From assembly GCF_038562415.1 (NCBI RefSeq), contig NZ_JBCFBA010000025.1, forward strand, positions 1 through 64,000: 64,000 bases of DNA, given 5' to 3'. Positions 1 through 64,000 of this stretch are shown piece after piece (the stretch's first letter is position 1; each line of letters opens with the position of its first letter). A program made the translations under genes and the position numbers. This DNA comes from Solidesulfovibrio sp. GTDB taxonomy: Bacteria; Desulfobacterota; Desulfovibrionia; Desulfovibrionales; Desulfovibrionaceae. Below the pieces are notes generated by a model. It was not told the origin of the DNA and searched no databases. It saw nothing but the letters and a program-made list of their open reading frames with translations.

Positions 1-103
1 CAAACTCAAGCACTTTCGGAGAATTGCGACTCGCTACGACAAGCTTGCGGCCACCTATCTCGGTTTTGTGTTGGTTGCAGCCATTTGGCTTTGGCTGAAG
101 TGA
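1..103 (+). mobile_element. IS5-family transposase, 3' end only (cut by window edge)
   Basis: Reading from base 2, the strand encodes 33 residues ending at a TGA at 101-103. They contain FRRIATRYDKLA and a hydrophobic AAIWLWLK end, the usual C-terminus of IS5-family DDE transposases. The remainder of the element lies left of the window. The bases just after the stop (104-120) probably hold the element's terminal inverted repeat, but the matching end is not visible. A mobile element therefore sits directly upstream of the TonB-receptor operon. Confidence 0.7.
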
Positions 104-136
104 ATGTCGACACAGCCTAGTATATTTTAGTCCTTA

Positions 137-233
137 TTGACATAAGATTATTTTTTTCATACCCATCCGTGTTATCTTTTTTATTTTTAGGCATTGTTAA
201 AATTTATAAATTTTATATTAGTGTTATTCACTA
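137..233 (+). promoter_or_regulatory. Promoter and dyad upstream of the TonB-receptor operon
   Basis: TTGACA at 137-142 is followed after 17 bases by TACCCA, a possible sigma-70 promoter with a weak -10. Downstream at 219-233 is the dyad TAGTG-N5-CACTA in AT-rich DNA. Its position between promoter and receptor start suits a metalloregulator operator, but it matches no family consensus well enough to name one. Confidence 0.35.
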
Positions 234-267
234 TAAATTTCAACACGTTACCTCGAAAGGAGCGAGC

Positions 268-2262
268 ATGTTTTTTCGCCGTTTCTCCCTTGCCGGCCCT
301 GTCGCGCTTGGCCTCGTTCTGGCCGCCTCGCCGCTGTTCGCCGCCGATCCCCAGGAAGCGGGAAACCCCGCCGAAACCATGCTCGAGGAAGTCAAGGTCG
401 TGTCCTCGCCCATCATCGAGGGCAATCGCCTCGACAGTTTCGCCAATGAAACCACGACGGTCTCCAAGGAACAGATCTGGGACCTCAATGCGCCCGACCT
501 GACCTCGGCCCTGCGGCGCACGCCCGGCGTGACCATCTCCCGTTTCGACAACATCGGCGCCTTCGGCGGCGCGGAAGGCGGCGCGATCTTCATCCGAGGC
601 AAGGGGGCCAGCCGCCCCGGGGCGGAACTCGCGGTCATGATCGACGGTGCCCCGGCCTATATTTCGGTGTGGAACCACCCCTTGCTGGATTACCTCTCCG
701 TGGACCCGGCCAATGCCCTCACCGTGTACAAAAGCCCCCAGCCGCTCAATTTCGGCAACGGGCTGGCCGCCGTGGACATGACGCCCAAAAGCGTGGCCAA
801 GGCAGGCTTCGAATCGCGGGTCACGGCCCAGTACGGCTCCTACAACACGCCCCAGGAAACGGCCGAAACCGGGGGCAAGGCCGGCCGGTTCGATTACTAC
901 GCCGCCCAAAGCTACCGCTATTCCTCGGGTTCCCGGGCCATGTCCGACGGCATGCTCACGAGCTACTACGGCCGCCTGGGCTACGACCTGACCGACAACT
1001 GGCAAACCCACGCCACGGTCATCCGCACCGACAACTACGCCATGGACCCCGGCCCCGAGGGGGACGCCAGCCAGCGCCAAGGGAAATTCGTCACCCGCGA
1101 CTGGCACATGGTGGCCACCGTCGCCAACACCTACGACCTGGCCGACGGCACGCTCAAGGCCTATTGGAACAGCGGCCAAGGCTACTGGTACAACCAGTCC
1201 GGCTCCAGCAACGACACCAAGACCGATTCGGACCTGTACGGCCTGCGGGCCAAGGAAAAGCTCCACCTCTGGCAGGGCGGCGAGATCGCCGTCGGCGCGG
1301 ACATGGACTGGATCAGCGGCCAGACGGAATTCACCACCGACCCGTCCCTGACCATCAATTCCCCGACGGACTGGTCGTTCACCCCGGGCGGCGTGTCGCA
1401 CTTCGACCGCATGACCTGGTCGATCTTCTCGCCCTTCCTCGGCGTCTCCCAGAGGATCGGCTCCAGGGACGGGTTCCACGCCACCCCCTCGGCCGGCCTG
1501 CGCTACTACGGGCACAGCCAGTTCCAGTCCGAATGGTCGCCGCAAGCCGGCTTGCTCCTGGGATACAAGGACCTGGAACTGCACGGCAGCTATTCCCGGG
1601 GCGTGAACTATCCGGGGCTCAACGTGGCCGCCTTCTCGCAAAACGTGATCACCTCCCTGGGGCAAAACTGGCGCGACCTCAAGGCCGAGACCATGGACCA
1701 CTTCGAGGCCGGCGCGGCCTACGCGTACCAAGACCTGCTCAAGCTCGACCTGACGGTTTTTTCCGACAACGGGCGCGACCGCTACGTCATGTATCCGGCC
1801 AGTGGCAAACCCACCGGATTCACCAATTTCGGCGAGTATTCCATCTGGGGTCTGGAGACCACGGCCACCTACACGCCCATAAAGGACCTGGCCCTGTTCG
1901 CCGGCCTCAACGCCATGGGCCATACGCCGCAATACCTCCCCTATGTGCCCAACCTGAGCCTCAGCCTCGGCGGGAACTACCGGTTCCTGGAGCATTTCAA
2001 GATCTCGGCCGACGCCCAATACGTGGACGAGATGTACGTGCTTTCCGAAACCAGGCGCGTGGACACCCGCAACACGTCGAAGGTGGACGGCTACTGGCTG
2101 GCCAATGCCAAATTCTCCTATTTCTTCACCATCCCCAAGCCCAAGGTCGAAACCGAGTTGTTTGTTGCCGTGCAGAACCTGACCAACACCTTCTACAAGT
2201 ACAAGCCCGGCTACCCCATGCCCGCAACCGGCGTCTCGGCCGGCCTGGCCCTGACCTTCTAG
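268..2262 (+). CDS. TonB-dependent outer-membrane receptor
   Basis: This 664-residue protein starts at the ATG preceded by AAAGGAGCGAGC; upstream in-frame starts lack such a site. A signal peptide ends near residue 26 (PLFAA). The plug domain follows with a VTISRFDNIG-type TonB plug signature and an IRGKG stretch. A beta-barrel of alternating aromatic strands ends in the outer-membrane signature ...GLALTF. It should take up a scarce ligand across the outer membrane using TonB energy. It begins an operon with two methyltransferases, a metal-type ABC transporter and tonB, so a metal or metal chelate is the likely cargo. The family is certain; the ligand is inferred from context. Confidence 0.9.
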   Translation: MFFRRFSLAGPVALGLVLAASPLFAADPQEAGNPAETMLEEVKVVSSPIIEGNRLDSFANETTTVSKEQIWDLNAPDLTSALRRTPGVTISRFDNIGAFGGAEGGAIFIRGKGASRPGAELAVMIDGAPAYISVWNHPLLDYLSVDPANALTVYKSPQPLNFGNGLAAVDMTPKSVAKAGFESRVTAQYGSYNTPQETAETGGKAGRFDYYAAQSYRYSSGSRAMSDGMLTSYYGRLGYDLTDNWQTHATVIRTDNYAMDPGPEGDASQRQGKFVTRDWHMVATVANTYDLADGTLKAYWNSGQGYWYNQSGSSNDTKTDSDLYGLRAKEKLHLWQGGEIAVGADMDWISGQTEFTTDPSLTINSPTDWSFTPGGVSHFDRMTWSIFSPFLGVSQRIGSRDGFHATPSAGLRYYGHSQFQSEWSPQAGLLLGYKDLELHGSYSRGVNYPGLNVAAFSQNVITSLGQNWRDLKAETMDHFEAGAAYAYQDLLKLDLTVFSDNGRDRYVMYPASGKPTGFTNFGEYSIWGLETTATYTPIKDLALFAGLNAMGHTPQYLPYVPNLSLSLGGNYRFLEHFKISADAQYVDEMYVLSETRRVDTRNTSKVDGYWLANAKFSYFFTIPKPKVETELFVAVQNLTNTFYKYKPGYPMPATGVSAGLALTF

Positions 2263-2277
2263 GGCGCGGAGGCAAGG

Positions 2278-2973
2278 ATGGAACAGCCCATTTCCACGGC
2301 CTTCGACCGGCGCGAGGTCTTCACGAAGCTGCGAGCCCACGACCGGCTGTGCCACGGGGCGGCCTACGCCTGGCTGGAAGGCTTTCTGGCCGGTCGGGAC
2401 CGGAGCGACCTGCGGCTGCTGGACCTCGGCTGCAACGACGCCCGGGACATGGCCCGCGTCCTGGCCGCCGGGAACGTGGCCGCCTACACGGGCGTGGACA
2501 CCGACACGGAGTACCTCGCCGCCGCCGTGAAGCAGTTGGCCGGCTGTCCTGCTGCCGTGGACTTCCTTCCCGGCGACGCCATGGCGGCTCTGGAGGAACG
2601 CAAAGGCTGCGTGGATGTCATCTGGATGGGGCTTTTGCTCCACCATTTCCCCGCGCCGGCCAAGGCGAGGCTCTTTTCCCTGGCCCGTGGCGCCCTGCGG
2701 CCAGGCGGCAGCCTCGTCACCCATGACCCCATGCCCGGCGACGGCGAAAGCGCCGCCGCGTTCCTCGAACGGTTCAACGCGGCGATCGAGGCGTCCTGGA
2801 CCGAACTGACGCCGCAGGAACGCGGCGTGCTGGTCGGCCATTGGAGCGCCCACGGCCGCCACGACCCCGTCGACGTGGTGGAGCGGCTGGCCCGGGAGGC
2901 GGGATTTTCCACGGTGCGCCGCCGACGTCTGGATGCCGCCGGCTTTTACGCACTGCTGCGCTTCGAAGCCTGA
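2278..2973 (+). CDS. Class I SAM-dependent methyltransferase (first of two)
   Basis: The 231-residue protein has the class I SAM motif LDLGCND at residues 48-54, an acidic ribose-binding region (TGVDTD) near 78, and a motif IV-like IWMGLLLHHF stretch. It starts 15 bases after the receptor stop, so it is almost certainly co-transcribed with it. No membrane segment or signal peptide is seen, so it is cytoplasmic. Its substrate is unknown. Lying between a TonB receptor and a metal ABC transporter, it could modify a metallophore or a metal-bound organic ligand, but that is inference only. Confidence 0.85.
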   Translation: MEQPISTAFDRREVFTKLRAHDRLCHGAAYAWLEGFLAGRDRSDLRLLDLGCNDARDMARVLAAGNVAAYTGVDTDTEYLAAAVKQLAGCPAAVDFLPGDAMAALEERKGCVDVIWMGLLLHHFPAPAKARLFSLARGALRPGGSLVTHDPMPGDGESAAAFLERFNAAIEASWTELTPQERGVLVGHWSAHGRHDPVDVVERLAREAGFSTVRRRRLDAAGFYALLRFEA

Positions 2974-2987
2974 AAGGAGGATTCGTC

Positions 2988-3626
2988 ATGCAGACCCGCT
3001 CCGGCCCCGATCCCCGGGCTGCCTTCTTCGATGCCCGCGCCGCGAATTGGGAAGCCCACTGCTATCCGCCGCCGGTCCGGGAGAAGCTCGCTCCCCTGAT
3101 CGCGTCCTTCGCCCTGCCGGCCGGAGGCACGGTCCTCGACATGGGCACCGGCCCGGGAACGCTCCTGCCCTATCTGCGTGCCGCCCTGGGACCGGGCGGA
3201 CGGGTGTTCCCCTTCGACCTGTCCCTGGAGATGCTGCGGCAGGCGCGGCGCAAGCTCGGCCCGGCCGATCCGCCACCGGTGCTGGCCACGGCCATGCGCC
3301 TGCCGTTTCGCGGCGAAAGCTTCGATGCCGTGGTCTGCTTCGCCGCCTTTCCCCATTTCGAGGACCAGGGGCGAGCCCTGGCGGAAATGGCCCGGGTGGC
3401 CAGGCCGGGGGCGGCCGTCATCATCGCCCATCTGCTTTGCCGGGCCGAACTGCTCGCCCACCACGGCGGCCACGGCGCCGTGGCCCGCGACACCCTGCCC
3501 GCGGAGGACCGGATGCGGGAGTTGTTCCGGCTCGCCGGCCTGCCCGATCCCGACATGGTCGATGCCCCCGGGCGCTATCTCGCCGTGTGCCGCAAACCGG
3601 CCGGGACGCCGGGAGGCCGGGCATGA
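2988..3626 (+). CDS. Class I SAM-dependent methyltransferase (second of two)
   Basis: This 212-residue methyltransferase starts at the ATG after AAAGGAGG. It carries LDMGTGPGT at residues 50-58, the acidic FPFDLS element near 76, and a UbiE-like motif region (ESFDAVVCFAAF). A short His-Gly stretch (HHGGHG) lies in the C-terminal half. It differs from its neighbour, so this is not a simple tandem duplication. Its stop overlaps the next start (ATGA at 3623-3626), which links it translationally to the ABC binding protein. Substrate unknown. Confidence 0.85.
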   Translation: MQTRSGPDPRAAFFDARAANWEAHCYPPPVREKLAPLIASFALPAGGTVLDMGTGPGTLLPYLRAALGPGGRVFPFDLSLEMLRQARRKLGPADPPPVLATAMRLPFRGESFDAVVCFAAFPHFEDQGRALAEMARVARPGAAVIIAHLLCRAELLAHHGGHGAVARDTLPAEDRMRELFRLAGLPDPDMVDAPGRYLAVCRKPAGTPGGRA

Positions 3627-4477
3627 GGCGGCTTGCGCGTGCGCTTTGTTGCCTGATCCTCGCCGGCGCCTGTTGGGCCCCGACCGTCCCGCCGGCGGCG
3701 GCGCAACGGCCGCAGGCGCCCATCGTCGTCGCCGCCGGCACCACCCTGGTATCCGACATCGTCAACGACCTGGGCCAGGGGTGGCTGACGGCCGTCCCCA
3801 TCATGCCCGCCGCCGCCTGCCCGGGACACACCGACCTGCGGGCCTCGGACATGCGCGCCCTCGTCAGCGCCCGGGCCATCCTCCTGCACGACTGGCAGAC
3901 CCACCTGGATGCCGTCATGGGGCCGATCCGAAACGACCCGGCCCTGGCCTCGAAAGTGCGCGTGGTCGAGGCGCCCGGCAACTGGATGGTGCCCGACCGC
4001 CAGAAAGCGGCCATCCTGGCCGTGGCCCGGCTGCTGGCCGCCATCGATCCGCCCCGGGCCGCCCGCTATGCGGCGCGCGCCACGGCCCGGGCGGCCGACG
4101 TGGACAAGGTCGCGGCGGCACTCTCCGTCAGGGCCGCGCCGCTGCGGGGGCTGCCGGTCATGGCCGACGTCCAGCAAAAACCGCTGCTGCGCTGGTTCGG
4201 CTGCGACATTGCCTCGCAATACGGCCGGTTCGAGGAGAGCGGGCCGCAGGGGCTGGCCCAGGCCGTGGCCGTGGCCCGGGCGGCCAGGGTCCGGCTCGTG
4301 GCCGACAATCTGCAAAGCTCGGGCGGTTCGGGCAAGACCCTGGCCGAGGAACTGGACGCGGCTTTCGTCGTGCTGTCCAATTTCCCGGGCGGATTCCCCG
4401 AGGCCCCGACCTGGGCCACCGCCGTCGCCGCCAACCTGGACCGCTGCCTGGCCGCCCTCGAACGCCATGGCGAGTGA
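3623..4477 (+). CDS. Metal-type ABC transporter substrate-binding protein (ZnuA-like cluster, divergent)
   Basis: The 284-residue protein has an export signal ending near residue 27, then the fold order of cluster A-I binding proteins: VAAGTTLVSDIV, a GHTDLRASDM segment with H69, and LLHDWQTHLD with H89 and H94. The place where ZnuA-type proteins carry another His ligand reads ADVQQKPLLRW (181-190), with no His, and there is no His-rich loop. It may therefore bind a complexed metal or a different ion. It overlaps both neighbours, confirming operon expression. Family call firm, ligand open. Confidence 0.8.
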   Translation: MRRLARALCCLILAGACWAPTVPPAAAQRPQAPIVVAAGTTLVSDIVNDLGQGWLTAVPIMPAAACPGHTDLRASDMRALVSARAILLHDWQTHLDAVMGPIRNDPALASKVRVVEAPGNWMVPDRQKAAILAVARLLAAIDPPRAARYAARATARAADVDKVAAALSVRAAPLRGLPVMADVQQKPLLRWFGCDIASQYGRFEESGPQGLAQAVAVARAARVRLVADNLQSSGGSGKTLAEELDAAFVVLSNFPGGFPEAPTWATAVAANLDRCLAALERHGE

Positions 4478-5246
4478 GGCCGCCCTTTCCCTGCGCGGCG
4501 TCGTGGTCAAAAGGCGCGGCCGCACCGTCCTTGGCATCGACGCCCTGGACGTCGGAAAAGGCCTGGTCCTGGGCGTCATAGGCCCCAACGGGGCCGGCAA
4601 AAGCACCCTGCTTGCCGCCATATCCGGGTTGTTGCCGCTTTCGGCCGGCGTGCTGCGGCTTTTCGGAAACGACCTGGCCGGCCCCGGCGCGCGCAAGGCC
4701 AGGCGGAATATCGCCCTGGTCATGCAGGCCCAGGATGTGGACCCGCGCCTGCCCATCAGCGTCCACGAATCCGTCATGTCCGGCGGCTACGCCCGGCGCG
4801 GCTGGTTTCGGGCCCCGGGCGCGGAGCTCTCCCGACGGGCCCTGGAGATGCTGGAACTCGTGGGCATGGCGCATCTGGCCGGACGCCCCCTGGGGCAGCT
4901 TTCCGGCGGGGAACGGCAGCGCGCCGCCATTGCCCGGGCGCTGGCCCAGGAGCCCTCCGTGCTGCTGCTCGACGAGCCCACGTCGGCGCTCGACTGGCGC
5001 GCCCAGCGCGACATCCTCGCCTGCGTCGCCGGGTTGCGCCAACGGCTGGGACTGACCGTGCTCCTGGCGACACACAACCTCAACAGCCTGGAAAGCCTGT
5101 GCCACGAGGTGCTGTGCCTGGACGCGGGCCGGCCGGTCTGGCGGGGGCCGGCCGCCGAGGCCCTTAACGCCGGCCGGCTCGGCGGCCTCTACCGGGCCGA
5201 GGTGGCCGTGGTGACCCACGGCGGCCGGCGCGTGGTGCTTTTTTGA
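4467..5246 (+). CDS. Metal-type ABC transporter ATP-binding protein
   Basis: This 259-residue ATPase begins inside the end of the binding-protein gene. Walker A is GPNGAGKST (39-47), the signature is LSGGERQR, Walker B is VLLLDEPTSALD, and the switch His is in LLATHNLNS. It resembles ZnuC/MntB-type ATPases. It would power import with the adjacent permease (10-base gap). All catalytic motifs are intact. Confidence 0.9.
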   Translation: MASEAALSLRGVVVKRRGRTVLGIDALDVGKGLVLGVIGPNGAGKSTLLAAISGLLPLSAGVLRLFGNDLAGPGARKARRNIALVMQAQDVDPRLPISVHESVMSGGYARRGWFRAPGAELSRRALEMLELVGMAHLAGRPLGQLSGGERQRAAIARALAQEPSVLLLDEPTSALDWRAQRDILACVAGLRQRLGLTVLLATHNLNSLESLCHEVLCLDAGRPVWRGPAAEALNAGRLGGLYRAEVAVVTHGGRRVVLF

Positions 5247-5255
5247 GGAATCGCC

Positions 5256-6080
5256 ATGGATGCCTTTCTTGACGCGGGATTCATGCGCCATGCCCTGCTG
5301 GCCGGGCTGTTCGCCGGGGTGGCCTGCGCCCTGGCCGGGGTCTTCGCCGTGCTCATGCGCCTGACGTTCATCGGCGTGTGCCTGGCCCATGCCGCCTTCG
5401 CCGGCGGGCTGCTGGGGCTGCTTTTCGGCGCGGATCCGCTTACCGGCGCCCTTTTGGCCAGCCTGGCGGCGGCGGCGGTCATCGGGCCGGTGGCCGACCG
5501 GGGCGAGCTTTCGCCCGATACCGCCGTGGGCGTGGTCTTCTCGGCCATGCTGGGGCTGGCCATCTTCTGCCTGGGCCTTCTGCCCGGGCCCAAAACCGCC
5601 GGGCTCAACCTGTTTTGGGGCAACATCCTGACCGTCGGCCGGCGCGACCTGTGGCTGCTTGGCGGCGTGGCCGTGACGGCGAGCCTGGCTGTGGTCGCCT
5701 TTTTCAAGGAGATCCAAGCCGTGGCCTGCCATCGCCAAATCGCCCGGGCCAGCGGCCTGCCGGCCACGGCCATTTTCTACGGCATCCTCTTTTTCACCGG
5801 GCTGACCGTCACGGCCTGCCTGCCGAGCGTCGGCGGGCTCCTCGTCTACAGCCTGCTGATCAATCCGGCGGCGGCCGCCTATCAGCTCACCTACCGCCTG
5901 GGACGGCTGTTCGTTCTGGCCGCGGTGTTCGGCGTGGTTTCCTGCGAGGGAGGGCTTTGGCTGGCCTGGAAACTCGACGTGCCGGCCGGCGCGTCCATCG
6001 TCCTGGTTTCAAGCCTGCTCTTTCTGGCCGCCCTGGCCTGCTCCCCCAAGAGGAAGGCCGGCTCCCGACGCGAGGGCTAG
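5256..6080 (+). CDS. Metal-type ABC transporter permease (ZnuB/ABC-3 family)
   Basis: The 274-residue protein has about eight hydrophobic segments and the ABC-3 family pattern, including CLAHAAFAGGLLG near residue 50 and the GGLLVYSLLINPAAAAYQL coupling region near 200. It is preceded by TGAGGAATCGCC. As the inner-membrane channel it completes the binding-protein/ATPase set. The tonB gene follows within 6 bases. Confidence 0.9.
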   Translation: MDAFLDAGFMRHALLAGLFAGVACALAGVFAVLMRLTFIGVCLAHAAFAGGLLGLLFGADPLTGALLASLAAAAVIGPVADRGELSPDTAVGVVFSAMLGLAIFCLGLLPGPKTAGLNLFWGNILTVGRRDLWLLGGVAVTASLAVVAFFKEIQAVACHRQIARASGLPATAIFYGILFFTGLTVTACLPSVGGLLVYSLLINPAAAAYQLTYRLGRLFVLAAVFGVVSCEGGLWLAWKLDVPAGASIVLVSSLLFLAALACSPKRKAGSRREG

Positions 6081-6085
6081 CAGCC

Positions 6086-7030
6086 ATGGCCGGCATCCAG
6101 CGCGTCACGCCAACGCGGCGAGGGACATCGCGCCGCCACGTCCGGTTGGGCTGGTTCCTGTCCCTGGCGCTGCATGCGACCCTCCTTGCCGGCCTTGTCA
6201 TATTCTACCGTTTTGTCGCGGTGCGCCCTGTCGGGGGCGGCGGGGGCGGAACCGGCGGCGCGGGCGGGTCCGTTTTGGCGGTGGATCTATCCGGACTCGG
6301 ATCGGGCGAAGCCGGCCGGCAGCCCGACGGGGACGCGCCGGCAACGGACGACGGGACGCGTTCCACGCAACAAGCCGCGACACCGCAGGCCCCCCCCGAA
6401 GCCACGCCAACGGATATCCCGGCGCCCCGGCCGGAACAGGCCTTGCCGATCCCGTCGGCCGCCACCGCCGCCGCTGCCGTCAGCCCGGCCGACCCGAAAC
6501 CGCGCCCCCCGCGAAAAGCCCGGCCGCGCCCCGTCCCCGACGCCTCGGCCGCCCCCGTGCCGGCGCCCGGGCACCCGCTCGCGGGGTCTGGCCACGACGA
6601 TACCCAGGCAGGCCCGCCGGGAACCGGCCCAGGCTGGGAAGGCGGAGCGATCGGCCAGGGCGGCGGGACCGGCGGGGGCAGCGGTCACGGTGACGGCCCG
6701 GCGGTCGGCCCGGGACAGGGCCTGGGTGAGGAAGACGGCATGCGCCCGGCGGCAGTGGATACGAAGCCGCGGATCCAGCGGCAGGTCGAGCCCGATTATC
6801 CTGCCGAGGCGCGTCGCCGGGGGCTCGAAGGCCACGTGGTCGCGCGGTTGCTGGTCGCGACCGACGGCGGCGTGGCCCGCGTCGGCATCGTTTCCGCGCA
6901 GCCGCCCCACGTGTTCGACCAGGCGGTCCTGGCGGCCCTTAGGAAATGGCGGTTTCATCCCGCCCGGTTCGAAGGGCGCGCCGTCGCGGCCTGGGTCATG
7001 CTGCCGATACGGTTTCACCTGAAGCCGTGA
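6086..7030 (+). CDS. tonB: TonB-family energy transducer
   Basis: The 314-residue protein has the TonB plan: a short basic N-terminus, one membrane anchor (about 22-43), a long Pro/Ala/Gly-rich periplasmic linker (about 50-230), and a C-terminal TonB domain with VEPDYPAEARRRGLEGHVV and ALRKWRFHPA. As last gene of the operon it is probably dedicated to the receptor at 268. No exbB/exbD accompanies it, so it must borrow them from elsewhere. The only exb genes visible here (56104-56950) look broken or reduced. Confidence 0.9.
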   Translation: MAGIQRVTPTRRGTSRRHVRLGWFLSLALHATLLAGLVIFYRFVAVRPVGGGGGGTGGAGGSVLAVDLSGLGSGEAGRQPDGDAPATDDGTRSTQQAATPQAPPEATPTDIPAPRPEQALPIPSAATAAAAVSPADPKPRPPRKARPRPVPDASAAPVPAPGHPLAGSGHDDTQAGPPGTGPGWEGGAIGQGGGTGGGSGHGDGPAVGPGQGLGEEDGMRPAAVDTKPRIQRQVEPDYPAEARRRGLEGHVVARLLVATDGGVARVGIVSAQPPHVFDQAVLAALRKWRFHPARFEGRAVAAWVMLPIRFHLKP

Positions 7031-7075
7031 GTTCCGCAGGCTGCCCTGCCCGCCGCGAACGGCAGGCCGCCTGCG

Positions 7076-7822
7076 TCACCAACCGCGATTTCCGTGCGAT
7101 CCGGCGATTCCCGCCTCGTCCTGCTGGAGAAACCGATAGCCCACGCCGGACTCGGTCCGCACGAAGCGCGGGCGGGAGGGTATGGGCTCGATCTTGTGAC
7201 GCAACTGATGGATGTAGATGCGAAGATAATGCTCCTTGTCCGTCGCGTTGGGCCCCCAAACCGCCTGAAGCAACTGTCGGTGCGTCACCACCTTGCCGGC
7301 ATTTTTCGCCAAATACGCCAGCAAATTGAATTCGATCGGCGTGAGGCGGATTTCCTGCCCGCGAAGGTGCACTTGGCGGTTCGCCAAATCGACACGCAAT
7401 TCGCCGGATACGACTTCCTGTCCGGGCGGTCCGCCTTTGGCCGCCGCCAAGCGCAGGGCCACACGGATGCGGGCGGCCAGTTCGCCGACGCCGAAGGGTT
7501 TGGTGAGGTAGTCCACCGCCCCCCCGTCCAGGGCGGCGATTTTGGCTTCCTGGGTTTCCCGGGCCGAAAGGACAATGATGGGGGCCTCGGTCATGCCTCG
7601 CAACAGCGACAGGACTTCCAGGCCATCCAAATCGGGCAGGCCCAGATCGAGAAGAATCAGGGCGAGGCCTGTATTCGAGGCCATGGCCACGCCCTTCCTT
7701 CCGGTCTCCGCTTCCGAGACCTTGTATCCTTGCTCCGTCAGCACCGTCCGCAGGAAACGACGGATGGGCTGTTCATCATCCACGATGAGGATTTCCTGCG
7801 CCGCCGGGTTCATGATGGGCAA
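7076..7822 (-). CDS. kdpE: KdpE, OmpR-type response regulator of potassium uptake
   Basis: This 248-residue protein has a receiver domain with acidic pair D15-D16, phospho-acceptor D59 (LLDLGLPDLDG) and the switch Lys in LTKPFG, then an OmpR/PhoB winged helix (LTPIEFNLLAYLAKNAGKVV). It lies 4 bases after kdpD and is the last gene of the kdp operon. By family it activates kdp when phosphorylated by KdpD. Its end faces tonB with a 45-base gap. Confidence 0.95.
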   Translation of the reverse strand: MPIMNPAAQEILIVDDEQPIRRFLRTVLTEQGYKVSEAETGRKGVAMASNTGLALILLDLGLPDLDGLEVLSLLRGMTEAPIIVLSARETQEAKIAALDGGAVDYLTKPFGVGELAARIRVALRLAAAKGGPPGQEVVSGELRVDLANRQVHLRGQEIRLTPIEFNLLAYLAKNAGKVVTHRQLLQAVWGPNATDKEHYLRIYIHQLRHKIEPIPSRPRFVRTESGVGYRFLQQDEAGIAGSHGNRGW

Positions 7823-7826
7823 CTCC

Positions 7827-10490
7827 TCAGCGCAAGGGCAGGGTCACGTCCAGGCGCAATCCGCCACCCGGGGCATTTCGGGCCGCGATCTCCCCGCCAT
7901 GCACCTTGGCGATGAGGCGGCAGATGGCCAGTCCCAAGCCGTAGCCGTCGGCCCCGGTTCCCCGGTTCACCCGGTAGAACCGCTCGAAGATCCGTTCCAG
8001 TTCCTGGGCCGGCAGCCCCGCGCCCCGGTCCGTCACCTGGATCAGCATCCGATCCTTTTGGACCTTGGCCGCAATGGCCACCGGCGTGCCGGCCGGGGTA
8101 TGCTTCACCGCGTTTTCCAGCAGGTTGACGAAAAGCTGTTCCATGAGCACCTCGTCCACGGTCACCAGGGGAAGGTCGGCAGGCAGGTCCACGTCCACGG
8201 GATGCCCGGCCAGCAGCGGTTCCAGCCTGGTCAGGGCCGCGCCGAGGACCTCTTCCAGGGGCACCGGCCGCAGATGCGGCTTGAACTTGCCCGACTCCAG
8301 CTTGGCCAGGCGCAGGAGATTGTCCACGAGGCGGCTGAGCCGCTCGGATTCCCTGTGGATATTCTCGGCGAGACTGCGCACCGTGCTCCAAACGGCGTGC
8401 TCCCCGAGCACCAGGATGGCCTCGGCCGAGCCGGAAATGGCCGCCAGCGGCGTCTGGAAATCGTGGGTCACCGAGGAAAGCAGCGAGGTCTTGAGCTTCT
8501 CCGATTCCATGGCCACGAGCGTGGATTTGGCGGCTTCCTCCAGGCGGTCCACCTCCAACGCCTGGGCGATCTGGGCCAGAAAGGCTTCCAGAAGCCGCTG
8601 CTGGTCCGGAAAGGCCAGCCGCGTTTTCCCCTCCGCCTGCCCCGCGTCGAGGGCCACCACGCCCACGACCCCACCCGCGCCTTTAAGCGGCAGGAACAGG
8701 GTTTCCGAGTCGGGCAGGGTCTGCGTTCCCCAGCCCGCCGCCTTGCCGTTGGTCAGCACCCATTGGGCCATGCCGAGCTGCTTGCCGTGCAGCGCCGACG
8801 TCCCCGGCGTCTTGGCCCGAACCAGGAGCGCGTCCGCCTCGTCCGGCAGGAGGAAAACGACACGGACCTTGAAGACATCCTCCAGATGCCGCTGGGCCAC
8901 GGCCAGCAGGTTGTCCATGCCGCGCATGGCCACGAGCTCCCGGCCCAGGGCGGCCAGGGCCGCGCTCTGCCGGCCGGCGGAAACGGCCGTGTCCGCCTGG
9001 CGTTTGAGCTTGCCGGCCATGGAGCTCATCACCATGGCCACCAGGAACATGACCGCGAAGGTGATGAGATGCCTGACGTCCGATACCGCGAAACTGAACC
9101 GGGGCGGCACGAAAAAGAAGTCGAAGGCCACCACGCTCAGGACCGAGGTGCAGATGGCCGGGCCCCGATGCAGCCAGATGGCCACGGCCATGACGCCCAG
9201 CATGTAAACCATGATCAGGTTGGCCAGGTCGAGGACCGGAAAAATCGAAAGACAAAAACCGGTGCAAAGCGCCAGGACGCCTACGGCCGCCAGGTACTGC
9301 CGCCAGCGCGGCACGGCGAGCGGCCTTCCCGCCACGGGTGCGGGAGCGGCGGCGCCGGCATCCCCCCGGATGACATGGACGTCGATTTCCTCGGATTCGC
9401 GAATGAGTCGATCGACCGGGCTGCCCAGCACGTAATCCCGCAAGCGCCGGCGTACGGGCTTGCCCACGATGATCTTGGTGACGTTTTGCTGCCTGGCGAA
9501 GGCCACGATTTCGCTGGCCACGCTGACGCCCGAGATGACGAAGGTTTCCGCGCCCAGTTCCTCGGCGAGTTTCAAGTGGCGCAAGGCGCTGTCCCGGGCT
9601 TGTTGCGGCAGGTCGGACTGGATGGACAGGGCCAGCCAGGGGGCGTGCAGTTCCGAGGCCAGGCGCTTGGCCGCCCGGACCAGCTTGGCCGAACTCGGGG
9701 ACGGTCCCACACAGACCAGGATGCGTTCGGAGGTGGGCCAGGTGGTCTGGATGGAGCGGCCGTGCCGGTAGACCAGGACCTCGGTGTTGGCGCGAAGGGC
9801 CGTGGCCCGCAGGGCCAGTTCCCGCAGCGCCATGAGGTTGCCCTGGCGGAAGAAATTGGCGGAGGCCCAGTCCGCCTGCTGCGGCAGGTAGACCTTGCCT
9901 TCCTTCAGGCGCTGGCGCAGGTCGTCCGGGGGCAAATCGACCAGGACCACGGAATCGGCCCGCTCGAGCAAGGTGTCCGGCACGGTCTCGCGCACCCGCA
10001 CCCCGGTGATCTGGGCCACCACGTCGCCCAGGCTCTCCAGGTGCTGCACATTGAGCGTGCTCCAGACATCGATGCCGTTGTCGAGCAGTTCCACCACATC
10101 CTTCCAGCGCTTGTCGTGGCGGCAGCCCGGGGCGTTGGTGTGGGCCAGCTCGTCGACCAGCAGCAATTCCGGATGCCGGGCCAGGGCCGCGTCCAGGTCG
10201 AATTCGGCCAGTTCATGCCCGCGATAGTCGATGCGCTGGCGCGGCAGGATGTCGAGGCCGGCAAGCAGGGCCTCGGTCTCGGTCCGGCCATGGGTCTCCG
10301 CCACCCCCACCAGCACCGTCACGCCTTCGGCCCGCTTCAGGCGGGCCGCTTCGAGCATGGAATAGGTCTTGCCGACGCCCGGGGCCATGCCCAGGAAAAT
10401 GCGCAGCCGCCCTCCGTGCTTTTTGTCCTCCTGGCGCTGCACGTAGGCCAAGAGGCGGTCGGGATCGGGACGGTGTTCCGCTGCGCTCAT
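7827..10490 (-). CDS. kdpD: KdpD, potassium-responsive sensor histidine kinase
   Basis: The 887-residue protein starts at MSAAEHRP after a GGAGG site, overlapping a small upstream ORF by ATGA. Domains in order: KdpD N-terminal domain with Walker A-like GMAPGVGKT near residue 35; universal-stress-like domain (about 240-370); four membrane helices (about 390-490); GAF-like region; dimerisation domain with phospho-His in VTHDFQTPLAAISG (about 660); HATPase with N and G boxes near the C-terminus. Length is normal for full KdpD. It phosphorylates KdpE. Confidence 0.95.
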   Translation of the reverse strand: MSAAEHRPDPDRLLAYVQRQEDKKHGGRLRIFLGMAPGVGKTYSMLEAARLKRAEGVTVLVGVAETHGRTETEALLAGLDILPRQRIDYRGHELAEFDLDAALARHPELLLVDELAHTNAPGCRHDKRWKDVVELLDNGIDVWSTLNVQHLESLGDVVAQITGVRVRETVPDTLLERADSVVLVDLPPDDLRQRLKEGKVYLPQQADWASANFFRQGNLMALRELALRATALRANTEVLVYRHGRSIQTTWPTSERILVCVGPSPSSAKLVRAAKRLASELHAPWLALSIQSDLPQQARDSALRHLKLAEELGAETFVISGVSVASEIVAFARQQNVTKIIVGKPVRRRLRDYVLGSPVDRLIRESEEIDVHVIRGDAGAAAPAPVAGRPLAVPRWRQYLAAVGVLALCTGFCLSIFPVLDLANLIMVYMLGVMAVAIWLHRGPAICTSVLSVVAFDFFFVPPRFSFAVSDVRHLITFAVMFLVAMVMSSMAGKLKRQADTAVSAGRQSAALAALGRELVAMRGMDNLLAVAQRHLEDVFKVRVVFLLPDEADALLVRAKTPGTSALHGKQLGMAQWVLTNGKAAGWGTQTLPDSETLFLPLKGAGGVVGVVALDAGQAEGKTRLAFPDQQRLLEAFLAQIAQALEVDRLEEAAKSTLVAMESEKLKTSLLSSVTHDFQTPLAAISGSAEAILVLGEHAVWSTVRSLAENIHRESERLSRLVDNLLRLAKLESGKFKPHLRPVPLEEVLGAALTRLEPLLAGHPVDVDLPADLPLVTVDEVLMEQLFVNLLENAVKHTPAGTPVAIAAKVQKDRMLIQVTDRGAGLPAQELERIFERFYRVNRGTGADGYGLGLAICRLIAKVHGGEIAARNAPGGGLRLDVTLPLR

Positions 10491-10573
10491 AGGGGCGAGC
10501 CTCCGGGGGCAGGGGCAGGGTCTGCGCCCGTGGAAGAATCTTCGGGGCGCTCGCGCCGGCCCGGCATGTTCAT
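10487..10573 (-). CDS. 28-residue leader ORF coupled to kdpD
   Basis: A small ORF begins with MNMPGRRERPEDSSTGAD and ends SPL, with its TGA overlapping the kdpD start as ATGA. It has a good ribosome site (GGAAAGGAAGACGCC before ATG). It is hydrophilic, Pro- and Arg-rich, and resembles no known domain. It may act only as a translational coupler that sets KdpD output between kdpC and kdpD. Evidence is site quality and overlap only. Confidence 0.45.
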   Translation of the reverse strand: MNMPGRRERPEDSSTGADPAPAPGGSPL

Positions 10574-10608
10574 GGCGTCTTCCTTTCCGGTCAGAATCAG
10601 GAAACGCT

Positions 10609-10645
10609 CTGGCGGGGTGCGGGCCAAGCCCCGACACCCCGCCAG
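10609..10645 (-). promoter_or_regulatory. Strong stem-loop between kdpC and kdpD
   Basis: CTGGCGGGGTG at 10609-10619 pairs perfectly with CACCCCGCCAG at 10635-10645 (11 bp, 15-base loop). No U-run follows, so it is not a classical terminator. It sits just after the kdpC stop and may stabilise the upstream message or lower read-through into the leader and kdpDE. Confidence 0.5.
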
Positions 10646-10668
10646 TGACGACAGGGATGTCCCCCGTC

Positions 10669-11262
10669 TCAATTCTTCTTTTTTTCCGCCAAGGCGTCCA
10701 GGGCCAGATTCAACGCGAGGACGTTGACGCGTTCCTCGCCCAGCACGCCGAACTGCCGCCCCTCGACATGCCGCTCCACGAGCGTGCGTACCTGGCTGGG
10801 GTCCAGCCCGGTGGCCCTGGCCACCCGGGAAACCTGATAATAGGCGGCCGCCGGCGAAACATGCGGATCGAGCCCGCTGCCCGAGGCCGTGACCAGCTCC
10901 ACGGGCACGGGGCCTTCCCCGTGCTCCTGTCGCAGGGCGGCGGCGCGCTTGGCCACCGTGTCCAGGTAATCGGGATTCGTCGGTCCGAGGTTGGAGCCCG
11001 AAGAGGACGAGGCGTCGTAGGGTTTCGGCGACGTGGCCGAGGGGCGCCCCCAGAAATGGGACGGATCGGCGAAGGGTTGGCCGACGAGCGCCGAACCGAT
11101 GACCTTGCCGTCCTTCTCCACGAGGCTGCCGCTTGCCTGTCCCGGGAAAACGAGCTGGGCCAGGCCGGTGATCAGGCCCGGATAGACGGCGCCGGTGAGC
11201 AGGGTCAGGACGGCCAGGACACGCAGCGCCGGTTTGCATTGCTGGATGGTCTCGGAAAACAT
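10669..11262 (-). CDS. kdpC: KdpC, potassium-transporting ATPase small subunit
   Basis: The 197-residue protein has one N-terminal membrane helix (about 15-38, [16 protein letters not shown]) and a soluble periplasmic domain with the family stretches [16 protein letters not shown] and NLGPTNP. KdpC stabilises nucleotide binding in the KdpFABC complex. It follows kdpB by 21 bases and is the last structural gene before the regulators. Length is normal. Confidence 0.95.
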
Positions 11263-11283
11263 GCGCTTCTCCTTTCTTGCAAG

Positions 11284-13359
11284 CTAGGCCAGGCCGAGCG
11301 AAACCAGGATCAGGTCGATGGCCTTGATGCCCGCGAAGGGCACGACGACGCCCCCCAATCCGTAAACGAGCAGGTTGTCCCGCAGCGCCCTGGCCGCGCC
11401 CACGGCCCGGTAACGGACGCCGCGCAGGGCCAGGGGGATGAGGACGACGATGATCAGGGCGTTGAAGATGACCGCCGAGAGAATGGCCGATGCCGGCGTG
11501 GCCAGCCCCATGATGTTGAGCGCCCCGAGCTGGGGGTAGATGCCCACGAAGGCCGCCGGAATGATGGCGAAGTACTTGGCGATGTCGTTGGCGATGGAAA
11601 ACGTGGTCAGCGAGCCTCGCGTCATGAGCAGCTGCTTGCCGATTTCCACCACTTCCAGGAGCTTGGTGGGGTTGGAATCCAGGTCCACCATGTTCCCGGC
11701 CTCCTTGGCGGCCTGGGTGCCGGAATTCATGGCCACGCCCACGTCGGCCTGGGCCAGGGCCGGGGCATCGTTGGTGCCGTCGCCGGTCATGGCCACCAAG
11801 CGCCCCTCGGCCTGGGTCTTGCGGATCAGCGCCAGCTTGTTTTCGGGCGTGGCTTCGGCCAGGAAATCATCCACCCCGGCCTCGGCCGCGATGGCCGCCG
11901 CGGTGAGCGGATTGTCGCCCGTGACCATGACCGTCTTGATGCCCATGCTGCGAAGCGCGGCGAAACGCTCCCGGATGCCGCCCTTGACGATGTCCTTGAG
12001 CCAGATCGCGCCGAGGACGCGATCGTTTTCCGCCACGAGCAGCGGCGTGCCGCCGGATTCGGCGATGGTGCGCACGGCCTCGTCCACCTCGCGCGGCACC
12101 GGGCCGCCCTTTTCCGCCACGAACCGTTTGATGGCATCGGGAGCGCCCTTGCGGATGGCCCGATCGTGAAGGTTCACGCCGGAAAGACGCGTCTGGGCGG
12201 TAAAGGGGACGAACGCGGCGTCCAGGGCGTGCATGTCCCGGCCCCGGATGCCGAAACGCTCCTTGGCCAGGACCACGATGGAGCGCCCCTCCGGGGTTTC
12301 GTCGGCCAGGGAGGCCAGTTGGGCCACGTCGGCCAAGTCCTTTTCCGCCACGCCGGGCATGGGCAGGAAGTCGTCGGCCTGGCGGTTGCCGAGGGTGATG
12401 GTGCCGGTCTTGTCCAGCAGCAGCACGTCCACGTCGCCGGCCGCCTCCACGGCCCGGCCCGAGGTGGCGATGACCCCGGCCTGGATGAGCCGGTCCATGC
12501 CGGCGATGCCGATGGCCGAGAGCAGGCCGCCGATGGTGGTCGGGGCCAGGCAGACGAACAGGGCCGCCAGCACGGTGATGGTCACGGCCGCGCCGTGCCC
12601 GGCCTGCTCCACGGCAAAGGCCGTATAGGGCAGCAGCGTGGCGCACACGACCAGGAAGACCAGGGTCAAGGCGGCCAGGAGGATGTTGAGGGCGATTTCG
12701 TTGGGGGTCTTGCGGCGCTTGGCCCCCTCGACCAGGGCGATCATCCGGTCGAGGAAGGTCTCGCCCGTCTCGGCCGCCACGCGCACGATCACCCAGTCCG
12801 AAAGCAGGCGGGTGCCGCCGGTGACGGCGCTGCGGTCGCCGCCGGCCTCGCGGATGACCGGGGCCGATTCGCCGGTGATGGCGCTTTCGTCCACCGAGGC
12901 CACGCCCTCGATGATGTCCCCGTCGCAGGGGATGAAGTCGCCGGCCTCCACCAGCACCACCTCGCCCTTGCGCAGTCCGGTGGAAGGCACGGTCTCCACC
13001 GCGGCCCCGCGATCCGCAGCGGCGAGTTTCTTGGCCTGGATGTCCCGGCGGGCCTGCCGGAGGGAATCGGCTTGCGCCTTGCCGCGCCCCTCGGCCAGGG
13101 CCTCGGCGAAGTTGGCGAAAAGCACCGTGAACCACAGCCAAACGGTGATGGCCAGGATGAAGCCGGCCGGGGCCTCGCCGTGGCCGGCCAGGGCCTGGAC
13201 GAACAGGGCCGTGGTTAGGAGGGAGCCCACGTACACCGTGAACATGACCGGATTGCGCAGCTGGTTGTGGGGCGCGAGTTTCCGGAAGGAATCCAATATG
13301 GCCCGCTTCACCAACGGGGGATCGAAGAGCGGACGTTTTTCCTGCTTGTGTTTGCTCAT
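11284..13359 (-). CDS. kdpB: KdpB, P-type ATPase catalytic subunit
   Basis: The 691-residue protein has about seven membrane helices, the actuator TGES motif (ITGESAPV), the phosphorylation motif DKTGTITLG near residue 315, and the hinge [18 protein letters not shown] near 525. All catalytic residues are present. It hydrolyses ATP to drive high-affinity K+ uptake through KdpA at the inner membrane. The start is preceded by a purine-rich site 25 bases after kdpA. Confidence 0.97.
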
Positions 13360-13384
13360 GGCGATGCTCGCTTGGAAAGTCGGA

Positions 13385-15199
13385 TTAGCGGCCGATCATG
13401 CCCAGATGTTCCGCGATGGGACCCAGGGCCAGGGCCGGGAAAAAGGTCAGGGCACCCACCACCAGGACCACGCTGACGAGCAGCCCCACGAACAGCGGCG
13501 TGTGGGTGGGCAGGGTGCCGGCGCCCTGGGGCACGATCTTTTTCGCGCCCAGGGAGCCGGCGATGGCCAGGGTGGGGATGGCCAGCCAGAACCGGCCCAG
13601 GAACATGCAGGCCGCGCCGACGGTGTTGTAGAAGAGCGCATTGGCGGACAGCCCGGCAAAGGCACTACCGTTGTTGTTGCTCATGGAGGAGAAGGCATAG
13701 AGAATCTCGCTGAAGCCATGGGCCCCGGGATTGGCGACGGCCGCCTTGGCGCCGGGAAGGAGAACGCCGAGCGCCGTGCCCATGAGGCTTAAAAACGGCG
13801 GGATCAGGATGATGAGCGAGGCCATCTTCATCTCGAAGGGCTCGATCTTCTTGCCCAGGTATTCCGGCGTGCGCCCCACCATGAGGCCGGCCACGAACAC
13901 GGCCACGACGGCGAAGACGAGCATGCCGTAAAGGCCCGAGCCCGTGCCGCCGAAGACCACCTCGCCCAGTTGCATGAGAACCATGGGCGCCAGTCCGCCA
14001 AGGGGCGTGAAGGAATCGTGCATGGCGTTGACCGCCCCGCAGGAGGCGCCTGTGGTGACCGTCGCGAAAAGGGCCGACCCGGTGATGCCGAAGCGCACCT
14101 CCTTGCCTTCCATGTTGCCGCCGGCCTGGGCCATGGCGGCGTCGGACGGGTTCTGGTCGATGCCCGCCGCGGCCAGGTTCGGATTGCCCGCCTGTTCGGA
14201 CACCACGCACAGGCTAAGCATGATCACGAAAATGACCGTCATGGCCGCCAGAATGACGATGCCTTGGCGCTTGTCCCCCACCATGGCCCCGAAGGTGAAG
14301 CACAGCCCCGCCGGGATGAGCAGGATGGCCAGCATTTCCAGGAAATTGGCGAGCGGCGTGGGATTCTCGAAGGGATGGGCCGAGTTGACGTTGAAAAAAC
14401 CGCCGCCGTTGGTGCCGAGTTCCTTGATCGCCTCCTGGGAGGCCACCGGGCCCCGGGCGATGGTCTGCTCGGTCATCCGTCCCGGTTCGGTCTTGGGCTT
14501 GCCCGCCTCGTCCAGCACCGGCGCGCCGGAAGCGTCCTTGAGCGGACTGTCGTAGTCCGTCGGTTCAAGGATCGTGGCCGTCGCCGCGCCGCGAAACGTC
14601 TGGGGCGTGCCCTGCCAGACCAGCAGCAGGGAGAGGACCACGGACAAGGGCAGCAGGACATAGAGGGTGGAACGCGTGAGATCCTTCCAGAAGTTGCCCA
14701 GGGTCCGGGTCTCGCGCCGGCTCATCCCCCGGATGAGCGCCATCAACACGGCCATCCCCGACGCCGCGGACAGGAAGTTGTGCGAGGTGAGCCCGAGCAT
14801 CTGGGTCAGGTAGCTCATGGTGGACTCGCCGCCGTAGGCCTGCCAGTTGGTGTTGGTGGAAAAGCTCACGGCGGTGTTGAGGGCCAGTTCGGACGCGACG
14901 GCGGCCATGCCGTCGGGATTGAGCGGCAGCAGGGCCTGGAGGCGTTGTTGCAAGTAGAGGAGCAGGATGGAAAATCCCGTGAAGACCATGAGGGAAACGG
15001 CATAGCCCTTCCAATCCATCTCCCGCTCGGCATCCACCCCGCACAGGCGGTAGACAAGCCGCTCCACCGGGCCGAGGACACGGTCCAGACCGCAGGGGCG
15101 ATCCGTGTAGACCCTGGCCATGTACATTCCCAAGGGCCAAGCCAGCCCCAAAAGGACAACCAGGTACAGGACGATTTGCAGCATGGCGTTGCCGGTCAT
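13385..15199 (-). CDS. kdpA: KdpA, potassium-transporting ATPase channel subunit
   Basis: The 604-residue protein has about ten membrane segments and the repeated selectivity-loop patterns of KdpA ([62 protein letters not shown]). It starts overlapping the kdpF stop by ATGA, giving translational coupling. A second Met (MLQIV) five codons on is an alternative start. It binds and conducts K+. Confidence 0.97.
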
Positions 15200-15279
15200 T
15201 CGAACATCTCCGGTTTAAGCAAGGCCAAAACGAGGTAAACGAAAAGAGCCACGGCCAAGACGGCGCTGCCGATTTCCAT
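15196..15279 (-). CDS. kdpF: KdpF, small stabilising subunit
   Basis: A 27-residue single-helix protein ([13 protein letters not shown]..., ending KPEMFE) directly overlaps kdpA. Size, hydrophobicity and place match KdpF, which stabilises the KdpABC complex and is often missed in annotation. Confidence 0.85.
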
Positions 15280-15284
15280 GACGC

Positions 15285-15380
15285 CTACCCCCGCCGCAGC
15301 CGGTCGAAATATCCCGCCAGGGCGATGGTGACCGCCACGGCGACGACGATCGAACCCAGATACAAGATGTCTTGGAGCAT
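15285..15380 (-). CDS. 31-residue membrane protein leading the kdp operon
   Basis: An ORF coding MLQDILYLGSIVVAVAVTIA and ending DRLRRG starts after a perfect GGAGG (minus strand GGAGGTCCTCC before ATG) and ends 5 bases before kdpF. It is one membrane helix with a basic tail, in the pattern of short proteins sometimes encoded before kdpF. Probably translated; role unknown, perhaps an extra accessory helix of the pump. Confidence 0.6.
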   Translation of the reverse strand: MLQDILYLGSIVVAVAVTIALAGYFDRLRRG

Positions 15381-15640
15381 GGAGGACCTCCGATTGATTT
15401 GCGCCAGCATATGCCGCCCGGAGTAAAAACGGTGTTAAAATATGCCGTACGGCCATAAAGATTTTGTTAAGCCTCCGGGATGCGCCGCGCGGCTGCCCTT
15501 TCCGGCCGAATGTTCCGGCGGGGTCACCTCCGTCACTGCGGTGAAATTTCCTGCGTGCTTGAGGCGGCACCCGTGGTGGAATGCGAATTGGCTGGGTCTC
15601 GGTGGGTCGGTATCGAATTGGGCCCTGGCCTCGACCTGCA
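15381..15640 (-). promoter_or_regulatory. kdp promoter region with 10-bp palindrome
   Basis: No gene is visible here. A perfect palindrome GCCGTACGGC lies at 15444-15453 inside AT-rich flanks about 65 bases before the first kdp ORF, a plausible operator for KdpE or another regulator. No convincing -35/-10 pair and no sigma-54 site with correct spacing was found. Confidence 0.4.
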
Positions 15641-15760
15641 GGCACCGGCTTTCCAAAGGAAAGCCGCCGGACAAACCGGCAAGACCCTGCCGCCGCCGAA
15701 AGGGTCAGGCAGCGCAGGTCCTCCGGAGGAAGCCTGTTTCCTGTTTATCGGAAACGCGAG
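15641..15760. other. Array of hairpins between the IclR gene and kdp
   Basis: Consecutive hairpins: CGGCTTTCC/GGAAAGCCG (15646-15666, 9 bp, 3-base loop), GCCGG/CCGGC (15666-15680), GACCCT/AGGGTC (15683-15706), TCCTCCGGAGGA (15719-15730), and GTTTCC/GGAAAC (15736-15755). It follows the IclR stop and lies in the kdp 5' region on the minus strand. It matches no riboswitch consensus I can recognise and lacks a U-run. Confidence 0.4.
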
Positions 15761-16552
15761 CTATTCCCTCGTGCCGGGATAAAAGGGGGATCCGAGCCTT
15801 TTTGAGATTTGCTCCGCGGTGCTACGCACAGAGGCAGCCACTTTCTGGAGCATTTCATCTTGCAATCGCACAGAGGGAGCCGATATTCCAATCGTTGCAA
15901 TAACCTTTCTGTGACGATCGAAAACAGGAGAAGCAACACACCGCACCCCGCTAAACACCTCCTCATGATCGTATGCGATGCATGTCTTGTGCGCTTCTGC
16001 CAATTCCTTCCGAAATCGACGCACGTCGTTGCCCGTTATTTTCCCTTTGGCCTCGATGACGATTTTGTCTAAAACTTTCGAAATCTCGTCTTCTTCAAGG
16101 AAAGCCACGTACGCTTTGCCCGAAGCGGAATAAAAACACGAAAACGAACTGCCGACTATCGAGTCCTGACGCAATAATTGCTTTGATCGCTGCCGGTCCA
16201 TGACCAGCATTTCGGTTCCCGACAATGTGCACAAATTGACAGTTTCGTCGAGCGTGTCACGGAGCTCTTCGCAATACGGCCTTGCTATCGCGATCAAATC
16301 GATGTTGTTTACTATCCTGTTCCCAAGATTGGCTATTTTCAAGGTCAACACATAGTGGCCCCGCTCTTTTTCCTGGGCGACATACCCCATCTCTTCCAGC
16401 GTCAATAATATTCGATGTACCGTTGTTTTCGGAAGATTCGTTTGTCTGCTCAAGGAAGCCAATTCCCATTGGGATTGCATGGCCATCGTCTCAATGACTT
16501 CAAAGACCTTTACTATTGATTGAATCGTATAATATTGTGTTTTGCCTGCCAT
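15761..16552 (-). CDS. IclR-family transcriptional regulator
   Basis: The 263-residue protein has an N-terminal winged helix (LASLSRQTNLPKTTVHRILLTLEEMGYV, about 32-58) and a C-terminal IclR effector domain including ASGKAYVAFL and a YDHEEVFSGVRCVASPVF-type stretch. It is less GC-rich than kdp. It sits at the end of a minus-strand gene series with isomerase, thiC, proC-like and MFS genes, and may control that cluster or the catabolic island further right. Its ligand is unknown. The family assignment is firm. Confidence 0.9.
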   Translation of the reverse strand: MAGKTQYYTIQSIVKVFEVIETMAMQSQWELASLSRQTNLPKTTVHRILLTLEEMGYVAQEKERGHYVLTLKIANLGNRIVNNIDLIAIARPYCEELRDTLDETVNLCTLSGTEMLVMDRQRSKQLLRQDSIVGSSFSCFYSASGKAYVAFLEEDEISKVLDKIVIEAKGKITGNDVRRFRKELAEAHKTCIAYDHEEVFSGVRCVASPVFDRHRKVIATIGISAPSVRLQDEMLQKVAASVRSTAEQISKRLGSPFYPGTRE

Positions 16553-16844
16553 ATTAGCTAGCCTGTTTTTTTGAGGCCTTTAGGTTGTTGAAAAACCATC
16601 CAGGGCACTTTTGTCTTGCCCTGGCGTTTGATTCACCGGCGGCAGCAGCAGCATGACGCCCGGCGAGGCCTCCCAATGAAATGTCCTCTCGCTCCCCTTG
16701 CACAAGGGAAAAACTCAAAAGAAACGAGAGGGCTAGGCATCCGAGAGGATGTCAAGCCGACTTTTCTGACTACGCGAGAGGGGCATGCCCGTCAATGTCA
16801 TGAGCCCGGCTGGGGTCGTGCGCCCAGGAGGTATTGGCGGAAAG
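16553..16844. other. Intergenic, hairpin, no gene seen
   Basis: Between the IclR start and thi remnants there is an 8-bp hairpin CCAGGGCA/TGCCCTGG at 16600-16624. No ORF with a credible start is present. The stretch may be eroded coding DNA continuous with the neighbouring remnants. Confidence 0.4.
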
Positions 16845-17268
16845 TCATCTGTTCATGATTGCCCGGAGCGCCAGAATCCGTGCCTTGAATCCGGTACCCC
16901 GACGATTTCCGTGACCAGGGCTATCCTGGTTGTCCCGGCCTGGCAGATCCACATGATCATTGACGAGGAAGGTGGCGCCGGCTTGCCGGGTCATGTCGCC
17001 GATGGCCAGGCACGCGGCATCCATGGCGCCCCTCTTTTTTTCCTTTTCCCGGTACTGGATGACTCGGATGAGCAGACAGTCGGCCGGGATGTGGGCCAGG
17101 ATGTTCTCTTGGCCGGCCCCGGGATCGACCCGGCGCACCGCCATGGTAACCACCTGCGCCCCGCTCGCCTCGATGGCCTGGGCCATGACCGCGTGGGAGG
17201 CGAACTTGCCTGTGCCGCAAAACAGGCGGCCCGTCAGTCTTCGCCCTCCGAGGACAAGTGTATCGTCC
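16845..17268 (-). pseudogene. Eroded thiG joined to a thiE fragment
   Basis: From about 17265 downward the frame reads DDTLVLGGRRLTGRL then GTGKFASHAVMAQAIEASGAQVVTMAVRRV in ThiG style, the N-terminal third of thiazole synthase. It runs, without a stop, into CLAIGDMTRQ and AGATFLVNDHVDL, which resembles the core of thiamine-phosphate synthase ThiE. The expected ATG is replaced by AGG. Most of ThiG and of ThiE is missing, so neither can work. It looks like an in-frame deletion through a former thiS-thiG-thiE operon. Confidence 0.6.
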
Positions 17269-17445
17269 CTATCCGCCCCCGGCCACGAAGGGGATGATTT
17301 CGATCCGATCGGCCTGGGCCAGTACGGTGCTGGCCCAGGCCGCCGGAGGGAGGATGGTGCCGTTTTGTTCCACGACCAGCCCCGATTTCGGAAGCCCGGC
17401 TTTCTCAAGATAAGACGCAAGTATTGTACCGGATTCAATATAGCA
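17269..17445 (-). pseudogene. Eroded thiS (sulfur-carrier) C-terminal part
   Basis: The frame ending at the TAG at 17269-17271 reads ...GLVVEQNGTILPPAAW, ASTVLAQADRIEI and PFVAGGG, matching the C-terminal half of ThiS, whose di-Gly tail carries sulfur. Upstream it meets TGA at 17446-17448 with no Met, so the N-terminus is lost. It lies immediately before the thiG remnant, as in intact thi operons. Confidence 0.6.
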
Positions 17446-17646
17446 TCATTCCCTTTATGCGAAGCAAATCAACAGACACACCGATCACCATCCCTGGAGA
17501 TATTTTTACGCTTCGTCGACTTTGAGCGCGCCCAAGCAAGCCAGGACAGAAAGGAAGACCTGCCCTGGCAGTTTCACACAGGTCGGGCCGGAGCCCGAAG
17601 GTCCGGCCCGGCAAGAAGGAGCGTGCGAGATGTCGCTTAATGGCTT

Positions 17647-18555
17647 TTAGGCGATCCGCTCATCCTCACGACCTATTTGCAGTACGTCACGGCAGTACGT
17701 GATACTGCGGATGCAAGCGTCCATTTGCTTCTCCCGGGCGACCTCAAGGGAATCATCGCCCTGGTCGTATTCGATTTCAAAGTTAATGCGATGCAGCAAG
17801 GGGGCATCACGGCGCAACTGGTCCAGCATCTTCGGGCAATTCATGTCGCCTTCGCCCAAGGCCATGCCGTGAAAACGCGCGCCGTAGGAATCCCTATCCC
17901 ATTTGTGATCGCAGAAGTGGCAGCAGATGGCCAGGGGAGCCAATTTGGCGATGGCGATTTCCGGGCCTTCGAGAACGCCCATGGAGTTCACGGTATCGAC
18001 GCATGTTTTGACCAGCGGATGATCAATCGCATTGACCAGCCAGAGCACTTCGTCGGCAAATGTTTCCGTGTGATTTTCCACAGCCAGGCTGACGCCGTAC
18101 TTTTCAAACTCGGGCAGCGCTTCAAGGATGTCGTCATGGATATCGGCCAACTGGCGCATGACCGTAGCCTGCATGGAACTACCATACAGGGGAGGCTTGC
18201 GCCGGATGTCCATGCTGTACTTTGCAATGTCTGCGCCGATCTTGTGACTGATGTAGGCGGCCTGCTTCAGGGGAATGTTGATCATGGCGTCGCATTCGCA
18301 GTCCCTGGCAAAATTCAGTTCAAGATACAGCCCGCGTTCCTTGGCCCCCTGTGCGATCTTCTCCAACCATGGATCATCCAGGTGTTCCAGATCACGCGGG
18401 GTGATATGCAGGCCGTCCAGTCCCCATTCACGAGCTTTGTCCATGAGCTCCATCAAACCGAAAACTTTCTCATGGCTTTGCGAAAACCACGTTTGCCCAA
18501 ATCCCCAAAGGTGCAACGTGTAGGTATGCATTCCAAGCTGCATCTTCCGCATCAT
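17647..18555 (-). CDS. Sugar-phosphate isomerase/epimerase-type TIM barrel protein
   Basis: The 302-residue protein starts at tandem ATGs after CCAGGAGAAC. It shows the AP-endonuclease-2/xylose-isomerase-like barrel: GMHTYTLHLWGFG, GLDGLHITPRD near 48, SLAVENHTE with a metal-type Glu near 160, KTCVDTVNSMG near 192 and FEIEYDQGDDS near 263. Such enzymes use a divalent metal to interconvert keto- and aldo-sugars or open-chain acids. It follows thiC by about 200 bases. Substrate unknown; grouping with MFS, ProC-like and IclR genes suggests catabolism. Confidence 0.8.
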   Translation of the reverse strand: MMRKMQLGMHTYTLHLWGFGQTWFSQSHEKVFGLMELMDKAREWGLDGLHITPRDLEHLDDPWLEKIAQGAKERGLYLELNFARDCECDAMINIPLKQAAYISHKIGADIAKYSMDIRRKPPLYGSSMQATVMRQLADIHDDILEALPEFEKYGVSLAVENHTETFADEVLWLVNAIDHPLVKTCVDTVNSMGVLEGPEIAIAKLAPLAICCHFCDHKWDRDSYGARFHGMALGEGDMNCPKMLDQLRRDAPLLHRINFEIEYDQGDDSLEVAREKQMDACIRSITYCRDVLQIGREDERIA

Positions 18556-18756
18556 GTTCTCCTGGGATAAGTTCAATGTTAGTCGATAATTGCAGTTTTC
18601 CGATATCCGCTCGTTACAGTGAGACGGGGATTCCCGTGGTTGCGCCCGACCGTGCAGTTTCACCCGAGCTGCCTGCCGGGAATTAACACCTCCTTGTGGT
18701 GCTGGCACCGAAGAGACCGACGTCCATCTTGGCACTCTTGCCAAGAAAGCCGTTCT

Positions 18757-20073
18757 TCACGAAACCTCGGACTCTCCGATGTGCTTGGGACAGGTCGCCT
18801 GCTCACCGGACAGCATCCGCATGGCGCAAAGAGCCCCGCACATGGCGCATTCCTTTTCCGCGGCGTGAGCGGCCCGGCGCCGGCGCAGCAGGGCGGGATC
18901 CAGGGCCCGGGCGGCCATGGTTTCCCAATCCAGGCCGGCCCGAGCCCGGGACATGGCCAGATCCCTTCCCGCCGCCCAGGGCCGTCCAAGGGCGGCCTCG
19001 GCGCTTTGGGCCGCCACGCGGCTGGCCATGACCCCGTCCCACACATCCTGCTCCGACGGCAGGGTGAGATGCTCCGCCGGCGTCAGGTAACACAGGAAAT
19101 CCGCGCCGAAATACGCGGCAAGCGCGCCGCCCACGGCCCCCGCGATGTGGTCATACCCCGGGGCGCTGTCCGTGGTCAGCGGTCCCAGGACATACAGGGG
19201 AGCCCCGCCGGTCAGGCGCTTGATCCCTTGGATTTGCGATTGGACCAGATGCAACGGCACATGCCCCGGCCCTTCGATCATGGTCTGCACGCCGCGGCTC
19301 CTGGCCCTGGCGGCCAGTTGGCCGAGGGTGATGACCTCCTCCCACTGGGCTCCGTCTCCGGCATCGGCGCCACACCCCGGGCGCAGTCCGTCCCCGAGGC
19401 TGATGGTGACGTTATGGGCCAGACAGATATCGAGAATATCGTCATACCGGGTCAAAAAAGGATTTTCCCGGCCGTGTCGCTGCATGAAGCGTCCGAGGAT
19501 CGAACCGCCGCGCGAGACAATGCCCGTGACCCGACCGGTTGCGGCGGCCAAGTCCGCGGCCCTGCGGGTCACGCCGCAGTGCAGGGTCATGAAATCGACC
19601 CCGGCCGCCGCCTGCGCGGCAATTTCGGAAAGGATCTCCTCCTCGGTGAAGTCGCTGGGGTCGCCGCTGGCGGCAAGGTGACGTTGGGCCACGCCATACA
19701 GGGGCACGGTGCCGAGCGGCAGCGGGAGGGAGGCGAGGAGATCGCGGCGCATGGCGAATAAATCCCCCGCGGTGGACAAGTCCATGACGGTATGCGCACC
19801 GGCCGCCATGGCCAGGCGGGCTTTTTTCTGCTCCATTGCCATGTCGGTCACCAGCATCGAAGTGCCGATATTGGCATTGATTTTCACCTGGGCCGGCTGG
19901 CCGACAATGGTGGGGATGCCCCCAACGTGTCGCGGGTTGGCCAGAACAACCATGCGCCCGGAATCAACAGCGGACAGCATCGTTTCCCGGGAGAGGCTTT
20001 CTTTTCGCGCCAGTTCGTCGCCCCTGGCATGCAGCAATGCGGCAAGAATGTTATTGTTGTTGAGAATAGACAT
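18757..20073 (-). CDS. thiC: ThiC-family phosphomethylpyrimidine synthase, short form
   Basis: The 438-residue protein matches the short anaerobic ThiC form: ANPRHVGGIPTIVGQP, KINANIGTS near 65, GAHTVMDLSTAGD near 92, GVDFMTLHCGVTR near 150, SLGDGLRPGCGADAGDGAQ near 225, and MIEGPGHVPLH near 270. The C-terminal Fe-S motif is CAMCGALC, CX2CX3C, one residue shorter than the CX2CX4C I expect. ThiC converts AIR to HMP-phosphate for thiamine. A cobamide-ligand paralogue (BzaF-type) cannot be excluded. It starts 32 bases after the ProC-like gene, and I see no TPP riboswitch before it. Confidence 0.85.
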   Translation of the reverse strand: MSILNNNNILAALLHARGDELARKESLSRETMLSAVDSGRMVVLANPRHVGGIPTIVGQPAQVKINANIGTSMLVTDMAMEQKKARLAMAAGAHTVMDLSTAGDLFAMRRDLLASLPLPLGTVPLYGVAQRHLAASGDPSDFTEEEILSEIAAQAAAGVDFMTLHCGVTRRAADLAAATGRVTGIVSRGGSILGRFMQRHGRENPFLTRYDDILDICLAHNVTISLGDGLRPGCGADAGDGAQWEEVITLGQLAARARSRGVQTMIEGPGHVPLHLVQSQIQGIKRLTGGAPLYVLGPLTTDSAPGYDHIAGAVGGALAAYFGADFLCYLTPAEHLTLPSEQDVWDGVMASRVAAQSAEAALGRPWAAGRDLAMSRARAGLDWETMAARALDPALLRRRRAAHAAEKECAMCGALCAMRMLSGEQATCPKHIGESEVS

Positions 20074-20105
20074 AGATCTCCCGAAGTATTCCCCTTTGGT
20101 CCGAC

Positions 20106-20969
20106 TTATTTTTCAGGACAAAAGTCCTTGTCCATGAGCCTGCCTTGATCCAATGCCATTTTGACGGCGTCAATCAAGTGGCCACGGAGTCCGACGCGAT
20201 CAAGATGATTGAGCCCGGCAATGGTCATTCCGGCAGGCGAAACGCCCTGTTCGCGAAGCAGTGCGGGGTGCGTTCCCGTTGTCGCGGCAAGGCTGCCGCA
20301 CCCCTCCAGCAGCGCCACGGCGATCATGAGGGATTCCTTCCTGCCAAGGCCCGCACTGACGCCCGCTTCGGCAAGACTTTCCAGGATATGAAAAAGGAAT
20401 GCGGGTCCACACCCGGCGAGGGCGGTAAAAACGTTCATTTTGCTTTCTTCGAATTCCACAACACAACCAATGGCCTCAAACAAATTCCGAATGCGTTGAA
20501 CGGTATCCGGGGAAACACCCGGGGATACGCACAAGCCGAATATCCCCTTGCCGACTTGCACAAGGATATTTGGCATAATACGAACGACATCAAACGTTTC
20601 CCCGGCCAAGGCCGCAAGGGAAGACAGCGTCACCCCAGCCGCAAGGGAGACGAGGATCTTTTTGTGCGCTGCCATTGCTGGCGGAGCGATCGTGACGACT
20701 TTCTTGACAACCTCATGGACTTGCTCTGGCCGGACCGCTACGAGAATCAAGTCCGATTTTGAGACAAGATCAGACAAATCGAAGGTCGATTCTATCCCGA
20801 ATGCGTCCAATGCACGTCGCTGCTCATCTTTATTGACACAGACACAGAGCGAATAGTTTGTGACGGCCAACCGGCTATTCGGAAAAGCCTTGGCCAGGGC
20901 CGTCCCCATACTGCCGCAACCGATCATGCCGATTGCGTACCGAACCGCATGTCCATCCATAGCAATCAT
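20106..20969 (-). CDS. Pyrroline-5-carboxylate reductase-like protein (ProC family)
   Basis: The 287-residue form starts at MIAMDGHAV; an earlier in-frame Met would run nearly to the MFS stop and has no better ribosome site. The N-terminal Rossmann fold has GMIGCGSMG near residue 20. The middle has LILVAVRPEQV and VSLAAGVTL. The C-terminal ProC dimer domain has ALAGCGPAF, ALLEGC and the end motif SPAGMTIAGLNHL. It reduces pyrroline-5-carboxylate or a related cyclic imine with NAD(P)H. Its place between MFS and thiC suggests a substrate-specific paralogue rather than housekeeping ProC. Confidence 0.8.
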   Translation of the reverse strand: MIAMDGHAVRYAIGMIGCGSMGTALAKAFPNSRLAVTNYSLCVCVNKDEQRRALDAFGIESTFDLSDLVSKSDLILVAVRPEQVHEVVKKVVTIAPPAMAAHKKILVSLAAGVTLSSLAALAGETFDVVRIMPNILVQVGKGIFGLCVSPGVSPDTVQRIRNLFEAIGCVVEFEESKMNVFTALAGCGPAFLFHILESLAEAGVSAGLGRKESLMIAVALLEGCGSLAATTGTHPALLREQGVSPAGMTIAGLNHLDRVGLRGHLIDAVKMALDQGRLMDKDFCPEK

Positions 20970-21034
20970 CCCCACCGAGTTCCTCTTGTCCTGCGAAGCG
21001 CGCACCGATGATGACTGGATACCGGCTGGCAATG

Positions 21035-22378
21035 CTAAATTTCCACCGTTTTTGACAGGCATGCCGCGTCCTCCAGGCTATGGTGCCGTGTCTCGGGAGC
21101 CATTTTCCAGCTCACCAAGAAGCCGACGCCCGTGATCGCGGCCGCAATGATCATGGTCGTTCCAATGCCGAGGTCGGCGATGGCGACGGGGACCAGGTAT
21201 GTTCCAATGGCGGCGCCAAACCGGCTTAAAGAGGAGGCCAGGCCAACGGCGGAAGCGCGGATCTCCGTCGGGAAAAGCTCATTGGGATAAACGAACTGCA
21301 GGGTCTGCGCGCCGCCGGTAAAAATGGCATACGCAGAGAAGAAGAGCATTATGACATAGGGGGAGGAGTCGTGGTATATTCCCAGGAAAAGCAAGGCGAG
21401 GCCCGACCAGAAAAAGCTATGGAGTAAAAGAAGCCGGCGGCCGAGTTTGTTGATGACCAACAGGGAGATCACCGTGCCGAGCAAAAACAGAACCATGATC
21501 ACCGACGAACCAGAAGTTCCGGCGCGTTCCGTCAAACCCAACGCTTCGAAAATTGTCGGACAGAAGGCGTACACGGCAAACAGCGGTATGATCGCGCAAC
21601 TCCAGAATATGGTAATAAAGATCATTCTTGGGCCATATCCGGCTTTGAACAGCGCGGAGACACCAACGTTCTGCGCATTTGATTCTTCATCGACGTCAAT
21701 GACTTGGTCATGCTTGCCGCACACCATTGTCAAGACGGAATTGGCTTCCGCATAACGACCATTCTTGAGGAGCCAGCGCGGAGATTCCGGTGTCCCGCGG
21801 CGCATAAACATGAAGATGGCCGTCGGCAATGCCGCGCTTGCCAGCATCCAGCGCCATCCGTCCGGTCCGATGCCCAGCATCCATTCGCCAACCACATAGG
21901 CCACGGCAGCCCCGACAAACCACATGGCCAGGATGAATCCGATAAACGGGCCGCGGTATTTTTTCGGCGTGAATTCCGCGAGCAAGGATGTTGCGATGGG
22001 GTAGTCGGCGCCGACGGAAATGCCCAAAATCAACCGCCAGACAAACAAGCTCATGGCGCTCTCGACCCAAAACTGCGCGATGGAGGAAACGCCGATAGCG
22101 ATAAGATCGATGGTATACAGGATGTGGCGCCCATACTTATCGGTGAACACTCCCCCGAAAAAGCCGCCCAGGATAATACCGATCAGGGCGGATGCGCCAA
22201 TCAGGCCTTGCCATGTCAGGGACAAATTCAGTTGAGGCGTGGCCTGAACGAGGGCAATTCCGACAATACTCAATACATAGCCATCAAGAAATGGGCCGCC
22301 CGATGAATAGATCAGGAGTTTTTTATGGAAAGCGTTCAGTGGGGCGCAATCAAGAATATCTGTCAATTGAGCTGGCAT
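21035..22378 (-). CDS. MFS transporter, sugar-porter-like (first)
   Basis: The 447-residue protein starts at MPAQLTD, preceded by GGAAGG at 7 bases. It has 12 hydrophobic segments and the MFS loop motifs DKYGRHI (2-3), EFTPKKYRG and FMRRGTPESPRWLL (central loop), and VINKLGRR (8-9). These place it near the SP/AAHS-type proton symporters. The downstream ProC-like, thiC and isomerase genes run in the same direction. It probably imports an organic acid, sugar or amine; none can be singled out. The second MFS protein at 29544 is related but distinct. Confidence 0.85.
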   Translation of the reverse strand: MPAQLTDILDCAPLNAFHKKLLIYSSGGPFLDGYVLSIVGIALVQATPQLNLSLTWQGLIGASALIGIILGGFFGGVFTDKYGRHILYTIDLIAIGVSSIAQFWVESAMSLFVWRLILGISVGADYPIATSLLAEFTPKKYRGPFIGFILAMWFVGAAVAYVVGEWMLGIGPDGWRWMLASAALPTAIFMFMRRGTPESPRWLLKNGRYAEANSVLTMVCGKHDQVIDVDEESNAQNVGVSALFKAGYGPRMIFITIFWSCAIIPLFAVYAFCPTIFEALGLTERAGTSGSSVIMVLFLLGTVISLLVINKLGRRLLLLHSFFWSGLALLFLGIYHDSSPYVIMLFFSAYAIFTGGAQTLQFVYPNELFPTEIRASAVGLASSLSRFGAAIGTYLVPVAIADLGIGTTMIIAAAITGVGFLVSWKMAPETRHHSLEDAACLSKTVEI

Positions 22379-22670
22379 GATATACCTTCCCATCTTGATG
22401 GTTAAGAAAATGGCTATCTCTGAGCGATGGCGCGTCCTTGGTGCAATTTTTTGAAAGTTGGTCAATTATAAAGACATAGTGCACGTCTGATACATGTCGG
22501 ATGCATCTAAAGATCCTGGTCAACCTCAAGGCGTCGAAGCCTGCTGCAATCACCCGCCGCGACAGGAACCGTTGCTTCCTGGGCAAGGAACAGGGTCAAG
22601 GGATTTCCCATAGCCAGACCTTAACCGGGCATCCGCGTCCATCGAGTGATCGCAGCAGGCGCGGCGGCAA
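22379..22670. other. Intergenic between MFS gene and ridA
   Basis: No ORF is supported. It contains the hairpin CAGGAA-N7-TTCCTG near 22562-22580 and AT-rich DNA before the MFS start that should hold its promoter. The operator motif found elsewhere in the island is not seen here. Confidence 0.4.
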
Positions 22671-23051
22671 CTAGGCGGGAAACTCCGCCACGGCATCCAT
22701 TTCGAGCAAGGCATTCTGGGCGATCCTGCTCACTTCAACCGTGACCCTGGCGGGTTTGTGATCCCCCATGAACTGGGCATAGACGGTGTTAAACCCAGCG
22801 AAATCGTCCCAATTGGCCAGGAAGACCGTCGTCTTGACAACATTTTTCACGCTGAGCTCGGCAGACGAAAGGACCGAAATCAGATTTTTCATGGTCTGGG
22901 CCGTCTGCGCGGCAATATCCGCGCCGACAAGTTTCCCGGTAACGGGATCGAAAGGCACCTGGCCGGACGTATAGAACATCTTTCCACTGCGAATCGCATG
23001 CGAATAAGGCCCGCAAGGAGCCGGACTATGCTTGTCGTTGACGTATTCCAT
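22671..23051 (-). CDS. ridA: RidA-family enamine/imine deaminase
   Basis: The 126-residue protein starts at MEYVNDKHS. It shows APCGPYSHAIRSGKM, FYTSGQVPFDP, VVKTTVFLANWDDF and HKPARVTVEV with the conserved Arg that binds the carboxylate, then LLEMDAVAEF. RidA proteins hydrolyse reactive enamines and imines to ketones or 2-oxoacids and ammonia. It is last in the korABCD-synthetase run (85-base gap). It probably clears the imine product of the FAD dehydrogenase at 28089. Confidence 0.9.
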   Translation of the reverse strand: MEYVNDKHSPAPCGPYSHAIRSGKMFYTSGQVPFDPVTGKLVGADIAAQTAQTMKNLISVLSSAELSVKNVVKTTVFLANWDDFAGFNTVYAQFMGDHKPARVTVEVSRIAQNALLEMDAVAEFPA

Positions 23052-23135
23052 AAAATCCTCCGCAGCACAATTGCGTTCTCTGTGATCGCCGCGCCATGCA
23101 AGGCATAGGGATGCATGGCGCGGCAAAACATGGCC

Positions 23136-25301
23136 TTACATCTCGTTGCTTGGCCGCAAAACGATTCTGGCGTCAACGATGTCGACGCCATCCTCCGTGG
23201 CAAACACAGGGTTCAGATCGACCTCGGCCACGTCCGCAAGTTCGGTGACCATGTGGGACAGCTTGCTCACGGCCTCGGCCAGTGCCGCCACATTGGCGCC
23301 CTTTTGGCCACGCACGCCTTCGAGCAAAGGAGAGCCTTTGATCTCCCGGATCATGCCCTCGGCTTCGGGAACGTTGATCGGCGCCACGCGGAAGGAGACG
23401 TCCTTGAGCACTTCCACGAAGATACCGCCCAGGCCAAACATGACCGTCTGGCCGAAGGTCGTGTCGAAGCTGCTCCCGATGATGCACTCGATGCCGCCCG
23501 GGAGCATGGGCGTCACCATGACGCCGTAGATCTCGGCCAACGCGTCGTATCTCCGCGCATTGCCAAGGAGTTTGTCGTACGCTTGGCGGGCCTGCTCCTC
23601 CGACGCGACGTTGAGGCAGACGCCCCCCGCGTCGGTTTTATGCAAAATGTCGGGGGAGACGATTTTCATGACGACCTTGCTCCCGCCGAACTTGGAGAAG
23701 AGCTTTGCGGCTTCGTCGGCATGCTTCGCCAGGCCGTATTCCGGCATAGTGAAGCCGTAGGCGCGCAAGACCTCGCGCGCTTCGGTCTCCACCAGGTTCA
23801 CCCGGGTTTGCGCACGCGCCATGTCGAAGATGGCCCGCACCCGGGCATGCCGGTCGGCGGGAAGCTGCGGCGGCTTGGCCGCGAGCTCCTTCCTGATCCG
23901 CTCCTGGCGGGCGCCATAGCCGACCAGGGCTCCCATGGCGCGCATGGCCGCATCGATGGCCCCGTACACCGGGAAGCCGTGTTCCATGATATATTGCAGG
24001 CTGTCGGGACACTGCGGCTGGTAGATGGAGTGCATGACCACGGGCTTGTCGGATTTCGCGGCGCGTTCCACAAGGCTTTTGGCCACATCCATTTCCAACT
24101 GGCGGAATTCCTCGGAAAGATCGCAGTATCCGCCATACAGGCCGACGATCACGAGGCCGTCCACGTCAGGGTCGGCCAGCAGCACCTCCGCGCAACGGTC
24201 GAAGACCCACATGTCGGCTTCCGGGGTCCCGGCCAAATCAACGGGATTTTTCACCGGGCAGTGGGGTTTCAAGATCGCGCGGAGCTTTTTCTGGGTCTCG
24301 TCGGAAAGCACGAGGGCGTTCAAACCGAACCGTTCGGCCGTGTCCGTGGCCATGACGCCATGTCCGCCGCCATCGGTGAGAATCGCGATGCGGTTGCCTT
24401 TGGCCGGCTTGCAGCGGGAAAAGGCTTCGCCCACATCGAGAAGCTCGTTGGGCGAATCCACCCGGATAACGCCCGCCTGGCTGAGCGCGGCATCAAAGAC
24501 CTTCTCGCTCCCGGCCAGGGAGCCCGTATGGGAAACGGCGGCCCTGGCGCCCGCGGCGCTGCGGCCGATTTTGATGGCGGCAACGGGTTTGTTCAGGGCC
24601 GTGCGCCGGGCTTTCTCGAGAAAGTCCCGCCCGTCGTTCACGGAGGAGACCCGCAGGCCCTCCATGTACATCATGACGACGCGCGTCGCCTCGTCCTGGC
24701 CGAGATACTCCACGAAATCGGCGAACCGCAGGTCGATCTGGTTGCCGATGGTGGCCCAGCCGCTGTATCCCAGGCCACGCTTCTTGGCGTTGAAGTTGAT
24801 GTCGATGCCGAAGTTGCCGCTTTGCAGCACAAGCCCCATGTGGCCCTTGTCCAGGTCGATGATGCTGGCGTTGAGGCTGGCGGGCGCGCTGAACATGCCC
24901 ATGCAGTTGGGGCCCATGATGCGCATGCCGGCCTTGGAGGCGATGGCGAGCATTTCCTTTTCCAGGGCCTTGCCTTCGGGCCCGGTCTCGCCAAAGCCCG
25001 TGGACACGACGATCACGGCCTTGACGCCCTTGTCGGCACATTCCTGGAGGACCGGAAGAATGTATTTCGGGGCAATGCCAATAATCGCCAGGTCGATCGA
25101 CGCCGGCACGTCCGAGATGGAGGTGTAGGGCTTGCGCCCCAGGATATCGGCTGCCGCCGTTTTGGAGATGAGATACAAGTCACCGGTGAATTTGTTGTCG
25201 ATCAAGCTTTTGGCCGTCCAATACCCGTATTTCTTGGTATCGGAAGAAGCGCCGACGAGGGCGACGCTTTTGGGCTTGAAAAGAGGAGTCAGGTCTGCCA
25301 T
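23136..25301 (-). CDS. acdA: ADP-forming acyl-CoA synthetase, fused alpha-beta
   Basis: The 721-residue protein has a CoA-binding domain (VALVGASSDTKKYGYW), succinyl-CoA-ligase-like domains with GPNCMGMF near 130, the phospho-His loop region AAVSHTGSLAG near 270, and a C-terminal ATP-grasp beta part with SKVVMKIVSPDILHKTDAGG near 545. The order is that of fused archaeal and bacterial Acd enzymes. They convert acyl-CoA, ADP and phosphate to acid, CoA and ATP. Right behind korABCD, it conserves energy from the acyl-CoA made there. Acetate, aryl and branched-chain specificity cannot be told apart. Confidence 0.9.
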   Translation of the reverse strand: MADLTPLFKPKSVALVGASSDTKKYGYWTAKSLIDNKFTGDLYLISKTAAADILGRKPYTSISDVPASIDLAIIGIAPKYILPVLQECADKGVKAVIVVSTGFGETGPEGKALEKEMLAIASKAGMRIMGPNCMGMFSAPASLNASIIDLDKGHMGLVLQSGNFGIDINFNAKKRGLGYSGWATIGNQIDLRFADFVEYLGQDEATRVVMMYMEGLRVSSVNDGRDFLEKARRTALNKPVAAIKIGRSAAGARAAVSHTGSLAGSEKVFDAALSQAGVIRVDSPNELLDVGEAFSRCKPAKGNRIAILTDGGGHGVMATDTAERFGLNALVLSDETQKKLRAILKPHCPVKNPVDLAGTPEADMWVFDRCAEVLLADPDVDGLVIVGLYGGYCDLSEEFRQLEMDVAKSLVERAAKSDKPVVMHSIYQPQCPDSLQYIMEHGFPVYGAIDAAMRAMGALVGYGARQERIRKELAAKPPQLPADRHARVRAIFDMARAQTRVNLVETEAREVLRAYGFTMPEYGLAKHADEAAKLFSKFGGSKVVMKIVSPDILHKTDAGGVCLNVASEEQARQAYDKLLGNARRYDALAEIYGVMVTPMLPGGIECIIGSSFDTTFGQTVMFGLGGIFVEVLKDVSFRVAPINVPEAEGMIREIKGSPLLEGVRGQKGANVAALAEAVSKLSHMVTELADVAEVDLNPVFATEDGVDIVDARIVLRPSNEM

Positions 25302-25323
25302 TGATGCGCAACCTCGCGATGTC

Positions 25324-25548
25324 TTACAGTTCCGTTTCGATAACGCCGATAGCGACGTCAGGGCATACGATACGACAAATGTTGCATTTGACACATTTTT
25401 CCGGATAGATTTGCGTTACATAGGCATATCCCTGACTGTTCAAGGACGACCCTATGCCAAGAGTCTTCTTGGGGCAGGCGATCACGCAAAGTCCACAAGA
25501 CTTGCAGCGCGCACTCTCGATCAGGTGCAGCTTATTTTCCTTGCTCAT
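25324..25548 (-). CDS. korD: 2[4Fe-4S] ferredoxin subunit of 2-oxoacid oxidoreductase (delta)
   Basis: The 74-residue protein has two ferredoxin motifs, CKSCGLCVIACPK near 15-27 and CVKCNICRIVCPD near 52-64, each CX2CX2CX3CP. Its stop is 22 bases before the synthetase start, and its start overlaps the gamma gene by ATGA. It carries electrons from the catalytic subunits to free ferredoxin. Confidence 0.9.
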   Translation of the reverse strand: MSKENKLHLIESARCKSCGLCVIACPKKTLGIGSSLNSQGYAYVTQIYPEKCVKCNICRIVCPDVAIGVIETEL

Positions 25549-26099
25549 TTGGTCACCACCTTTTCCACGGCATTGATCCCATTGTTCAATGCTTTAAGAT
25601 TGACTTCGAGCAAGGCGGCTTTCTTTTTGCCCATGAGATCTTCAAGAGCGCTACTGACGCTCGCGGCGCCCAGCATTCCCGTCGCTCGGACCACCGCGCC
25701 AAGCATGATGATGTTGGCGACACGCACATTTCCCATTTCCTGGGCCATTTCGGAAACAGGAACGGATATCTGTCGAACCTCGGGCCGGGTGAGTTGCTTT
25801 TCAACGAGAGAGCTATTCACAAAAAGCATCCCCCCTGGCTTCACGCTTTCCAGGGCGGTCTGGTATATGCTCTCACTCATGGCGACGGCGACGTCGGCGT
25901 CCGCTTCCACGATAGGGTTGCCGATGGGGTCATCCGAAATGATCACGTAGCCCGTCGAGTCTCCACCACGCTGCTCGATGCCGTATGTTTGCGTCATCAC
26001 GACCTGCTTCGCCTCTTTGATGCCCGCCAGACACACCAGCTTGGCCATCAGGGCAGCCCCCTGTCCGCCGGAACCGGAAAATGCGCATTTATGCTTCAT
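25545..26099 (-). CDS. korC: 2-oxoacid:ferredoxin oxidoreductase gamma subunit
   Basis: The 184-residue protein matches the POR/KOR gamma domain: FSGSGGQGAALMAKLVCLAG at the N-terminus, TYGIEQRGGDSTGYVIIS near 42, and VANIIMLGAVVRATG near 125. It starts inside the beta gene end (11-base overlap), so synthesis is coupled. The gamma subunit takes part in CoA and interface contacts. Confidence 0.92.
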   Translation of the reverse strand: MKHKCAFSGSGGQGAALMAKLVCLAGIKEAKQVVMTQTYGIEQRGGDSTGYVIISDDPIGNPIVEADADVAVAMSESIYQTALESVKPGGMLFVNSSLVEKQLTRPEVRQISVPVSEMAQEMGNVRVANIIMLGAVVRATGMLGAASVSSALEDLMGKKKAALLEVNLKALNNGINAVEKVVTK

Positions 26100-26850
26100 T
26101 GCTTTGCTCCAGTTTATTGATGAAGACTTGGGGCTTGAAATAGTCGAGCGCCTCATTGGCGGACCAGGCGTAGGCGTCCTCGACCTTTTTCTTGAGCCCT
26201 GTGGGACAAGGCACGATCACTTCCACGTACGAAAATCCCAGCTTGTCGATCTGGCACGCAAAGGCATTGCGGATGCTTTTGGCTGCCTTGGTAATCGTTT
26301 TCGGCGTCACCACGGTTTCCCGCGCCAGATAGGCGACGCCGTTCATGGCGCGCATCAGTTCCGGCACCAGCAACGGAAATCCGTGAAGATGGACATCACG
26401 GCCTTTTCCCGTGGTGGCGGTCACTTGTCCGGCGAGGCTGGTCGGCGACATCTGGCCGCCCGTCATGCCGAACAGCGAGTTGTTGACCATGATGCAGGTA
26501 ATGGGCATGCCGCGATTGGCGGCGTGCAGCAGTTCCGCCAAACCGATGGCGCTCATGTCGCCGTCGCCTTGGTAGGTGTAAACGATGTTGTCCGGCATCC
26601 CGAGCTTGTAGCCCACCGCGACAGCCGGCGAACGACCGTGCATGGCTTCAATGGCGTCGATATCCATGTAGTGATGCGAGAAGCCGCCGCAGCCGATGCC
26701 GACCACCGAGACGGTCTTTTCCCTGATGCCAAGCCCTTCGATGGCTTCCGCGACGAGGCGCGTGACAATGCCGTGGCCGCACCCGGGGCAGTAACTGAAC
26801 AGCTTGTCGAATTTGAGTGTTTTTCCGTAATAATCAGCAAGTGTCTGCAT
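26089..26850 (-). CDS. korB: 2-oxoacid:ferredoxin oxidoreductase beta (ThDP-binding) subunit
   Basis: The 253-residue protein has the cluster region SYCPGCGHGIVTRL near 20, VGIGCGGFSHHYMDIDA near 50 and the ThDP motif QGDGDMSAIG...MVNN (about 93-123), followed by GMTGGQMSPTS. It binds thiamine diphosphate and forms the active centre with the alpha subunit. Only 1 base separates it from korA. Confidence 0.93.
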   Translation of the reverse strand: MQTLADYYGKTLKFDKLFSYCPGCGHGIVTRLVAEAIEGLGIREKTVSVVGIGCGGFSHHYMDIDAIEAMHGRSPAVAVGYKLGMPDNIVYTYQGDGDMSAIGLAELLHAANRGMPITCIMVNNSLFGMTGGQMSPTSLAGQVTATTGKGRDVHLHGFPLLVPELMRAMNGVAYLARETVVTPKTITKAAKSIRNAFACQIDKLGFSYVEVIVPCPTGLKKKVEDAYAWSANEALDYFKPQVFINKLEQSNEA

Positions 26851-26851
26851 G

Positions 26852-27922
26852 CTACTCTCCGTCAAGTAATTTTCCGACCATGCCAGACATGTCGGCCAGG
26901 GTGCACATTGGAATGTCACCGCCGGTTTTTCCCAGGAAATGGACAGGGGCTTTGCCATTGACCGCCAGGCGAACATCATCGATCATCTGGCCGTGGTTCA
27001 TCTCAACGACCAAGATGGACTTGACAGAGGGGGGGAGCTTCGCAAAGGCCTTGTCAGGGAATGGCCAGAGCGTGATGGGGCGGATGTAGCCGACCTTTTT
27101 TCCCTTCTCGCGGAAGGAGGCCACCAGGTCCTTGCACATCCGCCCATGAATGCCGAAGCCGACAACAACGACCGTCGCGTCATCGACCAGCGCCTCTTCC
27201 CACTTCTGCTCGTTTTCCTTGATGGCCGCGTACTTTGCGCGCAGCCGCTCGTTCATTTCATACCCTTGCTGGTGGGTGTAGCTGCCGGTGAGCAGAAACC
27301 GCTTGGGGTGCTCCTTGGTGCCGGTGAAGCGCCAGCCCGCGGTGTCGAAATCGGCGCTGTAGTCATGGGGTTCGGCAAAGGTCGTGGATTCGGTCATCTG
27401 ACACGTCACGCCGTCCACGACAAACATCACCGGCGTGCGATAGGTGTAGGCGAGCCGCACGCTGTGCGGCATGAGGTCGGCGATCTCCTGTCCGCTGGAC
27501 GGGGCGAGCACAATAACCCTGTAATCGCCATGGCCGCCGCCGCGGGTCGCTTGATGGTAGTTGCTCTGCGCCCCCACGATGTCGCCATCGCCAGGCCCCA
27601 CGCGCATGGCATCGAGCATGATACAGGGAAGCTCGCCGGCGGCCATGAAGGAGATGGTCTCCTGCATCAAGGACATGCCCGGACCGGATGTCGAGGTGGC
27701 TCCCAGCTTGCCGGTGCAGGCGTAGCCGGCCAGGGCGTTGGCGACTGCCAGCTCGCTTTCCATCTGCACCATCCGCCCGCCACACTGGGGGAGTCTGGCG
27801 GATGAATATTTCATCACATCGGAAGCGGGGGTGATCGGATACGCGAAGTGGCAGCGCACGCCGCAACGGATCATGCTTTCGGCGAACGCTTCCGTGTTTT
27901 TCAAGAACAGTGTTTCTCTCAT
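26852..27922 (-). CDS. korA: 2-oxoacid:ferredoxin oxidoreductase alpha subunit
   Basis: The 356-residue protein has the pyrimidine-binding fold with FAYPITPASDVMKY near 26-39, QMESELAVANALAGYACTG near 53 and STSGPGMSLMQETISF near 76, and a C-terminal transketolase-C-like domain. The composition (no fused gamma, separate ferredoxin) resembles VOR/KOR/IOR-type enzymes rather than one-chain PFOR. It oxidatively decarboxylates a 2-oxoacid to acyl-CoA, reducing ferredoxin. First gene of the run kor-A-B-C-D, acd, ridA; an operator-like motif lies about 63 bases upstream. Confidence 0.92.
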   Translation of the reverse strand: MRETLFLKNTEAFAESMIRCGVRCHFAYPITPASDVMKYSSARLPQCGGRMVQMESELAVANALAGYACTGKLGATSTSGPGMSLMQETISFMAAGELPCIMLDAMRVGPGDGDIVGAQSNYHQATRGGGHGDYRVIVLAPSSGQEIADLMPHSVRLAYTYRTPVMFVVDGVTCQMTESTTFAEPHDYSADFDTAGWRFTGTKEHPKRFLLTGSYTHQQGYEMNERLRAKYAAIKENEQKWEEALVDDATVVVVGFGIHGRMCKDLVASFREKGKKVGYIRPITLWPFPDKAFAKLPPSVKSILVVEMNHGQMIDDVRLAVNGKAPVHFLGKTGGDIPMCTLADMSGMVGKLLDGE

Positions 27923-27984
27923 GCGTCAGTCTCCTCAGGGTATTCGCCGTCGTCTGGGCCGAGTGTCGCGGAAACCAGTTTGTC

Positions 27985-28008
27985 CCGCATTATGTTATGT
28001 CGTCCCGT
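27985..28008. promoter_or_regulatory. Operator-like motif A, upstream of korA
   Basis: A 24-base element with core GTTATGTCGTCCC, one of five copies in this island. It lies upstream of korA on the opposite strand, next to a possible -10 (TAGTAT on the minus strand). Confidence 0.6.
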
Positions 28009-28037
28009 TAATACTACCCGTCTTTCCCCCTTGCGCC

Positions 28038-28064
28038 AGCGGTTCCGCCGCCGGCGGAACCGCT
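28038..28064 (-). terminator. Stem-loop after the FAD oxidoreductase gene
   Basis: AGCGGTTCCGCC (28038-28049) pairs perfectly with GGCGGAACCGCT (28053-28064), a 12-bp stem with a 3-base loop, just past the stop of the gene at 28089. There is no U-run, so it may be an inefficient terminator or a 3' stabilising element. Confidence 0.5.
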
Positions 28065-28088
28065 GTCCGCGAAGGGGAAAGACCGGGG

Positions 28089-29411
28089 TTAAATCTCGCC
28101 CTTGGCCATCATCGATTCCCACACCAGACGGCATTCGGCGCCGATGGTCCGGAACGGTTCAGGCGGCAGCCAACTGGGTTTCTTGTCGTTTTTTAGATAC
28201 TCCAGCACGTCGCTGTTGATCCCGTTGGCCCACTCGGCGTGGTAGGCCCCCATGGTGAAGGTCTTGACCACGCCGGCACCTTCGCCGACGCTGGAGTAGT
28301 AGATGTTTCCCCGGCGGCCGAACACGGGCTTGGAGTTCATGGTCAGGTGGATGATGCCGGCCCACACGAACTCGAAGTTCACATGCTTGTGGTGGGGGAA
28401 GCGATTGTTGAAAGCCTTCCGCAGCATTCTTCTGGAACGGCGGATCCGCTCGGGCGAGGTGCTCAGCCACGTCGGGTAAATGAAGCCATTGCGGACCAGC
28501 AGGCGATTGTCAGACGTAAAGCGCACGGTCGTGCCCGCCGGATGGGCGGAGGTCACGCCCCAGGGATGCACGTCCTTGAAATCGGTCAATTCCTGCTCGT
28601 TGAGTTGCCGCGAGAGCGCGCCAAAGGAAATGACCGGACAGAAGGGGCCCTTGGACAAGCCGAATTCTTCGACAAAAGGACCGGCGGTCACGACAACGGC
28701 CTTGCAGCGCACGCGTTTCCCATTGACCAGCGCCACGATCGGTTCCGTCCCGTCATCGTCGATGCGAAGGACCGGGGTTTCCTCGAACACATGGACGTTT
28801 TTCGGCAGGACCGTAAACATGCCGCGCAGCACATCCGCCGGGTTGACCAGCGCCGTGCCGGGGTTGAAGAGGGCCTTTTTGTAGTACCGGGTACCGAATC
28901 GCCGCGAAAGTTCTTCCGCTTCGATATACCGATACTTGACGCCCAAATCATCAAGGTCCTTCGCCTCGTGATCCAGGTGCTTGAAGGCGCCGGGTTCGTA
29001 GGCGGCAAGATACTTGCCGCAGTCGTCCCAGTCGACCTTCAAGTCATGATCCTTGATGATGTTGCGCATCTTCGCCAGGGAACTCAGGTTCAGCTGCACG
29101 CACCACTTCTTGTCTTCAAGCGTGGAGTCGTCCGATCCGAAAGCATGCGGGACATCAATGAGGAACCCGGCATTTTTGCCGCTGTCGTTGTTGCCGATAC
29201 GGATCGCCTCGAAAACAGCGACCTTGGCCTCCGGGTTCAGTTCGGCGAAGCGCCAGGCGGCCCCGAATCCACCATAACCGCCCCCCACGACAACGAAGTC
29301 ATACTTATCCAGGATTTCGTGACGGAGATGGAATTGGTGCGTTTTGAATGAAGAAGTCTCAAGCCAACCAGAAGGTCCGAGTTCGGCAGGAAAAATCTTG
29401 ACCTCTGACAT
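28089..29411 (-). CDS. FAD-dependent amine/amino-acid oxidoreductase (DAO family)
   Basis: The 440-residue start MSEVKIF was chosen because GGAGG lies 8 bases before it; an ATG 21 bases upstream lacks a site. The dinucleotide fold is VVVGGGYGGFGAAWRFAEL (about 41-59) with acidic FEAIRIGNNDSGKNAG following. The C-terminal half keeps the DAO-fold strand pattern (YYSSVGEGAGVVKTF). It resembles PuuB/glycine-oxidase-type proteins but is not a clear match to one. It probably oxidises a C-N bond to an imine; in an anaerobe electrons would go to a carrier, not oxygen. Substrate unknown. Confidence 0.8.
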   Translation of the reverse strand: MSEVKIFPAELGPSGWLETSSFKTHQFHLRHEILDKYDFVVVGGGYGGFGAAWRFAELNPEAKVAVFEAIRIGNNDSGKNAGFLIDVPHAFGSDDSTLEDKKWCVQLNLSSLAKMRNIIKDHDLKVDWDDCGKYLAAYEPGAFKHLDHEAKDLDDLGVKYRYIEAEELSRRFGTRYYKKALFNPGTALVNPADVLRGMFTVLPKNVHVFEETPVLRIDDDGTEPIVALVNGKRVRCKAVVVTAGPFVEEFGLSKGPFCPVISFGALSRQLNEQELTDFKDVHPWGVTSAHPAGTTVRFTSDNRLLVRNGFIYPTWLSTSPERIRRSRRMLRKAFNNRFPHHKHVNFEFVWAGIIHLTMNSKPVFGRRGNIYYSSVGEGAGVVKTFTMGAYHAEWANGINSDVLEYLKNDKKPSWLPPEPFRTIGAECRLVWESMMAKGEI

Positions 29412-29437
29412 TGAAAGATCCTCCATGTTCAACTATT

Positions 29438-29461
29438 CCGGAATAAGTTACGTTGTTCCAT
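29438..29461. promoter_or_regulatory. Operator-like motif B, upstream of the FAD gene
   Basis: A weaker copy of the 24-base element, core GTTACGTTGTTCC, 27 bases before the FAD-gene start. Its right half departs from the other four copies. Confidence 0.5.
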
Positions 29462-29543
29462 ATCGTTGGCCTGCAAAGCCATCCAGACGACCACTCTTTC
29501 CGAAAAGACCGCGCCTGGCGCCCGCAGGGGGCACGAAGCGCCT

Positions 29544-30905
29544 TCAGTTCTTGACCGATGCCGAAGGAACGGCAGCCAGGGCCGGGCTCCCGTCTCCGAG
29601 TGCGTCGGGCTTGCGGAACTTGTCCGACGTTTCAGGCGCCCAAATCTGGCACACCACGCCACCAATGATCAACGTCGCGATACAGCCGCCGAGGGAGGCG
29701 AAGACACCGAATTTCTCACTGACAATGGGCAGCAGGAACGTTCCCCCCGCAGCGCCGATACGGCTGATGGCGACAGTCAAGCCCACACCGGAGGCACGCA
29801 ACTCGGTGGGGAAAAGCTCGGGGGGATATGAGAACTCCAAGACAATGGAAATCGCCAGCACCAGGGAAAAGGCGGCGAGGAGAAAGAGTGCGATTTGCCC
29901 AGGCATGCCCTGCCACACCGTCATAACAGTCAAAATCGCGGCAGCCAGATAAAAGGTCCAGAGCAAATAGGCTCGCCGGGAAATCCTATCGATGAGCCAT
30001 GTGCCAATGAGCACACCCGCCATGGTCAAGGCATTGTACAGAATGCCGGACGCATTCGGATTTTCGATTTTCAGGTCGGACAAGACAAGGGGCAGGAAAA
30101 TGCTGATGGCGAAAAAAGGCAAGACCTGCGCGGCAAAAAACACACCGGAAACGAGGGTGTTGAAACGAAGTTCCTTGCTGAAAAGCGCGAACCAGGAGAC
30201 GGACCGCGTGGATTCGCTGATCGCCGGCAGCACATACTGCGTGCCGAGGTACCGCTGCACGAGGCCAAGCGCCTCGGCATTCCTCCCCTTGCCGGCAAGC
30301 CAGCCCGGAGACTCCGGAATGCCAATGCGCAACAGCAACGTAATCACGCCAGGCACAGCGGACGTACACAAGATCATGCGCCAGCTCACCTCGCCGAGGC
30401 TATTGAGGAAAACACCGGCGGCATACGAAATGACATACCCAATTGTCCAAAACACGAGAAGCCAGCTCAAGATACGTGGCCGCAACCCGCGCGGACTCCA
30501 TTCGCTCAGCAAGGCGATACCGACCGTATAGTCCGCGCCGATCGTCATTCCCAGGAAAAAGCGGAGGATCGCCAAGGCCAGCGGATCGGAAACAAGGAAC
30601 TGCGCCGCGGATAACAGCACGGAAGCGCAAATGACCGCCGGGAAGAGAAACTTTCTGCCGATGCGGTCGGCCACCGACCCGATGATGAGACTCCCGAAGA
30701 GAATCCCGAGCAAGGCTCCCGCCCCGATAAGGCCCAACCAGAACGAGGTCAGTCCCAATGGTTTCGTCGCATAGCTCAAGGCGATGCCGACGATGCCGAG
30801 CGTGTAGCCATCGCAGATCTGCCCCATGAATGCGCCGGCCCGGATTTTGCGATGGATAGCGGAGAAAGGGGCCTCTTCAAAACTGTACGTTTGCTGTTCT
30901 GCCAT
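29544..30905 (-). CDS. MFS transporter (second, catabolic island)
   Basis: The 453-residue protein starts after CGAGGAGCCAACG. It has 12 hydrophobic segments and the MFS motifs DRIGRKFLFP (loop 2-3), LSEWSPRGLRPR, RIGIPESPGWL (central) and WLIDRISRRAYLL (8-9). It is related to the 21035 carrier but distinct in sequence. A strong sigma-70 promoter and an operator copy lie 220-280 bases upstream. Its regulation matches that of the FAD enzyme, kor operon and porin, so it probably imports their substrate. Confidence 0.87.
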   Translation of the reverse strand: MAEQQTYSFEEAPFSAIHRKIRAGAFMGQICDGYTLGIVGIALSYATKPLGLTSFWLGLIGAGALLGILFGSLIIGSVADRIGRKFLFPAVICASVLLSAAQFLVSDPLALAILRFFLGMTIGADYTVGIALLSEWSPRGLRPRILSWLLVFWTIGYVISYAAGVFLNSLGEVSWRMILCTSAVPGVITLLLRIGIPESPGWLAGKGRNAEALGLVQRYLGTQYVLPAISESTRSVSWFALFSKELRFNTLVSGVFFAAQVLPFFAISIFLPLVLSDLKIENPNASGILYNALTMAGVLIGTWLIDRISRRAYLLWTFYLAAAILTVMTVWQGMPGQIALFLLAAFSLVLAISIVLEFSYPPELFPTELRASGVGLTVAISRIGAAGGTFLLPIVSEKFGVFASLGGCIATLIIGGVVCQIWAPETSDKFRKPDALGDGSPALAAVPSASVKN

Positions 30906-31125
30906 CGTTGGCTCCTCGATAGAAGGTTTATAAACGGTGCTCTTCCCCTTCCCGTCTTGGATCCCCGCTTGGCGGGGACCATGACTGCCATCGCTTCGTG
31001 AGCCGGTTGCCCCTCACGAAATGCATCCACCTTGCCTGCGACCCGGGCACAGCGCCAGGCTGCAGCGCACGACCGTTCAACCGAAACCATTTTCGAACCC
31101 GTTCAGTGGGTTCAACAATCTAGTT

Positions 31126-31149
31126 CCGAATTGTGTTACGTCGTACCGT
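31126..31149. promoter_or_regulatory. Operator-like motif C, MFS promoter
   Basis: Copy of the 24-base element, core GTTACGTCGTACC, placed 8 bases past the -10 of the minus-strand MFS promoter. It would cover the transcription start, as repressor sites do. Confidence 0.65.
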
Positions 31150-31156
31150 TTTTTGA

Positions 31157-31185
31157 AACCTATTCCCGCGCCCACCCCCTGTCAA
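31157..31185 (-). promoter_or_regulatory. Sigma-70 promoter of the second MFS gene
   Basis: On the minus strand, TTGACA (31180-31185) and TAGGTT (31157-31162) are separated by exactly 17 bases. Confidence 0.65.
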
Positions 31186-31431
31186 GCGCTAATCAACGGG
31201 TGGCCGCATTTCCTCCGACCCGCGATTGTGAAAAAAAGATCAATTCAGACCCGGGCCTGCGGCGCGATACCGGGAAACCCCGCCAATCCCTGCCTGCTCC
31301 GGCATATCACCGAGGCAACCGGAACCGGGCCGCTTCGATACGACAAACCACCGCGGCGCCATCCGCGGCGGCGGACCTCTCGGAACAGCCAACCGGGCCG
31401 TTGCCATGGCTCCTTCCGGGGCAAACGGCCC

Positions 31432-31460
31432 TTGACAGTGCCGGGGCATCCGACTAGATT
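31432..31460 (+). promoter_or_regulatory. Sigma-70 promoter of the porin gene
   Basis: TTGACA at 31432-31437, 17-base spacer, TAGATT at 31455-31460. Operator copy D begins directly behind it. Confidence 0.7.
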
Positions 31461-31484
31461 TTGGGACATCGTAACATAATTCGG
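31461..31484. promoter_or_regulatory. Operator-like motif D, porin promoter
   Basis: Inverted copy of the 24-base element (minus-strand core GTTACGATGTCCC) abutting the porin -10, about 145 bases before the porin start. Confidence 0.65.
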
Positions 31485-31627
31485 GATGACTCCGAAGTTC
31501 GCTGGCGACCGGGATGCCCCGCTTCCCGCCTGAAGAAATCCCCTGCTGCGCCCTTTTGCCAGCTCCGCCTGCCGCCGGAAGGGACGCCGCTGCGCAACCT
31601 GTAACCTGCAACCTGGAGGAAGGACCG

Positions 31628-33100
31628 ATGCGACGAATTGCCTTATTGTTCTGTCTTGCCGCCCTGGCCCTGGGGACGACGATGGCCCAGGCCGCGACCG
31701 AGGTCCGCATGGTGGGAGATGCCTTGATTTTTGGGAATTTCTTCGCCAACCAGAATTTCACCGGCTGGAACAGGCCCGCCTGGACCAGCGACGTGCCCAC
31801 CTGGACTGGCGCCGGCACCCAGACAGAGGACCGCTTTCAGGTGTGGGAACGTTTCCGCGTGCGTGCGGATTTCGTTGCCAGCGAAGCCGTAAAATTTCGT
31901 TTGGGCTTGAAGATCCAGGACATCTGGGGGCACGGCACCTACACCGCCGCCAACCCTTCCGCGGCCATCCAGGTCTACCAGGCCTTCCTGCAGTTCAAAT
32001 GGCCCGGCACGGACATCCAACTGACGGCCGGCCTGCAGGACCTGTCCTTGCCGACCAGCGCGTTCTTCTGCGATTCCGTGGTGTTCGGCGGCGACCGCGC
32101 TGCCGCCCTCGTCATCCAGGCTCCGCTGCTCGCGGACACCCTGTCCGTCAGCGCCGGCTTCGCCCGTATGATCGACAAAAACAGGACCTTTGACACGACC
32201 ACCACCCAGGTCGGCGACGAGTTGGACCTGTACTTCCTGACCCTGACCGCCGTCGGCCCGGGATTCACGACCACGCCCTGGGCCGCCGCCACCGTGGCCG
32301 GCCGCGACGCCAGCTATTACACCACCTACTCCTTCGCCAACACGACCTTTGCGGAAAACCTGCTTTCGGCCGGGTCCCTGCTCGCCCCGAACAAGTGGAA
32401 AAACAACCAGAATCCCTATTTCTGGGTGGGCGACACCTTCGAGATCACGGCGCTCGACCCCATCAAGTTCTACGGCGACGTGATCTATGGCGCCGGCGCC
32501 ATGGCCGATCGCAAAAAAAGCAAACGCCAAGGCTGGTTCATCGACCTCGGCGCGGAATACACCGGGTTCGACATGGTCACGCCGAAGATTTTCGGCTGGT
32601 GGTCCACCGGCGAGGACAAGTCCAACCGCAACGGCAGCGAGCGCCTGCCGGTCATCGAATCCTGCTGGGGTCCGGGCAACAGCTTCCTGTTTGACAACTA
32701 CCAGGACCTCTACATGAACAGCAACATGGGCATGAGCATCGTGGGCAACTGGGGCATCGGCGCCTCCCTGGACAATATCGCCTTTGTGGAGAAGCTGTCC
32801 CATCGCCTGACCTTCACCTACCTCCATGGAAACAATGCGGCCCGGGCCATCCGCGACCTGAACACGGTCCTGGGAAGCAACCCGTATTTCCAGATGGGCC
32901 ACGACCTGACATCCAACGAATATGTACTCGGTGCGAACCTCGACAACAAATACATGATTTACGAAAACCTGGCCTTGCTTCTGGAAACAGGCTGGGCTCA
33001 TGGGGAATTCCAAAAAAGCGTCTGGGGAAAGCGTCTTGTTGACGCGTCACGCAATGGGGATACCTGGAAAGTCGCGTTCGGATTCCAATACAAGTTCTAG
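31628..33100 (+). CDS. Outer-membrane homotrimeric porin
   Basis: The 490-residue protein starts after GGAGGAAGGACCG. The signal peptide ends at ...TTMAQAA (about residue 22). The mature part has alternating beta-strand character (FRVRADFVASEAVKFRLGLK, ADTLSVSAGFARM) and ends KVAFGFQYKF with a terminal Phe, the outer-membrane sorting signature. It matches the porin family common in Desulfovibrio. It is the sole plus-strand gene in the island, has its own promoter and operator copy, and ends at a good terminator. It probably admits the island's substrate to the periplasm. Confidence 0.88.
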   Translation: MRRIALLFCLAALALGTTMAQAATEVRMVGDALIFGNFFANQNFTGWNRPAWTSDVPTWTGAGTQTEDRFQVWERFRVRADFVASEAVKFRLGLKIQDIWGHGTYTAANPSAAIQVYQAFLQFKWPGTDIQLTAGLQDLSLPTSAFFCDSVVFGGDRAAALVIQAPLLADTLSVSAGFARMIDKNRTFDTTTTQVGDELDLYFLTLTAVGPGFTTTPWAAATVAGRDASYYTTYSFANTTFAENLLSAGSLLAPNKWKNNQNPYFWVGDTFEITALDPIKFYGDVIYGAGAMADRKKSKRQGWFIDLGAEYTGFDMVTPKIFGWWSTGEDKSNRNGSERLPVIESCWGPGNSFLFDNYQDLYMNSNMGMSIVGNWGIGASLDNIAFVEKLSHRLTFTYLHGNNAARAIRDLNTVLGSNPYFQMGHDLTSNEYVLGANLDNKYMIYENLALLLETGWAHGEFQKSVWGKRLVDASRNGDTWKVAFGFQYKF

Positions 33101-33130
33101 AAGACGTCTTTCCACGCAGCGCAATTGCCT

Positions 33131-33157
33131 GGCCGGAACCTTCTGGTTCCGGCCTTT
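33131..33157 (+). terminator. Rho-independent terminator after porin
   Basis: GGCCGGAACC and GGTTCCGGCC form a perfect 10-bp stem with a TTCT loop, followed by TTTT. Confidence 0.85.
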
Positions 33158-33201
33158 TGCTTGCCCATGGGCACAGGGTTCTTGAAAATCCGTCCGAGGG
33201 G

Positions 33202-33260
33202 TTGACTTTTCCGCCAACGCGGCTAGGCTGTAAAAAACGGTACGGCGTAACTTAATTCGG
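33202..33260 (+). promoter_or_regulatory. Promoter and operator-like motif E before the radical SAM gene
   Basis: TTGACT at 33202-33207 and TAGGCT at 33224-33229 (16-base spacer) are followed at 33237-33260 by an inverted copy of the 24-base element (minus-strand core GTTACGCCGTACC). The layout is that of the porin and MFS promoters, so the radical SAM/HD pair appears to share their regulator. Confidence 0.65.
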
Positions 33261-33318
33261 TATAAATGCCTAACGCATTATTTTTCCGAGCAAATCTTCT
33301 GAACACGGAGGTGGCACC

Positions 33319-34362
33319 ATGCGATTGCAACCCGTAGGCTATAGTCATCTCGGCAGGTCCCATTCCGATGGCATACGGTATGTCTGGAAGCTCCTTGAAA
33401 AATCGCCATTTGTTGAAAGCGCCGCATTTAAGACCCGGGCAAAAATTCCGACAGCTGCGCATGACAAGCATATTTCGGCGTACACGACTTCTGTCAGTTC
33501 TGGATGCGCACTGACATCCGGCCGGATACCATGTAAATTTTGTCGGACAGGGAATACGTTGCGTTTTTCCGGACCGCTGACGGCGAAGGAAATCGCCATG
33601 CAAAATATCTTCATGGTCATGTCGGATATCGATCAACCCGTAAACGACCCTGTACTCAACAATCTTCGGGAATTCGCGTATATGGGACAAGGTGAACCTG
33701 GTTTTTCCTATACGCAGCTGCGCCAGGCCATACGCATCACAGACCAGGCGATGCGTTTTCTCAAACAAAGAGTTCACAGGCACATCGTGGCAACAAGCGG
33801 TGTGGTCGAGATGGTTGACGCTCTTATCTGCGATCTCAAGAATAATTTTTTCGAAGACACAAGAGTAACGTTTCACTATTCGCTTCACGCCACGCAACAC
33901 AGAACGGATGTAATGCCCATCAATACCCTTTATGACTTCAAGGACATTGTCAAACGATTGCCGGCATTGCAAAAACTGACTGGCGAAAAACCGTGCGTCG
34001 GCGTGCTGATTTTCAAAGACTATTGCAATAGGGATAATCCGCAACACTACTCGACGAACGAGGAAGAAATACAAAGGATGGCAGACCTGCTTGATCCCGA
34101 GGTGTGTCGCATCAGCTTGTGCGAATTCAATCCATGCGACAACATCGGCACGAACGCCGCGGTCAGTCCTGCGGAAGCCTCGCGACTTGTAGAGAAACTC
34201 GAAGAGAGAGGTTTTCAAGTCAAGCTCTTCGCCTCTTTTGGACAGCAGGAAAACACAGCCTGTGGACTACTCGGCGGCACGATGCCGGACCAGCTGGCCG
34301 ATGAGGCCATCTTATCCCGATACATCCGGGCTTCCTCCCTCATAGAAACGGTTTGCAATTGA
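33319..34362 (+). CDS. RlmN/Cfr-like radical SAM protein with altered cysteine motif
   Basis: The 347-residue protein starts after GGAGGTGGCACC. Its core follows RlmN: YMGQGEP (121-127), VATSGVVEMV, HYSLHATQHRTDVMPIN, SLCEFNPCDN and a C-terminal ACGLLGG with C315 where RlmN carries its methyl-carrying Cys. Two departures: the Fe-S ligands are C63, C72 and C75 (CX8CX2C instead of CX3CX2C), and the position of the resolving Cys is T56. The N-terminal RNA-binding part is short. Classic rRNA methylation is therefore doubtful. GC is lower than its neighbours, suggesting transfer. Confidence 0.75.
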   Translation: MRLQPVGYSHLGRSHSDGIRYVWKLLEKSPFVESAAFKTRAKIPTAAHDKHISAYTTSVSSGCALTSGRIPCKFCRTGNTLRFSGPLTAKEIAMQNIFMVMSDIDQPVNDPVLNNLREFAYMGQGEPGFSYTQLRQAIRITDQAMRFLKQRVHRHIVATSGVVEMVDALICDLKNNFFEDTRVTFHYSLHATQHRTDVMPINTLYDFKDIVKRLPALQKLTGEKPCVGVLIFKDYCNRDNPQHYSTNEEEIQRMADLLDPEVCRISLCEFNPCDNIGTNAAVSPAEASRLVEKLEERGFQVKLFASFGQQENTACGLLGGTMPDQLADEAILSRYIRASSLIETVCN

Positions 34363-34419
34363 TGCGTCACGAATGCTACTCCAAAAACATGCCAAATTCT
34401 CTTGCTGGAGAGAGGGTTC

Positions 34420-34992
34420 ATGGATTACACCGCACTTGAAGGAATACTGGTGTTCATTAAAAAAGCAGAAAACCTTAAAAACACCCTTCGGTATTCATTT
34501 ACGTCAAACGGGAGTCAAGAGAGTTCTGCGGAGCACAGTTGGAGACTCAGCCTCCTTGTTATGATGTGTGCGGGCGCATTTCCTGGCTTGAACCTTGAAA
34601 GAGCGCTCAAACTGGCCATAATTCACGATTTGCCAGAAGCTATCTGTGGAGATACCCCCGCAATATATCAAGAAGAATATGCAACAAAAGCTACCAAGGA
34701 ACGAAACGCGCTTAGCGAAATAATTCAGTCGCTGACGATTGAAACGCAAAATAATATCATTGAACTATGGGAAGAATACGAAAACGCAACAACGGAAGAA
34801 GCAAAATATGTAAAATGCCTCGACAAACTCGAAACGCTCATCCAGCATAACCAGGGTATCAACCCTATTGAATTCAACTATGAATTCAATATTACGTATG
34901 GCAATGAACTTGTGGCGGACAATAAAATTTTCTCAAAATTGAAACAGATGATTGATGTCGAGACACAGCGGCATATCGAACGAGTTTCTTGA
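34420..34992 (+). CDS. HD-domain phosphohydrolase, YfbR/HDDC2-like
   Basis: The 190-residue protein starts after GGAGAGAGGGTTC. Metal and catalytic residues of the HD fold are in place: H39 (SSAEHSW), H69-D70 (AIIHDLPEA) and D135 (KCLDKLETL), with GDTP near 78 as in 5'-deoxynucleotidases of the YfbR/HDDC2 family. It lies 57 bases after the radical SAM gene, same strand, with similar low-GC composition. It probably dephosphorylates a nucleotide; whether that is the radical SAM product or cofactor is inference. Confidence 0.8.
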   Translation: MDYTALEGILVFIKKAENLKNTLRYSFTSNGSQESSAEHSWRLSLLVMMCAGAFPGLNLERALKLAIIHDLPEAICGDTPAIYQEEYATKATKERNALSEIIQSLTIETQNNIIELWEEYENATTEEAKYVKCLDKLETLIQHNQGINPIEFNYEFNITYGNELVADNKIFSKLKQMIDVETQRHIERVS

Positions 34993-35229
34993 TGCATGAC
35001 TGGCCTGCAACGAAAACTTGGCAAGCCTCTAGAAAAGGACGAATGGCACCGGGGTATTTGGGCTGGTTATCCTCGACGAGCGGCCCAAAAGGCGCTGTCA
35101 AGTCTATGCGCCGATTCCTCGACCAGATGGAGATTGAAGGAGGAATGTTTTTTTAATACAATTATTACGTGTGTGCGGCAAAAGAGACGAGCCAGCCCTG
35201 AAAATGCATTGGAACACCTTGGGGGCTAC

Positions 35230-35674
35230 ATGGAGATTGAAAAAATTATTCAAGAGATGGTCGATTTCGAAACAAAAGGTTGGAACACAAAAGACCCTGA
35301 ATTGTTCTTATCCATGATCCATCCCGACATGGCCTGGCCTTGGCCGCCGACGGCAAAGTCTCATGATCCAATCGATTGGGTTTTTATAATGGGGCGCTTG
35401 ACAGGGAACGGTGGCGAGAAATATGGCAAGAGCTTTTTGATTCACATGACCTGATTTATAATCATCGCACCACACAGAAGATCGTCGTTCCTCGGAACGT
35501 GATGCCGCATTCGCCGTGGTCGATATCAACACCTTGTGGCGGCATACGAACACCAAGAAAGAATCGCATTGGAAAGGACGCGTTTGCAAGATATATACAA
35601 AAATCGCACCAGGTGAATGGAAATTTTACTATCAAACAGGAGCTCTCAGCTTTCCTCCAGAAAAAACAGCCTAG
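35230..35674 (+). pseudogene. SnoaL/NTF2-like protein broken by two frameshifts
   Basis: Starting at MEIEKIIQEMVDFETKGW, the reading runs to SHDPIDWVFIMGRL near 35395. It continues in a second frame as RERWREIWQELFDSHDL and HNHRTTQKIVV-type sequence, then from about 35492 in a third frame as ERDAAFAVVDINTLW and KGRVCKIYTK to YYQTGALSFPPEKTA and a stop at 35672. Joined, this is one small SnoaL/NTF2-like domain of about 145 residues. Two single-base changes disable it, unless they are sequencing errors. Function unknown. Confidence 0.6.
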
Positions 35675-36221
35675 CGAGTCGAGACAACGCGACGTCACCG
35701 GACAAAACGGATTCCGGTCGGGCCCTTTCCGACGAACGGCGGCGTCCTGACCTGACATATCGGACGACGGCCCTCCGCCTCCCCGGAAGTCTCCCGGCCG
35801 GTTCATCAGGGACCATGCCGCAGTCGTCGTACGAGACCTGCCCGAAGGGCATAGCGAGCTTTTGCCGCCGAAATTCGAAACGCTGCTCCAGCCTTTTGGC
35901 GACGCCCAGTTTGTGAACGGCAAGGCCATGGACGCTTGCCTTGTTACGGGGCACACCGTTGCGGCACGTGCGGCCACGGCCCGAGCCACCGGCTTTGCGC
36001 CAGGCGCAAGGCAGCGAACATGCTATGGATGGTCGTCTGGCACAGCGCCGCGCACCGCCGGGGCAGGTTGCCCACCGCCACCGGATGCAGGCCCGGGCGG
36101 AACAGCATGGCCGCCAGGAGCGGGCCATCCCGGGCGTCGAGCGGGAAACGGGAAACAGCACCCACGCCTTGCGTTGCGCCAGCCCGCGCATCGGCAGGAC
36201 CACGGCGAGATCGGATCGGCG
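35675..36221. other. Probable gene relics, no intact gene
   Basis: No ORF has both a start site and coherent sequence. On the minus strand, VVLPMRGLAQRKAWVLFPVS runs out near 36130 and the next frame continues DARDGPLLAAMLFRPGLHPV, then AVGNLPRRCAALCQTTIHSM, suggesting a frameshifted gene downstream of the HAD gene. On the plus strand near 35860 another coherent-looking stretch (LLPPKFETLLQPFGDAQF) exists. I cannot name either. Confidence 0.35.
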
Positions 36222-36701
36222 TCAGCGCCGCAAGGTGGCGGCCAGTCGTTGCGGGTTGCGCAGCAGGTCCAGGGCCGAAAGAATGTCGCGGCACACCACC
36301 CGCGCCGCCAGCACGGCCTGGGCAGCCGCCCCTTCCTCCCCGACGATGGCGATGCCCAGGGCCGCCTCGGCCAGCATGAGGCAGTCGTTTTGCCCATTGC
36401 CGATGGCGATCGCCCCTTGGGCGCCGACGCTTCGAAGGTAGTTCCGCTTGGCCTCGTCCTGTGCCTCCGGTCCCAGGACCGACACGGCGCACGGCAGGCC
36501 GTCGAGCTGGTTGCGGACCGTGCCCACGGTATCCGCCGTGACCACATGGACCGAGAGGCTGTGCGGCGGGAGGGCGAGTTCGCGCAGACGCTCGGCCACA
36601 CCGGGCACAAGCACGCCGTCCGCGGCCAGGGTGCCGTTGTAGTCGAGCACCAAATGCCGCGCCTCGATGGGGTCCTGCCCGGGAATCGCATACAACGCCA
36701 T
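36222..36701 (-). CDS. HAD-superfamily, soluble P-type-ATPase-like hydrolase
   Basis: The 159-residue protein has HAD motif I as LDYNGTLAADG (about 19-29), with Asn at the usual second Asp, motif II VVTADT near 54, and motif III/IV GNGQNDCLMLAEA near 101. This matches the group of short soluble proteins resembling the P domain of P-type ATPases. It is 12 bases behind pstB and so probably co-transcribed, but such proteins are not standard parts of phosphate uptake. It could be a small phosphatase. Confidence 0.8.
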   Translation of the reverse strand: MALYAIPGQDPIEARHLVLDYNGTLAADGVLVPGVAERLRELALPPHSLSVHVVTADTVGTVRNQLDGLPCAVSVLGPEAQDEAKRNYLRSVGAQGAIAIGNGQNDCLMLAEAALGIAIVGEEGAAAQAVLAARVVCRDILSALDLLRNPQRLAATLRR

Positions 36702-36713
36702 GGTCGCCTCCGC

Positions 36714-37481
36714 TTAAGGGGCGTCTTCGATACAGGTTTCGAGCGTCCGGCGCTGCGTCAGTTCTTCCCGGGCGAGCTCCCGGACGATCCTGCCCTCCCG
36801 CAGCACCACGGCCCGGTCCGCCAGCCGCCGGGCCTGGGCCAGGCTATGGGAGACCAGCACCAGCGTGCGGCGAGGCGCAAGCGCGGCCAGCAACGCCTCG
36901 ACGCGGCCGGCGGCCACATAATCCAGGGAAGCGGTCGGCTCGTCGAGGAGCAGGATTTCCGGCTCCAAAGCCAGAGCCCTGGCCAGGCACAGCCGTTGCT
37001 GCTGACCGCCGGAAAGGCGCAAGGCGTTTTCATCCAGGCGGTCGCGGACCTCGTCCCATAATTGGGCCTCGGCCAGCGCCCGCTCCATGCGTTCCCGGGC
37101 CTTTTCGCGCGAAAGCCCGACCACGAGCCGCAACGCCAGGGTCATGTTGCGCCGGATGCTGCCGGGAAGGACGTTGGGCGCCTGAAAGACCATGCCCACC
37201 CGGGCGCGCAGGGCGTCCCCGTCCATGGCGCCCGGGCCGTAGAGCTCCCGCCAGTCGCCGCCAAGGCGCAGCCGCGCCCGCCCTTCGGTGCGGCAGCCGG
37301 GGAACAGGGCATTGAGGCGGTTGAGCGCCCGCAAAAGCGTTGTCTTGCCCGAGCCCGAACGCCCCAGCACCGCCGTCACCGCGCCGGCCGCGATGTCCAG
37401 GGAAACGCCGCCCAGGACGACGCGCCCGCCGAACGCCACACGCAACTCCGTGACCACGCCGGCCAAATCCTTTTGCGTCAT
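36714..37481 (-). CDS. pstB: Phosphate-type ABC transporter ATP-binding protein
   Basis: The 255-residue protein starts at MTQKDLAG, overlapping pstA. Walker A is GRSGSGKTTLL (40-50), the phosphate-type RALNRLNALFPGCR follows, the Q-loop is VFQAPNVLPGS, the signature LSGGQQQRL and Walker B ILLLDEPTASLD. It powers Pst-type uptake. An upstream in-frame extension is only open frame. Confidence 0.88.
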   Translation of the reverse strand: MTQKDLAGVVTELRVAFGGRVVLGGVSLDIAAGAVTAVLGRSGSGKTTLLRALNRLNALFPGCRTEGRARLRLGGDWRELYGPGAMDGDALRARVGMVFQAPNVLPGSIRRNMTLALRLVVGLSREKARERMERALAEAQLWDEVRDRLDENALRLSGGQQQRLCLARALALEPEILLLDEPTASLDYVAAGRVEALLAALAPRRTLVLVSHSLAQARRLADRAVVLREGRIVRELAREELTQRRTLETCIEDAP

Positions 37482-38365
37482 GGGTTGACCTGCCATCGCC
37501 GCCGCAGGGTCGCGTGGAGAAGATGCGCGCCGACAAAGAGGCTCCCGGTCAGGGCCAGGAGCACCATGGCCGCGCCGTACCCCCGGTCCAGTTCCTCGGG
37601 CGTCTGGTACTGGGCCGCCAGGGAGTAGATGGTGAACGGCAGGGCTTCGAACTTGCCGGCCAGCCCGGCCGGCGCGCCGGCATTGGCGACGACGCCGGTC
37701 AGCAGGATCACGGCCGTGTCCTCGGCGGCCCTGCCCACGGCGAGGATCACCCCGGCCAGGATGGAACGCGCGGACGCGGGCAACAAAATGTGCCGGATGG
37801 CGCGGCCGGTCCCCAGGCCCAGGCTCGGCCCGATCAGGCGCAGGGATTCGGGCAGGCTTTCCAGGCTTTTCTGGGTGGCGCTGACGAGGTAGGGCAAGAC
37901 GAGCAGCGCCAGGCAGCCCGCGGCCAGCAACAGGCAGGTGTTCGCCGTCGGCAGGATCGTGCGCCGCAGGAACAAAATGAGGGTGAACCCGAAAAGGCCC
38001 ATGACCACCGAGGGAATGCTGGCCAGAAGCTCCACGCAAAACGTCAGCCAGGCCTTGGCCGGGCCGGCGGCGTACTCGGCCAGGCAAACGCCGGCCGCGA
38101 TGCCGACCGGCACGGCGAGAAGACAAGTCAACCCCAGCAGGCTGAGGGTTCCCAGACACGCCGGCCACAAGCCGTCCATGACCGGAACGCGCAACAACAA
38201 CGCCCGCCAGGGATCGGCCTCGCCAAAAAACAGCGACGGGCCGAGCGTCCCCAGCCCCCGCCACAGGAGAAAGCCGAACAGGCCGGCCAGGGCCGCGGCG
38301 AGACACAGGGCGCAGGCCCGGCAAAACCAGCGGAAGGCGGGGTAGGCGAATTTCGGGAACGTCAT
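37478..38365 (-). CDS. pstA: Phosphate-type ABC transporter permease PstA
   Basis: The 295-residue protein starts at MTFPKFAYP, overlapping pstC. It has six hydrophobic segments and the PstA signatures ELLASIPSVVMGLFGF near 112 and GRAAEDTAVILLTG near 211, the coupling-helix region. It forms the channel with PstC. Confidence 0.88.
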   Translation of the reverse strand: MTFPKFAYPAFRWFCRACALCLAAALAGLFGFLLWRGLGTLGPSLFFGEADPWRALLLRVPVMDGLWPACLGTLSLLGLTCLLAVPVGIAAGVCLAEYAAGPAKAWLTFCVELLASIPSVVMGLFGFTLILFLRRTILPTANTCLLLAAGCLALLVLPYLVSATQKSLESLPESLRLIGPSLGLGTGRAIRHILLPASARSILAGVILAVGRAAEDTAVILLTGVVANAGAPAGLAGKFEALPFTIYSLAAQYQTPEELDRGYGAAMVLLALTGSLFVGAHLLHATLRRRWQVNP

Positions 38366-39240
38366 GCCGTTTTCCGCAGCAGGCGGCGCAGGATCAGGTT
38401 CACGGCCGTGGCTGCGCCAAGCAGCAGCAAGCCGGCCGCAAACAGGGAGTTGTAGGCCCGCGACCCGCTCTCCGTGGAGACGACCAGGGCGATGTGCGCG
38501 GTGAGCGTCCGGATGGAATCCAGCGGCGACAAGGGCAGTTGGGGCGCGTTGCCGGCGAGCATGAGCGCAATGAGGGTGTCGCCGATGGCACGGCTGAAAC
38601 CGAGAACGGCCGCGGCCGCGATGGACCGGCGCGCCCGGGGGAGCGCCACATGGAGCAGGGTCCGGGAGGCGTCCAATCCCAAAGCGCTTGCCGCAAGCGC
38701 CGTGTGCTCCCAGGCGTCCCGCAACGGCCCCTCCAACAGGAGCACCACCGTCGGCAACACGAGCAGGCTCAACGTCAACCCGGCCGTGAGCCAGCAAAAC
38801 CCCGAGGAGCCGCGGAAGACGGCCTGGATGATCGGCGTCAGGGCGAACACGGAAACGAATCCGTAGACCACGGTGGGTATGCTGGTCATGAACCGGACAA
38901 GCCCCAGGACCAGGCGGGCGGCCATGGGCGGGCCCAGCCCGCAGGTGAAGCAGCAGATGCCGATGCCCGCCGGCATGGCGACGAGCATGGCGGAGACGGC
39001 CAGCGCCAGGGATGCCGCAGCCATGGACAGAATGCCGAAGGAACCGTCCAGGGGACGCCAGGCCAACGACAGCACCGAACCGGCATTGTCGGCCCAAAAC
39101 ACCGGGGCGGCGAAATACAGGAGGAAAGCGAAGACGGCGGCAACGGCCAGGGCGCACAGCCCGGTCGAGCCGTACAGCGCGCCCAGCCACGTCGCCTGGA
39201 CAAGCCTGTTTTCGTTGCGGCAGACGCCGTCTTCGCCCAT
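38362..39240 (-). CDS. pstC: Phosphate-type ABC transporter permease PstC
   Basis: The 292-residue protein has six membrane segments and the PstC motifs MTSIPTVVYGFVSVFALTP near 118 and GFSRAIGDTLIALMLAG near 217. It is 6 bases after the binding-protein gene and overlaps pstA by ATGA. Confidence 0.88.
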   Translation of the reverse strand: MGEDGVCRNENRLVQATWLGALYGSTGLCALAVAAVFAFLLYFAAPVFWADNAGSVLSLAWRPLDGSFGILSMAAASLALAVSAMLVAMPAGIGICCFTCGLGPPMAARLVLGLVRFMTSIPTVVYGFVSVFALTPIIQAVFRGSSGFCWLTAGLTLSLLVLPTVVLLLEGPLRDAWEHTALAASALGLDASRTLLHVALPRARRSIAAAAVLGFSRAIGDTLIALMLAGNAPQLPLSPLDSIRTLTAHIALVVSTESGSRAYNSLFAAGLLLLGAATAVNLILRRLLRKTA

Positions 39241-39246
39241 GGGAGC

Positions 39247-40083
39247 CTACTTGATGGGAATGTAACCCGCGGCCTCGCTCATGACCGCGCCATCCGGACC
39301 GAGGATGTAGGCGATGAACGCTTCGGTCAGCCCCTGGGGTTTGCCCTTGGTGTTCATGTAGAGCTTGCGGGTTATGGGATACTGGCCGCTGGCCGCGTTC
39401 TCCTGGGTGGGGGCAACGCCGTCGAGGGGCGGCGCCTTGATGGTCTTGTCGATGAACCCGATGCCGACATAGCCGATTGCGTCCTTGTCCTTGGCCACGG
39501 CGGTCTTCATGGCGCCGTTGGAGGCGACCACATTGGCCGCCGTCGCGACCTCCCCCTTGCCGAGCATCTTTTCCCAGAACACTTCCCGGGTGCCGCTGGC
39601 CTCATCCCGGGTATAGAGATGGATCGGCGCGTCGGCCCCGCCGAGTTCCTTCCAGTTGCGGACCTTGCCGGCGAAAATGTCCCGCACCTGGGCTCTCGTG
39701 AGGGCGGCGACGGGGTTGTCGGGACTCACCGCCACGGCCACGCCGTCGATGGCGAAGGGGAAGGAGACCAGGCCGTATTTTTCGGTTTCGCCGGGTGTCA
39801 GCGCCCGGCCGGTGTTGCCGATGGCGACCAGCCCCTCTCCGACCTGTTGCACGCCGACGCCCGAGCCGCCGCCGGCCACGGTGATGCGGATGTTCGGATT
39901 GGCGGTCATGATCCGTTTGGCCGCTTCCTTCATGACCGGAATATGGGCCGTACCACCGGCGATATCCAGGTTGCCGGAAAGGCCGGCAAACCTGTCACGT
40001 TCTCCCGCCATGGCGACCGAGGCGGCCAAAAGCAGGCAAACCAGGCTCGGCAGGAATGCCCGGGACACGATCAGGATGCGCAT
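39247..40083 (-). CDS. pstS: Phosphate-type ABC transporter substrate-binding protein
   Basis: The 278-residue start MRILIVS follows GGAGG. The signal peptide ends at VAMAG (about 26). The oxyanion-binding segments read AGGGSGVGVQQVGEGLVAIG and TRDEASGTREVFW, as in PstS. Short PstS forms of this size also occur for other oxyanions, so phosphate is likely rather than certain. It heads the operon pstSCAB-HAD. Confidence 0.87.
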   Translation of the reverse strand: MRILIVSRAFLPSLVCLLLAASVAMAGERDRFAGLSGNLDIAGGTAHIPVMKEAAKRIMTANPNIRITVAGGGSGVGVQQVGEGLVAIGNTGRALTPGETEKYGLVSFPFAIDGVAVAVSPDNPVAALTRAQVRDIFAGKVRNWKELGGADAPIHLYTRDEASGTREVFWEKMLGKGEVATAANVVASNGAMKTAVAKDKDAIGYVGIGFIDKTIKAPPLDGVAPTQENAASGQYPITRKLYMNTKGKPQGLTEAFIAYILGPDGAVMSEAAGYIPIK

Positions 40084-40113
40084 GCGAACCTCCGTGCGTT
40101 GAAATAGGGATGC

Positions 40114-40130
40114 GTTATACTTATTATAAC
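40114..40130. promoter_or_regulatory. Inverted repeat upstream of pstS
   Basis: GTTATA-N5-TATAAC is a perfect 6-bp dyad about 30 bases before the pstS start and could serve as operator or extended -10. It does not resemble a Pho box (two CTGTCAT-like repeats). Confidence 0.45.
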
Positions 40131-40229
40131 AAGCTAGAAGCCATGACAAATTCATAGCACGCATCGAACGGAGCGATATCGATCGAAAAAGACAATGGGA
40201 TGCGCCGCGATCGAACAACACCCGTCACC

Positions 40230-40350
40230 CGCTCCCTCGTGCGGGAAATCGAGGACAACGTCACGACTTCGGCCGGCTCGCCGAAAAGACGGTCGCCAAG
40301 TTCCTCACCGCCCCGCTGAAGTACGACGGCACCGAGAAACGGGAGGATGC
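40230..40350 (+). pseudogene. Relic of an unidentified gene, copy 1
   Basis: Reads LVREIEDNV, then after a frameshift near 40275 RLAEKTVAKFLTAPLKYDG and TEKRE. The same sequence recurs after the flavoprotein gene (42384-42572). I do not recognise the family. The rest of 40084-40603 shows no intact gene; a long minus-strand frame through it lacks any recognisable domain. Confidence 0.5.
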
Positions 40351-40603
40351 GCGGATGGCTCGCCCTGGTCTCCCGGGCATCGGGCTCGATCGGCAGGCAG
40401 ACGAGGGTCTTGCCGGACGCCTTGGACCAATGGGCAAAACCGGCGGGTTCCGCGACGCCGAGGGACAGCCGCTCCCCGAAATCGCAGGGCGACGCCGTGG
40501 CCTTCGGTAACAGCCTGGCATAATCGGGAAAAAAGCCTGGGCTACTTGCATCAGGACCGCTGGCCGCGTATGATGAAACAAAAAAGTCCTTCACGAGGAG
40601 CGT

Positions 40604-41146
40604 ATGACAGCGACAGACGACCTCCGAGCGGAACATGAAGGCATTCTTCGTATGCTGGGCGTCATGCGGGCACTCGCCACGCGCATCGAAGCGGGTGGCA
40701 CCGTTCCCGCCGCCGAGCTTGCGGGCATCCTCGATTTCCTCAAAATTTTTGCCGACAAATGCCACCACGGCAAGGAGGAGGACATCCTCTTCCCCGCGTT
40801 GGAGGCTGCGGGCATGCCGCGTGAAGGCGGTCCCATCGGGGTCATGCTTCACGAACATGCCCTCGGGCGGGGACGTATCCGCGACATGGACGCCGCCCTG
40901 GCAGGCAGCGCCGGCCCCCGGTCCTTCGTCGCCCCGGCCCTTGACTACATCGAATTGCTGACTCAGCATATCGCCAAAGAAAACAACGTGTTGTTCCCCA
41001 TGGCCGAACGCCTGCTCGGCACGCCCGCCCTGACGGCGATGCACGAGGCTTTCGAGCGCCTGGAAGAGGAACGCATCGGACCGGGCAGGCACGAGGCCTT
41101 TCACCGGCTCCTGGATGACCTGGCCGCCGAATATCTGCCGGGCTGA
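40604..41146 (+). CDS. Hemerythrin-domain protein
   Basis: The 180-residue all-helical protein has the di-iron ligand pattern: H11 (AEHEGIL), H54 with E58 (CHHGKEEDILF), H83 (MLHEH) and H121 with E125 (QHIAKENNVLF). It starts after CACGAGGAGCGT. Hemerythrins bind O2 or NO at a di-iron centre. It lies 36 bases before a flavo-diiron protein, so the pair forms an oxygen or nitric-oxide defence unit in the cytoplasm. Confidence 0.9.
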   Translation: MTATDDLRAEHEGILRMLGVMRALATRIEAGGTVPAAELAGILDFLKIFADKCHHGKEEDILFPALEAAGMPREGGPIGVMLHEHALGRGRIRDMDAALAGSAGPRSFVAPALDYIELLTQHIAKENNVLFPMAERLLGTPALTAMHEAFERLEEERIGPGRHEAFHRLLDDLAAEYLPG

Positions 41147-41181
41147 ACCAGGCAGGCAGCCCCCGAAAAGGAGAGACAGGC

Positions 41182-42375
41182 ATGAGTTTCAAGGTCACCG
41201 ACAGCATTACCTGGGTCGGCAAACGCGACTGGGAATTGCGACGCTTCCACGGCGAGGAATATTCCACCCATCGCGGCTCCACCTACAATGCCTACCTCGT
41301 GCAGGACGAGAAGACGGCCTTGGTGGAAACGGTCTGGGCGCCCTTCGCCGGCGAGTTCATCGAACAGCTCAAAACCGTCGTGGACCTCGATCGTATCGAC
41401 TACGTTATCGCCAACCATGCCGAAAGCGACCACAGCGGCGGCTTGCCGGAGCTCATGCGGCTCATTGCGGATGTGCCCGTTTTCTGCACGGCCAACGGCG
41501 TCAAATCCCTCAAAGGCCACTACCATCAGGATTGGAACTTCCAGGTGGTCAAGACCGGCCAACGCCTCAGCTTGGGAAGTCGAGAACTGCTTTTCATCGA
41601 AGCCCCCATGCTCCACTGGCCGGACACCATGTTCTGCTATTTGACAGGTGACGAAATTCTCTTCAGCAACGACGCCTTTGGGCACCACCTCGCTTCCGAA
41701 GGCATGTACAACGACCTCGTCGATCCTTGCTTGCTCATGGAAGAGTGCATCAAATACTACGCCAATATCCTCACACCCTTCAGCACACTGGTCAAACGCA
41801 AGATCGAGGAGTTCGCCGGACTTGGCCTGCCACTCAAGATGATCTGCCCCAGTCATGGCACCATCTGGCGCGACAACCCCATGCAGATCGTAGCCAAGTA
41901 TTTGGAGTGGGCCGGGGATTACCAGGAACATCAAGCCATTATCGTCTACGATACCATGTGGAACGGGACGCGGCGCATGGCGGAAGCCCTTGCCGCGGGC
42001 GTGCACGAAGCCGACCCGACCCTGGTGGTGAAACTTTTCAATGCCGCCAAGGCCGATAAGAATGATATCGTGACGGAGTTGTTCCGTTCCAAAGGCTTGC
42101 TCGTGGGCTCCCCGACCATCAATCGGAGGTATCTGTCGTCTCTGGGCGGTTTCCTGGAGATGGTGCGCGGCTTGGGCTTCAAGAGGAAAAAAGCGGCGGC
42201 CTTCGGGGCCTACGGCTGGAGCGGAGAGTCCGTCAAGCTTCTCACGGCGCAACTGAAGGAATGCGGATTCGAAGTTGTCTCCGACGGCATTCGTGCCCTT
42301 TGGAATCCGGACGACGACGCGCTCGGGCAGTGCCGGGACTTTGGCCGCGCATTCGGCCAGGGCATTGCGGGCTGA
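41182..42375 (+). CDS. fprA: A-type flavoprotein (flavo-diiron O2/NO reductase)
   Basis: The 397-residue protein has an N-terminal beta-lactamase-like domain with di-iron ligands H79, E81, D83 and H84 (NHAESDHSG), then His and Asp in MLHWPDTMFCYLTGDE and FSNDAFG, and His in PSHGTIW. The C-terminal flavodoxin domain (about 250-397) has the FMN loop YDTMWNGTRRM. No rubredoxin domain is attached, so it needs external rubredoxin. It reduces O2 to water or NO to N2O. It starts after AAAGGAGAGACAGGC. Confidence 0.93.
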   Translation: MSFKVTDSITWVGKRDWELRRFHGEEYSTHRGSTYNAYLVQDEKTALVETVWAPFAGEFIEQLKTVVDLDRIDYVIANHAESDHSGGLPELMRLIADVPVFCTANGVKSLKGHYHQDWNFQVVKTGQRLSLGSRELLFIEAPMLHWPDTMFCYLTGDEILFSNDAFGHHLASEGMYNDLVDPCLLMEECIKYYANILTPFSTLVKRKIEEFAGLGLPLKMICPSHGTIWRDNPMQIVAKYLEWAGDYQEHQAIIVYDTMWNGTRRMAEALAAGVHEADPTLVVKLFNAAKADKNDIVTELFRSKGLLVGSPTINRRYLSSLGGFLEMVRGLGFKRKKAAAFGAYGWSGESVKLLTAQLKECGFEVVSDGIRALWNPDDDALGQCRDFGRAFGQGIAG

Positions 42376-42383
42376 CGGCAACC

Positions 42384-42572
42384 TCCCAGGCCCTGGTCCG
42401 GGAAATCGAGGGCAGCGTCTTCGGGTGGCTCGCCGAAAAGACCGTCGCCAAGTGCAGCACCGCGCTGACGCAGTACGACGGCACCGAGAAGACCATGACC
42501 TTTGCCTCAACGTCCGCCTTCGACCGGTTCCTCCGGGAGCATGCCTCAGCCACCGACGGAGACCTCTGTTGA
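42384..42572 (+). pseudogene. Relic of an unidentified gene, copy 2
   Basis: Reads QALVREIEGSVFGWLAEKTV, then AKCSTALTQYDGTEKTMTF and SAFDRFLREHASATDGDLC to a TGA at 42570. It shares VREIE, LAEKTVAK and YDGTEK with the relic at 40230. There is no start codon or ribosome site, so it is the C-terminal end of a lost gene. Together the two copies bracket the hemerythrin-flavoprotein pair. Confidence 0.5.
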
Positions 42573-42597
42573 CGCACTGCGAGCGTATGAGACACGA

Positions 42598-42624
42598 GGG
42601 GGGCCGAAAGGCCTCCCCGTTTTG
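42598..42624 (+). terminator. Rho-independent terminator after the flavoprotein locus
   Basis: GGGGGGCC-GAAA-GGCCTCCC forms an 8-bp stem (one G-U) with a GAAA tetraloop, followed by CCGTTTTG. Confidence 0.8.
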
Positions 42625-43059
42625 TTGGTGTGCGGCCTATGCGTAGCGAGGAAGGCGCGTACTTCGGCTGCCGGACCATCCGCATAGTCACAGAAACTCT
42701 TTTTGAATGGCTGGGGCTTGGTCCGATGCTTCGAAAGGAACGGGCCAAAGACTCCGAACGACTCCGACGCAAAGCGCAGAAAGCCAAGCGCAAGATGGCG
42801 GACTTCATGCGCCGGGTCATGGCCGGCGCACGGCCCATATTCAAACATCGTCAAGGCGGGAAATCCGTTCTCCAGATGTTATCCAGAATGCAGCGTTATC
42901 CACCAAATCTTCATCGAGTTTTTCTACGTTGAGAACAATTTTTCAAGTAAATCCTTCTGTGACCAAAAGTCTTACTCAAAAAAACTTGACGCCATCTCCT
43001 TTTGTACATTTGCCTTGAAACTCAACTGGCTGCAACGGCCTAGCTCTTTTTGTTAACTC
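42625..43059. other. Intergenic; one doubtful 100-residue ORF
   Basis: A plus-strand ORF at 42630-42932 encodes a Lys/Arg-rich helical stretch (RKERAKDSERLRRKAQKAKR) but has no ribosome site and no known relatives. The rest (42930-43059) is AT-rich with nothing recognised. Confidence 0.3.
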
Positions 43060-44433
43060 TCACCGCTGCAACTTTGCCAAAAGCGTCTTTCTCGTGATGC
43101 CAAGCTGTTTGGCCGCCTCGGTCTTGTTGCCGCCCGTCACCTCCAGGGCAGCCAGGATGGCTTCGCGCTCAACAGCCTCCAAGGGCAGGATCATCGCCGG
43201 CTCGCGCTGCGAAGCAGCCTGCCCAGAGGACGTTTCCGAGAGGCCGTTGGCCTCGATGACGCCGAGAGGCAATTCCTTCTCCGTGACGAAGTCGCCTGCC
43301 ATGAGCACAACGGCCCGTTCCACGGCGTTTTCCAGTTCCCGAACGTTGCCCGGCCAGTCGTACTTGAGGAGCAGGTCCATGGCCTGGGGCGTAAAGCCCT
43401 TGGCGGTCTTGCGGTTGGCCTCGGCGAACCTGCGCAGGAAGTGCATGGCGAGAAGCGGAATGTCCTCGGCCCGGTCCCGCAGCGGCGGCACGGGCAGGGT
43501 CATGACATTGAGCCGGTAGTAGAGGTCTTCCCGGAACCGCCCGGCCTCGACCTCCGCTTTCAGGTCCCGATTGGTGGCCGCCACGATGCGCACGTCCACC
43601 CGAAGGGTTCGGTCGCTTCCCACCCGCTGGATCTCCCGTTCCTGAATGGCTCGCAGGAGCTTGGCCTGCATGGCGGCGGAGGTCTCACCAATCTCGTCGA
43701 GAAAGATGGTCCCCTTGTCGGCCTGCATGAACCGCCCCTCGCGCCGCTTGTCCGCGCCGGAAAAAGCCCCCTTTTCGTGGCCGAAAAGTTCGGATTCAAG
43801 GAGCGTTTCACTTAGGGCCGCGCAATTGACGGCAACCAGGGGGCCGTTTCGGCGGGAGCTGTTGGCGTGAATGGCCCGGGCGATGAGTTCCTTGCCCGTG
43901 CCGGACTCCCCGGTCACGAGCACCGTGGCCTCGGAGGGCGCGACCATGGCCACCATGTCCATGAGCCGGCGCATGGCCGGGCTGCGGCCGATGATGCTGC
44001 GAGGATCGAAGGCGGAAACCAGGCGTTCCCGAAGCGCCTGATTTTCGGCCTTGAGCGAGATGTGCTCCAGAGCCCGCTCCAGAGTCAGGCGCAGCACGTC
44101 GAAGTCGAGCGGCTTGGTCAGGTAGTCGTAGGCTCCGGCCTTGATGGCCTCCACCGCCGACTCCACGTTGGAATAGGCGGTCATGATGAGGACCGGGATG
44201 GCCGGATTGTAGGCCTTGATCTCCTTAAGCGCCTCGATGCCGCCCATGACGGCCATGCGCACGTCCATGAGGATGAGATCAAAGGGTTTTCCCTTGGCCA
44301 GGGCCACGGCCTTGGCTCCGTCGTCGGCTCCGGTGGCGGCGTAGCCCCAGCCGTTGATGAGGGCCAGCAGGATGGTGCGGTGGCTCTGGTCGTCGTCCAC
44401 CACCAGAACGGTGGTCTTGGCTTTGGCGGACAT
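43060..44433 (-). CDS. NtrC-family sigma-54 response regulator, ZraR-like
   Basis: The 457-residue protein has a receiver domain (D14-D15, phospho-acceptor in LILMDVRM, LTKPLDF), an AAA+ sigma-54 activator domain with Walker A GESGTGKEL near 172, the sigma-54 contact loop GAFSGA near 220, IFLDEIGE, and RYDWPGNVRELENA-type sequence. A Fis-type HTH ends it (GGNKTEAAKQLGITRKTLL). Architecture matches ZraR/HydG. The sigma-54 promoter at 46398 and dyad at 46298 are the natural targets. Gap to its kinase is 15 bases. Confidence 0.92.
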   Translation of the reverse strand: MSAKAKTTVLVVDDDQSHRTILLALINGWGYAATGADDGAKAVALAKGKPFDLILMDVRMAVMGGIEALKEIKAYNPAIPVLIMTAYSNVESAVEAIKAGAYDYLTKPLDFDVLRLTLERALEHISLKAENQALRERLVSAFDPRSIIGRSPAMRRLMDMVAMVAPSEATVLVTGESGTGKELIARAIHANSSRRNGPLVAVNCAALSETLLESELFGHEKGAFSGADKRREGRFMQADKGTIFLDEIGETSAAMQAKLLRAIQEREIQRVGSDRTLRVDVRIVAATNRDLKAEVEAGRFREDLYYRLNVMTLPVPPLRDRAEDIPLLAMHFLRRFAEANRKTAKGFTPQAMDLLLKYDWPGNVRELENAVERAVVLMAGDFVTEKELPLGVIEANGLSETSSGQAASQREPAMILPLEAVEREAILAALEVTGGNKTEAAKQLGITRKTLLAKLQR

Positions 44434-44448
44434 GGCGTTCTCTCCGTA

Positions 44449-46206
44449 TCAGGCGTGGGCCGGCAGGAAGATGGAGAAAACGGACCCCCGGCCGGGCACG
44501 CTTTTGACCTGGATTTCCCCCTGGTGCGCCTCGACCAGCTTCTGGACGATGGCCAGGCCCAGGCCCGTGCCCGAGGGTTTGGTCGTGAAATAGGGATTGA
44601 AAATGCTCCCCAGACTTTCAGGCGGGATGCCCTTGCCCGCATCCTCGGCATCGAGACGGACCCTGCCCCGAGAGGGTTCGTAGCCTGCCCTGACGGTCAG
44701 GACGCCGCCGCTGTCCATGGCCTGCACGGCATTGAGGTACAGGTTGAGCAGAACCTGGGTGAAACGGTCGGGATCGACGGCCACCCTGGGCAACTCCCCG
44801 CCATGGGTAAACGCCACCCGCACGTTGTGTGCGGTTGCGTCCGGCCCGACCAGGCGCAGGGAGCGTTCGACGAGTTCAATGAGGTCCGTGGGCCGCATCT
44901 TGACGTCCGAAGGCCGGGCGAAATCCAAAAGCTCGGTGATGACCCGGTTGAGCCTGTCCACCTCTCGGGCCATGACCCCGGCGAGTTCCCGACCTTCGCT
45001 GCCGGCGTCGAAGTGCCCCTCGAAGTATTTGGCCACGCCCTTGATGGAGGACAGGGGATTTCGGATCTCGTGGGCCACACCGGCGGCCAGCCCGCCCAGG
45101 GCGGCCAGCTTTTCCTTGCGGCGGACCTCCTCCTGAAGCCGCCGCACCTCGCCGAGGTCCCGGAAAATATAGATGTTGCCCAGGTGCGCGCCTTCCTCGT
45201 TGACGATCCTGGAGGCGCTCACACTCAGCGGCAGGCTCTTTTCCCCGTCGAAGGAGCATTCGGTCTCGCGCTCCGCCACCGGCTCCCCGGCCTCGATGAC
45301 CTCCTGCAAGCCGCACCATACCGGGGGAAGAACCTCCTGCGGCAGCTTGCCCACGACGTCGGCCGCCTTGAAGCCGGCGATCCGTTCGGCCGCGCCGTTG
45401 ACCACGGCCAGACGTCCGTCGCTGCCCGTGGTGAGCAGTCCCACCGGAAGGTTGTTGACGATTTCCGTAGAGAACGCCTGTGTGTCCCTGAGCTGCCGTT
45501 TGGAGAGTCGGGAACTTTGCGCCCAGAAAAGGGTCAGGACGCCGCCGACGCCGAGCAGGAAAAGGATGGCCGCCAGGACGACCGTATTGCGCGTATCCTG
45601 GGCCAGAGCCGCTTCGTACGGGGCAAGGTCGAAGTCGACGAAGATTACCTGCCGTCTGATCCCCGAGGTCGACTCCGATCCGCTCCAGGGACAGGCATGC
45701 CCCTCGGCCTCGTCGCCGCAGCCGTCGGCCACGGCGCGCCCCAGCCCGGGTTCGAAGGCGCGATAGACTTCAAAGGCCTTGCGCCCGTCGGGCAGGGTCG
45801 TGATCCGCCATTTCTCCCGCGCCGCCACGCCAAGGGTCGCCATGGTTTCCGGACTGTAGAGGTGCTGGCCGATCCTGGTCTTGTCGCTGTGGGCCAGAAT
45901 AAGACCATCGGCATCCGTCACCGCCAGTTGCAGAACGTCGGGCTGGCGCGCCGTTTCCTCGAGCAGTTCCTGGAACTGCTCGCCCCGCCAGTGCATCCCC
46001 AGGCCCAGGCGCGCCCCGGCCTCGAAGGCCCGGATGAACGCCGTGCCTTTTTCAAAAAGCGTCCGCCCGGTCAGGGCATTTTCCCGATGGGTATTGCGCG
46101 TGGTCATCACGGCCATGACCACGGCCAGGATGACCACCGAACCGATATAAAGCCAGGGGGGGATATTGGCCAGGAACCGAGGTCCCGGCCTGGATTGCGT
46201 CTGCAT
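44449..46206 (-). CDS. Sensor histidine kinase, ZraS-like
   Basis: The 585-residue start MQTQSRPG follows GAGGAAGGCAAAC. One membrane helix lies near 17-36 and a second near 200-222, enclosing a periplasmic sensor of about 165 residues with CGDEAEGHACPW. A PAS domain (about 240-345) precedes HisKA with LAAGVAHEIRNPLSSIKG (about 370) and HATPase with N box (LYLNAVQAM) and G boxes. ZraS-type kinases sense zinc or envelope stress; the Cys/His segment in the sensor fits metal sensing but is not proof. Confidence 0.9.
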   Translation of the reverse strand: MQTQSRPGPRFLANIPPWLYIGSVVILAVVMAVMTTRNTHRENALTGRTLFEKGTAFIRAFEAGARLGLGMHWRGEQFQELLEETARQPDVLQLAVTDADGLILAHSDKTRIGQHLYSPETMATLGVAAREKWRITTLPDGRKAFEVYRAFEPGLGRAVADGCGDEAEGHACPWSGSESTSGIRRQVIFVDFDLAPYEAALAQDTRNTVVLAAILFLLGVGGVLTLFWAQSSRLSKRQLRDTQAFSTEIVNNLPVGLLTTGSDGRLAVVNGAAERIAGFKAADVVGKLPQEVLPPVWCGLQEVIEAGEPVAERETECSFDGEKSLPLSVSASRIVNEEGAHLGNIYIFRDLGEVRRLQEEVRRKEKLAALGGLAAGVAHEIRNPLSSIKGVAKYFEGHFDAGSEGRELAGVMAREVDRLNRVITELLDFARPSDVKMRPTDLIELVERSLRLVGPDATAHNVRVAFTHGGELPRVAVDPDRFTQVLLNLYLNAVQAMDSGGVLTVRAGYEPSRGRVRLDAEDAGKGIPPESLGSIFNPYFTTKPSGTGLGLAIVQKLVEAHQGEIQVKSVPGRGSVFSIFLPAHA

Positions 46207-46297
46207 GTTTGCCTTCCTCTTGTGCGGGCGAGGCCTGCCGCCCTCCGGGTGAGAAGAGACCGCCCGCGTAAAAAGTAAACGGGCAAGACGCAGCATG

Positions 46298-46316
46298 TCG
46301 AGTAGAATTTACTCGA
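46298..46316. promoter_or_regulatory. Upstream activator dyad for the sigma-54 regulator
   Basis: TCGAGTA-N5-TACTCGA is a perfect 7-bp dyad 82 bases upstream of the sigma-54 promoter and about 90 bases before the kinase gene. It resembles GAGTA...TACTC boxes reported for ZraR. Confidence 0.65.
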
Positions 46317-46397
46317 TTTATCCCGCCTCGTATCGCCCGTCTTTTCCTATTGTTAATTTATCCTGTCATTTCAGCGAATAACGTTTGGCTCCGACTT

Positions 46398-46413
46398 TGG
46401 CACGCCTGTTGCC
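46398..46413 (+). promoter_or_regulatory. Sigma-54 (-24/-12) promoter
   Basis: TGGCAC-N5-TTGC at 46398-46412 is an essentially perfect sigma-54 promoter, 68 bases before the SHOCT protein start. It should fire the small-protein operon 46481-47658 under the adjacent NtrC-type regulator. Confidence 0.85.
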
Positions 46414-46480
46414 TTAGCAGGATTATCCGGCGCGACTGGATGGCCGGACGATCCCACGCCAAACCAGGAGGGCACAAGTG

Positions 46481-46729
46481 ATGTGGGAATGCGAAGTCCC
46501 CGGCTTCACTCCTTGGGGAGGAGGGCATCTCTTCTGGGGACTGGGAGCGGCGCTGCTTCTCGCGGCCGTTCTCGTGGGGGTCTTCTTCCTGCTCGGTTTC
46601 AGGAAAGCCGAAAGAACCCGCCGCGCCGACAGGGAGGATTCCCTGGACATCATCAAGGTCCGGCTGGCCAAGGGAGAGATCGACCAGGAAGCGTATCTGG
46701 CAATGAAGAAAATCCTGGAACAAGCATAA
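46481..46729 (+). CDS. Small membrane protein with SHOCT domain
   Basis: The 82-residue protein (a GTG three bases earlier is an alternative start; the site is AGGAGGG) has one membrane helix (about 18-42) and a C-terminal SHOCT motif (SLDIIKVRLAKGEIDQEAYL). SHOCT domains are short oligomerisation modules. First gene behind the sigma-54 promoter, so probably an envelope-stress membrane protein; no enzymatic role is visible. Confidence 0.8.
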   Translation: MWECEVPGFTPWGGGHLFWGLGAALLLAAVLVGVFFLLGFRKAERTRRADREDSLDIIKVRLAKGEIDQEAYLAMKKILEQA

Positions 46730-46769
46730 ACCAACGGGCTTGGCCCACAACAAGAGCAAGGAGTTCACC

Positions 46770-47090
46770 ATGTCCACGAATATCGCGCGTCGCCTGGCCA
46801 TAGGCCTTGGCATCGCCCTCGTCGTCGGCTCCCTGACCTTCGCCGATGCCGGATCGGCCCGGGCGCAAGCCAATGACCGGACCAGCACCGCCACCCCGAC
46901 GCTTGCTGCGGCCACCTACGGCCACATGGGCGGCTACGGTCCCATGGGCGGGCGCGGCATGGGGCCCGGGCACGGACGCGGCATGATGATGGGCGCTTCC
47001 TACGGCCAGCCCGGCCATATGGGCCAGGGCCAGTACCACGGCGGCTCCGGGCACGGCGGTTACGGCGGCCACAACGGCGGCTGCTGGTAA
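46770..47090 (+). CDS. Secreted Gly/Met/His-rich protein, ZraP-position
   Basis: The 106-residue protein starts at MSTNIARRL after AGCAAGGAG. The signal peptide ends near ARAQA (about 33). The mature part is low-complexity: repeated MGG, GHG and GYGG units with many Met and His and a lone terminal Cys (GGCW). It lacks the helical core of ZraP but takes its place beside a ZraSR-like pair. Such composition suits periplasmic binding of soft or borderline metals, an inference. Confidence 0.7.
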   Translation: MSTNIARRLAIGLGIALVVGSLTFADAGSARAQANDRTSTATPTLAAATYGHMGGYGPMGGRGMGPGHGRGMMMGASYGQPGHMGQGQYHGGSGHGGYGGHNGGCW

Positions 47091-47168
47091 CGGATCGGGA
47101 ACAACCGGGTCGGTCCGCGCCTGCGGCCCGACCCGGCCGACAACCTTCACGCACACGGAGCATGACAC

Positions 47169-47465
47169 ATGGCTCGCATGAGTAAGACTTCGTTCCTGGC
47201 GGCCGCCGCCGTGCTCGGCCTGGCGCTTCTGGCCGGCGTCGAGGCCAAGGCCCAAGGCTTCGCCGGCTCCATCTCGGCCGGCGGGGACCACGGCATGATG
47301 TCGCGGACGTTCTCGACACCCACGCCCCCACCGACCGCCGGTTTCGGCATGATGTCCTGGCCGTCCGCGACGAGCGCCATTCCGGCCACCGGTCCCGCGC
47401 CGGCGGCCGGCTTCCAGGAAACGCACGACACCATGTGGGATTTCATGGAAGCCGTCTGGCACTAG
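47169..47465 (+). CDS. Small secreted protein of unknown function
   Basis: The 98-residue protein has a signal peptide ending at EAKAQ (about 29), then a Gly/Met/Pro-rich mature region with HGMMSR and FGMMSW repeats and an acidic-aromatic tail (HDTMWDFMEAVWH). No domain recognised. Same operon as the preceding protein, with GGAG before the start. Confidence 0.6.
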   Translation: MARMSKTSFLAAAAVLGLALLAGVEAKAQGFAGSISAGGDHGMMSRTFSTPTPPPTAGFGMMSWPSATSAIPATGPAPAAGFQETHDTMWDFMEAVWH

Positions 47466-47532
47466 CCAACGACAAGCCAACGCACTGAAATCAAAACATT
47501 ATTACAATACGCTCACCCAAAGGAATTTCCCC

Positions 47533-47658
47533 ATGAAGACGCGCATGCGCCTCGTTTCCCTGGCCCTGGCGGCCCTTCTCGGAATCGCCGGACTGGCCAA
47601 GGCTCCGCTCCGGCCTTCGGGCAACAGCCATGGCTCGCCCCTGCATCCAATTCCTTGA
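47533..47658 (+). CDS. 41-residue secreted peptide or truncated gene
   Basis: [20 protein letters not shown] is a full signal peptide with AAAGGAATTT before it, but only about 18 residues follow (ending HGSPLHPIP). It may be a tiny secreted peptide, or a gene whose body was deleted, as elsewhere in this part of the window. Confidence 0.45.
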
Positions 47659-47789
47659 GCCGTCACGCAGGGCGGGCCTGGCTGCAACCAAAAGAAATCC
47701 CTCTTCGGCGAACGGTTCGATTTCGACGAGATGGCGCGGCCCCAGGCGTCCTGACCCTGAAAACGCTCCCTCGAAAAGGCATGCCCAGC

Positions 47790-48899
47790 ATGAAAACGAT
47801 GAAAATGAGCGCCAAACTCTCGGCGGCCTTCGGCGTCATGGCGTTGCTCTTTGTGTTCAATGGAACCCTCGGCTTCATCCTCCTTGGCAAAATCGACCGC
47901 ACCGTCATGCGCTTCGTGGATGAATTGCTGCCCAATGCCCAGCATGCAGACAAGATGGGTGACAACCTTCTGCGCCTGCAGCAACGCATCAACACCCTGT
48001 CGACACAGCACGACGACAGCGCCTCGGTCGAAGGCGAAATCACCAAACTCCGGGAGGAGTTCGCATCCAGCGCAGCCCGATTGTCCGCGATGTTCGATAA
48101 GGCGGGCAACCAGGCCGGCTTGCGGCAGATGCGGGGCATCGAGGACGGCTACCGCTTCTTTGTCGAAGCCGGACTGGCGGCCGCACGCGCAAGCGACAAC
48201 CGGAGTGCGGAACAAAACCATGCCGCCATGCTCAAGGTCGACTCGTTGCGGGAGGCCCTGGAAGAGCAGATCGGCACGCTCAAGGAAACCCAGGCCGCCC
48301 TGGCCCAGTCGGCCGGCACGGCCTCGGACGACCTCATCGACCTGATGCGCTGGACCATGGCGGCCACCGGCGGCGTCATCCTGCTGGCCAACGATGCCGC
48401 CGCCCGTCTGGCCGAGGACGCCCGGGAAAAGGCCCGCGACGGCGCGGCGGTGGTTTCGGATTCCGTGGCCGCCATCGGCGCGGTTCAGGAGCTGTCCGCA
48501 GCGCTCAAGCAGAGCCTGGCCAGCCTGGGCGGGCAAGCCGAGGCCATCGGCCGGATCATGGGCGTCATCTCCGACATCGCCGACCAGACCAACCTGCTGG
48601 CTTTAAACGCCGCCATCGAGGCGGCTCGGGCCGGCGAGGCCGGGCGCGGCTTCGCCGTGGTCGCCGACGAGGTCCGCAAGCTCGCCGAAAAAACCATGGC
48701 CGCCACCAAAGAGGTCGGACAGGCCGTGGAGCGCATCCAGTCGGGCGTGAGCACGAGCATAAGCGGCATGGAGGTGGACGCCGTGTCGCGCGAAACGGCC
48801 TCGGGCGTGGAAGGCTCGAAACAGGCCTCGGCCGCCCTGGCGGCCATGGCCCGCGATCTCAAGGAACTGGCCCAGGCGGGCGTCTCGGCCGCCGCTTAA
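47790..48899 (+). CDS. Shortened methyl-accepting chemotaxis protein
   Basis: The 369-residue protein has an N-terminal helix (about 12-30), a 4-helix-bundle periplasmic sensor and a second membrane helix ([11 protein letters not shown] near 190). This runs straight into the signalling coil ([17 protein letters not shown]) with no HAMP domain. The hairpin tip is intact ([20 protein letters not shown] and [20 protein letters not shown]), but the descending arm jumps from SISGM to [16 protein letters not shown]. About 100 or more residues usual for MCPs are missing, so in-frame deletions are likely. Signalling ability is uncertain. Confidence 0.75.
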
Positions 48900-48923
48900 C
48901 GCAACCCACGTCACTTTGGAGGC

Positions 48924-50833
<1,910 letters not shown>

Positions 50834-50837
<4 letters not shown>

Positions 50838-51409
50838 AGCCCAAACGCGCGATCGTTGCCTGCGACCATCCCCTGCGCAAACCCATCCTGGCCCTCATGG
50901 CCACGGCCCTGGCCGCCCTGTTCCTGACCTCGCTTCTCGACCGCGCCATGGTCCAGGGGGCCAGGACGGCCAGGCCCCAGACCCAGGCCAAGGGCCCCAT
51001 GGACGGCGTGCCGGCGCTCATGGCCAAGCTGCAGCAAAACCCCAAGGACGGGGAAACCCTCCTGCAGTTGGCCGACGCCTTCATGCGCGGCAAGGACTGG
51101 CCGCGGGCCGCGCACTTCTACGGCGAGGCCCTCAAGATCGATCCCGAAAACGTGGGGGCCTTGTTCCACCGCGCCATCGTCAACCTGGAGCAGCGGCGCT
51201 TCCCCGGGGCCATCGGGGATTTCCAGGCCGTGCTGGCCCTGAAACCCGGCCTGGCCGAAGCCCATTATTACATCGGCATGGTCAACAAGTACGAGCTCAA
51301 GGACCCGCAAGCGGCCAGGGAACACCTGGAAAAGGCGCTGACCCTCGCGCCCCAGGACAAGGAACTGGCCGCGGAGACGAAAAAGGAACTGGAAAACCTG
51401 CAACCGTGA
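50834..51409 (+). CDS. TPR-repeat protein, CcmH/CycH-like
   Basis: The 191-residue protein has one N-terminal membrane anchor (about 17-36), then about three TPR units (DGETLLQLADAFMRGKDWPR; AAHFYGEALKIDPENVGAL; AHYYIGMVNKYELKDPQA). Overlap with ccmF and this plan fit the apocytochrome-presenting C-terminal module of CcmH/CcmI, which works in the periplasm with CcmF. Confidence 0.8.
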
Positions 51410-51422
51410 AGCGACAGGAGGC

Positions 51423-51965
51423 ATGATGGGGCAAGGAGCACGAAACCGTTCGCGCTTGTCCAGGGCCTTGCGGCGTTGCGTCGTCGGTCTGAGTCTGGCG
51501 GCGCTGGCCGTGGCCCTGTCCGCCCCGGCCGAGGCCGGAAAATCCGCCAAGGCCAGGAAACCGCACAAGCGCGTTTCCTCGGGCTTCGGCACGCGGAGTG
51601 ATCCTTTGGGAAAATCCAAGAAATTCCACAAAGGCCTGGACCTCACCGGCCCGGCCGGCCTGCCCGTGCTTGCCTACCGGGAAGGGGTCGTGGTGTTCGC
51701 CGGCTGGAAAGGCGCCTATGGCCGCGTGGTGGACATCGACCACGGCAAGGGCGTCGCCTCGCGCTACGCCCACCTGCGGGCCCTCGCCGTCAAACGGGGG
51801 CAGCGCGTCGGGAAGGGCCACGTCGTCGGTCAGTTGGGGCGGACCGGACGCACCACGGGCAACAACCTGCACTTCGAGATGCGGGTCAACGGCAAGCCGG
51901 TCGACCCCGACAGCCACCTTACCGATGCCGGGGCCTTGCTGCGCAGGGGAATCCGGGGCGGCTAA
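51423..51965 (+). CDS. M23-family (LytM) peptidase
   Basis: The 180-residue protein starts after ACAGGAGGC (ATGATG). The signal peptide or anchor ends near PAEAG (about 38). The LytM domain has the zinc ligands HKGLDL (His, Asp) and LHFEM, and the SRYAHLRAL His. The residue before LHFEM is Asn where GPH or GNH is common; the catalytic set otherwise looks complete. It would cut peptidoglycan cross-links in the periplasm. Confidence 0.85.
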   Translation: MMGQGARNRSRLSRALRRCVVGLSLAALAVALSAPAEAGKSAKARKPHKRVSSGFGTRSDPLGKSKKFHKGLDLTGPAGLPVLAYREGVVVFAGWKGAYGRVVDIDHGKGVASRYAHLRALAVKRGQRVGKGHVVGQLGRTGRTTGNNLHFEMRVNGKPVDPDSHLTDAGALLRRGIRGG

Positions 51966-52112
51966 ACTACATGCGCTCTCCTGTTCGAAATTCTCACTCC
52001 ACGCGGAGGGATTGATACCAGAGCTCTGGCGACGGCCTCATGTGCTCCTTTCAGGCGGAAAAGCAGGCCTATCATATCGTTATGGGGTTATCCTCGGGCG
52101 TACGGTTACAAG

Positions 52113-52172
52113 AAATTCCTTCTTTACATAACAAGAATTTTCCTCTAGCCAAGGAAGGAATTTCCGCTAGAG
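52113..52172. promoter_or_regulatory. Nested inverted repeats before the HTH gene
   Basis: AAATTCCTTC (52113-52122) is the exact complement of GAAGGAATTT (52154-52163), and CTCTAGC (52143-52149) of GCTAGAG (52166-52172). They lie 20-80 bases before the HTH gene start and probably form its autoregulatory operator. Confidence 0.5.
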
Positions 52173-52191
52173 TCAAAGGCCGGAGGCAACC

Positions 52192-52479
52192 ATGGAAAAT
52201 TTCTCACTTCTGCTGGAGCGGTCCTTTGTGGAGCTTGTCGATAAACGGGCAGATGCCCGAGGCTGGAAAAAGGGCGAATTTGCCAAGATGGTCTGGCCGG
52301 AGGCTCCCGCCAAGGCAGCGGCGGCAAAATGGTCGGCCATGCGCGGAAAGGCGACGAACACGGGCAAACCGCAGGGCGTACTTGTTTCAGATGCGGAGCG
52401 CATGGCGGAAATCCTGGGGGAGGATTTGACGTACCTTCTTGCCGTGGCCAAGGAAAATGCCAGGCAGCAGGCTTTATAA
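52192..52479 (+). CDS. Small HTH (Cro/C1-like) protein
   Basis: The 95-residue protein starts after CCGGAGGCAACC. Its middle (GWKKGEFAKMVWPEAPAKAA, KWSAMRG) and C-terminal part (SDAERMAEILGEDLTYLLA) follow the helix spacing of phage-repressor-like XRE domains found in Desulfovibrio. It is probably a DNA-binding regulator acting on the palindromes upstream. Targets unknown. Confidence 0.6.
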   Translation: MENFSLLLERSFVELVDKRADARGWKKGEFAKMVWPEAPAKAAAAKWSAMRGKATNTGKPQGVLVSDAERMAEILGEDLTYLLAVAKENARQQAL

Positions 52480-53097
52480 CGTACCGCTTTGGCCGAAGAC
52501 GACTGAGGCTGTGCGTCGCGGTTCGCCCCCAACGCTGCGGTGTTCCATGTGGCAAGTCGGGATATGCTGGAGTTTGAAGAGCGAGCTCAAGAGTTAATTG
52601 GTCTGGAGTTTTCAATTTGCGAGATAAAAATGGCCGATTGAGGAGGCCCACCACCACCTCGAAAGACAGCTCTTTGCACAGCCGCGCTTATGCTCCAGGA
52701 AACGTTCAAGGCGCTTGTGGCTGTGGCCAAGTCGATCTGACATGATCCGCTGGCGTTGCCGGCGGGTGACAGCATCAGAGACAGTGTCGCCGGAAATTCT
52801 TTCCTTTATTTTTGACATGGGGAAGAAATTCCGGCGAACGCCGTGACGATGATTTCGTTGCGCGCGCTCAGACGAAGAGAGCGCGATCAACGCGACCATG
52901 ACACGTAAAACGTGACAGTGTTCGTCGCTCCCTCTCCCGGAAAATCCTCCGAATCTTAATGCGGTAGCGGCATTCGCTTTGTCGAAGAGAACCGCCTGCA
53001 TCCCTTTCGGGCTTCAGGCGGGCACCAAGCAAAGTCCCCTGCCGCAGTGGCCTGCGGCACCATCGCACTGGCAGGAGGGAATACATACGAGTAAAAT
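52480..53097. other. Intergenic without a supported gene
   Basis: A 68-codon minus-strand ORF (52612-52818, starting MSKIKERISGDTVSDAVTRR) has no ribosome site and no recognised domain. The rest shows short hairpins but no promoter I can defend until the Fur box at the right end. Confidence 0.35.
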
Positions 53098-53116
53098 GAT
53101 ATTGACAATCAAAATC
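53098..53116. promoter_or_regulatory. Fur box before the AraC regulator
   Basis: The 19 bases beginning GATATTGACAATCA match the classical Fur consensus at 15 of 19 positions and lie 44 bases upstream of the AraC start, indicating iron repression. Confidence 0.7.
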
Positions 53117-53160
53117 GATTATGCAAATAAAGAAAAGACGGTTCATTCTTGAGGATTGTC

Positions 53161-54141
53161 ATGAAATATCAGATGGATGTTGTGGGTGACAAGAAAGGAC
53201 GAGCACCTCGTGTCGATTACCGGATTGAGGCCGGGCACGGGGTGATGACCACCGCGAGCCGGGTCGTTCCCCTGCGCCCGGGGTTTCTCTTGAACATATC
53301 GGCCGTGCGGCCGGGCATCGGAGCCCGGTTCAGGTTTGAAATCGGCAAGGCTCCCGTGCAGTTCGGATTTATCGTATCCGGTTCGAATCGCTGTACCTAC
53401 CATGACGGTCGCCTGAAGAACGAGACACACCTCCTGCAGCAGGGAAGCAATGGCATTTATTATTTCCCGCAAACATCCGGCATCATCGAAAGTGACAATG
53501 ACGCTGGCGTATTTGTCGTAAGTATTTTAACGACAGCCAATTTTTTGGATAAGTATTTTCAAAATGACACAAGGGCATTATCTCATGCCTTTAAAAATGT
53601 CATCTGCGAGAAAGGAGCGCAATTTTTTTGGCGCGGCAAGGCAAGTCCTGCCAAAATGGCCCTTCTCTCGCAGATAATACAAAACAACTATTCAGGAGCG
53701 GTTCAGAAACTGTTTCTGGAAAGCCGCGTGTTGGAACTCATGGCCTGGCAGTTGCACGAATGCCTCGACACGGCATCTGCTGACAGCCAGGATCGATGCT
53801 CTCTCAAAAAAACGGATGTGGAACGCATCAGGGCCGCCAGGGAACTGCTGCTGAGGGACTTCGACCATCCGCCAAGCGTGGCCATGCTGGCCAGGATGGT
53901 CGGCATCAATGAGAAAAAGCTCAAAGCCGGCTTCAAGCAAGTGTTTGGCCAGCCTGTTTTCGAATCCTTCCGGGACTACCGCTTGGAGCGGGCCAGGGAA
54001 ATGCTCGTTTCCGGCGCAGTGACCGTAAGCGAAGCCGCCTACCAGATCGGATACCAGAGCCTGAGCCATTTCAGCCGGGCCTTTCGGGAACGGTATGGCC
54101 TGAACCCCAAGGAGTACGGCCGCCTCCGGGGCACGGCTTAG
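53161..54141 (+). CDS. AraC-family regulator, PchR-like
   Basis: The 326-residue start MKYQMDVV follows TTGAGGATTGTC. The N-terminal part is a sensory domain (about 1-220). The C-terminal AraC double HTH has LLLRDFDHPPSVAMLARMVG near 240 and the second helix set SEAAYQIGYQSLSHFSRAFR near 293, ending YGLNPKEYGRL. A Fur box precedes it, and a TonB-receptor remnant with its own Fur box follows, as for PchR-type siderophore regulators. It looks intact, unlike its targets. Confidence 0.88.
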   Translation: MKYQMDVVGDKKGRAPRVDYRIEAGHGVMTTASRVVPLRPGFLLNISAVRPGIGARFRFEIGKAPVQFGFIVSGSNRCTYHDGRLKNETHLLQQGSNGIYYFPQTSGIIESDNDAGVFVVSILTTANFLDKYFQNDTRALSHAFKNVICEKGAQFFWRGKASPAKMALLSQIIQNNYSGAVQKLFLESRVLELMAWQLHECLDTASADSQDRCSLKKTDVERIRAARELLLRDFDHPPSVAMLARMVGINEKKLKAGFKQVFGQPVFESFRDYRLERAREMLVSGAVTVSEAAYQIGYQSLSHFSRAFRERYGLNPKEYGRLRGTA

Positions 54142-54296
54142 GAACTCCCGCTGCCGGCCAGCGCGCGGGACCGTTTAAAAAAAGGAGATTTCCTCGTTCG
54201 GAAAGGCTTCCCGGTTTCTCAGGCAGCCTGAAAAGTTTCCCCGCCCGGATCAAGAATTGTCCCGGTGCGGGTTAGCGCGAAAAAGTGCGCCCCTGT

Positions 54297-54315
54297 ATTG
54301 ATCATGAAAATCAAT
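54297..54315. promoter_or_regulatory. Fur-type dyad before the decayed TonB receptor
   Basis: ATTGAT-CATGAAA-ATCAAT is a perfect 19-base dyad in the 7-1-7 style of Fur sites, 97 bases upstream of the receptor remnant. Confidence 0.6.
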
Positions 54316-54411
54316 TTCGCCTGACGGCCAGCACCACGTCGCCGGAATACCCGGGGCAGCGGTTTCAAAGACTGATTCCCGGGCGAAGCGCAGGCACAGG
54401 GGGTATCGCTC

Positions 54412-54655
54412 ATGCGCGCGTTGCGACTTTCCATCCTGTTTCTCTTGCTGTTTTCCGGCGTCACCTTTGCCGAGGACAAGGCGGACGAGGAGAAAACCAG
54501 AGCCGGCGAAATGAGAACCCATGTCCTCGAACCGGTGACCGTGACCGCCACCAAGCGCGAGGAACGCCTGGAAAAGGTGCCCGCCAGCATGTCCACGGTG
54601 TCCGACGTCGAGATCGAAGAGATGGGCGCCTGGAAGCTCGGTGAGGTCCTGGACA
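54412..54655 (+). pseudogene. TonB-dependent siderophore receptor, N-terminal stub
   Basis: A signal peptide (MRALRLSILFLLLFSGVTFA) and the start of a plug (LEPVTVTATKREERLEKVPA, SMSTVSDVEIEEMG) are intact for about 80 residues. At about 54650 the reading passes into a different protein. More than 85% of the receptor is missing, so it cannot function. Confidence 0.75.
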
Positions 54656-55042
54656 CCGGTCCTCGCCAAGCGGCTCGATATCCGGGACGCCTGGCGGGCG
54701 GTCTTTCCCGGCCATCCCGAACTGGCCCAGGGTAGTCTGGCCGTGGTCGGGCCACTCGCCCGGGATGGCGCTTCCCGAGGGGCGCTACGGGCGGCCTATG
54801 TCCGGGCGACCGGCTGGGTGGCGGCGCATCCCCGGGAAGCCGTGGCCCTGGCCGGGGAGATCTTCCCCGCCCTGGGTTCCCAGGCCGTGGACGGCGTTTT
54901 ACCTGGCGCGGACATTCGGCTCGTCATGGGACCGGAGGGTGAGGAGGCGGCCCGGTTTTTCCTCGAACTGCTCCATGACATGTCGCCGGCGAGCATCGGT
55001 GGCCGGCTGCCCGGCCCGGAATTCTTCGAGGTCGCCGCATGA
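54656..55042 (+). pseudogene. ABC substrate-binding protein, C-terminal part
   Basis: From VLAKRLDIRDAWRAVFPGHP through ALRAAYVRATGWVAAHPREA and GGRLPGPEFFEVAA, this resembles the C-terminal half of nitrate/sulfonate/taurine-type (NMT1-like) binding proteins. The N-terminal half and signal peptide are gone; it is joined to the receptor stub. The stop overlaps the permease ATG, so the operon order survives. Confidence 0.6.
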
Positions 55043-55544
55043 GATGGGACGGGATCGCCGGACGGCTGTGCGGTTTGGCCGCGCTCCTTGGCGCCTGGGA
55101 GGCGGCTTCACGCCAGGGCCACGGCATTGCCGTGGCCTCGCCCGGGGAGACGTTGGCGGCCTTGGCCGGACTGCTGGCCGGTTGGTATCCGGCGGCGCGG
55201 GCCTTCCTGATCCCGTCCCGGTGGATGCTGACCAGCGTTCCCGGGGTGGTGACGGTGATGCTCGGCATGCTGTGGTTTGGCCTGGGTTCGGCCATGGTCG
55301 TGGCCATCGGTGGCGCTCATGGTCGCGCCGACCATCCACGTGGCTGTCATCGAGGGCCTGGCCACCGTGGATGCGACGCTTTCGGAGATGGCCCGAGCCT
55401 ACCGTTTCACCCCGGCTATGCGGCTTTGGCATGTTTACGCCCCGGCCATGGCCGCGCCGCTTTTCTCCGGTGGTGTGGTGGCCTTGGGCATGGCCATGCG
55501 GGTGGCGGTCCTGGCCGAGGCCCTGGGGGCAGGGGAGATCCTGG
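55039..55544 (+). pseudogene. ABC permease (SsuC-like), frameshifted and shortened
   Basis: Frame one reads MRWDGIAGRLCGLAALLGAW to SVPGVVTVMLGMLWFGLGSA. Near 55310 it must shift to continue VALMVAPTIHVAVIEGLATV, DATLSEMARAYRF and the membrane-coupling region to AEALGAGEI. Several helices are missing. The second frame then runs without a stop into the ATPase. Confidence 0.65.
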
Positions 55545-56103
55545 CCGTCCTGGGTCCAAGCGGCATCGGCAAGTCCACGCTGCTGCGGCTGGCGGCGCGG
55601 CTTTCCCGGCCGACCAGCGGCACGGTGATGCTGGCCGTGCGGCGCATCGGCTTCGTTTTCCAGGAGCCGCGCCTCCTGCCGTGGCGCACGGCCCTGGAAA
55701 ACGTGGCGCTGCCCCTTTTGGCCATGGGCGTGCCTCTGGAACAGGCCAGGACCAGGGCCGCCGCCATGCTCGGCCGCATGGGCCTGGCTGCTTTCGCAAC
55801 TTCCTGTCCGGAAACCCTTTCCGGCGGCATGCGCCAGCGCGTTTCCCTGGCTCGGGCCTTTGTGGTCGAACCCGAGTTGCTGCTCCTCGATGAACCGTTC
55901 ACCGGACTTGATCCCGAGCTGCGCCTCTCCATGCGCCGCCATCTGGATGCCTTGCTGGCCGCGTCCGGTGCGGCGTCCCTGCATGTCACCCACGACATCG
56001 GGGACATCCCGGTGCGGACGAACCGGATACTGCGTCTCACGGCGGCGGGAGTGCGTTTTGAGCGCCCGTGTGACCTGGGAATGACCGTGTTGAAGGAGGC
56101 CTT

Positions 56104-56107
<4 letters not shown>
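55545..56107 (+). pseudogene. ABC ATPase (SsuB-like) fused to the permease remnant
   Basis: The ATPase part keeps Walker A (LGPSGIGKSTLLRL), Q-loop (VFQEPRLLPWRTALENV), signature (LSGGMRQRVSLARAF), Walker B (LLLLDEPFTGLD) and H-loop (LHVTHDIGDI), but its first 30 or so residues are replaced by the end of the permease (AGEILAVLGPSG). It could fold as a nucleotide-binding domain, but not as a normal transporter ATPase. Confidence 0.65.
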
Positions 56108-56647
<540 letters not shown>

Positions 56648-56651
<4 letters not shown>

Positions 56652-56950
56652 GTGTCGCCGGCAGAAAGGGACGGTATGCCTCGGATATCAACGTGACACC
56701 GTTTGTCGATGTCATGCTGGGGCTGCTCATCATTTTCATGGTCACCGCGCCCATGATGACCGAAGGCATCGGCGTCGATTTGCCGCAGACAAGAACGGTG
56801 GAGGCTTTGCCGGTCGATGACGACCACATCGTCGTCGGCGTCGGCCCAACGGGCATGGTGTTTCTCGACGAGCAACGCGTGGCCTTGGAGGACTTGACGA
56901 GCAGGCTGCGCGGCCACATGTCCTCGGGACAAAAGGAGGTGTTTCGGCGT
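56648..56950 (+). pseudogene. ExbD-family protein, C-terminus lost
   Basis: [20 protein letters not shown], then [20 protein letters not shown] give the ExbD anchor with its conserved Asp. The periplasmic part runs to [14 protein letters not shown] and stops resembling ExbD about 100 residues in. The frame continues without a stop into a TonB-like segment, so it is a deletion fusion. Confidence 0.65.
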
Positions 56951-57175
56951 GGTGGCCGAACGGCCGGAGGAGGGAGGCCGGTAACCGTGCGAGCCGCCGA
57001 TGTTCTCGTCTCCGTAAGCGCCCATGCAGCGTTCATTGCCATCCTGTTCCTGTGGCCGGTGGCGCAACCGGTTCCGCATCCGAAAATATTCACTGTGGGG
57101 ATGGTGCAACTGGTCCGGCCCCTGTCCGCCGAATCGCCGTCCGCCGCGCCTGCTGCGGCGCATGCCTTGCCGAAG
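56951..57175 (+). pseudogene. TonB N-terminal fragment fused to ExbD
   Basis: In the ExbD frame, [20 protein letters not shown] gives the TonB-type single anchor, then a Pro/Ala-rich start of linker ([15 protein letters not shown]). The C-terminal TonB domain is absent; the frame then reads nonsense across the GNAT gene. Confidence 0.6.
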
Positions 57176-57180
57176 CGACC

Positions 57181-57513
57181 ATGGCCGTACCGGCGTGGCA
57201 TGAAGAGGCGATTGCCAAGGCGCATGACCGGGAATCGTTTGATTGTGGCGATGCCGCCTTGAACGATTTTTTGCGCCGTCATGCGCGCAAGAGCCATCTC
57301 CAGGAAGGAGCCAAGACGTTCCTTGCCATTGATGACAGGGATGGCAAGACGATCCTCGGCTTTTACAGCGTCAGTCCCGCCTCGATCGCCTATGAACGCA
57401 CGCCGGAACTTATCACGCGCGGCCTTGCCCGCCATGAAGTGCCGGTTTTTCGACATACCGCATTTATCCCCAAAATAAACTTAAAAGGGGCTCCGAAAAC
57501 AGGAACCCCTTAA
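57181..57513 (+). pseudogene. GNAT acetyltransferase toxin, truncated at 3' end
   Basis: [54 protein letters not shown] and LARHEVPVFR match the first 60% of TacT/AtaT-type GNAT toxins (about 165 residues). The acetyl-CoA loop is missing: after VPVFR the reading enters terminator sequence beside the tRNA fragment. No antitoxin gene is upstream, so the module is dead. Confidence 0.7.
57485..57511 (-). terminator. Terminator belonging to the tRNA-Arg fragment
   Basis: On the minus strand AAGGGGTTCC pairs with GGAGCCCCTT (10 bp with one G-U), followed by TT; it starts 9 bases after the tRNA CCA end. The wobble pair works only on the minus strand, which fixes its direction. Confidence 0.6.
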
Positions 57514-57519
57514 AATCTT

Positions 57520-57567
57520 TGGCGCACTCTGCAGGATTCGAACCTGCAGCCGTCAACTTAGAAGGCC
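57520..57567 (-). other. 3' fragment of tRNA-Arg(UCU), probable att-site scar
   Basis: The minus strand reads GGCCTTCTAAGTTGACGGC, then GCAGG-TTCGAAT-CCTGC and AGAGTGC-G-CCA: anticodon loop with TCT, variable region, complete T-arm, acceptor 3' strand and CCA. The matching acceptor 5' strand (GCACTCT), D-arm and first half of the anticodon stem are absent upstream. A 3' tRNA piece of this size is what tRNA-targeting integrases leave at one end of an island. Confidence 0.75.
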
Positions 57568-57580
57568 ATTCCCAACAAAG

Positions 57581-58387
57581 TCATACGGCATTTTCCGGGT
57601 GTTGTTTTTCTACTCCACCGTCGTCAATGCTTTTCCTCACACCCACAGCAATCTCCGGACCAGATTCTACAGCCTGCCTCACGTTCTCCAGCTCCCGCTC
57701 CACCTGGGAGATATGGTTGTACATGGCCTTGGATGCCGCTTCGCCGTCTTTGCGTACAATGGCATCGATGATGTGTTGGTGGGCTCCCAGGACTTTTTCG
57801 GAAAACAACCGGCCTGGTTTGAGGTGGTGTTTGACGTCCGTCAACAAGCTGTTCACGAAATCCAGGATCATGACCAGGATGGGATTGCCCGTTTTTCGGG
57901 CCAGCAGGATGTGAAAATTGATTTCCGCTTTCGCCCCAACCAGATTCTTGTCCTCCCGGTAAACCTTTTGGCACTCTTCGTGGAGATCGAGCAGGTCCTG
58001 GGTGTCCTTTGCGTCAAACGTCTCGGCGGCGCGCCGGGCCAGGTAGGGTTCGATGATCTTGCGCACTTCCGACAGGTCGCGGATGGAAATATTCTGGAAG
58101 TGGAAAAAGCTTTGCAAAAAATCCCGGGCGGTCTCCGGATTCACTTCGGTGACCACCGGGCCGCCGCCTGCTCCCCGACGAATGTCGATGAGTCCCATGC
58201 CTTCCAGCGTGCGCAAGGCTTCCCGCAGGGTATGCTTGCTCACCCCGAACTGTTGGACAAGATCCTTTTCCGGGGGCAGGGCTTCGCCGGACTTGATCTG
58301 GCCTTGCAGGATGGCCTCGCGGATCTGACGGATGATCAGGGTCGAAATCTTATCTTTCTTGGTGGTCTTGAACATGTGCTGATCCAT
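57581..58387 (-). CDS. FadR/GntR-family transcriptional regulator
   Basis: The 268-residue start MDQHMFK was chosen though no strong ribosome site exists; M5 is an alternative. The N-terminal winged helix has LPPEKDLVQQFGVSKHTLRE (about 38-57) and GAGGGPVVTE. The C-terminal FCD domain has metal-type residues in LHEECQKVY, NFHILLARKTGN and GAHQHIIDAI. It is transcribed away from the alcohol dehydrogenases and ends 13 bases from the tRNA scar. It probably regulates the genes to its right. Confidence 0.87.
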   Translation of the reverse strand: MDQHMFKTTKKDKISTLIIRQIREAILQGQIKSGEALPPEKDLVQQFGVSKHTLREALRTLEGMGLIDIRRGAGGGPVVTEVNPETARDFLQSFFHFQNISIRDLSEVRKIIEPYLARRAAETFDAKDTQDLLDLHEECQKVYREDKNLVGAKAEINFHILLARKTGNPILVMILDFVNSLLTDVKHHLKPGRLFSEKVLGAHQHIIDAIVRKDGEAASKAMYNHISQVERELENVRQAVESGPEIAVGVRKSIDDGGVEKQHPENAV

Positions 58388-58599
58388 GGTTGTTGCTCGT
58401 GACAGGGCGTCGCGCCGGCTTGCGTCGCCTCCCTGAAGCGGGCATGTCGGTCTGCCGGGTATAGGGGTATATAGCCAAGCCGCCCCGACAGTCCAGTGTT
58501 TGTGCCCCGCCCTGGTGCGCATCGGTCCGTTCCACACGCTTTCCCGAAAAATTACCTCTGATTTCAGTCTATTGTTGCCGGCTCGAACAGGAATAGTGT

Positions 58600-58615
58600 T
58601 ATATTTGAATATAAG
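58600..58615. promoter_or_regulatory. 16-bp palindrome upstream of the GntR gene
   Basis: TTATATT-TG-AATATAA is a perfect 7-bp dyad about 210 bases before the GntR start in an AT-rich stretch. It may be an autoregulatory operator or promoter. Confidence 0.45.
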
Positions 58616-58721
58616 TTTATTTTAGCAAAAAGGCAAACCCCGACGCGAAACATTTTCTCGTGGCTGCGACAGCCAAATTCGGCAAACAAAGCCTGTGATC
58701 TCAAATGGTCACACTAATTAT

Positions 58722-58741
58722 CCATATATTTTAAAATTTGG
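58722..58741. promoter_or_regulatory. 20-bp operator-like palindrome, copy 1 (before first ADH)
   Basis: CCATATATTTTAAAATTTGG, immediately followed by TTGAAA, a possible -35. It lies 364 bases before the first ADH start. The 58388-59104 interval holds no gene; 58760-59090 is high-GC with nothing recognised. Confidence 0.6.
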
Positions 58742-59104
58742 TTGAAATCGCCATCCCCCTGTTGTAGCGTGTCCCCATCGAGCGCCCCCGTGCGACTCCG
58801 GGGCGCCGGGGCCGGCAGACGGCCGGGCAGCGGGCGCGAGGGCCGCCCCAGGAACCGACCAGGCGGGTGTCCGAGGTGTCGGAAGACGGCTGCGGTACGG
58901 CCGGCCGAAGCGGGTCGCAAACGCGTCGCCGCGGCAGCGACGAATCGCGGAGAAGACACGGGCTGCGCGCAGCATGCGTCGGCATGGAATGCGGGCGGAC
59001 GACACGAAAAAGACTGTTTGAGAACGACCGGAGACGCTCTGAGAACCAACGGTGGCCGGGAAGACTTTTCTGGGCCGATGATCGCAACAAAGGAGATGGG
59101 AGAC

Positions 59105-60268
59105 ATGACGACGCGTACCTTCAACATGCCGGCGACAGTGCATATCGGTGTGAACGCAGCGGCCGAGGTCGGTCCGGCCGCCGCACGACAGGGCGCGAGC
59201 AGGGCGCTGCTGGTGACGGATCAGGTGCTCATCGACACGGGCACCATCGAGCCGGTGTTCGCCTCGTTGCGGCAAGCCGGCATCCCGGTCGAAATCTATG
59301 CCGGCGTGGACAAGGAACCCACCCTGACCCACGTGCGGGACGGCTTGGACATCATCCGGCGCGGCCGGTGCGATCTGGTCATCGGTTGCGGCGGCGGCAG
59401 CTCCCTCGACGTGGCCAAGGCCGTCTCCGTCATGGCCACCAATCCCGGCGTGATCCAGGAGTACATGGGGGCCGACAAGGTGAGGCAAAAGGGCCTGCCG
59501 CTTTTCGCCGTGCCGACCACGGCCGGTACCGGCAGTGAAGCCACCCTGTTCACCATCATCACCGATACCGAGCATGACGTGAAAATGCTCATCGGCAGCC
59601 CCTACCTCATGCCGCAGGTCGCTTTCGTCGATCCCGGCCTGACCCTGGCCATGCCCCGGGGGCTGACGGCGGCAACCGGCCTCGACGCCCTGACCCACGC
59701 CATCGAGGCCTATGTCTCGCGCAAGGCCCAGCCCATGACGGACGTGCTGGCGCTTTCCGCCGTGGGCCTCATCTCCCGCAATCTGCCCAAGGCCTGGCAG
59801 CGGCCGGACGACCTCGAGGCCCGGTCCCAGACCATGCTCGGCGCACTCCAGGCCGGCATCGCCTTTTCCAACGCCTCGGTCGCCCTGGTCCACGGTATGT
59901 CCCGACCGGTGGGGGCGCTTTTTCATGTGGCCCACGGCATCTCCAACGCCGCCCTGCTCGGCGTGGTCATGGAGTTTTCCCTGCCCGGCAATCCGAAGCG
60001 CTACGCGGACATCGCCCGGGCCATGGGCGTGGACTGTCCGGCCCAGGCCGACGACGCAACCGTGGCCCAGGCCGGGGCGGATGCGGTCAAGGGGCTCATT
60101 GTCGCCCTGGAGGTGCCGGGTCTGCAACAGCTCGGGGTCAGCCGGGAAAAGCTCGATCCCGTGGTGGCCAAGATGGCCGAGGACGCCCTGGCCAGCGGCA
60201 GCCCCGGGAACAACCCCAGGTTGGCGCGCAAGCAGGAGATCATCGAACTCTATTACGCGGCATTGTAG
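59105..60268 (+). CDS. Iron-containing alcohol dehydrogenase (first)
   Basis: The 387-residue start MTTRTFN follows GGAGATGGGAGAC. It has the NAD-binding GCGGGSSLDVAKAV near 96, VPTTAGTGSEAT near 138, and metal ligands Asp and His in GLDALTHAIEAYVS near 195 and His in LVHGMSRPVGALFHVAHG near 263. Group III (Fe-ADH) enzymes interconvert alcohols and aldehydes with NAD. It is 90 bases before the aldehyde dehydrogenase. Substrate not deducible. Confidence 0.9.
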   Translation: MTTRTFNMPATVHIGVNAAAEVGPAAARQGASRALLVTDQVLIDTGTIEPVFASLRQAGIPVEIYAGVDKEPTLTHVRDGLDIIRRGRCDLVIGCGGGSSLDVAKAVSVMATNPGVIQEYMGADKVRQKGLPLFAVPTTAGTGSEATLFTIITDTEHDVKMLIGSPYLMPQVAFVDPGLTLAMPRGLTAATGLDALTHAIEAYVSRKAQPMTDVLALSAVGLISRNLPKAWQRPDDLEARSQTMLGALQAGIAFSNASVALVHGMSRPVGALFHVAHGISNAALLGVVMEFSLPGNPKRYADIARAMGVDCPAQADDATVAQAGADAVKGLIVALEVPGLQQLGVSREKLDPVVAKMAEDALASGSPGNNPRLARKQEIIELYYAAL

Positions 60269-60358
60269 TCGGAATACAACGGGAAAAACCGAGCGTTGAC
60301 GCCTCTTGCCGCACGCTGGCCAGGGCGAAGACGGTCACGAATCGCAACGGAGGAAGCC

Positions 60359-61888
60359 ATGTCGGAGATCAAGAAGCTGCCATATTGTGTCGACAACGAA
60401 TGGCGGCAGAGCGCCACGGACAAGTACACGCCCGTGATGAACCCGAGCACTGGCGAACAGATCGCCGCCGCCCCGGTCTGCCTGCCGGACGAGGTGGATT
60501 CGGCCGTGCAGGCGGCCAAGGCTGCCTACCCGGCCTGGTCGAGCAAGCCCGTGGGCGTGCGCACCCAGGTCCTGTTCCGCTTCCGGGAACTGGTCAATCA
60601 GCATTTCGAGGAACTCTCCGTGCTGCTGGCCACGGAAATGGGCAAGAACCTGGACGAATCCCGGGGCGATGTGCACAAGGTCGTGGAGGCCTGCGAGGTG
60701 GCCGTGAGCGCGCCCATGGAGATCCAGGGCTACGCCATGATGGAAGCGACCCGCAGCCATGACATCTGCCTGTACCGCGAGTCCGTGGGCGTGTTTCTGG
60801 GCATCGCGCCGTACAACTTCCCGGCCATGATCCCCTTCGGCTGGTTCCTGCCCCTGTGCATCGTCGCCGGCAACACCATGGTGCTCAAGGCGGCCAGCAT
60901 GGTGCCGCAGACCGGCATGCGCCTGCTCGAATTGCTCATCGAGGCCGGTCTGCCCAAGGGCGTGGCCAACCTCGTCACCTGCAGCCGCCAGGAGGTCGCC
61001 AACCTGCTGTCCCATCCCGACATCCGGGGCATCTCCTTCGTCGGCTCCACCGCAACCGGAACCAAGATCTATTCCGGCGCGGCCGCGGCCGGCAAGCGGG
61101 TGCAGTGCCTGACCGAGGCCAAAAACCACGCTCTGCTGCTGGAGGACGCCCCCCTGGAATGGTCGGCCCAGCGCGTCATCAACTCCTGTTTCGGCTGCGC
61201 CGGCCAGCGCTGCATGGCCCTGCCCGTGGTGGTGGTCCAGGAATCGGTGGCCGACCGGTTCGTGCAGATTCTCAAAGGCATGGGCGAACGGCTGACGGTC
61301 GGCGCGGCCTACGATCCGCAAACCCAGCTCGGGCCGGTCATCAGCGCCGCCCACAAGAAATCCGTGCTCGATTGGATCGACAAGGGCGTGGCCGAAGGGG
61401 CCAGCCTCGTCCTGGACGGCCGTCAGTGCGCGCCCAAGGGCTTCGAGAACGGCTATTTCGTCGGCCCCACCATCTTCGACCACGTGACCCCGGGCATGAC
61501 CATCGGCGACCAGGAGATCTTCGGGCCGGTGGTGTGCATCAAGCGGGTCAAGGACTTCGAGGAAGGGATCGCCGTCATGAACGCCAATCCCTTTGCCAAC
61601 GGCTCCTCCATCTTCACCCAAAGCGGCCACTACGCCCGGGAATTCGCCCGTCGCACCGACGGCGGCATGGTCGGCGTCAACGTCGGCATCCCCGTGCCCC
61701 TGGCCTTTTTCCCCTTCAGCGGCAACAAGCGGTCGTTTTTCGGCGATCTGCACGTCCTCGGGCGCGACGGACTGCGCTTCTACACCCGCACCAAGACTGT
61801 CACCACCAAATGGGTTTCGCCCAAGGAATCCGGTGACGCCCAGGCCCGGGTGAGCACCTGGGAAGGCACCATCAACCGCGAACTGTAG
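60359..61888 (+). CDS. Aldehyde dehydrogenase, CoA-acylating MMSDH type
   Basis: The 509-residue start MSEIKKLP follows CGGAGGAAGCC. Typical ALDH blocks: NPSTGEQIA, APYNFPAMIPFGWFLPLCI near 160, GNTMVLKAAS, SFVGSTATGTKIYS near 230, TEAKNHALLLEDA near 258 and the catalytic Cys in FGCAGQRCMALPVV near 287. The NHA sequence and the GQRCMA box are those of methylmalonate-semialdehyde dehydrogenases (IolA/MmsA), which form acyl-CoA. It would oxidise the aldehyde from the adjacent ADH. Confidence 0.88.
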   Translation: MSEIKKLPYCVDNEWRQSATDKYTPVMNPSTGEQIAAAPVCLPDEVDSAVQAAKAAYPAWSSKPVGVRTQVLFRFRELVNQHFEELSVLLATEMGKNLDESRGDVHKVVEACEVAVSAPMEIQGYAMMEATRSHDICLYRESVGVFLGIAPYNFPAMIPFGWFLPLCIVAGNTMVLKAASMVPQTGMRLLELLIEAGLPKGVANLVTCSRQEVANLLSHPDIRGISFVGSTATGTKIYSGAAAAGKRVQCLTEAKNHALLLEDAPLEWSAQRVINSCFGCAGQRCMALPVVVVQESVADRFVQILKGMGERLTVGAAYDPQTQLGPVISAAHKKSVLDWIDKGVAEGASLVLDGRQCAPKGFENGYFVGPTIFDHVTPGMTIGDQEIFGPVVCIKRVKDFEEGIAVMNANPFANGSSIFTQSGHYAREFARRTDGGMVGVNVGIPVPLAFFPFSGNKRSFFGDLHVLGRDGLRFYTRTKTVTTKWVSPKESGDAQARVSTWEGTINREL

Positions 61889-62033
61889 CGTCCACGTTTG
61901 TCCCCCGGGGACAGGTTGCATCCGTGCCGGAGGACCCGACCGCCAACCTCCGGGTCTTCCGGCACGCCTTCCTGCCCCTGCGCCCCGGATTTTCCCGCGT
62001 CGACATCCCGTTAAACCCCCAGGAGGAAGCCCT

Positions 62034-62291
62034 GTGAACGGCCTCTCTATCGGCTCCTCCGGGGGATGCGCCGGCAAGCCCCTGCTCGCCCTGGCCCTGG
62101 GACAGTGCTTCGAGCGCCAGGAACGGCACAGCGGCTTCATCAAGCCCGCCGACGCCCTGCCGCCCATGCCCGGCGAACCGGCCGCCTCCGGCCGCTGCCG
62201 ACCCGTGGCCTGCGAGGAAGCCTTCATGGGCGGCGGGCGGCCGAGGCCATCAGCCGCCGGCTGTTGGGCTGAGCTGCCGGCCTTGGGCTGA
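62034..62291 (+). pseudogene. Phosphotransacetylase/BioD-like N-terminal fragment
   Basis: A GTG start after CCAGGAGGAAGCCCT begins NGLSIGSSGGCAGKPLLALA, LGQCFERQERHSGFIKPADA, LPPMPGEPAASG. This echoes the P-loop N-terminal domain of long phosphotransacetylases (lyIGSteGfsGK...KPlg.lP). The Walker Lys is kept but Ser/Thr after it is Pro, and the frame stops after 85 residues. Probably the leftover start of a pta-type gene, still with a good ribosome site. Confidence 0.45.
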
Positions 62292-62372
62292 AGACACGGG
62301 GTTGCGGGTTTGCGTGCGGCCGGGTGGTTGAAAAAATTTGTAACATAGTAAAATTTTAGACTAAATTAATAG

Positions 62373-62392
62373 CCATATATTATAAGATATGG
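62373..62392. promoter_or_regulatory. 20-bp operator-like palindrome, copy 2 (before second ADH)
   Basis: CCATATATTATAAGATATGG, the most symmetric copy, immediately followed by TTGACG as a possible -35. The 62292-62640 interval holds no gene. Confidence 0.65.
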
Positions 62393-62486
62393 TTGACGTA
62401 CGCCAGGCCGTGGCGTAAGAAGAGGCAACAGGAATTCAAAAGGAATCACGAAATGGAGGGGCGTTTTTTACGGCGTCTTTAAATAG

Positions 62487-62506
62487 CCATATATTTTAAA
62501 TTTAGG
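62487..62506. promoter_or_regulatory. 20-bp operator-like palindrome, copy 3 (before second ADH)
   Basis: CCATATATTTTAAATTTAGG, 114 bases after copy 2 and 134 bases before the second ADH start. The preceding AATAGCC is shared with copy 2. Confidence 0.6.
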
Positions 62507-62640
62507 ATAAATTCCGTCCCAAGACAACTGTCCGGCTGCCTGGTCAGGGAGGGACGCAGCGGAATGCCTTTCGGAAAACGATATCCCCGCCGGCGGCGGC
62601 AAAACCGCCACCGGATGCAACCGCAACCACGGAGGACGAA

Positions 62641-63792
62641 ATGGCTGACTTTCTGTGTCCGGCAGTGAATTTCATTGGCAGGGGAACCCTGGCCGAGGTG
62701 GGACCGCGCGCGGCCATGTTCGGGAAAAAGGCGCTCATCGTCACGGACAAGTTCCTGGCCAGCCAGACCGGCGGGGCCGTGGACCAGGTCAAGGCGCACC
62801 TGGACAAGGCCGGCGTCGTCCATGTGCTGTACGGCGGCGTCGATCCCAATCCCCGGGTCGCCAATGTGGAGGAGGGGTTGACCATTTACCGCAAGGAAAA
62901 ATGCGACCTCCTCGTGACCGTCGGCGGCGGCAGCGCCCATGATTGCGGCAAGGGCATCGGCATCGCGGCCACCCACGACGGCGACCTCTACGACGACTAT
63001 GCCGGCATCGAAAAACTGACCAACGAGCTGCCTCCCATCATCGCCGTCAACACCACCGCCGGCACCGGCAGCGAAGTGACGCGCCATTGCGTGCTCACCA
63101 ACATGGCCCGCAAAATCAAGTTCGTCATCGTCAGCTGGCGCAACCTGCCCAAGGTCTCCATCAACGATCCCGAGCTCATGATCGGCAAGCCGGCGGCGCT
63201 GACCGCCTCCACGGGCATGGACGCCCTGACCCACGCCGTGGAGTGCTACGTGACCCTCGCCGCCAACGAAGCCACCGACGCCGTGGCCATCCGGGCCATC
63301 AAGCTGGTCGGGCAGCATCTGCGCCGCGCCGTGGCCTACGGCGAGGACATCGTGGCCCGCGAAGGCATGGCCTATGCCTCGCTTCTGGCCGGCATGGCCT
63401 TCAACAACGCCGGCCTGGGCTATGTCCACGCCATGGCCCACCAGCTGGGCGGCATGCTCGACATGCCCCACGGCATGGCCAACGCCATCCTCCTGCCCCA
63501 TGTCGAGCGCTGGAACCTCATGGTCAACCCGGGCAAGTTCGCGGACATCGCGGTCGCCCTGGGCGAAAACATCGACGGCCTGGGCATGATCGAGGCGGCG
63601 GAAAAGGCCATCACGGCCATCGAACGCCTCTCTTCCGACGTGGGCATCCCCAAGAGCCTGGCCGCGCTCGGCGTCAAGGAATCCGATCTCGAACCCATGG
63701 CCAAGCAGGCCCTTTTGGACGGCAATGCCGGCTGCAACCCGCGCAAGGGCAACGTCAACGACATCATCGCCCTGTTCAAGGCCGCCATGTAG
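62641..63792 (+). CDS. Iron-containing alcohol dehydrogenase (second)
   Basis: The 383-residue protein starts after CACGGAGGACGAA. NAD-binding VGGGSAHDCGKGIGI near 95, NTTAGTGSEVTRHCVLTN near 138, metal ligands in MDALTHAVECYV near 195, and VHAMAHQLGGMLDMPHG near 262 with IDs of Desulfovibrio ethanol-type Fe-ADH. It differs clearly from the first ADH. Two operator copies in its upstream region suggest tight control. The likely role is ethanol or short-chain alcohol oxidation feeding electron supply. Confidence 0.92.
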   Translation: MADFLCPAVNFIGRGTLAEVGPRAAMFGKKALIVTDKFLASQTGGAVDQVKAHLDKAGVVHVLYGGVDPNPRVANVEEGLTIYRKEKCDLLVTVGGGSAHDCGKGIGIAATHDGDLYDDYAGIEKLTNELPPIIAVNTTAGTGSEVTRHCVLTNMARKIKFVIVSWRNLPKVSINDPELMIGKPAALTASTGMDALTHAVECYVTLAANEATDAVAIRAIKLVGQHLRRAVAYGEDIVAREGMAYASLLAGMAFNNAGLGYVHAMAHQLGGMLDMPHGMANAILLPHVERWNLMVNPGKFADIAVALGENIDGLGMIEAAEKAITAIERLSSDVGIPKSLAALGVKESDLEPMAKQALLDGNAGCNPRKGNVNDIIALFKAAM

Positions 63793-63858
63793 GTCGGGGC
63801 AAGGAGTTCAGGCGACGGCATGCCGTGTTTCCTTCGAAAACGGCGTGCCCGCCGGTCC

Positions 63859-63882
63859 GGCCCGGAAGGGGGCTTCCGGGCC
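63859..63882 (+). other. Stem-loop between second ADH and next gene
   Basis: GGCCCGGAAG and CTTCCGGGCC form a perfect 10-bp stem with a GGGG loop. No U-run, so it is more likely a message-stability or partial termination element. Confidence 0.5.
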
Positions 63883-63912
63883 CGGGCCGGCCCAACGCGC
63901 AAGGAGCGAACA

Positions 63913-64000
63913 ATGGACCCCTGGAGTAGCGAAGCCATCATCCTGGCCTTTGGCGGAGGCGTGTTCGGCGCCAGTTTGGGCGGACTGTGGGCGTTTTGCC
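63913..64000 (+). CDS. Start of a membrane protein (cut by window edge)
   Basis: After AAGGAGCGAACA an ATG opens MDPWSSEAIILAFGGGVFGA and continues hydrophobic (LGGLWAFC) to the window end. At least one membrane helix; no family can be assigned from 29 residues. Confidence 0.5.
   Translation, partial: MDPWSSEAIILAFGGGVFGASLGGLWAFC

Follow-up and report, generated by a model that had tools for sequence, protein, structure and literature searches.

We analysed a window of 64,000 nucleotides of Solidesulfovibrio sp. (contig NZ_JBCFBA010000025.1, positions 1 to 64,000), in which a gene for a radical SAM (rSAM) protein related to RlmN and Cfr is followed by a gene for an HD phosphohydrolase (Table 1). 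Both open reading frames are intact. The first in-frame TTG of the HD gene is at 34402 and an ATG with a good ribosome-binding site (GGAGAGAGG) is at 34420. The ATG start lies 57 bases behind the stop of the rSAM gene and yields the residue numbers of the HD protein given in the initial annotation. The GC content is 50.1% for the rSAM gene and 41.4% for the HD gene versus 62.6% for the window, so the earlier claim that both genes are lower in GC is borne out. Behind the HD gene, positions 34996-35750 hold short open reading frames, one of them faintly SnoaL-like (E 0.12), which are possibly the remains of a further gene.

Table 1. Features of the window, and metallophosphoesterase fusions of the same family at other loci (locus handle before the colon).
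Feature	Position	Strand	Remark
RlmN/Cfr-related radical SAM gene	33319..34362	+	347 aa; CX8CX2C; without N-terminal HhH2 domain
Cluster-binding motif C63-X8-C72-X2-C75	33505..33543	+	Spacing invariant in 14 family sequences
Cys268	34120..34122	+	Family-invariant; Ile309 in E. coli RlmN (alignment)
Cys315	34261..34263	+	Equivalent of methyl-carrier Cys355 of RlmN (alignment)
HD_3 phosphohydrolase gene (YfbR/HDDC2-like)	34420..34992	+	190 aa; H39, H69-D70, D135; Pfam: PF13023
Operator before radical SAM-HD pair	33238..33260	-	CCGAATTAAGTTACGCCGTACCG
Operator before porin gene	31462..31484	-	
Operator before MFS transporter gene	31126..31148	+	
Operator before FAD oxidoreductase gene	29438..29460	+	
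Operator before VorB-like 2-oxoacid oxidoreductase gene	27985..28007	+	
MFS transporter gene	29544..30905	-	Syntenic catabolic island
FAD-dependent oxidoreductase (DAO) gene	28089..29432	-	Syntenic catabolic island
Metallophosphoesterase-rSAM fusion	L007:11063-13132		
Metallophosphoesterase-rSAM fusion	L005:10969-13032		
Metallophosphoesterase-rSAM fusion	L010:8437-10509		
Metallophosphoesterase-rSAM fusion	L011:6624-8750		

The rSAM protein matched no family in the Pfam search and had no match in PHROGs. Its best profile is the RlmN model (NCBIfam: TIGR00048) with an E-value of 1.7e-19, and its score of 70 bits stays below the RlmN threshold of 290. The two Cfr models (NCBIfam: TIGR04432 and NF000424) score 53 and 57 bits, below their cut-offs of 550 and 530. 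The cluster motif (TTSVSSGCALTSGRIPCKFCRTG) is five residues longer than the CX3CX2C motif of RlmN and Cfr. The CX8CX2C spacing is exact in all 14 family sequences, which are 35-63% identical, so the insertion is present as first described, and a sequencing error over a normal CX3CX2C motif is ruled out as its source.

E33, T56, S58, C268, N271 and C315 are invariant across the 14 sequences. Aligned with E. coli RlmN, whose residue numbers were counted from the alignments, E33 corresponds to E105, Q124 to M176, C268 to I309, N271 to N312 and C315 to C355. The initial annotation had placed a threonine at the position of the resolving cysteine (C118 in E. coli). The loss of the cysteine stands; the threonine itself depends on the alignment, because gap placement differs, with Thr56 at this position in the ungapped profile alignment and Ser58 in the MAFFT alignment. 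Cys268 lies three residues ahead of N271, in a predicted strand formed by residues 264-269. The strand pattern of the model suggests that it faces the active site, and it could be a new active-site cysteine and a potential stand-in for the resolving cysteine.

A structure model built from 14 sequences (pLDDT 86, pTM 0.89) has the RlmN/Cfr-type barrel as its closest fold. It matches RlmN with Z-scores of 27-29 (29.3 for 6fz6 and 28.6 for 5hr7) and Cfr with 19.9, versus about 15 or less for other radical SAM folds. This fold match, together with the equivalence of C315 and C355, upholds the RlmN core and the C-terminal cysteine that had been claimed. The conformation of C315 is left undefined by the model, because residues 306-317 have low confidence. 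The match begins at about residue 78 of E. coli RlmN and the RlmN core fills the 347 amino acids. By structure and sequence alignments the N-terminal HhH2 domain, which serves RNA binding in RlmN and Cfr (PMC13001441), is absent in the rSAM protein and its relatives. The RNA substrate considered in the initial annotation is accordingly not supported, since the RNA-binding domain of RlmN and Cfr is missing; RNA binding might come from a partner protein.

RlmN and Cfr perform the textbook two-cysteine methyl transfer to RNA. In RlmN, E105 activates the methyl carrier C355, C118 helps to release the crosslink, and a C118A variant leaves a stable protein-RNA crosslink (PMC9692996). Cfr variants C105A and C105S likewise form stable protein-RNA crosslinks, and even C105S stalls (PMC13001441). 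Since Cfr C105S builds up the crosslink, a plain RlmN mechanism would stall in the window enzyme, and since class-A chemistry needs the resolving cysteine, the enzyme may catalyse something other than methylation. The stable crosslinks of RlmN C118A and Cfr C105A/C105S (PMC9692996, PMC13001441) are also what speaks for a covalent trap, an enzyme that without the resolving cysteine would remain bound via C315 in a crosslink to its nucleotide or RNA target, as a single-use inhibitor. We consider such a trap very improbable: the invariant Cys268 could replace the resolving cysteine, accessory hydrolases would be purposeless and single-turnover enzymes are rare.

The HD protein matches HD_3 (Pfam: PF13023) with 135.9 bits at a cut-off of 22.5. 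The closest solved structure in a PDB sequence search is human HDDC2 (E 2.4e-17), and more distant matches are YGK1 (YGL101W), DatZ and YfbR. All the metal residues first described are found and are conserved in the orthologue of genome G567, which belongs to a second genus of the window's family. Judged from its sequence, the protein is an intact phosphohydrolase of the YfbR/HDDC2 type. It is similar in length to YfbR, YGK1 and HDDC2, with the same H...HD...D metal site, and sequence inspection pairs R18 and D77 of YfbR with Arg24 and Asp78. In YfbR, a tryptophan (W19) excludes ribonucleotides (PMC8177086). Unlike in YfbR, this gate is replaced in the two orthologues, by eye a Tyr in the window protein and a His in that of G567.

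The initial annotation had named the occurrence of the pair in other genomes as a test. In one other genome, G567, both genes are found side by side with 63% (rSAM) and 57% (HD) identity. The identity at codon positions 2, 1 and 3 is 82.6, 70.9 and 40.5% between the rSAM orthologues and 76.3, 63.2 and 31.1% between the HD orthologues, a pattern from which it follows that both genes encode constrained proteins. The HD gene adjoins the rSAM gene in two of ten distinct loci, both of them in the window's family. No HD gene of this type was found beside the rSAM gene in the gut loci, in L009 (a 0.9-Mb genome) or in the phage contig L011, and none in virus contigs. The hosts of L003 and L008 encode HD homologues on other contigs or far off. 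The HD protein was thus dismissed as a general partner for other phyla, and the pairing implied by the initial annotation does not extend across the rSAM family.

The pair stands under the operator of a catabolic island. Five copies of the operator (consensus CCGAATTANGTTAYGNNGTNCCG) are found in the window, in equal orientation relative to the gene. Under a matrix built without that site, the copy before the rSAM gene scores 29.9 bits versus 13.9 bits for the best non-operator place in the 64 kb, which confirms the shared operator described earlier. Genes of the island code for a pyrroline-5-carboxylate reductase, a Rid protein, VorB and an ADP-forming acyl-CoA ligase, and the island of G567 has a proline-racemase-type gene; by these annotations it looks like amino-acid catabolism. 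A ThiC gene (524 bits, over the cut-off) also lies inside the island, at 18757-20073 of the window, and is absent from the part of the G567 island that was read.

In G567 the order is acyl-CoA ligase, 2-oxoacid oxidoreductase, FAD oxidoreductase and MFS transporter, followed by the rSAM and HD genes on the opposite strand. The same operator is present before the 2-oxoacid oxidoreductase gene and between the MFS gene and the divergent glyoxalase-rSAM-HD genes, the glyoxalase-like gene occupying the place of the porin gene in the window. Just after the pair, G567 has a transposase-like gene and a gene (L020:11085-12953) whose product joins a QatC/QueC-like part to a DpnII-MboI-type nuclease domain.

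The pair might serve this island by preparing or detoxifying a metabolite or nucleotide adduct from substrate oxidation. The operator common to the MFS, porin, FAD oxidoreductase and 2-oxoacid oxidoreductase genes and the same neighbourhood in G567 would fit, as would the FAD oxidoreductase, whose close orthologue (78%) occurs with the rSAM gene in the same two of 199 family genomes; ten other family genomes have FAD oxidoreductase copies of 53-56% and no rSAM gene. We nevertheless regard a service to the island as quite unlikely, since the rSAM family is found elsewhere without such an island, the pair is lower in GC and in identity between the window and G567 (57-63%) than the island genes (70-88%), and no chemical step of the island obviously requires it. 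The lower GC and identity suggest a separate origin or faster evolution of the pair. Low GC, together with a rare and patchy distribution, the transposase-like and QatC-like genes directly after the pair in G567 and an HD gene that does not accompany the rSAM gene in other phyla, would also fit mobile passenger genes that landed by the island and came under its promoter, the two proteins having no functional connection. That is distinctly unlikely given the clear purifying selection and the fact that in both genera the two genes stand in the same order, close together and with intact frames.

The CX8CX2C family is rare and patchy in distribution. In a protein scan of 84,980 genomes, eight loci with 40-48% identity were detected, two of which are equivalent Prevotella copies; the seven distinct genome loci belong to Lachnospiraceae, Oscillospiraceae, Prevotella and the 0.9-Mb genome. 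One further locus, on phage contig L011, came from a scan of a virus collection, where this contig recurred and no other virus contig had the family. The members thus come from gut Bacillota, Prevotella, the 0.9-Mb genome, a phage contig and, with the 63% identical orthologue of G567, another genome of the window's family. Support of 96/98 sets them apart from five RlmN sequences, and forks within the clade are partly unresolved. In the window's family, two of 199 genomes are carriers. Within the phylum it is one of 395, the window's own genome; a second match among these was dismissed as ordinary RlmN. In samples of 245, 299 and 192 genomes, the seed genome was the only carrier in each. The samples hold one genome per species, and therefore the rarity concerns species and not strains. 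A search for close relatives in plasmid or phage records turned up only ordinary RlmN or Cfr.

Of the 29 genomes tested, 28 encode an ordinary RlmN; the hosts of L003, L004, L005, L007, L008, L009 and L010 as well as G567 are among them. This speaks against methylation of A2503 in rRNA as the general job of the family. In the window's own assembly no ordinary RlmN was found with the family model or with an RlmN of the same genus. This assembly is one draft of 51 contigs, so the missing gene could be an assembly gap. A flank search turned up only a dispersed intergenic repeat. The repeat is about 170 bp long (e.g. C3:260918-261090), has 61 matches in the assembly and is shared with a genome of the same genus.

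These results bear on whether the rSAM protein is an RNA modification enzyme for tRNA, rRNA or foreign RNA, which would bind RNA through a partner or its own surface and have the HD gene beside it by coincidence. RlmN is the closest fold and the best profile, and the enzyme could stand in for RlmN in the window's genome. We judge this unlikely because the HhH2 domain is missing, as is the resolving cysteine that is essential in RlmN and Cfr, and because an ordinary RlmN occurs in all 28 other genomes, among them G567, which also has the pair.

Outside the window's family, the rSAM gene has other neighbours. Neighbour genes were called by a simple ORF rule, and several loci stop at contig edges. 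A gene for an undescribed protein of 300-350 amino acids adjoins the rSAM gene in six of six distinct gut-genome loci (L003, L004, L005, L007, L008 and L010; for example L007:9034-9975). This protein had no significant Pfam match and no match in a PDB sequence search; its best sequence-profile score is that of Q_salvage (E 0.089). A structure model (pLDDT 87) matches Qng1/DUF2419, the queuosine-5'-phosphate glycosidase, over the whole chain with a Z-score of 21.1, followed by endonuclease III with 14.3. In its predicted fold the partner thus resembles the Qng1 glycosidase. Unlike Qng1 it has four invariant C-terminal cysteines, which may bind an Fe-S cluster, and it is only about 12% identical. 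The Qng1-like gene is absent from the window, from L009 and from the phage contig L011, and none was found in virus contigs or plasmids.

In four loci (L005, L007, L010 and L011) a second CX8CX2C copy is fused behind a metallophosphoesterase. The phosphoesterase part matches an endonuclease effector of PADLOC with E-values of 1e-28 to 1e-34, and two anti-phage phosphoesterases of NCBIfam with scores below the cut-off. The PADLOC search with the window pair gave no meaningful match to any described defence family. The common theme among the neighbours is nucleotide hydrolysis or kinase partners and not the HD protein. From their position, these neighbours would presumably act on the substrate or product of the rSAM enzyme.

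Further genes were seen near members of the family. L003 has a recombinase-like gene nearby, and a Pycsar-type cyclase (L003:7116-9869) as well as more small and cyclase-like genes lie near its rSAM gene. In L009 (L009:214-3921) the rSAM gene is found with thymidylate-kinase-like, second radical SAM and GHMP-kinase-like genes. Near the CX8CX2C gene of L004 stands a third radical SAM gene (L004:5151-6065), which is very divergent and has the normal CX3CX2C spacing.

The changed cluster site, the loss of the RNA-binding domain and of the release cysteine and the neighbouring nucleotide enzymes point to a probable small-nucleotide substrate. We tentatively favour, as possible rather than established, a new clade of class-A (RlmN/Cfr-type) enzymes acting on a small nucleotide, with processing partners. 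SAM would methylate C315, and a second SAM would yield the 5'-deoxyadenosyl radical. The resulting methylene radical on C315 would, as in RlmN, add to a base at an sp2 carbon, the substrate being a small nucleotide or nucleoside 5'-phosphate and not a large RNA. The adduct would be resolved by another group, either C268 or a partner. The HD protein would then, like OxsA with OxsB, take a phosphate off the substrate or product. For this processing role other bacteria may use the Qng1-like N-glycosidase and the phosphoesterase-rSAM fusion, in loci that would be mobile and often defence-like. In the window's lineage the regulator of a catabolic island of amino-acid type would have come to control the pair. 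Where the initial annotation proposed that the pair modifies a nucleotide or RNA, the nucleotide part thus gains from the Qng1-like glycosidase and the phosphoesterase fusion found elsewhere, and the RNA part does not. Its example of a modified nucleotide being made and trimmed is a good guess, for which OxsB/OxsA offers a precedent.

The company in gut loci and phage also suggests a role in defence. The clade might be the core of an undescribed system of immunity or conflict in which radical chemistry derived from RlmN produces or breaks down a modified nucleotide, a reading we hold to be unlikely. In such a system Qng1-like glycosidases, defence-type phosphoesterases or HD nucleotidases would serve for processing or release; the parallel would be viperin, which belongs to another radical SAM family. 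The window's pair is itself placed in a metabolic regulon.

In the open-access literature we found no papers that link defence islands to RlmN-like proteins. One paper, a review of Fe-S biogenesis by NMR (PMC6205161), contains 'CX8CX2C' alongside 'radical SAM'. The CX8CX2C RlmN-like clade is apparently undescribed. The clade would show how RlmN-type chemistry can serve other substrates and how a crosslink is resolved without C118. The genes around it in gut bacteria and a phage point to a nucleotide-based system that is so far unexplored.

Compared with known systems, the window enzyme shares with RlmN and Cfr the core fold, the methyl-carrier cysteine, the base glutamate, the SAM-contact asparagine and the region of the GEP motif, which reads MGQGEP versus MGMGEP in RlmN. 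It differs from both by the CX8CX2C in place of the CX3CX2C motif and by lacking the resolving cysteine and the N-terminal HhH2 domain. The combination of a radical SAM enzyme with an HD phosphohydrolase is known from OxsB and OxsA, where a nucleotide is modified and then dephosphorylated (PMC7074753, PMC8177086). OxsB is cobalamin-dependent, whereas the window enzyme is RlmN-derived: Pfam detects no cobalamin-binding domain in it, and the RlmN core fills its chain. When the HD protein was searched against PDB sequences, OxsA did not appear up to an E-value of 10. Viperin, an immune protein, is a radical SAM enzyme with a free nucleotide (CTP) as its substrate. The window enzyme belongs to a different radical SAM family, with a fold match to viperin of Z about 14 versus 29 for RlmN, and like viperin it is proposed to act on a free nucleotide.
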